Below, in pieces: positions 1 to 64,000 of a DNA stretch of 64,000 bases (position 1 is the first letter of the stretch; the number at the start of each line of letters is the position of its first letter). Below the pieces are notes generated by a model. The model saw only the letters and a list, made by a program, of their open reading frames with translations. It had not been told where the DNA came from and did no database searches. The translations under genes were made by a program, and so were the position numbers. The DNA is from Arctopsyche grandis (lineage: Eukaryota > Arthropoda > Insecta > Trichoptera > Hydropsychidae), in assembly GCF_051622035.1 (NCBI RefSeq), contig NC_135362.1, positions 14,821,501 through 14,885,500 on the forward strand, given 5' to 3'.

Positions 1-2824
1 GTTCGGAGCCAAGACGTCGCAAGTTTTCATTTCAATTTCCAATGTTTCATAGGTTCCTACAAAAGTATAAAGAAACCAGTAGTTTAATAAAACTTAGATT
101 AATCTGATATAAAATTTGCATGAAAAATACCTTTCTTGATTATCTTGGTATACTTTGAATTTTCTTCCATGACGAAATCTGACTTGTCTAAAATATCTTC
201 AAGGAACATTTGCTCTACTGGAAATGTTCGTCCTGAATAAAAAAATATTAATGTTTTATTCACATGAAAAAGTATGTATTTGTAAATATTGGACAATTAT
301 TTACATACCAGGTATTTCCAAGACTGGCACCCCTCCGAAATAGTCCGAGAATAAATTAGCATTTAAAGTAGCGCTCATAAGTATCACCTTCAAATCTTTC
401 CTAGTAGCAAGCAAATCTTTCAAGATCAGTAAAAGAAAATCGCTTTCTTCTGAACGCTCGTGAACCTCATCTACTAATATGTGAGTAACTGATTCTAAAC
501 GAGGGTCGCTTTCTAAGCGTCGCAATAAAATACCTGTTGTGCAAAAGGTGAGACGAGTTTTGGAGGATACTTTACTTTCCAAGCGAATCTGAAAAGGTAA
601 GTATATTATAAATAAATTTTAGCTTGAATTAAGAAAAATTATGGTATTAATAAATATTTTAAGGAAAATACAAATTACCTGATAACCAATAGTACTCCCG
701 GTTCTTTCATTTCTTTCTTTGGCAACTCTGTCAGCTACACCGATTGCAGATATTCTTCTGGGTTGTGTGCATACAATTTCAATATGTGTGTTGTTCGATG
801 TGTTTATTTTATTTAATAACCATTCGTCTAAAATAAATTGTGGAACCTGTGTACTTTTTCCGCATCCTGTTTCTCCACTGATTACTACAATCTAATTGAG
901 AGAGTACATATATTATATCATTTCAAAAAATATAGAAGTCAATCACAACATGAATGTAAATAAATACCTGTGATTTTTCGATGGCGTTTAAAATATCATT
1001 CATCTTGTTCCAAGCCGGTAATTTTTTTCTATCATTTAACATTTTTTTATATTGACTACAACTTTGTTTTTCCATGAATTTTTTGGCAAGAAGAGCATCT
1101 TCTTTTAATGCATTCTCCAAGTCAAATATCATTTTATTATCTCGATTAGATGCTTTTTCATAGTGGGAGGGTAATATCTTCTTTGAGTTTTCCTTACCTT
1201 CCATGATAACGGGGAACAAAGGTTGAAAACCATCGATAAACTTTTTGGTGTTACTCTTTAAAAATGAAAGAATATCCTCTTCATTTTGAACCAAATCCAC
1301 AATAGAATAAACGGAAGGAATACCGTCGCAAGCTAAAACTTCGGCTTCAGTTATTAACCGACGACAAATATGAAGGCATTCCATCTGTGGTATAACATCA
1401 GCAGGTGCAGATGTTTTCAATAATATTATAGGAGACTCAAAAGGATACATCGTGTTGTTTCTGAATTTAATTTCTAGAAAGTAATCATAATTATTAGTAC
1501 CTAAGTCATCACAGACAGATATAACTGGTTCAGGTTTTTCATGTGAAAATCTACATTTGTCACCAAATCTACAAGAACCTTTAGAAAAATTTCTACATAA
1601 TTCAATTTTTTTCGTCTTAAAATTGTTGTTTTTATTATTATAATTTATGTTTTCTTTCCTCGATGTGACAATTTTCTCATTTGTATTATTGAAATGTTTC
1701 AACAAATAACTTAAATTAATTTTGAATTCAAACAACATATTTGGCTCCTTTTCTTTAAAACACGTTTCAAATATAGAATCTAGCACAGCCTTTTCATCAC
1801 TTCTCTGCTCTAATAATTCGTTATGTGATAGTTCACATTCAATTTTCTTAGACTTATCAATATCGTAATATTTGTCATACAGAATTTCTAAAGCTTCGTC
1901 GATTTGCCCGTTTGTATGATCCAAAGCTTCTGCACAATGTGTTTTATGGAAACCATATCTAAAATACACATAAAAAGTTATTTGTTATTATTTTTACCAT
2001 TGCATAATATATGTATGTATGTATATATGTACATCGGAATTAAGAGACACTTACGATTCTAATTTTTTTAATGCAAACATTCTAAATTTATCTTCCGATG
2101 TTACATTATCACTTTTTTTCTTGGAATAATCAAATCCACCTTGGACTACTAAATTACCTCTTTCCATCCAAAATCGATTTCCCAAATTTGCTCCTTTATC
2201 CTATACATTAAAATATATTAGCACTCATATAAATAATCACATATCATATAAAGTATCAACAGATATTTCTGTACCGTGTACTCTGATGAATTTTTTAGCT
2301 CAAAATCTGGACCATAAATATGCCTGAGTGTTTCGAGGATGAGATTTTGTGAATCGCCGCTGAGACGCAATGTTTGCATCTCAACTCTGAGAGTTTGGAC
2401 TGATTCATGTTTCTCTTCTACTTTTTTGCTATAAATAAATACATGTCGATATCACAATATATCGGTATCAAAAAATATTTTATTGTACAACACAAATAAT
2501 AATTTATAATACAACACAAATAATAATTATATAGTCTTACGATAGGTATGAAAACTAGTGATTTTTTAAAATAAATCAGATAAAAACCGTAAAATATCTA
2601 CATAAGTGTAAAATAAATAAATTTCTTATATGACACATTTCTAAATTATGTTGGCATTACTGGGATTGCACAGAATTGTGAAATAGTAACTATTTGCACA
2701 TCTTTTAACATTCATACACAATTAATTGGCGATTTTCGTAAAAAATAAATAATTACCCAATTTTAGCATTAACAGGAGTATGTAGGAAGAAATCTTCGGC
2801 CAATTGCCGAGAACAGCTCTCCAT
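1..2824 (-). CDS. DHX57: DHX57-like ATP-dependent RNA helicase, N-terminal half (runs off left edge)
   Basis: Putative DExH-box RNA helicase of the DHX57 family. Coding exons, 5' to 3' on the minus strand: 2824-2757, 2428-2275, 2200-2055, 1958-968, 891-679, 588-309, 232-131 and 56-1 (open). All joins are GT-AG and in phase, giving about 670 residues of a protein that is about 1390 aa in human. Order seen: a UBA-like segment near residues 115-160 ([12 protein letters not shown]), an RWD-like region interrupted by a CCCH zinc finger (Cys244, Cys252, Cys258, His262), then the helicase core: Walker [10 protein letters not shown] (about 459-467), DEVH (564-567) and SAT (596-598). DEVH in place of DEAH fits this family. 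The start is the first ATG of the first exon ([13 protein letters not shown]). The C-terminal RecA2, HA2 and OB regions lie outside the window. UBA plus CCCH plus RWD in front of a DExH core separates DHX57 from DHX9, DHX29 and DHX36. Confidence 0.93.
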
Positions 2825-2966
2825 TTCGACGGCCTTACTCACAGCTCACGTGTGACATGTGTCAAACGCTGTGGCCGTGGTCTTAACGCTGCATTTTATG
2901 TTCACAATTTTATAGATAATTCGAAAAATTTGAATGTATGTTAAATCGAAATCTAGTGTTTTTAAG

Positions 2967-3539
2967 GGTAAACGGACTACTAGTCATATGTGAACAGTCA
3001 CAGGACAACCGGTCGCTTTAGATCGGTCACACCAAAACTGGTCACACCCTAAAACTGGTCACGAGAAAACTAGTCACATCCAAAAATTGGTCACGAGAAA
3101 ACTGATTGACTGATTTTAGGGTTTGACCAGTTTTCTCGTGGCCAGTTTTAGTGTGACGGGTGATCACGTGTGACCGATCTAGAGCGACCGGTTGCCCGGT
3201 GACCGGTTCACATTTGACTAGTTATAACTAAAGGCTGGATAATCAAGGTGCCGTCTTGAAAAAAACGGACCCAGAGGGTGCTGTGCATTGTTCGTTGCAT
3301 TGTTAAGGTTCGCCGGACGTTTTTTTTTTGGACTCTAGCTTTGTAAATAGAACTAAACCGCCCCGGTTCCTAAAAAAAGCACTGTGACTATACGGTGTCT
3401 AGTAATAACCGAACCGTTTTTAAGTTGTTATTGATTATCAACAAATATAATTTAATTTGTTTTACTTTTCATAAATTGAAGTTAAATATATTAAAAAAAA
3501 ATTTGATGTTTGTTATCAAAAATGTAGTAATAAAATAGC
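2967..3539. repeat. GGTCAC-rich foldback repeat, copy 1
   Basis: It begins GGTAAACGGACTACTAGTCA and contains many spaced copies of CTGGTCAC/GTGACCAG, so 2967-3232 can fold on itself. A non-palindromic tail follows (ACGGACCCAGAGGGTGCTGTG, then an AT-rich end). The same unit, start and tail included, is at 12718-13545. The tail continues after the hAT insertion at 5210 (AAAATAGCCATATAT against AAAATAACCATATAT in copy 2). No coding capacity was seen and the class is unresolved. Confidence 0.8.
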
Positions 3540-3649
3540 CAGGGTTGTAGAATAGCCGGTACGCGCCGGTACGGCGTCCCGCTACCTATTATCAGCACCG
3601 GGTCGCGACCCGCCATAAAAATTTCAAAAATCAAAATAATTAGTATAAA

Positions 3650-3830
3650 ATTTTAATTTTTTCAAAAAATTTTATCACTTTTGCAATATTTTTCACCCAA
3701 GTTCGATAAGCAAGAAGCGCTGTATATATATGAGGCACCAGATGTGTCTTTAGCACATTTAAATATTGGTCCCCTTTCATGGACCCATTAACAAAATAAA
3801 TGGCCCTGGACCTTTTTCTTTTCAAATGAA
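3650..3830 (-). pseudogene. Tc1/mariner-like transposase fragment inside the hAT element
   Basis: Minus-strand reading gives YFVNGSMKGDQYLNVLKTHL, which resembles the Tc1-family segment that follows the first catalytic block (a G-x-M-x-x-x-x-Y-x-x-x-L-x-x-x-L-x-P pattern). The match stops after about 30 residues and no catalytic DDE/D triad can be seen. It looks like a small relic carried in the larger element. Family assignment is by motif only. Confidence 0.4.
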
Positions 3831-4373
3831 GGAAAATTCATCGTTACATCGTTCGAAAATTGCTTTGAAGATGACGCATTTTGCTTTGAGGATGGATGAC
3901 ACTTGATGCATTTCTTGCACAATGCAAAAGAAGGGTCTGATTTTTTTTGTATGGTCACGACAAGTTACACAATAAATTAAGGAGTAATGGAATAAGAGTG
4001 GGTGTTCTCAAATAGAAAAAAAAAAATGTGAAAGTTTCCGCATATGGCACAAATAACATGATACTTTAGTTTGTTCTCCATTGAGTTAAACGGGCGATAA
4101 TATTTTTCTACTTATTTTAAATAGTTAATATAATTGTTAATCCCTAGTTTAAAATTAGTTAATTTAATTATATTCAATAATAATACAGTGATAATAATAA
4201 TAATAATATTTTAGAGACAGTGTTAAATAGTTTTATGTCGTAATTAAAATTCATGTTTAGTCATTAAGTAGTTTAACCATATGTTGAATATTGATTTTTT
4301 TCTGCATTATACATTTACAATATACGTATTTAATTTTGATTTAAAATTATAAAAATATTTTTCTTAAATAAAA

Positions 4374-5023
4374 ATGGCTTCAAAACGAAAGCAATGTTCG
4401 ATACAAATTTTTTTTGCTAAACGAAGTAAATGAAATGAATCTGAAAACAGTGTTGCGTCTGTAAAATCAAATAAAGAAAATAATATCAATTTAGAATCTG
4501 TTAGTAAAAATATAATAAATGATAGTAGTGATGCGATATGTGTCTTCCTGGCCAGATGTTTGGAGTACGGAGATGTGGGAAGAAAAAAAACGCAAATATC
4601 CCTGGTTAATATGTAAGTCTAATAATATTGGATGTGATATTTGTTGTAATGTAAAAAGTCTTTCAAATTTTAAATCTAAAGGAGTTAGCATTTCTAAAGA
4701 ATGGAGCTCGATTTCAATTTGTACGTACGGAAACAATAGGAGCGCTAAATTAGCATCTTTGAGAGAAAAAATTGGCGATCATTTGAAATCACAAGCGCAT
4801 ATTAACGCCGAAAAAATTATAGTAAGTTCGAAAGAGCAGCCTTTTGAAAAGATTTTAGATATTATGAATGACTCGGAAATTGTATCAACCAGTAAAGTTT
4901 TTAGAACCGCGTATTTTATAGCTAAACAAAAAGCTTTTCCATTTGCTTCCTTTCCCAGTAAGGTGTTGGGCTTCCACCTTCTCGTGGTCCTTACCGAACA
5001 GTACATACTTTTTAATCAACTTT
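4374..5023 (+). pseudogene. Degenerate hAT transposase N-terminus (KIAA1586-like zinc finger)
   Basis: An ATG at 4374 opens MASKRKQCSIQIFFAKRSK and meets a stop after 19 residues. The frame then continues (SVKSNKENNINLESV) and shifts near 4545 into a second frame with WPDVWSTEMWEEKKRKYPW, a CDIC...H-x(4)-H type zinc-binding segment (DHLKSQAH), and ends at KQKAFPFAS. This resembles the N-terminal half of KIAA1586/ZMYM-like hAT transposases. A stop codon, a frameshift and loss of the RNase-H core make it non-functional. Confidence 0.65.
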
Positions 5024-5217
5024 AAAACTACTGAGAAAGAGGAGCCTTCCGGCATGTAGCGTTTTCGACCTTAGAGTCATTTAAATAGAGTCGAAATTAA
5101 TTATGTAAAAATGCATGTATGTATTGTAAAAATTGTAAAAAAAATATTGCAAAAAAAATTGTGCGAAATCGACCTTACCGGCACCTCAAAATTTAGCACT
5201 ACACCACTGAAAATAGC

Positions 5218-6579
5218 CATATATATTTCGCAGTTAGGTGATTATTCATTAAATTCACTGAAATCTTGATCATGGAGCATCTGGCACCCGAAAATTCCAT
5301 CCATCGAGATTTACACACGTGAAATATCATACTAAAGAGAACTCGAGTGCCAGATAATCCGGATTCGCGATATTCGTGGCAAATATTGTCGTTTGCGCGA
5401 TCGCAATGAGCGAAATAATCCATTTACCATATTTCTCATGTCATTCGGAAATCAAATGTGACGGAAAAAATTTCAAGTCGAGAAATCATCAATAATAATT
5501 CAATTATACAGTAGTTTCTTGATATTGAAATTAAATTAAAAGCCGCTTAATTCAAAATAGTAATACATAATTATGGCGTTTTTTTGAAGAAAAATGTTTT
5601 TTAAGTGATTAAATAATTACATAAATTAAATATTTATTATTTAATAACATACATATGTGCATATGTACATATATGTAATATGTACATTCTTATATTGTTA
5701 ATTAATAAGTTTGCGATATTTAATCTAAAAGTGGAACGAAGTTCATTTGTTAGTAAAAATGTTTCAATTCACTCGTCTGGCGATAAGAATTCAATATCAA
5801 TTACATATATTTAAAGGGTTATTACCCTTACATTTTTTTACAAATTTCTATGAATTCTTTGAAACGTCTACCTATGTATGTATGTACTTCATTTGTTATA
5901 TAGAATAAAGATTAAATTATTATGAAACGGAGACGTAACAGTATTTACGAGTACATATGTAGTTCATATATGCAAATCTCGGATTTTGAATAATTTCAAT
6001 CGATAATATTATAAACATTATATTAAACAATTTATAAATTGTTTAAGGTGCAATGAACGATTGAAATTTGATATGAATAAAATAAATTAATTAGACATTG
6101 TTCAGAGGTTAACCATATACATATGTGTGAATTCATATAATCAAAAGGTCATCGAAAGTTCTGAATTATCGAAGTTTTATGAATCTTGGTGCATTTTTCT
6201 TAATCGTTCGTAGATGATTTATCAATTCTATTATACATAATTTAATAACCAATTGAAACGAAAACAAGGAAACTTAATAAAAGCTTTTAAAAACACGAAC
6301 AAATTGGAATATTATACTAAGAGGTAAGTCAGAATGCAAAAATATATAAATGCTTAAATACTATGTTATGTAATATTTTGTTAACGATTTCACCTTAATT
6401 TTCTTAGATGGGTAATAATAAGTTATATGCAATAATTTCATATACCCAAAAATAAATTTATAAAATTCAAAAATCTTATAAAAGATTATAAGCTTTCCGT
6501 ATATATTCTCTGTACATGGAGACGAATGGGTCATATTCATTTGGAAAATACCTAACATATTATATACTAGTCACCATGA
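5218..6579. other. Non-coding AT-rich spacer
   Basis: After the last bases of the foldback-repeat tail I see no supported gene. The stretch holds ATGTACATATG-type simple repeats near 5650-5700 and 5870-5885. Confidence 0.6.
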
Positions 6580-6944
6580 CGGGCCGGAATGTGAAATGCC
6601 GGAAAACGCAAATATCGGAAGGCAAAGATCGAAAATCGAAAGATAGGCGAAAGATCAAAACAAAAGGGTGCATGGTAAACGGTACATACTCACTTAATTT
6701 GCGCGAGCAGGATACAACAGGAACAAGAGGAACAGGCTTTTCCTCCCGTATTCTGCGCTCGCACATTAATACGGGAGGAAAAGCCTTTTCCTCTAATTCC
6801 TGTTGTATCCTGCTTGCGCAAATTAAGTGAGTATGTACCGTTTACCATGCACAATTTTTTTTTGATCTTTCGACTTAAGATCTTTCGATTTTCGATCTTT
6901 GCCTTCCGATATTTGCGTTTTCCGGCATTTCACATTCCGGCCCG
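6580..6944. mobile_element. 365-bp foldback (palindromic) MITE
   Basis: Left end CGGGCCGGAATGTGAAATGC and right end GCATTTCACATTCCGGCCCG are inverse complements, and the inverted match continues inward with small interruptions to a centre near 6765 (for example TACTCACTTAATTTGCGC against GCGCAAATTAAGTGAGTA). It is a near-complete hairpin. TGA flanks both sides and may be a 3-bp target duplication, although one flanking base could belong to the TIR. Open frames inside are hairpin artefacts. Confidence 0.85.
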
Positions 6945-7704
6945 TGAGGTAGACCCATTATTTACATATATTCATTGAAACTATAAATCGCGTTCAGCAT
7001 TAGGTCGATATTTAATATCTGTTATTTTTCAGTTTTCCATGTAACTGAAAAATATTTACTCAACCAGGTTTTGGAATATTGGTTAATCAGATTCACTACA
7101 AGACGCGCTTTCGATTTTGGGATAAATTATCCTGCAAAGTTTCATTAATATTCCTGTTATCCTATAAATTATTAAGAAACGAGTGGGTTAATGTTTCAAT
7201 ACTGTGTATAATAATATGTATGTATATATACGTATACTAATACTATTTAAATTAAAATAAGCGTCGAGTGACTTTGTTTTCTAGAGCAACAAAAAGCTTT
7301 TAAAAAAACCAGTGCCATCATTATTATCGGTCATTCGTAGTTGTTTCGGACTTTGGGAAGTTAGGTAAAATCGATTATTGGTTCGAAAGATGGGTCATGT
7401 GTCAAGTCCGGGTTGCATGAATCGTGATAAGGGGTCTAGGAATTAAATGCATACCAGACGGGAACTGGTGCTGCTTCTGGGCGGGTGTGACCACTGGCTC
7501 TCTGTTTTTAAGAGCTTTTTCCTTTGAAGATATTCCATTCGAATTAACGGTATAAATATACTAGTGTAAAATATTTCCTCGATTTAAAATTACATAAACA
7601 CTGCACTCGTATTTTTATTCACACTTTTACGTGTACACTAAAACAAGATATTCTCACATTTGATGTGAATACAAAATTAAAATATGTAGGTAGATTGTCT
7701 AACA
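6945..7704. other. Non-coding spacer
   Basis: No ORF, RNA gene or repeat structure that I can support. Confidence 0.5.
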
Positions 7705-7880
7705 ACTAGAGGCCCATATTTTTAGCATCTGTTTTTATCAATTTTAGCATTTTCGTGTTTTATTTTACGTAGTCGACAGAATGTTCAGTTTTAGCATCAA
7801 TTTCTTTTAGACGTAATTTTGAAAATAAAGATCAATTTCAATATTTTAACATATTTATGAAATATGTACATACATACTTT
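7705..7880 (+). repeat. Relic end of a hAT element related to the one at 38004
   Basis: TAGAGGCCCATATTTTTAGC followed by TCAATTTTAGCATTTTCGTG matches the left end of the element at 38004 (TAGAGACAC...TTTTGGGCATC, TCAATTTTAGCATTTTC). The similarity continues for roughly 150 bp to AAATATGTACATACATA. A candidate right end, GGGTCTCTA, lies near 8960, but the flanking 8-mers do not match convincingly. Confidence 0.5.
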
Positions 7881-8346
7881 GATTTTGATTTTTAAATGCT
7901 TTTTATTATTATTAAATTATGTTCAAAATACATCTTATATCTATTTTAATAGCTACTGATCTATTGATCATTTTCTATTTTACAATTTTAATTTAATTTT
8001 GTTAGTAATCATAGTATTATATTATTATAATGTTAATATGTACAGCGTAATAGGAAAAAGAGCTCAAAAACCTATTTACAAGAGTATGTACATACGATTT
8101 AAGGTATGTTCATACCTATTCAGCACGACCCGTATCCTGCAAGTGCTTTGATTTTGATTTTTAAATGCTTTTTATTATTACGAAATTATGTTCACAATAC
8201 ATCTTATATCTATTTTAATAGCTACTGATCTACTGATCATTTTCTATTTTACAATTTAATTTAATTTGGTTAGTAATCATAGTATTATATTATTCTAATG
8301 TTAATCTACAGCATAATAGGAAAAATAGCTCAAAAACCTATTTACA
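7877..8346. repeat. Direct duplication of about 200 bp (7877-8079 and 8148-8346)
   Basis: Both copies begin CTTTGATTTTGATTTTTAAA and end CTCAAAAACCTATTTACAA, with a small number of substitutions and short indels between them. The second copy lies inside the TIR element starting at 8103; the first lies just outside it. Confidence 0.85.
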
Positions 8347-8838
8347 ATCCTTATAAATGTTCATAATACATCTAATACATAATATTAATTAAAGACTCTA
8401 AAGTCGATGACCTAAAGCAGATTGTGTTTATACCTGAAGGGTATAGACATTTTGTTGTAATCACCGAGACTCTTCACAAGTGTGTTAGTATGGTTATTAG
8501 TAGTCACCGGAGCCTGAGGGGGCCGTGTATTGTTCAAAGGTTGTAAATGCATTGTTAAAGGTTTGCCGAACAATGGATAGCACTGTGACTATCCTACCTC
8601 TAGTTATTAGTGATTCTGTCATAGAATCTACTGGTTTTTTAGTAATGTCTGTAACAAACGGAATATTATATATGGCATGCAGTTTGCGGATAGTATTCTT
8701 TGGTACATTATATGGACGTATTCATACTCCATTCGCGCATGCGCATTTACGCATTCATGCGCGTCCATATAGAATGTACTAAAGAATACTGTCCGTACTT
8801 GCAGGATTCGGGTCGTGCTGGATAGGTATGAACAGACC
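8103..8838. mobile_element. TIR element (GGTNTGTTCATACC family), 736 bp
   Basis: Left end GGTATGTTCATACCTATTCA is inverted at the right end as TGGATAGGTATGAACAGACC, and the match extends through CAGCACGACCCGTATCC. The flanks TTTAA (8098-8102) and TTTAG (8839-8843) suggest a 5-bp AT-rich target duplication. A 217-bp relative sits at 12856. The interior holds the duplicated local segment, a piece related to the foldback-repeat tail (8490-8600) and an inner palindrome (8700-8790). Confidence 0.75.
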
Positions 8839-8843
8839 TTTAG

Positions 8844-9193
8844 AGTTAACATATCAAACAATATAAAATGACAATTATTAGGAAATAGAATATAAATTAG
8901 GAAATATATAAATAAATTATAAAAAGATCGCACTATTGTGAATAGTATTCTAAAAAAAATTGGGTCTCTAATAATAAGATACATTTTATTTTGGATATTT
9001 ATATTTGCGCTGTTTTTCGTTTACAAGTTAATCGTTTTGATCACTACGTTTTAATATTTTTTAGGTAGTAAATATTTTGTTTTGTTATTATTACCCAAAT
9101 TTGTGTACATTTTTTAAATTTAGATGTTAGTTAATCGTGAAGAAAAACACGTGTATAGTATTTATTAAATTATATATTTTTTATTTTGTAGAA
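8844..9193. other. Upstream region of the promethin-like gene
   Basis: AT-rich. A pyrimidine-rich stretch ending TTTTATTTTGTAG at 9191 looks like a splice acceptor just before the start codon, so the 5' UTR may begin in an unseen upstream exon. Confidence 0.45.
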
Positions 9194-10352
9194 ATGAGTA
9201 AAGTGGCAGAATGTAAGCATGATCATGAATCACATGACAACCATCAAGATTCACAAGATAATCATGAATCAAAAATTAAGAGTCCTTTGGATTTGTTGAA
9301 AACAGCTGTTAAGTTAGACTTGCCTGTAGATAAGGGTCCTGAAATACTCAAAAAAATATCGTCAGATGCAACGAAAATTGATTTGACAAGTATGAATCTA
9401 GACCTGAAAAAAATCACTACATCGGAATTGGTTAACATTGTAACAGACCAATCCAAAGTCGTTTTGACCGAAACAGTTAAGGTCGAGACAAAAACGAAAG
9501 GATGCAAAAATTGTGAAACATCACACGTAAAAGACAAACAAAATACAAACGGTATCCCTAGCATTGGAGGGGTATTAAATGCTTTAGCTAAGCCATTGGT
9601 TCAGGAAAAAAAGGAGGAAAACGTGAAAGGCGGATCTTCACCAAATGGCAATATTTCAGCAAAGGAGGGCATAAATCCACTTTTCCAAGGATTTGGTTTA
9701 CTTCCTCCACCACCAAAGATTGGAATACCAAATTTGCTAAACAATGACAAAGCTGCCGAATTGCCCAAGCTTGATTTTCCAAAGCTAGGTATCCTTGATA
9801 AAGATCATGGTCCTCCAGCAGCATCTTTTCCAGGATTACCTCTCGATCCCATTGGAATAATACAATCACTTTTAAGTATAAAAACATAATATTTTAATAT
9901 TATAATATAATGATCGTTTTTAAATACTTTTAAAATTTTTATTTTAGTACGGCCGATTCTGAAATTTATGGAGGGAATGTTGGAAAAGGGTTATGGGAAA
10001 TTAAAAGAAATTGCTAAATATTTTGCAGAAAGACCATATCTCGCAATGCCATTGATGGTATTCTTAATGTCTATTCTATTGCCAGTTTTCCTCTTCATCT
10101 TGTTTGCATTCATGACAACAGCCATTGGCTTTGTAGGATTTGTTATAGCCGAAGGTGAGTAGAAATATAAATAAAATAGTTGTATATAAAAATCACAATT
10201 ATTCAGAAGAGACAATTTCAGGCACAGTATTGGCGATGGGAGGCATGGTTCTCACAGCATTTCTTGTTTCGTTTTTTTCCGTTATCTTGATGTTCGTTAC
10301 TACTTATGGTGTAATTTATATTGGTATGAAAACTGTTAAGCTTATTAAATAA
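9194..10352 (+). CDS. Promethin/LDAF1-like lipid-droplet assembly protein
   Basis: Three exons, 9194-9875, 9948-10154 and 10222-10352, join in phase (introns of 72 and 67 nt) to give 339 aa. Residues 1-227 are a soluble, low-complexity N-terminus: His/Asp-rich at the start (KHDHESHDNHQDSQDNHES), then Lys- and Pro-rich. Residues 228-339 form the membrane part: a basic amphipathic segment (EKGYGKLKEIAKYFAERPYL), a long hydrophobic run (MPLMVFLMSILLPVFLFILF), a small-residue turn and a second hydrophobic run ending in a basic tail. This matches the double hairpin of the promethin/LDAF1 family, which acts with seipin at ER sites of lipid-droplet formation. The family call rests on topology and motif impression. 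The ATG at 9194 is preferred because an acceptor-like AG ends three bases upstream. An alternative acceptor at 10207 would add a few in-frame residues. The long N-terminus is unusual for the family. Confidence 0.72.
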
Positions 10353-10457
10353 TAAAATACTTTCATTGTTTGAAATACTAATTAGGTTGATGTGCAGCCT
10401 TTGCTAATCATTTCATTATGATGAACTAATTTTCATAAAGATATTTATTTAAATAAA
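10351..10457 (+). promoter_or_regulatory. Poly(A) signals of the promethin-like gene
   Basis: AATAAA at 10351-10356 overlaps the stop codon, and a second AATAAA lies at 10452-10457. The second is the likelier main signal because the first leaves almost no 3' UTR. Confidence 0.55.
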
Positions 10458-11038
10458 ATTAGGAAAAGGTTTAGAGTATCATAATTAATATGTACATACT
10501 CTAATAATATAATATATTGACGCATTACTAGTATCGTAATTTAGGATTTTCATTTTGAAGAGTTTGATAATTCGACACACTGAAAAAATATAGTAAAAAA
10601 ATGAGTATGAACTGCAAATAAGATATAAAAATCTTGTTAATTTGAATACAATATATCACATTAAAACGTTACTTTACTTAAAGTTTTTTTTTTATTTTGA
10701 ATTGTATTAAAATATGATTTCTTATTGACTTTTATATACATATTATTATATAATATAAAGTTTAGATATTATATTGATTATAGTATCAAGCAAAACATCT
10801 ATATATTATAATATAATTTCCAGTCATTGTTTATAAAATACATTTACATGGCATGTTTTTACTTTTACATATAGTATTTCAAATAGTAGCCATCAATTAA
10901 AATAAATAAAAAAATGACAAATAAATTCTTTTATATTTAAATAATTATTGTTTTATTTTTACTATTACATTGTATTTTAAAATATATTATTTACAGAACT
11001 TAAAAAAATAGCTACATATGTACTAAATTATGGTCACA
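10458..11038. other. Convergent intergenic spacer
   Basis: AT-rich DNA between the 3' ends of the promethin-like gene (plus) and SPC24 (minus). No further gene seen. Confidence 0.6.
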
Positions 11039-12590
11039 TTAAACATTGTTGATTGCAACGTTTTCTTTATTAATTATTATTGAATTTGGATCACAAATAT
11101 CCTTAATGTCATTCCATTTGCCAGAACTCATTGATTCAATGTTTTTCCATAACTCTTCAACAATATTATCATTAGAATACTTGTCTTTGTCAAACTCAAA
11201 TGTTTTCAATTTCTTCGTGTCTTTGTTTACGATATCTGCATATTCAGTTAAGAAATCATAATATTAGAAAACACAAGGCATACGAGATATAAATAATAAA
11301 ATCTGGAATAAAAAGTAAATTGAGCTTCATTATATGTATGTATACATAATTTAATAAAAAGGATACATCCTTTGACAATATTTTCTGGTGTAGAATAGTC
11401 CCATCTTATGCCCGTAAATCGTTCAGCAGTATTCCACATGTTTCTGAAATATAAAAAAAACTAAATTGTTTAAGTAATTCATAACTTTAAAGATATCCAC
11501 TAAAAATTTATTTTTACTTTGCTTTATTCAATCGCAGACTATCACTGGGTTTAATTTTTAATCCACTTTCGAGTTCTTGACATTTTTTTTCGTTGTCTAA
11601 AATATGTTTTTCAGTGGTGGAAATTTTTTGTTCCAGAGCTTCCTAAAAAAAAAATGGCAAAACAAAACTTAAATTTTGGTCTTATTTCGATAGATATAGT
11701 GATGTAGTTTGTTTATAATTGTTTACATACATTTTCCTTGATCGTATTTTTTGAATTTGTTCTTAACTTAGATATTTCCTCTTTTAAACTATGGATATTA
11801 TTTTGCAATATGGCATTTTCTTCTTCGATCAATTTTTGCTCTAAAACAATACAAGAAAATACGTATACACATATATTTGTGAGTCTTTGAACGATTACAA
11901 AATCAGAAATAGCATTCGCTATCGGATATATCAATACCATTATTCAGTATTTGTTGCTTGAAAAATACCTTCGGATGGGTCTTTGTCCGCCAAACGACAA
12001 AGTACTTACATAAATTAATCTAAAGTGGCCATTTTTTTTATTTGTGTGTTTATAAATGTTTCTAAATACTTCAATTATTGAAAACGAATACTAGATGATC
12101 AGGAAAAATTTTTTTTTTTCTTGAATGCTCTTATAAAATTCTACACAAAACTGGTTAAAACTACATACACTTAGTGATTTCAAAATTGAATTACGTTTAA
12201 TCACTGGACCACATATTGTCTATCAAAGAAAATTGTTGTTCGGGAGGTGCATTTGTTCCATGTAAACAGATACAATATTTGACTAATTTGCCAGTATTTT
12301 TGACATTATTTTAGCTGAAGACTTTGTATATTTCAATCCATCTATTACATACTATTAGATCAAAACGTGTATTGGTTATAACTCATGTATCACCAGGACA
12401 GAAACCTAAAAACCAGTGCTGTACTGGTAAAACTGGTACGAATGGTCACCATAAATGAATCGGATCATACAGAAAGATGCAATTTACCTTTAGCGGCTAC
12501 AAACGCCAATTCCAAATGTTTAATATATTCATTCGCACGAGTTTCTTCGATTTCCTCCAGAGCTTTCAATGACTCTTGTAACGCATCCAT
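11039..12590 (-). CDS. SPC24: Kinetochore protein SPC24 (NDC80 complex subunit)
   Basis: Five exons on the minus strand: 12590-12488, 11840-11731, 11642-11518, 11443-11367 and 11235-11039. All joins are GT-AG and in phase, giving 203 aa (human Spc24 is 197 aa). Residues about 1-115 are coiled coil, rich in Glu/Lys/Leu (MDALQESLKALEEIEET, EQKLIEEENAILQNNIHSL). The C-terminal globular domain carries GIRWDYSTPENIVKG, which aligns with the IEWDYE...MVKG element of vertebrate Spc24, followed by a Phe/Asp/Lys strand region and VEELWKNIES, matching the conserved YLWSLVD helix. Spc24 pairs with Spc25 to anchor the NDC80 complex to inner-kinetochore receptors. Insect Spc24 proteins diverge strongly, so automated annotation may miss it; no exon encodes more than about 66 residues. 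A tail of about 25 residues after the globular domain is longer than in human. Confidence 0.85.
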
Positions 12591-12717
12591 CGCGTCACAA
12601 TTTTGACAACGAAACCCCGCGACGCCAACAACCAACCGCCACTACCGATTCAAATGTTCAACTGACAAATGACGTAAGCGCTAAAAATACAACCATCAGA
12701 TGAATATATATTTTACC

Positions 12718-13545
12718 GGTAAACGGACTACTAGTCATATATGAACCAGTCACAGGACAACCGGTCGCTCTAGATCGGTCACACGTGATCACCCGTCACA
12801 CTAAAATTGGTCACACCCTAAAACTGGTCACGAGAAAACTAGTCACACCCTAAAAGGTCTGTTCATACCTATCCAGCACGACCCGTATCCGGCAGGTGTC
12901 ATGCAAGTGCGGATAGTATTCTTTGGTACATTCTATATGGACGCGCATGAATGCGTAAATGCGCATGCGCGAATGAAGTATGAATACGTCCATATAATGT
13001 ACCAAAGAATACTATCCGCTCTTGCATGACACCTGCAGGATACAGGTGGTGCTGAATAGGTATGAACAGACCTAAAATCGGTCACGAGAAAACTGATTGA
13101 CTGATTTTATGGTGTGACCAGTTTTAGGGTGTGACCAGTTTTCTTGTGACCAGTTTTAGTGTGACGGGTGATCACGTGTGACCGATCTAAAGCAACCGGT
13201 TGCCCGGTGATGGGTTCACATTTGACTAGTTATAACTAAAGGCCGGATAATCAAGGTGCCGTCTTGAAAAAAACGGACCCAGAGGGTGCTGTGTATTGTT
13301 CGTTGCATTGTTAAAGGTTCGCCGAACGTTTTTTTTTGGACTCAGATTCCTAGAAAAAGCACTGTGACTATCAGGTGTCTAGTAATAACCGAACCGTTTT
13401 TCAGTTGTTATTGATTATTAATAAATATAATTTAATTTGTTTTACTTAATAAATAAATTGAATAAATTGAAGTTAAATATATTAAAAGAAATTAGATGTT
13501 TGTTATCAATAATATGGTAACTCGAAAAATAATAAAATAACCATA
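12718..13545. repeat. GGTCAC-rich foldback repeat, copy 2, split by a MITE
   Basis: Same start (GGTAAACGGACTACTAGTCA), same CTGGTCAC/GTGACCAG interior and same tail as the copy at 2967, interrupted at 12856-13072. It lies about 130 bp upstream of the SPC24 start codon, so it may influence SPC24 expression. Confidence 0.8.
12856..13072. mobile_element. 217-bp palindromic MITE nested in the foldback repeat
   Basis: Termini GGTCTGTTCATACCTATCCA and its inverse complement TGAATAGGTATGAACAGACC (one mismatch in the inner part), with the 5-bp direct repeat TAAAA at 12851-12855 and 13073-13077. The centre is a near-perfect palindrome around GCGCATGCGC. Same family as the 736-bp element at 8103. Confidence 0.88.
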
Positions 13546-14538
13546 TATTGAACAGACCTTTAATCTTATTTTAGCAAAATAATTTTATTTTCTATTGAAA
13601 GTTTAGGTTGGTAGCGTTAGCGTTAGCATGTAGTGTGAGGTTGGCTATGTTACCGCCGCAATGACAGCTGGTAAACAAGCGCCGGGTTGCGGCTTTTCCT
13701 CTCAATTCTGATTTTACTTTGGCATCTGTTCAATACTATGCGATATGTGTCGTCGTTAATAAAATCTTCAACAATTTACTGAGGTATTGCTTTATTTTCA
13801 TTTTGTATTGGCTTTCGGCTTGGTTGCCATGTTTTTTGAGGTTAATAAGTTATACGTTTACACATTATTTGACTTGAGTAAACGACCGATTACTCGGATG
13901 CGGATTTTTCGTGTGTAGATAAAATTTCGATTTTCATAATAATTTAATTTCAATGCGGATCAGATTGGTTTCTAATCATAGTACTTCCATTTTCTATCAT
14001 ACTATGCTTCGCTTATTTTTAATGAAAGTGTACGTGTATAATTATTCAAATGACGATCATGAGATTGAATAATTATTAACCGACGAATTACAGATTATCT
14101 TTTTATTAAATAAATGAAATTATCGCAATAATCTTTTATGACGATTATGGGCTTTGAGTTAAATTTTTATAGTCTGGAACAAATATTATTATTATTATTA
14201 AATCTGAGATTTTTTTATAATACGTGGCAATTCAAATTATATGAAACCAACTGAATTGGCATTGCTTGGATAATTGAAAGTGGAAAAAAATTTAGAAATA
14301 AAATTTTTTCAAAAAATATGCATTAGATAAATATATTGTGGTTAAAAATGTACAGCTTAAAAACATCAAATAGATTCGCGTATTAGACAGACAAACAAAC
14401 AAACAAACATTAATTATCATATAGTGGATAATGTATGTAGATAATGGAAAATTAAAAAGTTGAAAATAAAATATTGAAGTCGTTTATTTTATTTATTAAA
14501 TGTTTCTCTTTGTTCTTCTAAGATATCATATCGTCAAG
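13546..14538. other. Upstream region of CPSF1
   Basis: The relatively GC-rich patch at 13600-13780 is a plausible promoter and 5' UTR region. A pyrimidine tract ending TTCTTCTAAG at 14522 looks like a splice acceptor 16 nt before the CPSF1 ATG, which implies an upstream non-coding exon. An (ACAA)n run lies near 14390-14408. Confidence 0.45.
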
Positions 14539-17500
14539 ATGTTTTCTATCTGCCGTCAAAACCATCCAGCAACTGGAATTGAACATGCTGTAAGTTGCTG
14601 CTTCTTCAATTCTGAGGAAAAATGTCTTGTAACGGCTGGTGCTAACATATTGAAAATATTTCGGCTAATACCGGAAGTCGACATCAAAGAAAGACCGATA
14701 GGTACGCTAGTGCTTTGATTTATTTATTTTAATATATGTACATAGATATGTATTATTGATTTTTAAAAACACAATTTTGTAGATGGCAGTGCACCGAAAA
14801 TGAAACTGGAATGCTTAGCAAATTATACACTCTGGGGATCCATAATGTGTCTTCAAACTGTTAAAGTGCATGGTACAGGTGGCGATCTTTTGTTGGTATC
14901 TTTTAAAGATGCCAAACTTGCCGTATTACAGTACGATCCGAACACGCATAATTTGGCCACATTGAGTCTTCATTATTTCGAAGAGGACGACATGAAGGTA
15001 ATTATAAAATGATCTATTATTCAACCATTAAATAGAGCATATTGCAATTGGCATTAACAATTTTATGTTATGATAGGGTGGCTGGACAAGTCATAATCAC
15101 ATACCATGGATACGAGTAGATCCTGAAAATAGATGTTTCGTCATGTTGTTATATGGACGAAAACTCGCTGTACTACCTCTAAGGAGGGAAACAAACGCTG
15201 AAGATAGTGATCTTTTAGAAATGAAGCCTTTAGATACAAAAATGGTTATAACCGTAATATGTACTTTTGTAACTTGGGAATTTTGTAACGTGAAATACTG
15301 ACTTAGATAATGTTTTAGCCTCAACCCGTTTCTTCAAAAGCACCAGTGATGGCATCGTATGTTATAGCTTTAAAAGACCTCGATGAAAAAATCGATAATG
15401 TTATTGATTTGCAATTCCTTCACGGCTATTATGAACCGACTCTTTTACTTTTGTACGAGCCAGTGAGGACTTTTCCTGGGTTAGTAATAAATAGAAGGTA
15501 ATTGATATTTTTTATGCATTGTAATTAAAATTTTATTTTATTTCGATTAATAGACGTACAGCTGTAAGAATGGATACTTGCGCTATGCTCGGTGTGAGTT
15601 TAAATTTGCATGCTAGGGTACATCCGTCTATTTGGGCTGTTACCGGATTACCTTTCGATTGTGTCTCGGCAGTTCCCATTCAAAGACCTCTCGGTAAACC
15701 AATAGATTTATTTTAAATCCAAATTTTTTAATGAAGCAGTATGTTGATTAAATTTTTAATTTTATAGGTGGATGCTTGATATTAGCAGTCAACTCTGTAA
15801 TATATCTCAATCAATCGATTCCGCCATATGGAGTATCATTAAACAGTGCCGCTAATCATTCAACCAATTTTCCTTTAAGTATGTGCTTATTATTGATCAT
15901 AACGCACTGTTTAATTATTATTTTTAATGGTGTATTTTCAATTTTTCGCTTACAGAAATACAAGAAGGCGTGTGCTTGACTTTGGAAAGTGTTTGTGTTT
16001 CTACTTTGGGTCCACAGAAGTTAGCTTTGTCCCTCCGTAGTGGTCAATTATACCTTTTGACTTTATTGGCTGATTCCGTTAGAAGTATCAGATCATTTCA
16101 CTTCGATAAAGCTGCTGCTAGTGTACTTACAACATGTGTAAGTTATTATTTTTGTCTATTAATCGACAACTATTGAATCGAATATTTGATTTATTAATTG
16201 CATTTTCAGATGTGCATTTGCGAGGACAGCTTCATGTTTCTCGGATCTCGTCTTGGTAATTCACTCTTGCTTAAATTTAGCGAGAAAGAACGACATACCC
16301 TGACTCAAGTTGAACGACCAACTGCTACAATCGATTTAACAACAGAAGGTTAATTTTAAATAAATAATACATATATGAATGAATGCATACTTATTATTCT
16401 TTTAATAATGTTTATTTATGTTGTCAGAATCAAGTTCAAATGCTAAGAAACGTCGAATGGAATCTTTAAGTGATTGTATGGCATCAGACGTCCAAGACAT
16501 TCGTGATAAGGATGAATTAGAAGTATATGGTTCAGATAAGCGAACATCGACTGAATTGACTACTTATATGTTTGAGGTCAACATTCAACTGTCTTTAATT
16601 GTTTTTTCTTATCATAGATCTTCCAATAAATTTTATATGATTTATAGGTATGTGACAGTCTTTTGAACATTGGCCCCATTGGTGATGTTTCTATGGGTGA
16701 ACCTGCTTTTCAAGAAGCAGCAGCTGCCGGTGGCGTTGAACTCGTAACTACTTCAGGCTATGGCAAAAATGGAGCTCTTTGCGTTCTACGTCGCAGTGTT
16801 CGACCTCAACTCGTCACTACCTTTCACTTACCTGGTTAGTATAATGCTAAATCGAATAATGTTTGTATCATTTTTAGTGTATATTTAAATTCATTTTAAA
16901 TTGTTTAGGTTGTATCGATATGTGGACTGTAATCGGTGAATTACACGGCCAAAATGAAGCAAATAAAAATGATGTTCAGGATAGTGAAGGCTCTCATTCG
17001 TACATGCTACTGTCTCAAACGGATTCTACAATGGTATTTCATATAATAATTATGGTAATATATACAAAATTGCCAATTTTATATTCATGAATTTTTTTTT
17101 AGGTTTTACAAACCGGTGAAGAGATCAACGAAGTTGACAATTCAGGATTTTCCACTCAATCGCCTACTATTTTCGCTGGAAATCTCGGAAACAATAAATA
17201 TATAGTTCAAATTACATCTGTGGCGATTAGATTAATCAAAGGTTAGTTTATTTATTGTAGTATAATATACATATATATGAATGTATAGTAATTTTATTGG
17301 TATATTTTAGGAAGCCAACAAGTGCAACATATACATGTAGATGGCGGAGCTATTGAGGCTGGAGTTGCCGATCCGTATGTGTGTGTATTGACTGGAGCTG
17401 GTCGTATACTTGTATTGGCACTACGTGAGGCCGCACGAGGAACTGCTCGTTTGGCAGCTTTACGACATTCTCCACCAGCAACGCCACCAGCCGCTCGTTG

Positions 17501-20500
17501 CTGTGCTTACCGAGATCTTAGTGGATTGTTTTCGAGTTCACCCATCAACATCGATGTTTCTAATGTATGTACTAGTGTGTGCATGTATTTTATATTAATA
17601 ATTTTAAATCATGAGATTATTTTATAGATTAAAGGAGAGAATGTCGTCAAAAAAGGAATGAAGCCTCCTAATCGCAATGTTAAAAACGAAGGAGCAAAAG
17701 ACAATCCTGATGTCATTCATGATATCAATGATGAGGACGATTTGTTATATGGTGGAGATCAAACGCCAGCGTCTATGGTGTCGGTTAGTATATTTAGTAC
17801 GACTTTTTACAGAATCTAAAATAAAATTTTGTTTTAATTTATTAATATATAATTATTTTGTTGATAGTTAATGCAAACAGAAAGAGGACAACGGGAAGGT
17901 GTAACGGTGCATTCACGCCGAGATTGGTGGCGGCGCCACTTTATAGATCACAAACCGACATATTGGCTGTTTGTTGTGAGGAGTAATGGAAATATGGAAA
18001 TCTACTCACTTCCAGATATGAGGTTGAGTTTTCTAGTGCGTGGTGTTATAAATGGCGCAAAGGTTTAACTTTATATTATTAGTAATACGAAATAATTAAT
18101 TTTTATATTCTCAAGAGATTAATTGTCATTGCGTTTATTTCAGGTTTTGATGGATAGTTTAGAATCTGTACCTGAAATTATAGGTCAAACTTCGAATGAA
18201 GATTTGATTAGTGGATTGGATGACCACGATTCTATGCAAGGTGCTCTTAAAGAAATTATGGTTGTAGGACTTGGCAACAAAGGCTCTCGACCGTTATTGT
18301 TCCTCAGAACTGAAAACGAACTCATGATATATCAAGTAATTGATGGTTTAAAAAAGCAATATTCTTTTATATAATAATATTCTGAAATATAATCTTATAT
18401 TTATAGGTATTCCAATATGCAAAAGGGAATTTAAAAATGAGGTTCCGACGGTTACCTTTAGGTTTGCCACGCATTCCAGTTTCGAATGAAAATGTTGAAG
18501 ATGCATCTTCTGATAATTCGAATATCAAAAAGAATGTGAAAAAACTACGCTATTTCGGTAATTTAATATAGTCCAATAAATATGTAATTTGTTTTTTTGT
18601 ATATCAATTTATTTCATTTATTATGTAATTCAAGGAAACATCGCTGGTTATAATGGAGTGTTCGTATGCGGATCGCCTGGACTATGGATATTATTGACTC
18701 CTCGAGGTGAACTTCGTTGTCATCCCCATGCGACTGCACAAGAAGATTCGTTTGTATCTATATTTGCTCCATTCAACAATGTCAATTGTCTGCAAGGATT
18801 CCTTTATTTTAATATTGAAGTATGTAAAAAATTTAAAATTATTTCTTATAAAGGTTATATGTAGTTCAAATCTAAATTTATCTAACGTATTTTCGTTATA
18901 GTCGGAGTTGAGGATTTGTGTGCTGCCTACCCATTTGACATATGATGCTCCCTGGCCTGTAAGGAAGGTTCCATTGCGAACCACTCCACATTTTGTGACG
19001 TATCATTTAGAATCAAAAACATACTGTGTTGTTACGTCACAAAGTGCACCCACAAAAACGTATTATAAATTCAATGGTGAAGACAAAGAACTATCTGATG
19101 AAACGGCCAAAGGAGAGAGGTTTGTTTTTGTAATATGTATGTATTTGTTTTGTTGTTGTTCAGGAGTGTTGTAACATCTTTTTTTATTTGTAGGTTCCCA
19201 TACCCAATGCAAGATAGATTTTCCATAATGCTTTTCTCTCCAGTATCTTGGGAAATTATTCCAAATACTAAAATTGAATTAGAAGAATGGGAGCACGTCA
19301 CATGTTTGAAAAATGTCAGTTTAGCATACGAAGGAACAAGGTAAATTCAAAAGATTTTGATTCATTTCAATCATCAGTGATTTAGTTATTAATCGAATAA
19401 TTTTATTTTAGATCTGGACTCAAAGGCTATATCGCCTTAGGTACAAATTATAATTACAGTGAAGATATAACATCTAGGGGAAGAGTTAGTTAATTTATTC
19501 ATTCTTGTTGATGTATTCGTTATCGTTTAAATACCTGATATTTATTTTTTGCTGTAGATTCTTATTTACGACATTATTGAGGTTGTTCCTGAACCAGGTC
19601 AACCATTGACTAAAAATCGGTTCAAAGAAATCTATGCAAAGGAGCAAAAGGGACCGGTGACTGCTATAACGCAAGTTCTTGGATTTTTGGTATCGGCTGT
19701 AGGACAAAAAGTAATATATTATATCATAGAAAACATGCAAATAAAATGCACAGGTAAGATGTTAAATTTATATTTTGAAAAAATGTTTCAGATTTATATA
19801 TGGCAACTTCGAGACGGTGACTTAGTCGGAGTTGCATTTATTGATACACAGGTCTATGTACACAGAGTATTATCTGTAAAGAGTATGCTGCTTGCGGCTG
19901 ACGTTTACCGATCAGTAGCTCTGATGAGATTCCAAGAACATCATCGTACACTGTCTTTGGCTGCTCGTGATATGCGCACAGCACAAGTATGTAAAATGAA
20001 ATAATTACGTTGAAAATATTATGTTTACTAAATTTTAATGCTTTATTGGATTTTTAGGTATTTGATGTTGAATTCATGGTCGACAATTCAAATTTAGGCT
20101 TTGTAGTCTCAGAAATTGAAGGAAATTTTGTACTTTTTATGTATCAACCTGAAGCAAGGGAGAGTTTCGGAGGTTCGTTCCTTCATTTGTAACATTTTAG
20201 TTCGATAAAAATATGTGTTCATAATTTTATAATATTTGTAGGTCAGCGGTTAATACGAAAAGCTGATTATCATTTGGGACAAAAAGTCAATTGTATGTTT
20301 AGAATTGCTTGTTGTTCTTTACCTGAACAGAGAGATGATGCGGCTTTGAATGTGTCAGATAAAAGGCACTGTACTATGTTTGGTATGTGTGGCTAAATGA
20401 TAATCTCATGGATTTAGACTTATTTAATTTTAATTAAAATATTTTTATTTATTGATTTATATAGCGACGCTTGATGGTGGATTGGGTTATATCTTACCAT

Positions 20501-20934
20501 TGTCGGAAAAAGTGTACAGGAGACTACTTATGTTACAAAATGTAATGAACAACTACTGTTGCCATTTGGCTGGGCTGAATCCAAAAGCACATCGGTATGA
20601 TTTGTAACTTAATTTTTTTTAAATTATTTTATTGGATATGTATTAAGTTTTATTGCCTTTTTGTTATTAGAACTTACAAATCGGCGAGAAAACTCGTCGG
20701 TGGACCTGCAAGAGGTATATTAGATGGAGATCTAGTTAGTCAATTTTTGTATTTACCACAAAATGAGAGATCAGAGGTTAGTCATTTTATTAATATTATG
20801 CATTATTTTTTATTTTTAATTATCTAATTCTCAATTTTTTTTTTAAATTTTAGATCGCCAAAAAGATTGGTACCAAAGTAGAAGAAATACTTTCGGATCT
20901 CATCGAAATTGATAAATTAACTGCTCATTTTTAG
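14539..20934 (+). CDS. CPSF1: Cleavage and polyadenylation specificity factor subunit 1 (CPSF160)
   Basis: Complete gene: 28 coding exons, all GT-AG and in phase, 1459 aa (human 1443). Exons: 14539-14701, 14783-14997, 15077-15253, 15319-15479, 15554-15693, 15768-15878, 15956-16137, 16210-16348, 16428-16576, 16648-16834, 16909-17033, 17103-17241, 17311-17564, 17628-17783, 17868-18062, 18144-18335, 18407-18557, 18635-18819, 18902-19119, 19194-19340, 19412-19484, 19558-19710, 19792-19986, 20058-20172, 20242-20382, 20465-20594, 20671-20776, 20854-20934. CPSF160 is the scaffold of the mPSF module that, with WDR33 and CPSF30, recognises AAUAAA. Conserved blocks: [39 protein letters not shown]-type, [42 protein letters not shown]-type, [53 protein letters not shown] and C-terminal AKKIGT...LTAHF. 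The variable acidic linker after residue 430 carries KKRR, a likely nuclear signal. Exon 9 uses an atypical donor, GTCAAC. No frameshift or internal stop. Confidence 0.97.
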
Positions 20935-20970
20935 ATTGAATGTTTTCATCAGTGTATTAATTATACAAAC

Positions 20971-20976
20971 AATAAA
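20971..20976 (+). promoter_or_regulatory. CPSF1 poly(A) signal
   Basis: AATAAA 37 nt after the CPSF1 stop codon; it implies a very short 3' UTR. Confidence 0.7.
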
Positions 20977-21465
20977 GCAATTGCCTAATTAAAAATATTA
21001 ATAGCTTTGATTCAATTTACCTATACAATGTTTTGTCATATTTTAGGAAAATAGTCTAAATGTATAGACAAGGTTTTTATTTTTAAAGGGCAAAGTCATT
21101 CAACACAATTTGTGCATTTATATGTATGTATATATATTTAATTTGTATTTATGTTAAACTATTTGATACAATGGAAGAACTACAATCCTAATTTGTTTAA
21201 CAAAAAAAGCAATAATGCAAAGGGAACGTCAAACACACAAAACACAATTGACTATACATATTTTGTATCTTGCTCATTCAAATGTGTAAAAATAAAATAA
21301 CTTACATATATATGTAGAATCAACAAGTGAACAACCACTTTTAAATAACCAATAACAAAAGTCTTTCTTTTATGGTAACGGGATATAAGGTACGGTAAAA
21401 TTTCGAAATAATAACATTTATCTTTCTTTTCAATATAACATTATGTATTCCCGCGCTAGTATCGC
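20977..21465. other. Convergent intergenic spacer
   Basis: AT-rich DNA between the 3' ends of CPSF1 (plus) and the eclosion-hormone-like gene (minus). No additional gene seen. Confidence 0.6.
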
Positions 21466-21921
21466 TTATTTCTTCAGATTATTGTCGATTACGTCCGGAT
21501 TGAACGTGTTGTCGAGCTCGAACCCATGCACGTGCATGTACGGCGTGGTGAACTCAGGACAGGTCTTGAGCCAGAATGGATGCATCTTCCCCTCCGTTGC
21601 TAGACACTCGTTAGCACAGATCACTTCAATGTTATTATCCTGTAAAATTTCACATATAACTCGCTGCATTTGCATATTTACACATATACATATGTACATA
21701 CATATCGTCATTATACCTTATAACAATGAATGCACGTAAAGATGCACCTGTCAACGGGATCCATCTGTGGTGCGACTGCATAAGCATGAGACATGCTGAA
21801 CAATGAAAGTACCAGGACGAAGATCATCACACTTCCTATAAATATATTCGATATTAATGTATGCGTTATCATTGAGTGATAATTGTTATTTGTTTTTATG
21901 CGTACCGGAATGATAAGCCAT
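21466..21921 (-). CDS. Eclosion-hormone-like secreted six-cysteine peptide
   Basis: Three exons on the minus strand, 21921-21906, 21835-21717 and 21639-21466, join in phase to 102 aa. Residues 1 to about 23 are a hydrophobic signal peptide (MIFVLVLSLFSMSHA core). The mature part has exactly six cysteines: Cys36-x3-Cys40-x2-Cys43-x9-Cys53-x3-Cys57-x14-Cys72. The C-x3-C-x2-C block after an acidic DPVDR lead-in, the C-x3-C block and a following EGK tripeptide correspond to insect eclosion hormone (CIENCAQC, CAESC, KGK). The spacing differs: 9 rather than about 12 residues between Cys3 and Cys4, and 14 rather than about 10 before Cys6. A His/Phe/Asp-rich tail of about 30 residues follows, with no obvious dibasic cleavage site. 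Eclosion hormone triggers ecdysis through a receptor guanylyl cyclase; whether this divergent form does so is unknown. It could instead be another short secreted cystine-rich peptide. Confidence 0.72.
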
Positions 21922-23118
21922 TTTTTTCTTGTATTGGAATTAGCAACTTCTATATCCTTAGATGAAAATATAAAATGCCATTAGTAATATATTATATTAG
22001 CTGAAAATGTGGAATTTTTGGATAGCTGAAGAAATTGTGTTGTTTTCAAATACAAACACAAAAAAACTATTGATATTGAATTGATTCATAGTTGAGAGAG
22101 TATAACCAACAATTGTTTAACAGCTGTAGCCAAACACATGAAAGCTGTTCAGTGGGCGAGCATAGGCTGCCAGCTAGAAATCGAAATATAATTGGAAAGC
22201 AATCAAACTATTTCCGAACAAAAGGGCAAAGTGGCTCCGAACAAACTTGTTTACTGATGAACGTTTACATCGCCTAGTTTCAGCTTAAGCACCCACTACA
22301 ATTTAACGGTAATTCTATCTAATCGTGAGATCATATATTCAACGAATTTAATTGTGTTTACATATTATTGTTCGAGAGAGTTCTCGGCAAGCATGAAAAA
22401 TTATCAAAGCTCACTTTCAAAGTTTTCTTGTAGTAAAACTCGCGAAACTTTTCTGCGGGGGCTGCCATTTTACTACGTGGCTTTTGTAGGTTTCTAATTG
22501 AATTTTGTTTGCACCGACTTTTACCTGGATCTCGCTTTGTGAAACGATTCCCACGCGTTCGTATTTTTATTTGATTTTCTTGATGCTTTGGCGCTGAGCG
22601 AGTTTTTACTATTTGATGAGCAAACTTTGAACGTTAAATGTCAAAAGTGCTCTCGTCATACATACATTAAATTTGAAAAAGATTTTTATAAAAAAAGAAA
22701 TAAGGCATTTCAAAGTTAATGTCCCCAGTATAAGTTTAATTAAACGCAAGGCAATTTTTTTATTATGCCTTTACGTAAAAAAGTGGGCAAAATTGAGCTG
22801 ACGATACATTTAATGTTTTTGTATCCAATTCCATTTATTAGAATAGGCCAATTTGGATAGGTTGGGGTATTATTACGGTTTTATTGATTTTATATGAAGA
22901 CGAAATAAAATATATTTTTTATTTATTACGCTTTTCAGAAAACAATAAATTGACGCCTTTCAGAAATCAATAAAAATAATAAATAAGATAGAAATAATAG
23001 GTTTTAATTTTAGAGTAAATGTGATCATCTGAAGCGTTTCGTTTCTTTTGCCGCCATATGTATACATATGTTGCAATAAAAATAAAATAAAAGAGTTATC
23101 GAATTTTTTATATACAAA

Positions 23119-23310
23119 CCAGTGTTTTTACCGGGCTTCGCTCGGTATTTGTAATATAATATAAACCGTGCCTTAAACATGGCCAATCTAATAGTAAACA
23201 TTTTATTAAAATTTATTTGAATATTAGTTTGTTTTTTTTATTAAATTGAACGCCACGGATTCTACGAACCAAACAAACAAACAAACATACATACATATGT
23301 ACATACAAAG
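23119..23310 (+). repeat. CCGGGCTTCGCTCGG dispersed repeat, copy 1
   Basis: Begins near CCAGTGTTTTTACCGGGCTTCGCTCGGTATTTG, continues with AACATGGCCAATCTAATAGT and ends near ACATACAAAGTCTCTTCCGA. The same unit occurs at 26468 (plus), about 23880-24085 (minus) and about 50740-50915 (minus). No coding capacity; class not identified. Confidence 0.75.
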
Positions 23311-23552
23311 TCTCTTCCGAAAATCAAAAATATTGATAACATGAAAATATTATTTCTATTTTTGAATTTACCTTGAAAATTATTTCTAGTTTTTTCAAGG
23401 AAAATATAATTCATTTGAAATTTATACGATATGTAACGTATGGTTTCCAAATATTCGAATATGGAATATCAAATAGTAGCTTTAAATTATTTATTCTTAG
23501 TTTTAGGAAGTTCGAGATATTATTAAAAAATTAACAGAATCCTAATCTAGAA

Positions 23553-24255
23553 CAGCGGCTCCCAACCTGTGGTACGCGTACCATTTGGTGGTACGCGGTT
23601 GATGGTTGGTGGTACAAGAAAAAAAAAATCAATAATGGCGGACATGCAGGAATGATTGATTTACAATCATAAATAGAAATATTTTATATATAATTAATAA
23701 ACATTATCATAATTAATCATAGTCGACGTATCGATGAATTCATTAAATCTCATTAAATTTATTTTGTAATGACATTTAATTGAGAAAAGAAAATATATTA
23801 TATGTACTTTGTGATTTTGTGTTTTTACTAAAACCATATATCAGTAATAGAAGTATGACGAAATCTAATCTAAAATTTCGAAAGTGACTTTGTATGTTTG
23901 TAAGTATTTTCGGTTGGGAACAAAACAAGTCAAAGTTTCTATGACGACGATTCGATTGGTTGAATATTATTTTTTTCGGATTCAAATAAATTTAATAAAA
24001 AAACAAATGAATATTTACGATTAGATTCGCCATGTTTACGCTGTTTATATTACAAATACTGAGCGAAGCCGGGTAAAACAACAAAAATTATATGAATTTT
24101 TAGATTTCTAACGGGTTTCCGGAAACTTTTCATTTTTAACAACGGGTTTCCGGAAACCCATGGAAACCATTAGGGTGACACCACTGTATGGTGGTACAAT
24201 TTAGCGTAATGTTTTACCAAGTGGTACGCGAGTCAAAATAGGTTGGGAACCGCTG
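23553..24255. mobile_element. hAT (Charlie-type) MITE, 703 bp
   Basis: Termini CAGCGGCTCCCAACCTGTGG and CCTATTTTGACTCGCG-type, the right end being GGTTGGGAACCGCTG; the TIR CAGCGG(C/T)TCCCAACCT is the hAT-Charlie style. Target duplication: ATCTAGAA (23545-23552) and ATATAGAA (24256-24263), 7 of 8 matching. It has no transposase ORF and contains a nested dispersed repeat. Confidence 0.88.
23880..24085 (-). repeat. CCGGGCTTCGCTCGG dispersed repeat, copy 2 (nested in hAT MITE)
   Basis: Reverse orientation: it ends with AATACTGAGCGAAGCCGGGTAAAA, and GATTAGATTCGCCATGTTTA is the diverged inner block. Left boundary estimated from GACTTTGTATGT. Confidence 0.6.
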
Positions 24256-24731
24256 ATATAGAACATCAAACAAAACTAAATGTGCTGTAGATCGAAATAA
24301 AAAAAAAATAAGTTCATATAAAATGTATTCGAATATTCGGATTTGGAACCCTTGGCATACGATATTATAAACTAGTTCACAAAAGTCAGAACGAAGATTT
24401 TCTTCCATAGACTATTTTCCACTTGACGAATTGAGAATTGAGTTGTCAAACGAATTTTTAATTGAAATAATATTTTATTACAAAGAATTTTAATTTTCTT
24501 TTATATTAATATAATTTCAACGAGTCACACATACATACATACATACATATATCAAATCATCAATCGAATAATTCAAACTGTGGATTATAGTTGTATTTAA
24601 AAAGTAAACATTTTTTATTTCAGTTTGAAATAAAAAAATCCACTCATGAAAACTGACACAGGTTTGACTAAAAGAAGAATTTAGATTAAAGATGAAATCA
24701 ATATGAAATCCTAACATGGAGTATTGAATAC

Positions 24732-24783
24732 CTGTTGTTCCTTCGGTGTGGTATCTGTTCCAGTCGTGGCGCGCTCCTCGAGT
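24732..24783 (-). other. Putative non-coding first exon
   Basis: 52 nt from a predicted initiator (GTCACTC, A near 24783) to a consensus-like donor AACAG|GTATTC. The nearest same-strand gene downstream is the eclosion-hormone-like gene. Confidence 0.45.
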
Positions 24784-24815
24784 GACCTGGCGGGAAACCG
24801 TCCAGCTCTTATATA
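24778..24815 (-). promoter_or_regulatory. TATA plus initiator core promoter (minus strand)
   Basis: GGCGTATATAAGAGC on the minus strand places TATATAAG at 24815-24808; an initiator-like TCACTC follows with its A about 32 nt downstream of the first T, the canonical spacing. The surroundings are markedly more GC-rich than the flanking DNA. Confidence 0.6.
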
Positions 24816-25200
24816 CGCCACTCCGGCACTCGGGGTCTCCCCAACCCCCCAGAAACCTATTCCTCTCCTCAGTTAGCGTAGGCTTTAACCCACCGCGGGA
24901 TTATGGAGTGTGAAATATGGTGGTTTAGCAGCCGTATCTCCACACGCGGAGCTCTATTATTGGCAACAATCAATCCGTACTCGCCTCCATTCTGATTAAT
25001 GGCAACCCTCTCTGCCAATATTGACTGACGACGGGTGCGTCACATGTCAATTCGATTTACCGCCAAATGCTCGATCGGATTGGCGGATGACTATCAGATT
25101 TTCACAATAGCTAAGTATATACAGGAACGGCACCGTTCACCATCATTACCCAATCGATGAGTTAAATAAACTTTAATTAAATCCTGAGCTTCGCTTCTAA
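24816..25200. promoter_or_regulatory. Possible upstream regulatory region
   Basis: A GC-richer, repeat-free island next to the TATA promoter. It holds homeodomain-type TAAT sites (GATTAATGG) and a TGACGACGGGTGCGTCAC block with TGACG/CGTCA half-sites. No experimental support; inference from composition and position. Confidence 0.35.
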
Positions 25201-25852
25201 ACTATGTATGTACATATGTAGCTAAATTACAATAAATTATGTAGTGGAAATCATCATCGTCGATTACTCAAACTGTCTACTATTTATTTCAGTATGGCTG
25301 GTTTAGATACGAAGTCATTTTATTGAAAAATACTATTAAGGATTGGGTCATGATGGCAAATGGTAACTTTAATCCATATTACCTACATAATATGCAGGTA
25401 ATATGAAGTATGAAATACATATGTACTGCTGTTTTAAAGGTAAAAATTTGATTACAATATTTAGTTAGTCTAGAAAATAAGAAGATACGTAGGCTATCTC
25501 CGTTATTATAATTTTTCTATCCATTCCTTATACTTTCATGAATATTTTATGAAAAAAAGTAGCCTTAGCCCAACTAAACAATTATTAATGGGATGTTAAA
25601 TAAAAAAAACTAAAAAATTATTAATGGGATGTTATTATTATATTATTAATGGATTTTATTATTATGATGTTATTAATGGGATGCTTATATTGAATTCAAA
25701 TTGTATTAAATTCTAACAACTATGAAAAATAATTTCCACGAATAGTGTAAAATAATTTCCACGAATAGTGATTCGTTCTTGACACGATAAACATCAAGAT
25801 TGCTTTTAGATTCGATACATTATTTAAAGGCACGCTTTATATATTACATTTA
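25201..25852. other. Non-coding spacer
   Basis: AT-rich, with local reiterations of ATTATTAATGGGATGTTA near 25580-25690 and a short tandem of AAATAATTTCCACGAATAGTG near 25725-25770. No gene seen. Confidence 0.5.
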
Positions 25853-26180
25853 TGTCGCTCGGTGGTTGCGTTAATGCTAACCACCAAGAGGTTCCCGGGT
25901 TCAAACCCCAGGCTGACCTCTATTGAAGAGAATTTATTCCGAGTATTTCTGCAGTACTGCTGGTCAGACTTGGATATTTGTGACTCCAATTCCATCTTTT
26001 CCTATTAGAGTTGGTCAATTTATCTTATTTCATTGTTGAAACGGTTCCTCATCAAATTGACTAAACTGTACTACCTACTATGTCATCACTATTTGAATGA
26101 GATTTTAAATGTATGATCTATTAATTTATATATGTACAAGTTTAATACCATTGGTGTCGCTCAGGGACAACCCGTAATGA
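25853..26180 (+). repeat. tRNA-derived SINE (family 2), copy A
   Basis: The head has a tRNA-like A-box region (GTCGCTCGGTGGTTGCG) and a B box GGGTTCAAACCCC near 25897. The body contains CTGCTGGTCAGACTTGGATA and GTTGAAACGGTTCCTCATCA. The tail ends with ACCATTGGTGTCGCTCAGGG...CCCGTAATG, shared with the copy at 45849. Confidence 0.8.
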
Positions 26181-26467
26181 CATCATGGGAAAATATAATA
26201 ATAAAAAAATGTATATATGTAATAATATGTATGTCAAAATTTTCATCGATTTTTAAATGTCCTTTTGGATACTCTCACGAGCCCTATCGCCAAAAATGGC
26301 ATATGAATTGATTGTAATAGTATTAATATTATGCTCAAATGCAATGTTTTATACATAATATGAGAAAGCCAAAATTTCAATTTTTCACTCCTATGTACAT
26401 ATAAATGTTTGTATATAATTTTAACCTTCTCAAGTAGACGAAAGCTTTTTAAAACAAACGTCTGATT
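26181..26467. other. Non-coding spacer
   Basis: AT-rich; nothing recognised. Confidence 0.5.
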
Positions 26468-26630
26468 ATATGACACTAGTGGTTTTACCCGACTTTGCTC
26501 GATATTTGCAATATAAACCGCTTAAACATGGCCAATCTAATAATAAACATTTTATTAAATTTATTTGAATATTAATTTGTAGTTACATACATACATACAT
26601 AGTGACATACAAAGTCTCTTTCGAAATTAT
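26468..26630 (+). repeat. CCGGGCTTCGCTCGG dispersed repeat, copy 3
   Basis: ACTAGTGGTTTTACCCGACTTTGCTCG, AACATGGCCAATCTAATAAT and, after a (CATA)n run, ACATACAAAGTCTCTTTCGA match copies 1, 2 and 4. Confidence 0.75.
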
Positions 26631-27131
26631 ATATTAGATGTGTTAACTAGCGAGCTTTGAAACCGTTTTGTGTCTTCTCTAATTGGACTTAAAGGCTTCG
26701 CTAAGGATTTTTGTTTTGTGTGTGGCATTTTACACACATACAAGCGCACGCTAATTGATATGAGTTGGAAAGATGAGACACTAAAAATGAAAGGCAGGTG
26801 TTTTCGATCGTACATCCAGATATACATATATGTGATATATGGAGGGGTGTAATTTGTTTCACATATTAACATTTGCTTGTACGGTTGTTTCGGATAATGG
26901 TTTTCGAATGTTTGAAAATCTGAGGCTTTCAAGCACGAAAATAGGCCATAATGAATAGCCTACGTTATAAATTACATCGCTTTTAGCATATGTATGTAAA
27001 TACTCGACGTGGAGTTATCACATGTATTATACATACTTATGTACATACATATATATGTATGTACAGGGCGTTGTGAATGTTTAAAAAGTAATTAAATTAT
27101 TTTTGACAACTGCTACTTTATTTGATTTTTT
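26631..27131. other. Non-coding spacer
   Basis: Contains ATGTACATACATATATGTAT simple repeats near 27030-27065. No supported gene. Confidence 0.5.
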
Positions 27132-27625
27132 ATGTTAATTACATTATATGTGCCATGGCAGGAATTACCTCAAGGTGACACATACATATGTATGGTTAGA
27201 TTAATTTTTGTTCATACATCATTTCTCTACATCACTAACAATTCTTCAAACATAACAGTATATAGAATACAATACAATAAAAATAGAGACATCTATGGGC
27301 AATCAACAAATTTTAGATACGCAGAAAACTTGAGAGAAATACATTATGGAGGTAGTTTTTTTTATAAGATTCAACAAATCGAGATGCTAATAACTCGGAT
27401 TTGCGAGAAACTGAGGGGGAGGATACCGATTTATTGGACCTGTCACGGCAATTAAGCTAGAAACATCGGAAAATTCTAACAGGAGACGGTCGTCTGTGTT
27501 TTTATAATAACCACAAGACCTCGTCAGTAGCGTATTTGGGACATGAACCCGCGACCAATCTACATATGTACTGTTGCACTTATATTGCACTGATATTAAA
27601 TAGCTCTACCAGTGCAATACGCTGT
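27132..27625 (-). repeat. tRNA-derived SINE (family 1), minus strand, half of a head-to-head composite
   Basis: On the minus strand it starts with a tRNA-like head (GCACTGGTAGAGC near 27605 and B-box-like GCGGGTTCATGTCCC near 27550), runs through TCCCCCTCAGTTTCTCGCAA and ends in the hairpin GTGTCACC...AATTCC...GGCACA near 27160-27185. The same element, opposite strand, is at 46210-46625. Confidence 0.7.
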
Positions 27626-27635
27626 GGGTAAGATT

Positions 27636-27815
27636 GATACAATTGCGTTAGTGCTAACCACTGAGAAGTTCCCGGGTTCAAGCCCTGGGTTGACCTTTAT
27701 TGAAAACAATGTATTCGGAAGTATGTCTGTAGTGCTGCTGGTCAGACATAGATATTTGTGACCCCAAGTCGATCAGAGTTTGCCAATTTATCAGATTTCA
27801 TTCGCTGTGGCTATG
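27636..27815 (+). repeat. tRNA-derived SINE (family 2), copy B
   Basis: TTGCGTTAGTGCTAACCACT, B box CCCGGGTTCAAGCCC, then CTGCTGGTCAGACATAGATA and CCCCAAGTCGATCAGAG match copy A. The head abuts the divergent family-1 SINE at 27132-27625. Confidence 0.8.
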
Positions 27816-29079
27816 ATATAAATAATATAAAAATGGTTATAAGGCATCTTAAAATATTATGAATTTAATTTGTATGTACATATATACATATCTATGCATG
27901 GGATAAAAATTAGAAGTAAAGTTTCATTAATATCAGTACAGCTCAAGCGGGCAACTGCACGTAAACAGCAATACGAAAAATATTCTTTAGGACATTATGT
28001 TCATATGTTCCGGAATATGTATGTGTTTTATACGAAACAGCAGTAACAAACACGATCTATTCACATTATACAGCAGTACATGTCACCGAAACCTATAAAG
28101 TATTACCGGTTTTCTTTGGCCACTGCAGAAATATTCACACATGACGTGACGTCATAATGGCGAGTGCACCCGTACTAACGAAAGTGCTGCCATGAATATT
28201 TTTGAAAACAGCATATTGTGACAATATTGACTCGGCGATGCGACGCAAGCAATATTGCACCGTATCATCGCGCTCTGTAATTTATATGTAAGCTGATTTT
28301 GCCTTGCGCTTGTTCAAAACAAACATGAACGTTCCAAATACGAGCAGTGCTGTATAGCATGAACAGAACTAGTCTTTTCCGTACAATGCTGTACTGTATT
28401 GTGCCGAGCTGTTGACGTGCAGTAATGGATAATATACATACGTAAATAAAAATAAATACAGAAATTAATTAAAAAATACATCGTATGTACATACATATGT
28501 GCAAGGCATATAATAATGTAAGATGATTTTGAACGATTGATCATTTTTCACCTGAAATAAATAAAACGCCCTATATATAATAATCCATTACTATACGTAT
28601 AGCACTCTATAGAATGTTGCACGAGTGTCATTGCGTGTGCTTTTTCCGCTGAAAGTTTTCAACGGCGAAAGTTTCTTTTAGAGCAGTTCGTCAAAAAGAC
28701 GAACGTGTGTTTGAAACACTTTCGGAGACAGGGCTATTCAACACTAAATTTACTACGTATTTTCGTTTGTTTGTGTTGAAATTTCGAATCAATTTCGCTC
28801 CCGTGCTTCACTGCTTTCTAATCGCCTGCGAAGCTCAACTAGTGATTAATTACTTTGAAATATGATGTCGCTATTGTTTATGACGATATTTTATATACCC
28901 TACATATGTATATAATACATGGTTATACGTATTATATATTCTCCGATACGCTACCTGTATTAATTATAAATTCATGTAATCATTAAATCAAATATATGTA
29001 CAAATGTATACTTCTTATGTTTATATTTCGATACAGAATACATTTTTGACAGTTGGCATGTTTGTTTTATATAGTGTGT
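27816..29079. other. Non-coding spacer
   Basis: No gene recognised. Some GC-richer patches (28080-28290, 28640-28830) of unknown role. Confidence 0.5.
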
Positions 29080-29087
29080 GCATACAT

Positions 29088-29948
29088 TAGGATGACCATT
29101 CGTCCCGTTTTGGTCGGGACAGTCCCGTTTTTTACATGCGTCGTGTCATTTTCTTAAAATTGTTTGATTTGTCCCGTTTTCTCCGTCCGCTGATGCACAG
29201 AATAATTATTTTGTAAAAATTAAAAAATCAAAATTTGTTACGAAATCGGAGATATATTCTTGGCATGCTACTAGTACATATATTAATATAGTTGACATCT
29301 TAATTTACTTACCAATGAGTTATTTTTAGCCAATAAAGATAAATATATTTTTTTAATTTTCGATTTTGTTTTTATTTTCTATTTTTTTTTGTTTTTCCAA
29401 ATCAATTTTTTCCCAAAAAGATATATTATTATATAAATATACATTTACATACATACAATACAATCATTTAAAAGTAATATTAAAATATTTCGTTTCATGA
29501 TCTATTTTAGGTGTTTCTGAAGGAAAAAAAATGGGTTATTGTTTTCATCATAATCTTTAAATAATTGTAAAATAACATAATACTATATTTTATGTTTTAT
29601 CTCGTTTAATTTTCTTCTTTTAAATAAATGTACATTCTGGTAAAATTGATATTCTTTAACAAACGAAGAAATGAATATTAAACCAATCAAAATTTTTAGT
29701 TGCTCATACTTTTTGCAATTAAAAGAAACCGAGAATATCTATGTAATTTTATACTATTTTTTTCAATCTTGTTTCTATTTTCCTTGTATGCAAGAATTTA
29801 CATTTTATACATTTTGAATACATTTTTATACATTTTACATACATTTTGAAAAAAATTATAATACCTCAACAATTTTTTTTTATATAGGGGGGGGGGGGAA
29901 ATTTTCAAGAGCTTTCCGTTTTGAGTCCTGGGAAATATGGTCACACTA
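29088..29948. mobile_element. hAT element with TAG...CTA ends, 861 bp
   Basis: Left end TAGGATGACCATTCGTCCCG; right end AAATATGGTCACACTA. The inverted ends share TAG(G/T)(A/G)TGACCAT. Target duplication GCATACAT (29080-29087) and ACATACAT (29949-29956), 7 of 8. It has no transposase ORF. A 12-base G run at 29887-29898 lies near the right end. Confidence 0.78.
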
Positions 29949-29956
29949 ACATACAT

Positions 29957-31140
29957 ACATACATACACATCTGCTGTCTACAAAAACGCTACCGTTGATG
30001 TTTTCCGTTGCAAAGGAAAATTGCTGTTTGCAATTAATTTTCGTTTTAAATATAGACTTGGTTCAATCAAAAAACTTTTTATAATTTAATTTTTTGCTTA
30101 ATTTTTAATGAGTTTGTCCGATGTCAAAGGAACGGTATTATAACTCATAATTAAAAACAGCATATTATGTTATATCAACATGAACTAATTACCAAATACA
30201 TATAATGTCATTAAAACCATATTATATTGTCAAAGGTAAATCATTTAAAAAAAAATAAAGGAAATTAAAGGAAATCCGATGAATATTCAACGGGAAATTC
30301 GCATGCGCGTGGAACTGACATTTCTCCATTTCCTGTCCAATTTAAAGTTTCAGAATAAGTCGGGAATAATAATGACATCGTTAATGCTTTCGAAAGTCTG
30401 TTATTATAGATATTACCTAAATCAATTATTGAATTCGGGAAAAAATATTTACAAAGATATCATCTTAGGTAGGTACATATCATATGTACATATGTATTTT
30501 ATACCTTTATTATATTTTACAGACGTGTGCATAAGCGAAAGTAGTCAATATATGAAAATATACCACCGAAATACAGTAGTAAAAAAGCTCATTTCGATTT
30601 CGATCAACATCCACATATACGAGTTTTAACCCGTTGACGCCCAGCGAATGGTTTCACCCCACAGTGTGGCGGTTGCTATCTGGCGAAGATAATAAAACCC
30701 ACGCGTCAATAAAATCGTATTTTTATTTCGGTTCCTTATCGCCGAATAATTTATTGCTGCCACTTTATTAACACGCATTATTGCCATAGCAAACGAACGG
30801 AAGAAAATTGATACACTGAAGGACGCGGTGGGAAGAACTTTTAAAATTTATCAATATTCGATATACATATCTAACGAATTTTATTTGATACAAACATCAC
30901 TTCCATCAAAAATATAAAGAAGAATGTTTTCTTGTCTCATATGTGCCATATACAGTAAAAAAATTTAAGCCTAAATTAAAATAGTAGACTAAATTTTCTG
31001 AAAAAGTACCGTTTCATACTTTTTTTTATCGACTTTCACCTGCCTGAACAGCACCGAGAAATTTTGCTAGTATATTCTATTTAAAAGAATTCGGATGTGA
31101 CCAACCCACGACTTTATCTATGTATTTCATAATCTGTTTA
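29957..31140. other. Non-coding spacer
   Basis: A TTAACCCGTTGACGCCCAGC block near 30628 resembles ends of common insect MITEs, but no partner end was found. No supported gene. Confidence 0.45.
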
Positions 31141-31200
31141 TGACACTCGTCGCTTTGGCGCAATTTGTTAGGCGAGTGTGCATAATTAAATATATTAAAT
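31141..31200 (+). repeat. LINE-type 3' terminus with ACACTCG/CGAGTGT hairpin, copy 1
   Basis: ACACTCGTCGCTTTGGCGCA, then TTGTTAGGCGAGTGTGCAT and an AT-rich tail. Related copies: 39230-39312 (minus), 41021-41095 (plus), 59345-59415 (minus). Confidence 0.6.
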
Positions 31201-31479
31201 ATATATAATAAAATTTGAGGAATATAAGAAGGTTGCAAAACAAAATTCGATAATTACGCAATTGTACATACACGTTCACACATACTGGTTATGGGAGCAT
31301 TTTCGATACAAATTGAGCGTAAATCTAGGGAACCTTACACAAGACAAAAGTTCTATTTCCAGCTGTCGGATTTTGTTCAATTTTTTTTCATTACTTAAAA
31401 TCACTATAAATATTATACACGTTAAATATCAAAAAAATCAAAATAATTTAAAATGTCAAAATAAAATAATTAGATATCG

Positions 31480-32180
31480 TTTTAAAAAAAATTACTACTT
31501 CCGGTTTACGAATTCTTACCAAAAGTTAGTTCATAAAAAATACAAATATGAATTTTCAGCTTGATACGTTCAGGGGTGTGGAAAAAATCTTGTGGTCACA
31601 ACATTTTTTGCTTTTCTAACAGGGAAAAAATCCCACTTCCGGTTAATTAAATTTTGTGATTTTTTTATATTTTCATCATTTTGACACAAGGATTATACTT
31701 GAATTTTCTCGTGAAGAGCACACATGTTTAAGGGGTCGAAAAAATAGTGGTAGAAAAATCGAACAAGGTAAGCTGCCACTTCCGGTTGATGAGTTTTCTC
31801 ACCTTGAATACTCACCAGATTTTATACATAACTTGGTATTATGCTTAAACTTCTAGATATTTGATATTTCAGTTCAATAAACCAAAAAGTTACCGAGAAG
31901 TAAAAAAAAATCGGTCTGATTCGGTTAGCGGTTTGGGAGATAATTGCATTCAAAAACTTAAAAAATAAGAGTACACCTATAAGGAGAGGTATCGGTCAAC
32001 TTAAAAATTCAAAAAAATTGTCGTATCGATAAGAATTTCAGTAACCGATACTAAGTTTCAGTTCGATAGGATGAATGGTGTTCAAAAAATCCCCAAAATT
32101 CAAAGACACACATGCACACATTTTTTCAAACGTGATCAGTGATCGATTCTGAGTTCGAATTAGTCAAAATCTCGAGTTAG
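31480..32180. repeat. ACTTCCGGTT-type dispersed repeat
   Basis: The motif CACTTCCGGTT (or ACTTCCGGTT) recurs at about 31497, 31634 and 31778, followed by AGTTTCAGTTCGATAGGATG and ending ACACACATGCACACA. It has the look of a degenerate interspersed element with sub-repeats; class not identified and no partner elsewhere in the window. Confidence 0.45.
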
Positions 32181-33590
32181 GATTTTCGTATGATTACAAA
32201 ACTTCATTTATTGTTACTACGTATGTATATAGATAAAGTAAAAATGACAATCTCGTTAATAATTTGTCTTTTATTGGAAATTTATGTGTATGATATTTCT
32301 GTAGTTATTTGTAAGTCGCCATACTAAGCAACGTGCATAACATATTACTACATGTATGTTAAGCGAATTTTATGTTATTGTTATGATAGGTACTTCGATG
32401 GATTAACGATAAACTGATAATGGAAAATAAACGTTATACATATTACAAGCGAATATTCGTATACAATCTATTTTTAAACGTGAATATAAAGGAAATGCGG
32501 TTTTTGGAAGAATATCACCGACGTATTGTTAACACTATTTACTAAGTTTAATTGTAGCTTGTGATCATTTTCGTTGTTTTCTTTACTATTAAGATCTCGT
32601 TATTGTGAAGATATAAATCAACATAAATCGGTTTCAAATTTTGATTTTGATCCAGTTATAATGAGGTGAAATTTAAATGTCAAAGAACGCGGATTCGTTC
32701 AAAAGTGATGACGGCAACCTTTCCTAAAATATTCGTTTTCGAGAGAATTTTGTGTGTAACATGCATTTCGATACATTTTGAAGAATTTAATATATTTTCA
32801 GGAATATAGGAAAAATACTATAGGTAATTGTGTCATGGTAATATATGTATTTGTTTACTAGCCCAAAAGCGTCCAAAACCAAAAATTCGTTGAACTAAAA
32901 TGTAAAATGTGAAGTTCAAATTTAATCATGTTCATTGAGCCACTTTCGAATTGTAGTTTGAAATATATTTCTATGTAGGTGAATGCTCCTAAAGAATGGC
33001 ACCAGTCAAATGCGAATGCCGGTCGAAAAAATATGCATTTTTACCGTAAATATTTTTTTTGCAACATTGTATAGGATTCTTGATGGTTTTTTTTGCACTT
33101 TGTCACACAAGAAAAATAATAATCGTGGATTCTCGCCGTTCTCTCGCGTAATACAAATTAATTTGTACAGAGTGTCAGTCAATCCAAAATAAAAATACAT
33201 TTTTTTTCAATTCGGTACAAGATACGTACTTCCTTTCGCTCAAATGTCAAAATAAAATTTAAAAAAATGCACTCGAATTGCAAACTAGAACGCTAATAGG
33301 AGTTCAACTGTGAAAATCGTTCCGCATCAAATAAATGTGAATGCGTAATTAATATTCTAGTTCTAATTACTTTTCAACATTTTCGTTAATCATTAGCAAA
33401 ATAATAATTAAAATCTAGATTGATTTTTCTATGAATAATTTTGAAGCGAAGTATTGTACAAAAATTTATCTGAATTATCATTTTCAAGTCGAATCCATTA
33501 AAATATGTATGAAAAATAAATTTTAAAATATAGTTCTAATTAATTGAACTTTAATTTTGACTATATTCACTTTCATAACAATAATGTACA
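32181..33590. other. Non-coding spacer
   Basis: AT-rich with no supported gene or repeat. Confidence 0.5.
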
Positions 33591-33598
33591 CTCATAAC

Positions 33599-33743
33599 CA
33601 GACTTCGGCGGCCAAGATGCTTTTACCCAGAGTAAATGGTTCACTATTGTTAATTTCTATTGTCCTACAAAGAAAGAGAGGAAAAAAAGTTGACAATAGT
33701 GAACCATTTTTGTGGGTAAAAGCATCCTGGTCACCAAAGTATG
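33599..33743. mobile_element. 145-bp hairpin hAT MITE
   Basis: Arms CAGACTTCGGCGGCCAAGAT...GATGCTTTTACCC...AATGGTTCACTATTGT are inverted on the right side (ACAATAGTGAACCATTT...GGGTAAAAGCATCCTGGTCA...CAAAGTATG). The 8-bp direct repeat CTCATAAC at 33591-33598 and 33744-33751 is perfect, which marks it as a transposed element. Confidence 0.85.
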
Positions 33744-33751
33744 CTCATAAC

Positions 33752-35900
33752 AAATATATCGCACGAAAAACAAATTATTCAACTTAAGCTAAAAATATTT
33801 AACATTAAATAAATGATCCAACACTCAACAAATATACTGTACTTGAGAAAAATAATTATCACTGTAAATAATTAATTTACACTTTAAAATTTCTTAATCA
33901 CGATAAGTCGTCTGTATTTTCTTTAACCATGTTTTTTTATTTTTCCTACTAATTTTTTTTTTTATTAAGTTGTACCAAGTAAATATTATCTATTTTAATG
34001 TTAAAAATATTCGAAATAAAGCTAAGGTGATCCAAGTGAATAGTATCTAATTCTAAGTGTAATGGAGCTGAATTAAAGTCCAGTGAACTTGGCGAATACA
34101 TACTATATTAAATTAAGTTCAATTATATATTCCCCTTTAAAATATTCAAGAATTATGAATGAGTGTTCATAGTGTAAGTTTAAGAATTCAACAAATTTAA
34201 GTACATAGGTGACACACATTTCAAAATTGAAAAATATTTTGCGTAGTCCCGAATCGTAGCATTTCATTAATCCACTATTTACGTTTACGATGATGTTTTT
34301 CGGTTTGTGGTGATTCCTAAACTATTCAATTATCGAATTAATTGATGTATCTTGTTCGAGAATCGTTGGAGCGAAACGGAAGAAAGTACAACAAAAAGCG
34401 AGAGGCAATGATCTTTTTTGTACATTTTTTTTGAATTTTGACGCAACATTCATTTTGTTTATGATATGTATTTTTTAGAAAATTTTATCTGTGCAATTTT
34501 GCAATAATTGTAAAAGTGATTGGAGAAGCGCACAGTCACCAAATAAATTTATGCAATAAATTTTCGCTTCGATCTTTAATATGGACAATTATTACGCTGG
34601 TTTTCATAGGCGATAAAGCTTAATTGATCACTCACAGTAATATAATACTTACCTATCTATAATAACAATGAACATTTGGACGGTTGATTGCCGCTTTGAG
34701 AAATTGTTTGGCAACATAAAATAATCAATAAGTCTGAAAGCTTAAGTAAAATTTCATTTGCCCGAATTTATTAAATAAAATAATTGAATGGAAGTGAAGA
34801 AAATACACGTGTGACTATATTTTAGAACTTGCACAGACTTTTTATTTACTATTGATCAAATTTTAAACCTTTTATTCATTTTTATTTTAAAACTCAATTT
34901 GAATTGACAATGTAAGTCTTCAATTTTACTTTCTCTATACATACAAATACAACGTGTGGAACATACACATGTCTGGAGAATATTATATCTATATACATAC
35001 ATATGTATATGTACATCGTGTACAAAATTTAATGAGTATATTAGCTAATCTCTTTGGAGATTTTTTACATATTAGATACATACACATACTGCAGATTCCA
35101 AATTGTTGAATTGATATCGTAATCATACATGTTAATATGTACATATGTAGATTCAACAACTCGATTTGCAACAATTGAATTACTTTACTACGTTTCCTAT
35201 TATAAAGAATTTTCTTCTATGCATTATTATCATTATATGTGCAATACATATATGCCGGTTGTTATGCATTACACATTGTCATTGTTATTATCGTCTAGTT
35301 GAAATGAAATTGACGAGATCGTGATGGAGTGCGGTCACGAGCCGGCATGCTCAAAGCATATCTCTTGATGGCCAATATGCCACCGTACGAAATGGGCCAT
35401 AGTTTTGCAAAATTTTTACCCATCAAATTAATGACTAGAAATTTTCAGAATACATAAAAAATAACGACTACCAATTCGTCCGCACATCCAATTATTTGAA
35501 TTTAATACGTTTGCATCTTTAGTTGACAGTTGTTTGCGTATAATGAAGCTTTAGTATCGCTAGTTACGTCGTCTTACGGTACAGATATTGCTTACGTCAA
35601 AATAGCTACAATGTCGAAACTTTGCATGTACTTTCCATTATGTCTCGAATTCAATGAGAGTATTATTGAATGAAAATGTTTAATGCCTTAATAACTAAAA
35701 TTTAATGCCTTTTGTTGTTAGCAGTCTGATTACTAAATATTATATAGGTATTCTTGATTGTATTTCATTAGATGATTAATAGTTGGTAATAATTTATATT
35801 TAGGGAAAATAATACCTATACAAATAATAAATAACCTGAGGACCTATACAATTAGGATGGGGTGCATTTGGGTGAATGGGCGCCGTTTTTAAATAAAGAA
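33752..35900. other. Non-coding spacer
   Basis: AT-rich, with ATGTACATATG-type repeats near 34990-35015. No supported gene. Confidence 0.5.
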
Positions 35901-36050
35901 ACAGATCTTCGATAAATGTGTTTTTCCAGTGATGACGTATGGATATGAAACTTGGACATTGCCAAGATGCTACACCTAGTCAAATGAACTCAAATAAATA
36001 TGGATTGCTGAATGATTTAACGAGGAGAGATAGAAAAAGGAATACGTAGG
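35901..36050 (+). pseudogene. RTE-type LINE relic (C-terminal fragment)
   Basis: Frame from 35902 gives QIFDKCVFPVMTYGYETWTL, nearly the same as [16 protein letters not shown] in the intact LINE at 52907, then decays: the following DNA still resembles the [21 protein letters not shown] segment but is frameshifted. Only about 150 bp remain. Confidence 0.75.
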
Positions 36051-36461
36051 TGAGAAGTACATACGACAAGGGTTAGGTCTTCCGAGCCGGCTAAAACCGA
36101 AACTGAAAAACCGGCTATATGAACATTTTTCAAAATACTGAAAACCGGTTTATTAAGGTTTTTTTCTCAAAGCTGACAATTATCAATTTCAAATTTCAAA
36201 TTTCAAAGAAAGATAAAAATGAGCATATCCAGACTTTCGAGTTTAGGGAATAGACGTATATTGATTTGAACAAGAAATAAACCTTGTAGAAAAGGGACAG
36301 CGCTTAGCGCATGCTTTGATTTAGTAACGGGCGAGGACTATTTCATTAATCAATAAAATATTATAGAAAGTAGTTTCAATAACTTAAACAAAGCCACGGC
36401 TAAGGGAAATTTTGCTTTAAAATTTATCTCCGACGAAAGGGTCTCTTAGACTGTATTCATT

Positions 36462-36478
36462 GGGGGGGGGGGGGGGGG
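36462..36478 (+). repeat. 17-base G homopolymer
   Basis: An uninterrupted run of 17 G in AT-rich DNA; its length is likely to be imprecise in the assembly. Confidence 0.9.
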
Positions 36479-36634
36479 TGGCCTCATGTTGAGGGCTTTA
36501 AGGGTAAAATTCCTTGACCTTTAAAGCGGGCTTACAAAAAAGGACGCAAAGACTCGAGGGATGATTCAAACATATACCAGGGCTCTTCAAAATACATATG
36601 TTCGGCCACCGAACTCATTTTATGGTCCGTACGC

Positions 36635-37624
36635 ACCAAACCAACGACGATTTTGGGCCAACTTTTAAAACCAGTAGCGTACAAAATATCGAAATAAAAA
36701 TTAAATTAAAAAATTTAAATTAAACATCAAAATTAAGCTAAAGAGCGAGATTGAGCTAAAATTAGATCATCGTTGATGTTTTGAATTACAACAATGTTTT
36801 GAATTACGACGATACGCATTACAACCAGAGAAATATTATAATTTCTCTGATTACGAGCGAAAAAAAACTTGTTGTTATTTCTTATTAAAAGTCGTCACGA
36901 TATACTACTGTGTTTCCGCCGTCGATGAAACATTTAACCAAAAAATGTCGGTGATTTGAAAAAGGGTTTTTTTTTCTTTCATCGAAATAAAATTAATAAT
37001 CACACATTATCCGATAAATTTTACCTCTGAGATGGATTTAATTATTTGATTTATTTCGACGAGAGAAACAATTGAAGACATTTTCCGATAAATTTTACCT
37101 CTGAAATGATTTAATTAGTTGATTTAATTCGACGAGAGAAACAATTGAAGACTAAAAAAATTTCGATTGATATACTGACAACGCACCGGATTGCGACGAT
37201 CACTCGGTCACCCATACTAATACATGAGCTATTCTCAGTAACTGCGCATTACGGGGAAGTAAAAATAATAATTCTTTGATTTTTTTTTGATCTTAGTGCG
37301 TATCTTCGTAAGTCAAAACATCTTCGACAAACAAAAGTCGAGGATTACCTGTATGTGATTGTTGATGTTCTAATTTTAGGTCAATCTCGAAAATTTATTT
37401 AAATTGGGCATGTTCTGTTTTAACTTTCAATATTTTATTTTAATTTTAATATATTGATTATAATTTTATTTTGATATTTGAATTTAATTTTAATATAATA
37501 ATAATAGTTTTAATTTTGATATTAAATTTCAATTTTTAAATTTAATTTTTATTTCGATATTTTGTACGTTACTGGTTTTATCCTGCTGGTTAAAACGTTG
37601 GCCCAAAATCGTCGTTGGTTTGGT
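36635..37624. mobile_element. TIR DNA transposon with 8-bp duplication CCGTACGC, 990 bp
   Basis: Ends ACCAAACCAACGACGATTTT and AAAATCGTCGTTGGTTTGGT are exact inverse complements. The inverted match runs about 85-90 bp through GGGCCAAC, CCAGTA(G/A)CGTACAAAATATC and GAAATAAAAATTAAAT, with small indels. CCGTACGC flanks both sides (36627-36634, 37625-37632). The interior has no transposase; it includes a 74-bp tandem duplication (CCGATAAATTTTACCTCTGA at 37011 and 37085). The ACC...GGT termini do not fit canonical hAT ends, so the superfamily is open. Confidence 0.85.
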
Positions 37625-37632
37625 CCGTACGC

Positions 37633-37995
37633 AGCATTATCCGACGCCGGATTTACATTGAATCCAGCCCGTGGCCCTTTATTTTTTTACGAGCCTTTCA
37701 TTTTCTAAACTTTACCCAGATAGTTTAAAAAAAACTGCTTTGCTAAAAATTAAAGATATGAATATTATTGGCGCAATTCATAAAAAATTATATGAATAAT
37801 ATATTATCCGATTACATTAATATAATCGGAAATTCGTTTATTTATATTATTATATTATCGGAATTTTCGTGAATAACTTTTACAAAAAACTAATTCAATT
37901 AAATTTGTAAGCAATTCTTTTTTTACAGAATGAATTATATTATTTGATTTTTTTGCAATATAAAAATTTAATACGTGAATAGTGAGTGGCTGTAG
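37633..37995. other. Non-coding spacer between two transposons
   Basis: AT-rich; no gene seen. Confidence 0.5.
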
Positions 37996-38325
37996 ATGAT
38001 GATTAGAGACACCTACATATTTTGGGCATCTATTTTTGTCAATTTTAGCATTTTCATTTTGCATTTTAGCGGTTTAGGGCATTAAAAATGTTCAATTTTA
38101 GCGTCTATTTAGCATCTATATTTATGAAGAGTTTAATTTTAAATAATAAACAATTTCGATGAATTTTAATAAAATTTAAATATGTACATACATATATACA
38201 ATTTAAAGACATCACAACAATTAAAAAAACTAATAGAAAAATTAAAAATGTTTTGGAATTAAAATTACAAAGAAAAAGCATGAATACTAAAAAACACAGA
38301 CAAAACACATTACATATAATACCAA

Positions 38326-38517
38326 TTAAAATTTATTAAAACTCAACATGGAGTAAATTTCTACAGATTCTTTTTTGAGATTCGTGTGACGATCGGTAAC
38401 AATTATATTGTATTTACTAAAATACCTTTCAGCATCCACACTATTGACGGGACACCAAAGAGATTTTAGAGCTGCACAACCAAACTCTTCAATTTTTGTT
38501 GCCATCGATAATAGCAA
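38326..38517 (-). pseudogene. hAT transposase C-terminal dimerisation (hATC) fragment
   Basis: The minus-strand frame encodes PVNSVDAERYFSKYNIIVTD followed by RHTNLKKESVEIYSMLSFNK, the hallmark hATC block (P-x-S-x-x-x-E-R-x-F-S...L-x-x-x-N-x-x-x-x-x-x-F-N). About 60 codons are intact and end near the element's left terminus, as expected for the 3' end of a transposase gene. The rest of the gene is missing. Confidence 0.8.
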
Positions 38518-38612
38518 TACATATGTATATCCGGCGTGGATTCACTTTTTTTATTCTATATTAATTGTCTAAAATAGTGCTGCTATCCTTCCAAGCATTG
38601 AACAATGCAAGT

Positions 38613-39118
38613 GATACTAAATTCGTAAAATATGCGAATAGATGTTAAAATAACAAACAAATGTAAAATTTTTGTCTATGGTCAATCTCTTTAAGGCTAT
38701 ATCCGTATTATTGCGTTAGCAACACGATTGTGCGCAAAAAAGCGTCTTTAAAATAGAATCGCATCCTAGACTAAATGAGACAAATATATTCCTCCAAACA
38801 TTAAGTAAACTATTCAATACCTCTGTTTATACATTAAACAATGGCAAGTTTCTAAAAAGCAAAACTGTTTGTTGAAACAGTTAATATTAGATTTTGTACC
38901 TGCCACAGATGTATTGAATAGTTTACTTAATGTTTGGAGGAATATATTTGTCTCATTTAGTCTAGGATGCGATTCTATTTTAAAGACGCTTTTTTGCGCA
39001 CAATCGTGTTGCTAACGCAATAATACGGATATAGCCTTAAAGAGATTGACCATAGACAAAAATTTTACATTTGTTTGTTATTTTAACATCTATTCGCATA
39101 TTTTACGAATTTAGTATC
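38613..39118. repeat. 208-bp near-perfect inverted repeat with 90-bp spacer
   Basis: Arms 38613-38820 and 38911-39118 are inverse complements over their whole length as far as I can read (for example TTAAAATAGAATCGCATCCT against AGGATGCGATTCTATTTTAA). Wholly inside the hAT element. Confidence 0.92.
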
Positions 39119-39197
39119 TATTAACATCTATTCCTAATTTTAGCATCTATTTAGCATTAATAGCAAAATGCCCAAAATACGTGTCTCTAATGATGAT

Positions 39198-40484
39198 GTA
39201 TGTATTTATTACATATACATATATTTTATTTTATTTTTATTTTTATTTTATTTCAATTAATCATGCACACTCGCCTAACAGATTGCTTCAAAGTGGCGAG
39301 TGTGCTAAACAGATAAAGACTCGAGAAATATATATTACATATATTAAATACATAATTATTACATACATATATACACATGTAAATCGAAACAACACCTTGT
39401 ACACTTGTACATAAATCCACAAATACTTGTGGATGTTTTCCTTGTATATTTTTATACTGATTGATTCGTCGAGATTAAATTTACATGTTTGTTTATTATA
39501 AATTTTACATTTAATTACATGCATGCACAATTGCTTTAAGATTATTTTTTTTGCTACTATAATATATGTATGTACATGCATAGTTATAAATTTCAAAGAT
39601 TTCCATACCTGTTTATTCATTATAATTCTGGTACCATTTATTATTTAAAATAGAGCAAAACATTTTGTGCGCATTATTTTCATTTTGTGTTTTTTGACTA
39701 CCCATTCATTTTATAGTGCTTTTACTGAAATGAATTATTCAGTCAATATTTTTCAGCTGGAAATATGTATAATATTCGGCAGTAATCCTATGAATTTTGT
39801 AACAATTCATAACATTTTTGACAGAATCGATATACAGAGTTGTGTAGTCGATAAAAAAACACGAATATATTTTCGTCAAATTTCGTTTATTTTCAAACTA
39901 CATACATATGTATATATGTATGTATGTATTTCGATGTACATAGAAGAAATTTTCTTAAAAGATCATACAATTCATATGTACGTATGTACTTAAGAAGTCA
40001 ATGACACACAGATAGTGCATTAAAATAAAGAGAAAGACATATTGCTAAGGAAAAATATACATCAGTGCTCCGATGTCTATTAAATATTACGAGATCATTT
40101 TCCGAATGTTCTCCACATATATTTTTTAGAGATGAGGAGATGAGCATATAATTTCGCAAAATGGGTAATAATATAATTTTGCAGATGTTTTTACGACGTA
40201 GCTACTACATACATACCTACATAGCTTGTAAATATTTTCGTGATTCGAAAGTACGAAAATTTAAGTTTATAGCTTATTTTTATTTTACACCCACCGTTAC
40301 CATATAATTTTAAAGATAACTTTGAAAATAAATGTTTATCTATTTTTTAATGTAAAATATCTACACACTATAACTGAATCATACATATGTACATATTAAA
40401 TATGCTCTGGCAAATACCTATACAATACCTACATATGTATGTACATACCAATGTTAGGTATATATTTTTATTTCGTTATTTATT
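39198..40484. other. Non-coding spacer with LINE-end fragment
   Basis: Includes a minus-strand LINE-type 3' end at 39230-39312 (CACACTCGCCTAACAGATTG...GGCGAGTGTG preceded by TTTATTTTATT) and dense ATGTACATAC repeats. No supported gene. Confidence 0.55.
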
Positions 40485-40625
40485 TAAATTTTGGACCATT
40501 GTGGCATTACAGGAATTCCTAATGCGTCACACTAGTCAAAAATATAACAGAAAAGAAACAAAATAAATTAACTATATGTGTACAGAAATTAAATACATAT
40601 TTATACATATAATTCATAAAAAAAA
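40485..40625 (-). repeat. LINE 3' end (GTGGCATTACAGGAATTCC family), copy 1
   Basis: Plus-strand text TTGTGGCATTACAGGAATTCCTAATGCGTCAC is an imperfect hairpin. The same block occurs at about 62105 and 62670. At 62670 it lies just 3' of a degenerate LINE reverse-transcriptase tail, which sets the orientation as minus. Confidence 0.65.
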
Positions 40626-40733
40626 GTTCAAGCAATAATAGATTTAGTCACATAACATATACATAATAATATTTAAATATAGGGAGAAAAATTATATAAT
40701 AACACATTGTTGAAATGTATGTACATATGTATG

Positions 40734-40738
<5 letters not shown>

Positions 40739-40802
<64 letters not shown>
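40739..40802. repeat. (TA)n microsatellite
   Basis: About 32 uninterrupted TA units, flanked by ATGTATGTA/ACGTATGTA. Confidence 0.95.
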
Positions 40803-40804
<2 letters not shown>

Positions 40805-42060
40805 GTATGTATATGTACATGCATACATACTTGGTAAATCATTTAATTCATAACTATTAAAATACGATAGCAAAAACGCGATAAAAGTTATACAAAGTAA
40901 AAGTCGATAAAATAGTTTCCATTGTCTCTGAAATTCATTTTCTATTGAAATTCATCTATATATCTATATAGTGTATATCTGTATATATAATATACATAAG
41001 TAATAATTTTTAATCTGTATATCTACACTCGTCGCTGTGGAGCAATCTGTTAAGACAAGTGTATATACATAATTGATTGAAATAAAATATACTAAAGATG
41101 AACAGTGAAAGATGAAAGCTACAGTGCTCAATCTATTTAGTGGATTGTGCATTGATAAACTGCAGAAAAAGCAGAATAGGCATTGCGTGCAATTTTGAAT
41201 GTGAGGAAACGTAAGAATGTTAGAAGTACATATGTATGGTTGGCTATTAGAAAAAGTCTTAAATTATCCACTTTAAAATTTGTATATACATATGTAAGCT
41301 AGATGAGAATCTATTACCTAAATATGATAATAATTACATAGTTAGGGATAGAGATATGCATAATCACAAAACCAGAAATAGGAATTATAATCATTTTATT
41401 ATAGGTTGAGTTAAAGCAAGACCTGCAGGAGGTGTTTTTCACAGAGGTGCTTAAATCTATAATGCCCTTTCTGAGAGCATTAGAAGTGCTAGTAACATTA
41501 GTGCTTTCTTGAAGGGTGTTAATGGATACCTCTGTGGAAGATGATGTTAGTTTAAGAAATGCAATGTTTGGCATTATATAATATTATTTTATGGTTACTT
41601 ATTATAGTTTTGTTAATTTTGTTATATTATTTTACAAAGTTATAATTTTAGTTGTTACTTTTGTTATTTGTTAAATATTCACTAGCAATATTTAACAAAT
41701 AACATAAATAAAACCATTAAAAAATGAAAACAGAATAAACAAATTCCAAATACCAAAAGCTTTTCTAGTGACGTAATGTTACGCAGCGTAGCAATTATTG
41801 AATATAGTCAGTCAATGAATGTATCGAAGTCTGTCTCCAACGAAGAATTTAAATTGAAAAACTCTGTCGTTCGCTTTATGGTCGTGTTATTATCATTTTG
41901 TTTTGTTTCACCTTTTTTGTGTTATTTTTAAATTGTCCGCCATTGTGTAGGCAGTGGCAATGTACCGCACAATTAGTGCGGTAAGAACCGCGGCAATTTT
42001 ACGTGGAAATACCTAGAGCGACAGATAAATGGTGAAAGAGGTGAAGTTTTGGCATTGCTT
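40803..42060. other. Non-coding spacer upstream of the cuticle-type gene
   Basis: Contains a plus-strand LINE-type end at 41021-41095 (ACACTCGTCGCTGTGGAGCA). The last 300 bp before 42060 may hold promoter-proximal elements. No supported gene. Confidence 0.5.
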
Positions 42061-42062
42061 CG

Positions 42063-42099
42063 TATAAAAGAGCCAACGTTCGACCAAACTGCATCATTC
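42063..42099 (+). promoter_or_regulatory. TATA plus initiator promoter of the cuticle-type gene
   Basis: TATAAAAG at 42063-42070 and an initiator-like TCATTC at 42094-42099, about 31 nt apart. The start codon follows about 50 nt downstream at 42145. Confidence 0.8.
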
Positions 42100-42144
42100 A
42101 AATTCTTACCACAGAACAGTTCGAGTGACTGCAACAAGTGCAAC

Positions 42145-43751
42145 ATGGATTCTAGAAATATCGTACGTGATCCTATATACATACATATGTACATATATAA
42201 CTGCATTATTCCCGATTAGTGTGATAACTGATAAGTGTACTGGTGCAAAACGGACTCTACATATCCATATATAAAATCCTGAATAATAATATACTTGCAT
42301 ACATATGTTCTTACTATGTGAATGTGAATAATAGTGATCATATCATATATAGAGTGAATCAAGTTATATATAGGTATATATATATAATTGATGTGTGTTA
42401 AAGTGCTTTGAATTTTTTTCTGTTGAAAATTGGATCATATATATGTCTTCTTCAATCCTTGGGGCCTAGCGGCTTCTCTCGGTACATTTGAAAGCTATCA
42501 AATATTTACATTTGATACATTTACTCGAATATTTTATTAATATAATATTTGCTTTGTTATATCTGAGAAAAACCTCAAAAGTTCGATGATACATACAATT
42601 TTCCATTTCATTTGTATTGCTTCTGAAATACCAATCCATGGAATGTCCCACCTTTTCTGTGAATATTACTGTTTGGCTTTTTTTCTTTTTGATAATATCA
42701 ATAAAATTTTCTTTGAAGTCTTCTTTCACTCTCATTCTCCGAACATGCTTAATCACGAACTTTTAGCTAAAGGAGATTAACGATATATCGATATTAAAAT
42801 AACTCTACCTGGACCTATTCCGGCACTTAAAGCTAGTGAAAAAAAATATATAATTACTTTTAAGTATATAAAAAACTGAAAAAATATATATTAAACAATT
42901 TAGCACTTACATTTACCGAGCACATATGTACATAAACGGTTCATGCTTGAGATTAAATCGTAACTTGTGTTTGACGTGTCGTTAAGTTTCCTTGTAAGTG
43001 TACTAAGTTTTGCACCATTGACTTATGGGGGCGCTAATAACGCCAATTACCGCATTACATTAAAGGGAATGGTGTTCATGAAAGTTTCCCTATAAACATA
43101 CATACGCACATAAATTTATAGAATTTAATTACATATGTGATTTCATGTGTGTATTTTCTTTTACAGTTGCTCTCATTGACTATCATCAGCATTGGTCTAC
43201 TCCAATGTCAAGCTTTCCCAACATTGGAAGCATACCAAGCCCAATGGCACTCACTGGCAGGATCCCACAATGGTGGATATGGTGGGTACGGTCACAATTT
43301 TGATCAACAGCCATCAGCTTCATCTTATGAAGAAGAAGGACACGATTTCGGCGGTTATGGACATTCAGGATACGAAGATCACTCGTATCCAGTCAGCGAG
43401 CATGTTGAAGTTTCCAAGCCAGAAATCATCCCACAGTACAAGCACGTGCAAATTCCAATCCACAAGACGTTCAACATCCACGTACCTCATCCCATCTTGG
43501 TACCGGTGCCCCATCCTTACCCAATCCAAGTCCCGGTCAATAAGCCAGTTGCCGTACCCATCGTCAGGGAGATTCAAATTCCTATTGAAAAGATTGTCCC
43601 GTATCCAGTAGAGAAGAAGGTTCCTTATCCGGTCGAAAAGAGAGTACCATACACTGTTGAAAAACACGTGACTGTCCACGTAGACAAGCCTTATCCAGTT
43701 AAAATTCCAGTAATCAAAACCATCTACCATGAATCCAAAGGAGGTCATTAA
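42145..43751 (+). CDS. Secreted Pro/Val/His-rich cuticle-type structural protein
   Basis: Two exons: 42145-42162 codes only MDSRNI, and after a 1004-nt intron (GTACGT...TTTTACAG) 43167-43751 codes the rest; total 200 aa. The join completes a signal peptide ([16 protein letters not shown], cut near residue 22). The mature protein has a Gly/Tyr/His-rich part with GGYGGYGH and [13 protein letters not shown], then a long Pro/Val part with alternating short motifs such as [20 protein letters not shown] and a run of [20 protein letters not shown]. It has no Cys after the signal region and no Rebers-Riddiford chitin-binding consensus that I can see. A tiny first exon ending inside the signal peptide plus a TATA promoter is the usual layout of insect cuticle genes. 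A low-complexity cuticular or egg-covering protein is the best guess; the exact family is unresolved. Confidence 0.85.
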
Positions 43752-43863
43752 TTCAATATTTGAATGAATGATCATAGCGAAAGTCAACTTTGAATGAGTT
43801 TCTTATTGTTTGTAAATATTTTTTGTTATTGTTGTTGTTATTGTTATTTTTATTATGTTTTTA

Positions 43864-43869
43864 AATAAA
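43864..43869 (+). promoter_or_regulatory. Poly(A) signal of the cuticle-type gene
   Basis: AATAAA about 110 nt after the stop codon. Confidence 0.65.
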
Positions 43870-45848
43870 TTTTAATACTCAAATTGTTATCCGATCGTTT
43901 CAGTAAATTTTAACCAAATCCCAAATACGGCGCAGTATATATTAATCGGTCGCATTCAATTATAAACAATTTGCATATTTCGTTTGTGCAATTGAATCTT
44001 GAATGTCTGCTATTAAATGTGTTGGCTTCACCAAGTATGTAGATTTGCTGAAAGTACTCGTTTTAAATGAAAATGGAATGCATTCCTTAGAGTAATTTTA
44101 GGTTATACTGCTCGGAAAATTAAATGGTAAATTACAATAATTAACATTTTTTAAGTCAACTCGCAACATTTTTAGAATATAAAAACTGAGAAGACTCTTT
44201 TAAAGATACCTGTATGCAACACTAATGACTAAATCGCCCATATTGTACAAAACAAATTTTAAATGTCAATAAAATAGTAGATGCAATAAAATATTTTAAA
44301 ATCAAAATTGACTCGGAAAGTCTACATTTGTTATATTTTAAATATAAATGGTAGCTTTGAATTTTGCAGAAATTTGACGATCTATCGAAAATTAGAAATA
44401 AAACAATACAAACTTTGAATTATCCTAACGAGAGGAAAATCGCCGTGTAAAGTTTTCAGCTCAACCGATAGATGTCACTGATTTATTTTTTCAATTTTCC
44501 GCACCAAAACACGTACATACATGCATATATACATATACATATGTATATAGATACATTCGTATAATTAAAATTCACATAAAATCCATACCCATATAAAAAC
44601 ATCGAAGCGAACCGATCTGATCGTAACCAACAGAATTTAAATTGCAAATACATTATACCTATATAATAACAAGATCATATCGTAATAATACAATAATATG
44701 TACATCGAAATAAAATTATCGACAGACCGAAAGAACGACTTTTACTCCTTTCACTCATTGTCATATTACGAAACTTACGTACATGTACATAATTATAACT
44801 ATAATAATATCTAAAACAGCCCGTGTACATATGTATTATATACATATGCATGTATTATACAAATGCATAATAAACAAACAGTTCAACCGACCGAGCAAAG
44901 TGATCACTTGAACGTCAACAACCCTCGAGATCCACCGACGGGGTGTACAAACAACCCTTGTCATTTAAAGTGGCACACTCGAAATAGATTGATTTAACAC
45001 TTGCAATTACCGTTTCAAAATGATACATTCTGCGTCTTATCTAGAAACTTCCGACAATTGGGTATACATTTCACAATGCTACGATCAAAATAAAAATCTA
45101 CGAAAATATCACGATGATTACAGATGTCTTGCTTGAAAAACTACATTCACCAACACTTGCTGCATTCCTTTTTTTTTTTTTTTAATATTTATGCGTTTAT
45201 TTTTCGAGACTTTCTCTTTCGGCGAATGCAGTCTTCCATTGTCAAGGCGACTCGAGAGCGGAAACGGACGCGAAAAGGAACGAAAAACAAAATTATAGTA
45301 CACATAGCAACAAAGTGATAGTATCGCATAAGAGTAACGTTGAACCGCTCGTGCTAATCTCGGTTTAATTTTATTAATGCGCTCCAATTTTAACCCTTTC
45401 GCGTCTGCCGATTAAACACAGCCTCACCTACACACATATGCGGTGTCATAACGACGTTTCGGGAAAGCGCTTAAAATATTTCACCGCTAGTAATGAACGC
45501 AGCGTTCAACTGTTAACGGGTTGATGATGTAAATTGGAATATATTGTAACGAACCTGACCTGGGAAACGAGCTGAAGTTTAATTAGAAGTAGTCCTTGCA
45601 TAATTCTAAAGTCACTCCTTGCGATTCGGATCGCTGTAAACCCACATTTCTCATTGTAACTCAGTTGAAAGCCTGCAATGCAATTTAGCTTTATAGCCCT
45701 TCAATTTTTATCACATCAAATAAAGACGAATGTTCGTTCATTTGTCTGCAAATGTTAAGTATTCAATTTAGAAGTATTCAGTCAAGTATTCACCAAGTCG
45801 GCTAGTCTATCTTCCTCTACTATTTATGATTTTTTTTTAGTCATATGC
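43870..45848. other. Non-coding spacer
   Basis: AT-rich with CATATGTACATAC-type repeats near 44515-44545 and 44820-44860. TTAACCCTTTCGCGTCTGCC near 45393 resembles a MITE end, but no clear inverse partner was found. No supported gene. Confidence 0.5.
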
Positions 45849-46205
45849 CATTACGGGTTTCCCCTGAGCGACATCTATGGTATTAAACTTGTGAATATAT
45901 TAATTTTTGGCAATGGATTTTTGAAATCATATTCAAATAAATTTTGAAATCTAATTCAAATGACATATTGAGTAGGATGATTTTTTCCAATTTGACGAGG
46001 AATTGTTTCAAAAATGAAATTATATAAATTGGCGAACTCTGATAGGAAACGATCGAATTGGAGTAAAAAATATCCAATTATGACCATAAGTACGACATAA
46101 ATAGTTCCAATAAATTATTTTTAATGAAGGGCAACTCAGGGCTTGAACCCAGGAACTTCTCGGTGGTTAGCATTAACGTAACCACCGAGCTATGCTGCTG
46201 GATTA
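45849..46205 (-). repeat. tRNA-derived SINE (family 2), copy C
   Basis: On the minus strand: GCTCGGTGGTTACGTTAATGC, B box CTGGGTTCAAGCCCTGAG, body TGTTGAA-type and tail ACCATAGATGTCGCTCAGGG...CCCGTAATGG. The head abuts a divergent family-1 SINE at 46210. Confidence 0.8.
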
Positions 46206-46209
46206 CTAT

Positions 46210-46625
46210 ATCAATCTTAGTCACACCGTAGTGCACTGGTTGCATACCAGTAGATAGGTCCTTGGTTGAAGTCCCGACTAAATATGATGCTGGAGAGGTG
46301 TTGTGGTTAGTAAAAAATACAGTTCGACCTCTCATATTAAAATTTTTCTAGCTTAATTGTGGTGACAGATTCAATACATTGGTATCCTCCCTTCAGTTTC
46401 TCGCAAAATTGAGTTATTAACATCTCGAATTTGTTGAAGCTACCTACATAATGTATTTCTCGCAAATCTACTATGTATCACAATTTTGTTAGATATGTAC
46501 ATAGATATCCCTTGGTACTGTTTGAAAAATGTTTAGTACTTAACTTAAACTTAAACTTAAAAAAATTATCTAACCAATATGTGTCGCCTTGGGGTAATTC
46601 CTGTCATGGCACGTATGTTGTAAAA
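46210..46625 (+). repeat. tRNA-derived SINE (family 1), plus strand, half of a head-to-head composite
   Basis: tRNA-like head GTAGTGCACTGGTTGCATAC with B-box-like CTTGGTTGAAGTCCC near 46263-46277, body TCCTCCCTTCAGTTTCTCGC, and 3' hairpin TGTGTCGCC...TAATTCCTG...GGCACG. It is the inverse-orientation counterpart of 27132-27625. Confidence 0.7.
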
Positions 46626-49600
46626 ATTATGCATGTAAAAAATAAAAAAAATGTTTTTTTGTTTATTTTTTTTCTATAAATAAGATTTATTTGTGAAAAG
46701 TTAAATTTATTTATGATAATATTATTTGGACCTTTTATTTCTGTTAGAAGATTAAGAATTTTAGGTTTAAAAATTAGAAACTTATTAATGTTTTTCCGCT
46801 ATAAAAATCTACAGTTTTCAATTTATAATAATCAATAACAGTTATCGTAAATTATAATTTATATCATTTACTAATATAAACCGCAAATATGATTATTATT
46901 CAATAAATGCGTCTACCACACAGATACATTTAATATATGTATAGGAGTTGCTATGTTCATACATATGTATGTACAAACATATATGTACATCTGTACATAT
47001 TTATTCTTCAAATAAAATTCTTATAGACGACAAACGAATTGTATATACATATACATATGTACATATGTAATCGTTCTAGTTTCAGGTTCACCGCATCATT
47101 GGCACTAGAACTTGAGAAATCCATGTAAGGGACATCGCGTTTCAGGTGACTTCCGGCAACTGCATCAAAGTAGATCTACACATGTTTCAAATTATTGTCC
47201 GTAAGAGTGAGCTTCATGGTTATGCACACACATAATCGCTCTCATGAACGACCCGGGGAATTCCCGAACAGATGAAAATCCAACTCGGTTAATGGCGGAA
47301 GTGAGTGTTGACTATGTGTCATCTCGAGGTCGCTTTCTATCTCGCCATTTTGCTCCATTTCGTTCATATTCCTTTCCCTGTTTCCGTTTCAGTCGTAATT
47401 ATTTTTCGCAAAGCTTCTTCGCCAACAGCCAGACGACTTGGTAAATAGCCGGAGATGGGACTGGCTGCTACTTGACCCAATAACCGAGAGCTCCAATGGA
47501 CTGGCGAGAACAACCGGTCAAGAAGCATTTCATTTGAAGATTTTTTAAAACTAAAAAGATGTTATCCCTTTGAGAATAGACAAGGCTTAGAGTGCGCTAC
47601 AAGAAAGCACTTGCCCTAGTACATATTGAACAAAATACGTAAATCGGCTGTTAATGATCGGTCGTTGTATATATATATATGGTAAAGTTGCATCAAAACC
47701 TCATATGCAATTAAATTCTCTTCCGAATGGAAATTGCATGTGTAATTGCATCGATTATTTCTGCTCGATCGACATTTCACCGGGCGCTAAATTGGCCTCT
47801 GAAACAATTTAAGAGATCTCTCAAGGTGCAAATTATACGTAATACATTAATTAGTGTGCGTTTATTTAACGAGAAAATATTACATAAGTTTACAGTAAAA
47901 GTATGATGTTTACAAAATGAATACTGAACAAAGCAATCTTAATTACCGAAAAAAACTTGTATACATATATACATATCTTTTGTTTTATTATATTATAGTT
48001 TGAGAGGCGTTATCGGTGGTTCTTTGATCATTAAAAATTATATCGAAAAGAGAAAAAATCATCGCCGAAAACCGTGCGATGGGAGTGGACATTCTGGGGT
48101 CGATGGACCTTTTCGCAAGCTATCTCTTTCGCACGCTTCCAATTTTGTTATTGCGAGCGCGAAAGAGAGAAATGATGTCGGGTGAATGTTAAGAGACGGC
48201 AAAATAAAAACGGCACACACACTGACAAGTGCTCAATAATTAAAAATTTTTGAATGTCCGGACTACGGAGAAATTCAAGAAAGGAAGTCGTTTTAAATCA
48301 CTACGAATATAAAACAAAAATATCATAAAATATATTTTTATAAACGTACATATACATACATATATTACACATTTTATTTGACGCATATGAAAATTTATTG
48401 AGCTTATAATTAAATTCATTATTCGTTAATGTAAGTACATAGCCATCCACACTGATTACTTACGGGTAACAATTTAGTCTGTCAATTTGGATGCTTTAAA
48501 AGTAAAAGTGTGTTTGTATTGCATGTTGTAATACGAATATTATTAAATCATCACATGCTAAGTATTATTTAAACCGTCATTTTTGACAATTCGGCGAAAG
48601 CTTCCCAACAAAGAAAACATATCTCACTCGTTGGTACATTCGAATGTTACGTTCATGTTGTACTAACAAATCAGATCGCTTTTGATAAATACTCTTATGG
48701 TGTACTCTCGAGATTGATGAATCACTTTGCTAAATTGCACAACACTTTTCACTGTTACACAATGCAACATTCTCAAAAAAAAAAAAAAAACAGGAATTTA
48801 ATTATAAAAAACAAACGACTTTGACAAAACGGAAGATATCGATCGAGAGAAGTGAGCGTAATCGAAAAACTGGTTCTGTATAGTGACCATAGTTTAGAGA
48901 CTTCGTACAGTCGCGGTTTTGATAAATTGATAATCGAATTAATGGCTAGAAAAAAAAACATATTATACATACATGTTACATACGAAGGTGTCAATCAAGT
49001 TTTCAAACCATTTATTGATATTGTTTTCTAAGCACAACGGCGTTATGTTATATTATATAACACATATCATATACATACAATCATGTCATCGTTTAAAATA
49101 TGTACGTGATAAAACGGGATGTGATAAAAGAAATGGCGACTGACCGTATCACGTACTAATTACTAGATCTTATCCCTACCAACCTAATTTACAATCACGA
49201 TAAATTTCAACGCAATTCGATTATAGGGTTGATCTCGATTAAGATTTTTGCGATTCATTCCGCGTTTTTGTAGTCGCAAATGTACATGAAAATATAAATT
49301 CAGTAACGGCAACTATAGCATTTGCAATTAATATAATGTAACTAAATAATTGCATGAAATCCTAGTAAATGTTAAAATAAATAAAATAAAATAAAAAAAT
49401 AAATAAACTAGAGATGTTGTGGTAACAATCAAGTAAGCTAATAGCTTCCAAGTATTTTATGTTAATTGAATTAAAGTGTGACATTATACTATGTCAAATT
49501 AATCAATCAATGCCAGATTTTAAATATGTACCAAAAATATTAGAAAAAATCGGAATGGCTATTGAAGATGAAATGAACGTGCTGACTTAAATTTCTATTA

Positions 49601-50454
49601 CATATATACATACATGTTATTCGCAACAATTTCTTTGATGAATTTGAAACGACTTTAATCAATATAGAGTACTTAATTATATGGGCAAAGTGCATGGTAT
49701 GCTTCATATATGGTTGCCAAAGTATACCTATACAATCTGAGAGATGCTCTTGTGCAGTTCCCGTGTAATTTAACGGCTGGCAATTTGGTGTTACAGCCGT
49801 TATGTAAATTTTAGAGCATGTGTATGTGTGTGTGTGTGTGTGTTTATGCGTGCGGTACATGTATGTCTCCGTGTTGGGTAATAGAGATTACTCGAATTTC
49901 ATAATTTCGTTTGTGCAAACAGAAAACTCGTTTATGTGAGATGCGTGCGCGCGAGCTACCGGTCGTTAAGTTTCGCAGTTAATTTAACGATGCCGTTAAA
50001 TTATGACTTTTCACCGTCAACTACAACCTCCGCGTCCGAGTGGGGACGGGGTATGAAAAAATTGGTATTTAATTAAGCGTAGCCTTGGTTTGGCGCGATA
50101 GGATATCGGGAAAAATCGTTTTCAGGTGGACGATTTGGGACGAGCACTAAAACGCCCTTTTCCCATTAATTAAAACGGAAGTGAACCTCTGATAGCTAAT
50201 CGGAGTATCCCCTTCGTTCTGAAGGACGAAAGCATTCAAGCCAGATTAAACTCGGTGCTTTGTTACAAATTTATTTCTTATTTACTTTTAATTGCCATTA
50301 TCAGTCGGAATTTCATTATTGTGAAATTCCATTTTGCAATCATATTAAGATATTTGTTTGTATATCTGTTAGTGACCCAGTACCCGCCACTTAAAACGAA
50401 GCCTTAATTTCTAGACCTCAATTTTAGCCTACATATGTACGTAGTTACATAGTA
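46626..50454. other. Non-coding spacer
   Basis: No supported gene. GC-richer patches (47100-47530, 49900-50230) have no coding signal. Holds (GT)n near 49830 and many ATGTACATAC repeats. Confidence 0.5.
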
Positions 50455-50462
50455 GTTATAAG

Positions 50463-51296
50463 CAGGGCTGTGGAGTTGGAGTTGGAGTCATAAAAAATAA
50501 ACCGACTCCCACTCACTTTTTTACTATTTTCTTTAATTGATAGTATTACAGTATGTCAGTCAGTAGGTCAAGTTGACCCATACTGTAATTATATACTCAT
50601 ACTGTAATACTGAGACTCTTGTTGACTCGGTCAACAAGAGTCTCCAATTTTAATGAAATAAATCTAGTAATAAATTGAAATTTAATAATTTATTTATAAA
50701 TACCATGAATTAAAATTACATCTAATATATAATTTCGAAATAGACTTTGTATGTAACTATTGTTGGATCATAGAAAAATAAATGAATATTCAAATAAATT
50801 TAAATAAAATTAAACCATTCAAATAAATTTAATAAAATGTTTACTATTAGATTGACCATGCTTAAGCGGTTTATATTACAAATGCCGAGCGAAGCCGGGT
50901 AAAAACACTAGTTATAAATAAAATCGTCGAAATGCACGTATTTTGAGCCGTCACCAAAAGCGATTGTTTCCTCCGTCTCATATTTTTTTTACACTCGTTT
51001 TTATTCTTATTTATTTTATAAAATTGATTTCTTCGTGTATGTAATTCATATATGTATGTCCATACATATATTATGAATATACTTACTTTTTATTTAAACC
51101 TATTTTATTACCAATAATTCAATAAATTGGGTAGCATGTAAAGTTCTAATGATTTTTTAATTCCATTAATCTTTTATATAATATTTTGAAAATCGTAATT
51201 ATTTTTTACAATTTTATACGTTGGCAAGAAAATTCGATCTTACTAAAATCGTTAAAGGTTAGAGTCGGAGTCGGTAAATTTTGAAACACAGCTCTG
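50463..51296. mobile_element. hAT MITE with CAGNGCTGTG ends, 834 bp
   Basis: Left end CAGGGCTGTGGAGTTGGAGT, right end GTCGGTAAATTTTGAAACAC-AGCTCTG; both ends carry the GAGT(C/T)GGAGT module. Target duplication GTTATAAG (50455-50462) and GTTATATG (51297-51304), 7 of 8. No transposase. It contains a nested dispersed repeat at 50740-50915. Confidence 0.85.
50740..50915 (-). repeat. CCGGGCTTCGCTCGG dispersed repeat, copy 4 (nested in hAT MITE)
   Basis: Reverse orientation: GACTTTGTATGTAAC at the distal end, ATTAGATTGACCATGCTTAA in the middle, and GCCGAGCGAAGCCGGGTAAA at the end. Confidence 0.75.
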
Positions 51297-51304
51297 GTTA
51301 TATG

Positions 51305-52894
<1,590 letters not shown>

Positions 52895-52897
<3 letters not shown>

Positions 52898-55800
52898 TCA
52901 TCATCATCATTTACAGCCATTCGCCATCCACTGCTGGATGAAGGCCTCTCCAACACGCTTCCACTCGTCTCTGTTTTGCGCAACACTCATCCATCTCATT
53001 CCGCACATTTTCCTAATTTCGTTCACCCATCTTCCTTGCGGTCTTCCTTTTACTCTTTTGCCTTCTCTCGGGTACCATTCAAGCACTTCTTTTGTCCACC
53101 TTTCGTCCATCCTCCTAGCTACGTGACCCGCCCATTGCCATTTCAATCTCTTCACTCTATCCACTATGTCCACTACCCTTGTCATATTTCTCACCCACGT
53201 GTTCCGCTTCCTGTCTTTCCTCGTTATGCCAAGCATACAGCGTTCCATACTTCTTTGAGTGCATTGGATTTTATTTTGCATCTTGGCGTTCAGTGTCCAA
53301 GTTTCACATCCATACGTCATCACTGGCAAAACGCATTGATCAAAGATCCTTTTCTTCAGGCAGAGTGGCATTTTTGATTTAAAAACAGCATTCATCCGTC
53401 CAAATGCACTCCACCCTAATTTCATACGTCTCTTTATCTCTTCATTTTTACTACCAGACATGTCAATTATTTGACCTAAATATAAATAATTATTTACTAC
53501 TTCTACTGGTTTATCATCTAAGGGGATGCTATCAGGCATGCAATAACTATTGAACATTAGTTTAGTCTTATCTACGTTAATTTTTAATCCTACTTTTCTA
53601 CTTTCCCTGTCCAGCTGTGTTAGTCTGATAAGTAGGTCAGCTGAATCACGAGCTACTAGAACTATATCGTCTGCGAACCGAAGGTGACTCAAAAAGCGAC
53701 CATTGATGCTTACTCCGGCTGTATCCCAATCCAATTTCCTGAAAACTCCCTCAAGCACCGCATTGAATAACTTGGGCGAGATTGTATCTCCTTGTCTTAC
53801 TCCTTTTCCTATGCTAAATCTATCTGTACCTGAAAAAATTTTAACCGAAGCTGTGGCATTCTTATATATTGCAGCTAACAGTCCCACATAGGTTTCCGGC
53901 ACTCCCTGTGTTTTTAGAGCGTTAAGTACTGCATTATGACTAACTGTATCGAAGGCTTTCTCATAATCGACGAAACCTAGGCACAATGGCCGTTGATATT
54001 CGTTGGCGCGCTCGATTAGTTCGCCAACTACTTGGAGGTGGTCCATTGTGCTGAAATTTGCCCTAAACCCTGCCTGCTCTACAGGTTGGTTCTCGTCGAG
54101 GATATTCTTCAGCCTTTCTGTAATAACCTTCGTGAAGAGCTTGTAGACCGCTGAAAGTAGACTAATGGGTCGGTAGTTCTTGATATCGCTTTTGTCGCCT
54201 TTTTTGTGTATTAAAATGATAGTTGCGTTATTCCATCCTTCTGGTATAGCTTGGTTCTGGATGCATTTGCTGAAAAGCCTAGCTAAGATATTAATTAGGG
54301 GGGGGCCGCCACATTTTAGTAAGTCAATGGGAATATTATCTTCCCCTGGGGATTTACCGTTCTTTGCAGTTTTTAGCGCGGCCTCTACTTCGCTAGGCAA
54401 TACTGCAGGAACCCTTTGGCCGTGTGTCGATTCCAGAGCGGGGAATTGGCCGTTGTCGTTCTCGTATAGTTTTGCATAGAACGTGTAAACTCTGTCTATG
54501 ATTTCTTCTCTATTCCTAATTATTACTCCGCTCTCTGATCTGATTGCGATCATTTGGTTTTTGCCTAAGGAAAGATCCTGTTTGCACTTTTTCAGGCTAC
54601 GGTTATTCTTAATGGTATTTTCTATTAGCTTGCTGTTAAAATCCCTGACATCCCTGACTATTCTCTTTTTAATTTCCTTATTTACTAGATTGTATTCTTG
54701 CTTATTATTATCCCTATCTAAATTCCTTTTATGCTTAATTAGGTTTTTTGTTTCCGCTGAAATTTTGCTTAATTTAATCTGTTTCCTGAATCCACCTAAT
54801 TTCTTACCTGTTGAGGTTAGAACCGAACTAATTACAGTGTTCAATTCCTCGATGTCTGCTTCTGGGTTTAATTTCCCGTATCGATTTCCAAGTTCGAGTT
54901 CGAATTCCTTTTTCCTAGACCTTAGTTGAGCGAAATCTGGAGAGTTACTGCATCCTTTTATTAATTTCCTACGTTCGCAATTTATATTAATGGCCATCTT
55001 GGCACGGACTAATCTGTGATCGCTACCTATATCTACTTTACTTAAAACACTAACGTCTTTAACGGAGTGCAGGGCATTTGTTAGGATGAAATCGATCTCG
55101 TTTCTGTCTCCTTTAGGACTCTCCCAAGTCCACTTATTGTTGGTGTTTTTCCTGAAAAATGAATTAGTGATAAAGAGCCTGTTGTGTTCTGCGAATTCTA
55201 TGAGGCGATCGCCTCTGTCGTTTCTTTGGCCGGTACCAAAATTGCCTACTGCTCTTTCAGTATTTGCCTTTTGTCCTATTTTTGCGTTAAAGTCGCCCAT
55301 GATTATTTTAAAGTGGTGACGGCTATTATCGTATGCGTCCTGTATTTTTTCGTAGAAGTCTTCTATTTCCTCGTCTGGGTGGCTAGATGTGGGGGCGTAC
55401 ACTTGGAAGATTTGACAAGTGTACCTGCTCGAGATTCTTAATACTATATAGCATATACGTTCCGATATGTCGCTTATTTCTATAATATTTCTTTCTATTC
55501 TCTTATTGATAAGAAACCCTACTCCTCCTATTCTACCATTTGGTAGCCCTCTCCAGTAGAGACAGTTACCACTTTTTAGGATTATTTGGTTTTGCTGTTT
55601 TCGTCTTACTTCACTAAGTCCTATTATATCCCATTTGATATTTTCTAATTCATTCTCTAATGCAAGCACACTTCCTTCACTCGATAACGTTCTTACATTG
55701 TACGTGGCTAAATACAGGTTTCTATTAGCTAAGCTATCATCCATCGTCACTCTTACCTTGTTGGAGGTTTGGATATTATTTTTCTCGCATTTATCCAAGA

Positions 55801-55930
55801 TGTGTTGAGAAAAAGGCGGTACTTGAGAGAGATTTCCATTCAAGGAGTGAGTTCTTACCGCCATAGACTCTTCTCTGTGGTCAGCTTTGACAGATAGTCA
55901 TCCTAGGTATCACTTGGATCACTTATGAGT
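52895..55930 (-). mobile_element. RTE-type non-LTR retrotransposon, apparently near full length
   Basis: One long ORF (52907-55864) ends directly in a (TGA)n tail inserted beside a (TA)n array, the 3' organisation of RTE elements. The 5' boundary is not defined by sequence; 55930 is an estimate that allows a short 5' UTR. No target-site duplication can be called because the 3' flank is TA microsatellite. Confidence 0.75.
52907..55864 (-). CDS. RTE LINE polyprotein: apurinic-type endonuclease plus reverse transcriptase
   Basis: 985 codons with no stop or frameshift. N-terminal endonuclease about residues 50-290: TYNVRTL, catalytic Glu in GLSEVRRK (E85), [16 protein letters not shown] (about 189-197), NEIDFILTN and GSDHRLV (280-286). 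Reverse transcriptase about 500-800: [47 protein letters not shown] and the catalytic FADD near residue 729. The C-terminal region carries [20 protein letters not shown] and a basic RTE-type tail with WAGHVARR and GRPQGRW. All catalytic residues I can check are present, so the product could be active. The stop TGA is the first unit of the tail repeat. Shorter plus-strand frames across it are antisense shadows. Confidence 0.93.
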
Positions 55931-59344
<3,414 letters not shown>

Positions 59345-59415
59345 ATTTATTTTATTGTCACAAATCAATACACACTCGCCATTACAGATTTGCTCCAATG
59401 CGACGGGTGTACGTT
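59345..59415 (-). repeat. LINE-type 3' terminus with ACACTCG hairpin, copy 4
   Basis: TTATTTATTTATTTTATTGT (an inverse TAAA-repeat tail) followed by ACACTCGCCATTACAGATTT and GCGACGGGTGT; matches 39230-39312 in the same orientation. Confidence 0.6.
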
Positions 59416-59509
59416 AATGAAATACATAAACAATCAGAAATCAGAAATACAGTAATACATACATATACAATCAGAATATATAGAATATAACAATTAATCA
59501 GAAATAATA

Positions 59510-59885
59510 ACCATAGTGACATCTATGGATTATTTTTAGATTTTTTTTTTTTTTTTTTTGTATACAACTTTTATACATACAATAAATACGAAATTATAGA
59601 GATGTCGATAGAGATATCCATAGATTTCAGATTACTGTGTATAATTATTACAAATTATACACAGGCAGATTTTTGTGACAACAGGATTAGATCTAATACC
59701 AATTTTCAGGAACCGTTTCAGCAATGATCAGATAAAATTGGCAAACTCTGATAGAGAAACGATCGATTTGGAGTCACAAAACCCCCAAATCTAACCAGCA
59801 GTGGCGAGGACTCGAACCTTTGACCTCAGTGATGCTAAATATATACGCTATCACTAAACCAAACTAAGATATGGAATATATGAAT
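59510..59885 (-). repeat. tRNA-derived SINE (family 2), copy D
   Basis: Minus strand: B-box-like AGGTTCGAGTCCTCGCC near 59810, CTGCTGGTTAGATTTGG, AACGGTTCCTGAAAATTGGT and a tail ending AATCCATAGATGTCAC near 59515. The head is diverged. Confidence 0.65.
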
Positions 59886-62094
59886 AGTATTATTAAAATA
59901 AGAGCAAGATCTATGTATGTATATATGTACTTTTGTATGTATGTATGTATGTATATATAATAGAATTACAGAAATAGTTGTAAGAACAGGCATTAATTAA
60001 ATAGTTGTTAGAACAGGGATACAGAGTAGTTCCAAATCGTCACTATTTTTAAACAAAAAAATGATACAATAATTACAATGAAAATAAAACAAAAAAATAT
60101 TGAATATTAAAAAAATAAATCAAAAGCAAATATAATAATAGAACACGTTTACGGTCTCAAATTAAACAAATTAAAGTTAACTGAAATCCGACTGAGGAGC
60201 TTGATGCTCCTTACAACAGGTGACAAAACCATCAAATTGGTACGTGTCACAGGAGAAGAAAACAAACTGCGGCATCTAATGTATCCGAGTTGGCTGGGAA
60301 CATTTCTGCAAGAATTTAAGGATTGCTCACGAAACCAACCAGTTACGTATATAGAAATGTCTCTCCAAATGTGTCTCGAGGGAATATGTACTTATGTACA
60401 TATGTATGTATGGTATGTATGTATATGTAGGCGATATCCAATTTTGAATCGATTAAATTCTCGGGTTACGGCGAATTTGAATTTCACCATTATTATTAAC
60501 CGCTCGCCTTTTAAGCTCGCATTAATAAAAAAACGAAAAATTAAAATAACCATTAACGCCACTTTTATAGCTAATTTAAAATTTACAAGTACGTTGAGAT
60601 TTTTTTTTGACCAAATTTCCATGTCGATATGCCGTATTCCGACTAAAACGAGCGAAAATCGTTCGCCGCACTAACGCCGAAATTTGCATAATGTATATTT
60701 TGCGTATAGACGAATGTGCACTTTGATAATAATTCGGGCGAGTCTTTTGATGTCTTTAATTTTTGTTTTTTTTCAAAAATTTATTAACAAGAACGATATT
60801 AGAATGGAACTGATGTTTTTATTAAAATTATTCTAACAAACTAATTAATAAATGTATATATTTACATTTGTATATGTATACAAGCATTAATTCCATTTTC
60901 GCTACGAAAAACCAGTGATAAGAATAAATCACATTCAGTAAATATTTAAATTGTTTACAAAGTGCTAAACCATGTTAAAATCTGATGCGGTAAACACTTG
61001 ACTTTCTCCACTTTTAATTTATTTTACAAAAATTAAAAAGGGATCGAAAAAGTTATGAGTTTTCCTGTTAAAGTATGAAGTAACAACGAAATGAAAACAG
61101 CCTATAACTCTAATTCATATATTTTCGATAAAATTTTCAAACACTTTAGTATAATTTGCAAGATTGTAAATCAGATTAAAATCAACATCAGACGTGTAAT
61201 TACTTTTTAAGTAATTTAAAAAATACGTATCATTATAAAATTTGCATTTATAATAGCACCGACGACGTTTCGGAAGCAATTACTCGATTTTGTGATTGTG
61301 TCATAAATTGTTCAGTGACAATGCGAAAAGCATCAGCGCCATTCAATGATGTTAATTGCTTATTTTAAACGAATGCAACGGTGCGTATAAACATTACGAG
61401 TGATAATTACAAGCGCGTCACCGAAAACTGCGAATTTCGTGCAAAAAAATACAGTTCGCGCTGAGAGATCTGCGAAAAAAAGAACAAAAACATGAGTCGC
61501 GGAACTGATATATGTAGTAGTAGTAGGTGTATTATATGATGATTTACTGGAATGACGTGCCGTTCACTCTCATCCATGTTCACGTTCACGTTCACGTTTC
61601 ATTATGATCGTATTACGTTTCGTTTCACTTTTACTTTCGTCCAGTAAACTACTTTTTATTCCGATTTGCAATAATAACGGACGATCACCTTAATCGACGC
61701 ATATGAGGTATCCTTTAAAATTGACTGAGAAATCGATTTAAATTAAATCAATCCTTTTATATATTTATCTTATTAATTATATATTGGATAAATGTACATA
61801 CATACAATTGTATTTAAAAAAATACATATATACATATATGTACATATGTATATGTATTCATATTGATAATTAAAATTAAAAAAAAAAAAAATTAAATTGA
61901 GTGATAAATAAAAGTTAAAAAAATCATCATTTTATTAAGTATATATATGTATACATATTATTTGTATGGATTATGGTGTCAGATAGAGAATTATATAACA
62001 TCGAAAAAATTTGAAAAATTGACAAGTTTTCAGGCAAAGAACAATGAATATCATTTTTCCAGTCAGTATTGTCTATGCAAATTATACATTTATT
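59886..62094. other. Non-coding spacer
   Basis: A plus-strand open stretch at 60201-60674 shows no recognisable domain and crosses ATGTACATATG simple repeat, so I do not call it. Nothing else is supported. Confidence 0.45.
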
Positions 62095-62190
62095 TATTTA
62101 AAGTATGGAGCATTGTGGCATTACAGGAATTTCCACAATAGACAAAAATATAACAGAAAAAAATATACAATTATACAGAAAAAAATACAA
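62095..62190 (-). repeat. LINE 3' end (GTGGCATTACAGGAATTCC family), copy 2
   Basis: GCATTGTGGCATTACAGGAA followed by CAAAAATATAACAGAAAAAA, as in the copy at 40485. Confidence 0.6.
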
Positions 62191-62208
62191 ACATATTTAT
62201 ACATAATA

Positions 62209-62500
62209 TGGCTCAGTGGTTGCATTTATGTTTAACACCAAGAGATTATTGAGCTCGAACCCGGGGTAATCTTTAATACTGCTGGTTAGACTTGGATATT
62301 TGTAACTCCAAGTCGATCGTTTCTTATCAGATTTTGCCAATTGTATCCAATTGTTGAAATGGTTCCTCAAAAATTGTCAAAATAAAAATCATCCTACCTG
62401 CTATCACAAATCTTCTGTATTTAATGTATGTACACTTTGTAAAAAAATATGTACAAGTCTAAATCCATAGACGTCTCAATGGATTAATTAATTAATTAAT
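62209..62500 (+). repeat. tRNA-derived SINE (family 2), copy E
   Basis: TGGCTCAGTGGTTGCATTTA, B box GAGCTCGAACCCGGGG, then CTGCTGGTTAGACTTGGATA and CTCCAAGTCGATCGTTTCTT; tail CCATAGACGTCTCAATGG. Confidence 0.75.
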
Positions 62501-62639
62501 TGGTAAATTTCGTTTTCTTCAGCTTCCCGAAATACAGTGATTTATGCAATTAAATGCTTCATTGTTTGTAATTAAGTATTTAGAAATTGCATTGGGGTCT
62601 TTCTGTCAAGCCTTCCTGGTATATATCTATGAAAAAAAA

Positions 62640-63175
62640 AATAGCAGCAGAAGTTCAAAGCATTGTTGCAATACAGGAATCCCTAATGCGCCACAATGGT
62701 CAAACATATAATAGATAAGAGGAAAAAAAATATGAATACAAAACATCCTCGTGAATCCCGAATGGAAGAGAACTGATCGAAATTCACTCCTATGTACATC
62801 ACATAAATTATGAAAATATTGAGAGTAGGCTAACAGACAAATGTGTAGGTTAAAATAATCTCGGATAATAACCTGCGCTCACTGAGGTGGAAAATATCAC
62901 ATTCAGGCACGGCAGCAACGATTTCATTAAGAAGTCGGATAGCTCTTGGAATGCGAGCCATCCGTAAAGAATTGTGCGGCCAGGAGCTAAAACCATCAAA
63001 CGATGATATCTATCACATAATTATTAGGGACATAAAGTCCTAACTGTTCCAGCAACGACGGGCATGACGTATCACCACGTATAAGCCGGAGAACAAAACG
63101 AATTAATGAGAAGTTTCTCCGAAGTTCAAGGCAATTATACCCAAGCATGCCTTAAAGGAAAATAGTAGGGTATTG
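62640..63175 (-). pseudogene. Degenerate jockey/CR1-like LINE, reverse-transcriptase tail plus 3' UTR
   Basis: Minus strand from about 63160 reads GMLGYNCLELRRNFSLIRFV and then RLIRGDTSCPSLLEQLGLYV, the conserved C-terminal end of jockey/CR1-group ORF2 proteins (L-x-x-R-R-x-x-x-x-L...I-x-G-x-x-x-C-P-x-L-L...L-x-x-x-V-P). Frameshifts and stops follow. The GTGGCGCATTAGGGATTCCT hairpin near 62665-62695 closes the 3' end. Confidence 0.65.
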
Positions 63176-64000
63176 TAGTTGTAGTATTAATTATATTAAA
63201 AGCATACATACAATGTATGTAAATATACGAATCAAAAGCTATGAATATACATGTGTATATGTACATATACATATATAATACATATGTGAAAATATTCACA
63301 TAAACATGAAAAATAATTTATCTAAATGTAATAGAAATGCTGTATGGATTGGAATTTATTAGAAAACGTCACAGAATTTCATACTTATCATTGATCATTG
63401 TACGAGAGTTCTATAAATAAATATATTTGTGTTTTCTATCATATAAAACGCGCTAAATTGATTGAAAATATTATTGAGCGTTTTCTCCATTCAAGAATGC
63501 GGAAATAAAATAGACCTGTGTGTTTTAGTGAATCTCATATATACATAAACGCAAATACATATATCGCCAAATATGACGACAATAAATTCGATAACATATA
63601 AATGCGAAACACAATTTCGTTACGTACCGATCTGAAAAGGTTCAAATTTTATAACAAAGAAAGCAAAGGCGAAAAAAAAATGGAAAAAGGTCGTCAATAA
63701 ATTGTCCTTACTTAATACTTAGTATCAATCAGTCTCTATGGTTTCCGCTCGCGCTAATTTTTTCCTTTCGTTCATCCGGTTCCGCTTTTTTTCCTCGCAT
63801 CGATCGCATTCTTTCCTCTCGTATATCTGGAATGAATCATCTCTTTCTCTCTCTCTCTCTCGCCCGGAAGGTACCGTAGACTATCTCGTTCCACCATTGT
63901 TACAGAGAGTTCCCTTTCATCCGGCCAATAGTCGATGGTCACTCTCTGACCGGAACATTCTAAAATTACGTTTTTCCCTTTTAAATTTAATCCCGTTACC
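63176..64000. other. Non-coding right edge, possibly near a promoter
   Basis: The last 300 bp become GC-richer, with a (CT)n tract at about 63841-63860 (GAGA-factor-type) and ATCCGG repeats. This could be the 5' region of a gene beyond the window; no coding exon seen. Confidence 0.35.

Follow-up and report, generated by a model that had tools for sequence, protein, structure and literature searches.

The question raised by this locus is whether a short gene on the minus strand of the window (the whole 64,000-nt stretch of Arctopsyche grandis DNA that was analysed) encodes a relative of eclosion hormone (EH), as an earlier note on this DNA suggested, or a secreted cysteine-rich peptide of another kind. 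The proposed exons, when joined (Table 1), give 309 nt and 102 residues with no internal stop, and their translation reads MAYHSGSVMIFVLVLSLFSMSHAYA up to the predicted signal-peptide cleavage and VAPQMDPVDRCIFTCIHCYKDNNIEVICANECLATEGKMHPFWLKTCPEFTTPYMHVHGFELDNTFNPDVIDNNLKK beyond it. The earlier note had described a three-exon gene encoding 102 residues; the length was reproduced, but the 16-nt first exon is neither needed nor established. The frame of the signal-peptide exon is open upstream to 21980, across all of proposed intron 1, and contains ATG codons before the signal peptide, so that two coding exons suffice. The EH gene of Antheraea pernyi is described in a passage of PMC8396664 as having two exons and a single intron; the position of the intron within EH genes is not stated in the literature passages that were searched. 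An alternative in-frame acceptor for the last exon lies 24 nt upstream (intron end at 21664, exon start at 21663) and would insert RVICEILQ, which brings the number of cysteines to seven; compared with the main acceptor it has the weaker pyrimidine tract (0.35 vs 0.53), and its use would leave an intron of only 53 nt.

Table 1. Positions of the elements of the candidate gene and of other features in the window.
Feature	Position	Strand	Remarks
Proposed first coding exon (optional)	21906..21921	-	ATG GCT TAT CAT TCC G; unproven
Proposed intron 1, 70 nt	21836..21905	-	GT-AG, GTACGC...TTTATAG; G+C 0.243
Exon encoding the signal peptide, the mature N-terminus and Cys1-Cys3	21717..21835	-	VAPQMDPVDRCIFTCIHCYK; colinear with Manduca EH; weak by codon table
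Intron 2, 77 nt, phase 0, two residues after Cys3	21640..21716	-	GT-AG, GTATAA...TTTTACAG; G+C 0.286
Last coding exon (Cys4-Cys6, C-terminal tail, stop codon)	21466..21639	-	DNNIEVICANECLATEGKMHPFWLKTC...NNLKK, stop; third-position G+C 0.655
Possible poly(A) signal, AATAAA	21076..21081	-	by eye; about 0.39 kb past the stop codon
CPSF A subunit region	19558-20001	+	PF03178 (Pfam), 89.6 bits; gene frames 17292-20934
Non-LTR retrotransposon	52907-55897	-	996-residue open frame; endonuclease and reverse transcriptase (PF03372, PF14529, PF00078)
252-residue frame	9131-9889	+	no Pfam match; His/Asp-rich start, Pro-rich C-terminal half
Val/Pro/His-rich repeat protein	43122-43751	+	secreted-looking, cuticle type by eye; no Pfam match
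RWD domain and CCCH zinc finger	923-1984	-	PF05773, PF00642

Base composition separated the two main exons (G+C 0.445 and 0.471) from the introns (Table 1) and from the flanks (0.329 on the 5' side and 0.265 on the 3' side). Third-position G+C over the whole candidate frame was 0.592 in an AT-rich region, a value matched or exceeded by 2 of the 364 stop-to-stop frames of at least 50 codons within the window; none of the 364 reached the 0.655 of the last exon. A codon table was derived from five other stretches of the same window, and by this measure the best segment of the last exon scored 13.0 bits, which was equalled by 42 of 1123 window frames and by 32 of 11,290 frames drawn from random sequence. 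The best segment of the signal-peptide exon scored 7.9 bits (equalled by 176 of the 1123 and 619 of the 11,290), and no frame of the candidate gene was listed when the window was scanned for genes with this table at a threshold of 18 bits. The last exon is well supported as coding sequence, the exon that precedes it weakly. Given the signal-peptide-like start and the six ordered cysteines, the likeliest reading of the sequence is that the gene is real.

The predicted peptide has a hydrophobic stretch near its N-terminus (best 11-residue Kyte-Doolittle mean 3.2), followed by the junction of AYA and VAP, a good signal-peptidase site as judged by eye from the residues at -3 and -1. By the hydropathy profile and the cleavage-site residues, the latter assessed by eye, the candidate appears to have the signal peptide expected of a secreted EH. 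Of the seven CxxxCxxC motifs found when the window is translated in six frames, that of the candidate is the only one judged by eye to follow a signal-peptide-like stretch. Its full cysteine pattern is C-x3-C-x2-C-x9-C-x3-C-x14-C, and the EH order of cysteines (C-x3-C-x2-C...C-x3-C...C) noted previously is indeed present. In all five EHs compared (Manduca, Bombyx, Drosophila and two shrimp) the spacing is 3-2-12-3-10. Since every one of them has x12 between Cys3 and Cys4 and x10 between Cys5 and Cys6, the earlier statements that the first of these loops is shortened in the candidate (9 residues) and the second lengthened (14 residues) hold, and in both loops the candidate departs from EH. The Drosophila sequence used here agrees with the one printed in a passage of PMC12393706; the spacing of both shrimp hormones, EH II included, follows from cysteine positions printed in a passage of PMC11641175.

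The likeness is not confined to the cysteines. A GK said to match that of EH was borne out, as it stands in the context C-x4-GK-x2-P at the same distance from Cys5 as in EH. Two patterns are common to the candidate and Manduca EH, namely C-A-x2-C-[IL]-x3-G-K-x2-P and D-P-x3-C-I-x2-C-x2-C-x-K, the second of which includes a D-P before Cys1. The candidate resembles both moth hormones (Manduca and Bombyx) in its signal-peptide start, in the order of its six cysteines and in a Phe three residues past Cys6; C-A-x2-C is also common to all three, and G-K-x2-P lies equally far beyond Cys5. In contrast, the EH segment that reads KMLGxWFEG in Manduca, with a similar one in Bombyx and Drosophila, is missing, and the tail is longer, giving 77 mature residues vs 62 in EH. 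This C-terminal tail had been called Phe/His/Asp-rich; the tail is there, but the label is a loose one, as the 30 residues after Cys6 contain 3 Phe, 2 His, 3 Asp and 4 Asn.

The conserved non-cysteine residues of EH (C-A-x2-C, G-K-x2-P) were accompanied by an alignment that was strong with Manduca EH, weaker with Bombyx EH and marginal with Drosophila EH. Local alignments were compared with 5000 shuffles in which the cysteines were kept in place, at gap costs of 8/1 and 11/1. At 8/1 Manduca EH scored 76 against 35.3 +/- 8.1 for the shuffles; its score was reached by 0/5000 (8/1) and 1/5000 (11/1), and the corresponding counts, with the scores at 8/1, were 12 and 34 for Bombyx EH (score 64), 216 and 207 for Drosophila EH (51), 356 and 148 for ITP (44) and 237 and 174 for trissin (37). 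At 11/1, therefore, Drosophila EH was no better than ITP or trissin (207 shuffles vs 148 and 174). Around the cysteines, two ungapped blocks were picked after the alignment had been seen; in these, non-cysteine identities came to 8/25 for Manduca (reached by 2 of 100,000 shuffles) and to 7/25 for both Bombyx and Drosophila (30 and 56 shuffles respectively). A single BLASTP comparison with Manduca EH, signal peptide included, gave E = 9e-7. When the window was searched by tblastn with Manduca EH, the two main exons were the two best matches (E 0.003); the Bombyx query found the last exon only (E 2.2, behind five other matches) and the Drosophila query the last-exon region only (E 1.4, behind two others). 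Two pieces that match mature Manduca EH in the right order scored 45.1 bits together, which none of 200 second-order Markov windows reached (best 39.6), and the best single piece was reached in 1 of 200 random windows.

The curated Pfam Eclosion family, PF04736, did not match the full protein or its mature part at E values up to 10 (HMMER filters on), and the EHs of Manduca, Drosophila and Bombyx, run as positive controls, scored 119.1, 112.7 and 116.7 bits. The earlier note had proposed that kinship be given up if an Eclosion match was lacking and another cystine-rich family matched better; the former was found but not the latter, as the candidate matched no other family in Pfam. A profile built from the three EH sequences scored 19.4 bits with the signal peptide included (E 7e-4 for 15,000 proteins) and 13.6 bits with the mature part alone, which 3 of 2999 cysteine-fixed and 0 of 2978 full shuffles attained; the higher value therefore partly reflects likeness between signal peptides. 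EH kinship is thus favoured by residues beyond the cysteines, strongly for Manduca, less so for Bombyx and marginally for Drosophila, but not by the curated profile. One strong and two weaker pairwise likenesses make it probable, short of proof.

Other database matches were set aside. Among solved structures the best found was a KAT6B chain (6oie) at E 1.6, and Manduca EH itself matched none at E up to 1. The NCBIfam model YtzI matched the signal peptide (residues 8-34) at 17.9 bits, below its cut-off of 33, and the ahbC deacetylase model scored 11.4, below its cut-off of 650. Searches for relatives by pattern found no match in viral contigs; in bacterial and archaeal genomes 15 stretches fitted the pattern, of which none was confirmed. 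A literature text search with six strings, two of them from the candidate peptide, returned a match for the Drosophila string only.

One alternative is that the gene belongs to an unrelated family of six-cysteine secreted peptides, with a role in defence, cuticle, reproduction or a gland, that has converged on the C-x3-C / C-x3-C spacing of a helical hairpin. The missing Eclosion match and the altered loop lengths would fit such an origin, as would the cysteine-fixed shuffles that reached the mature-only profile score and the standing of Drosophila EH beside ITP and trissin at the stiffer gap cost. However, the non-cysteine identities with Manduca EH exceed chance, and neither another Pfam family nor a solved structure better than that at E 1.6 offered itself as a relative, so that we regard convergence as possible but doubtful. 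Two named families were considered as parents and rejected. ITP/CHH resembles the candidate in its C-x2-C and C-x3-C spacing in mid-peptide, but its first cysteine gap is 15 residues vs 3 in the candidate, its profile (PF01147) matched an ITP sequence at 115.2 bits and the candidate not at all, and the likeness to ITP was weaker at both gap costs (z 1.67 and 2.36, vs 5.0 and 5.13 for Manduca EH). Trissin aligned less well than the Manduca and Bombyx EHs.

Two further explanations accept the kinship with EH. The candidate could be the sole EH of this genome, an orthologue in a fast-evolving lineage rather than a paralogue, and tblastn with the three EHs does find no canonical EH within the window. 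Yet the five EHs compared, from moth, fly and shrimp, all keep 3-2-12-3-10, and a sole EH devoid of the KMLGxWFEG loop would be unexpected; we consider this very unlikely. Another possibility is that the locus is a pseudogene, a decaying EH duplicate, or a gene model that arose by chance, and is not expressed. The donor sites (GTACGC and GTATAA) look weak by eye, the first exon is uncertain, the codon score of the signal-peptide exon is weak, and a passage of PMC6585902 reports that the second EH of the beetle Hycleus, which lacks a donor site, is probably non-functional now. Against this, 102 codons run without a stop or frameshift, third positions are rich in G+C amid AT-rich surroundings, and the six cysteines and the signal-peptide-like start have all been kept, and we regard this explanation as highly improbable.

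We propose instead, with moderate confidence and from sequence comparison, that the locus is a working gene for a divergent homologue of the EH family, a secreted and disulphide-bonded peptide with altered loops and an added tail. In the course of its divergence from canonical EH the Cys3-Cys4 loop would have lost three residues (12 to 9) and the Cys5-Cys6 loop gained four (10 to 14), and the C-terminal tail would have been added. The gene would be expressed, its product cleaved after AYA and the terminal KK trimmed. In Manduca EH the disulphides join Cys1-Cys5, Cys2-Cys4 and Cys3-Cys6, and the same pairing in the candidate would yield a helical hairpin. The disulphides predicted for the shrimp EHs differ (1-4, 2-3 and 5-6, in a passage of PMC11641175). 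The receptors of EH belong to the membrane guanylyl cyclases, and a passage of PMC12393706 gives CG10738 as that of Drosophila. The candidate peptide is probably secreted and a ligand for some receptor guanylyl cyclase; once released it may bind a cyclase of the EH-receptor type, upon which cGMP would rise.

The divergent homologue is probably not an exact duplicate of EH, because its altered loop replaces the KMLGxWFEG of the moth hormones, and it may act on a paralogous or relaxed receptor, at another time or in another tissue. Since the insect EHs compared retain a segment of the KMLGxWFEG type, an altered receptor fit is plausible; a literature search on the functional residues of EH found nothing among the matches listed. 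A more far-reaching version, in which a neofunctionalised EH paralogue with rebuilt receptor-facing loops serves a different receptor guanylyl cyclase or a role outside ecdysis and founds a new branch of neurohormones, is one that we put forward tentatively and think unlikely. As five EHs from shrimp to moth keep their spacing, a relative with altered loops would be a natural experiment in the fit between ligand and guanylyl cyclase. If the proposal is correct, the peptide might be the ligand of one of the receptor guanylyl cyclases that have no known partner; if it were merely one more decaying EH duplicate, it would have little significance.

Duplication of EH has been reported repeatedly, and a diverged second EH would therefore not be new in kind. 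Passages of PMC4237046 give two EH genes each for locust and termite, and suggest that the copies are recent in Locusta, Danaus and mosquitoes but old in termite, Tribolium, Nilaparvata and Diaphorina. Most beetles have two EHs (a passage of PMC6585902), and a centipede has two EHs and two receptors, most other arthropod genomes having single copies according to a passage of PMC4244043. Decapods generally have two, with Carcinus EH-2 not considered a bona fide neuropeptide (a passage of PMC13234976), and a table in PMC4926255 lists one EH for the moth Chilo suppressalis. If the candidate is a paralogue, these second EH genes (EH-2) of arthropods would be among its closest known counterparts; shrimp EH II keeps 3-2-12-3-10, unlike the candidate. 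Novelty would lie in the altered loop lengths; no report of such changes was found in the text passages of the literature, alignments in figures and supplements aside. Eclosion hormone was not mentioned in the caddisfly papers that a literature search found, and the term 'eclosion hormone 2' did not occur among the matches listed for Lepidoptera.

The candidate gene runs towards the plus-strand CPSF A subunit gene, a housekeeping gene, and the stop codons of the two are about 0.5 kb apart. We take the latter to be, very probably, CPSF1/CPSF160, and read its later frames, up to the stop at 20934, as the end of CPSF160; one frame within it (20579-20824) had no Pfam match. An Rfam scan of the whole window gave 0 matches. 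The combination of RWD domain and CCCH zinc finger near the start of the window is presumably that of DHX57-like helicases. The 252-residue frame had a coding score of 86.7 bits, although it belonged to the training set of the codon table. The genes present, with the Val/Pro/His-rich protein of cuticle type, suggest an insect. A long TA-rich microsatellite (about 52600-52900), which reads as Tyr-Ile repeats in several frames, adjoins the retrotransposon frame on its downstream side.
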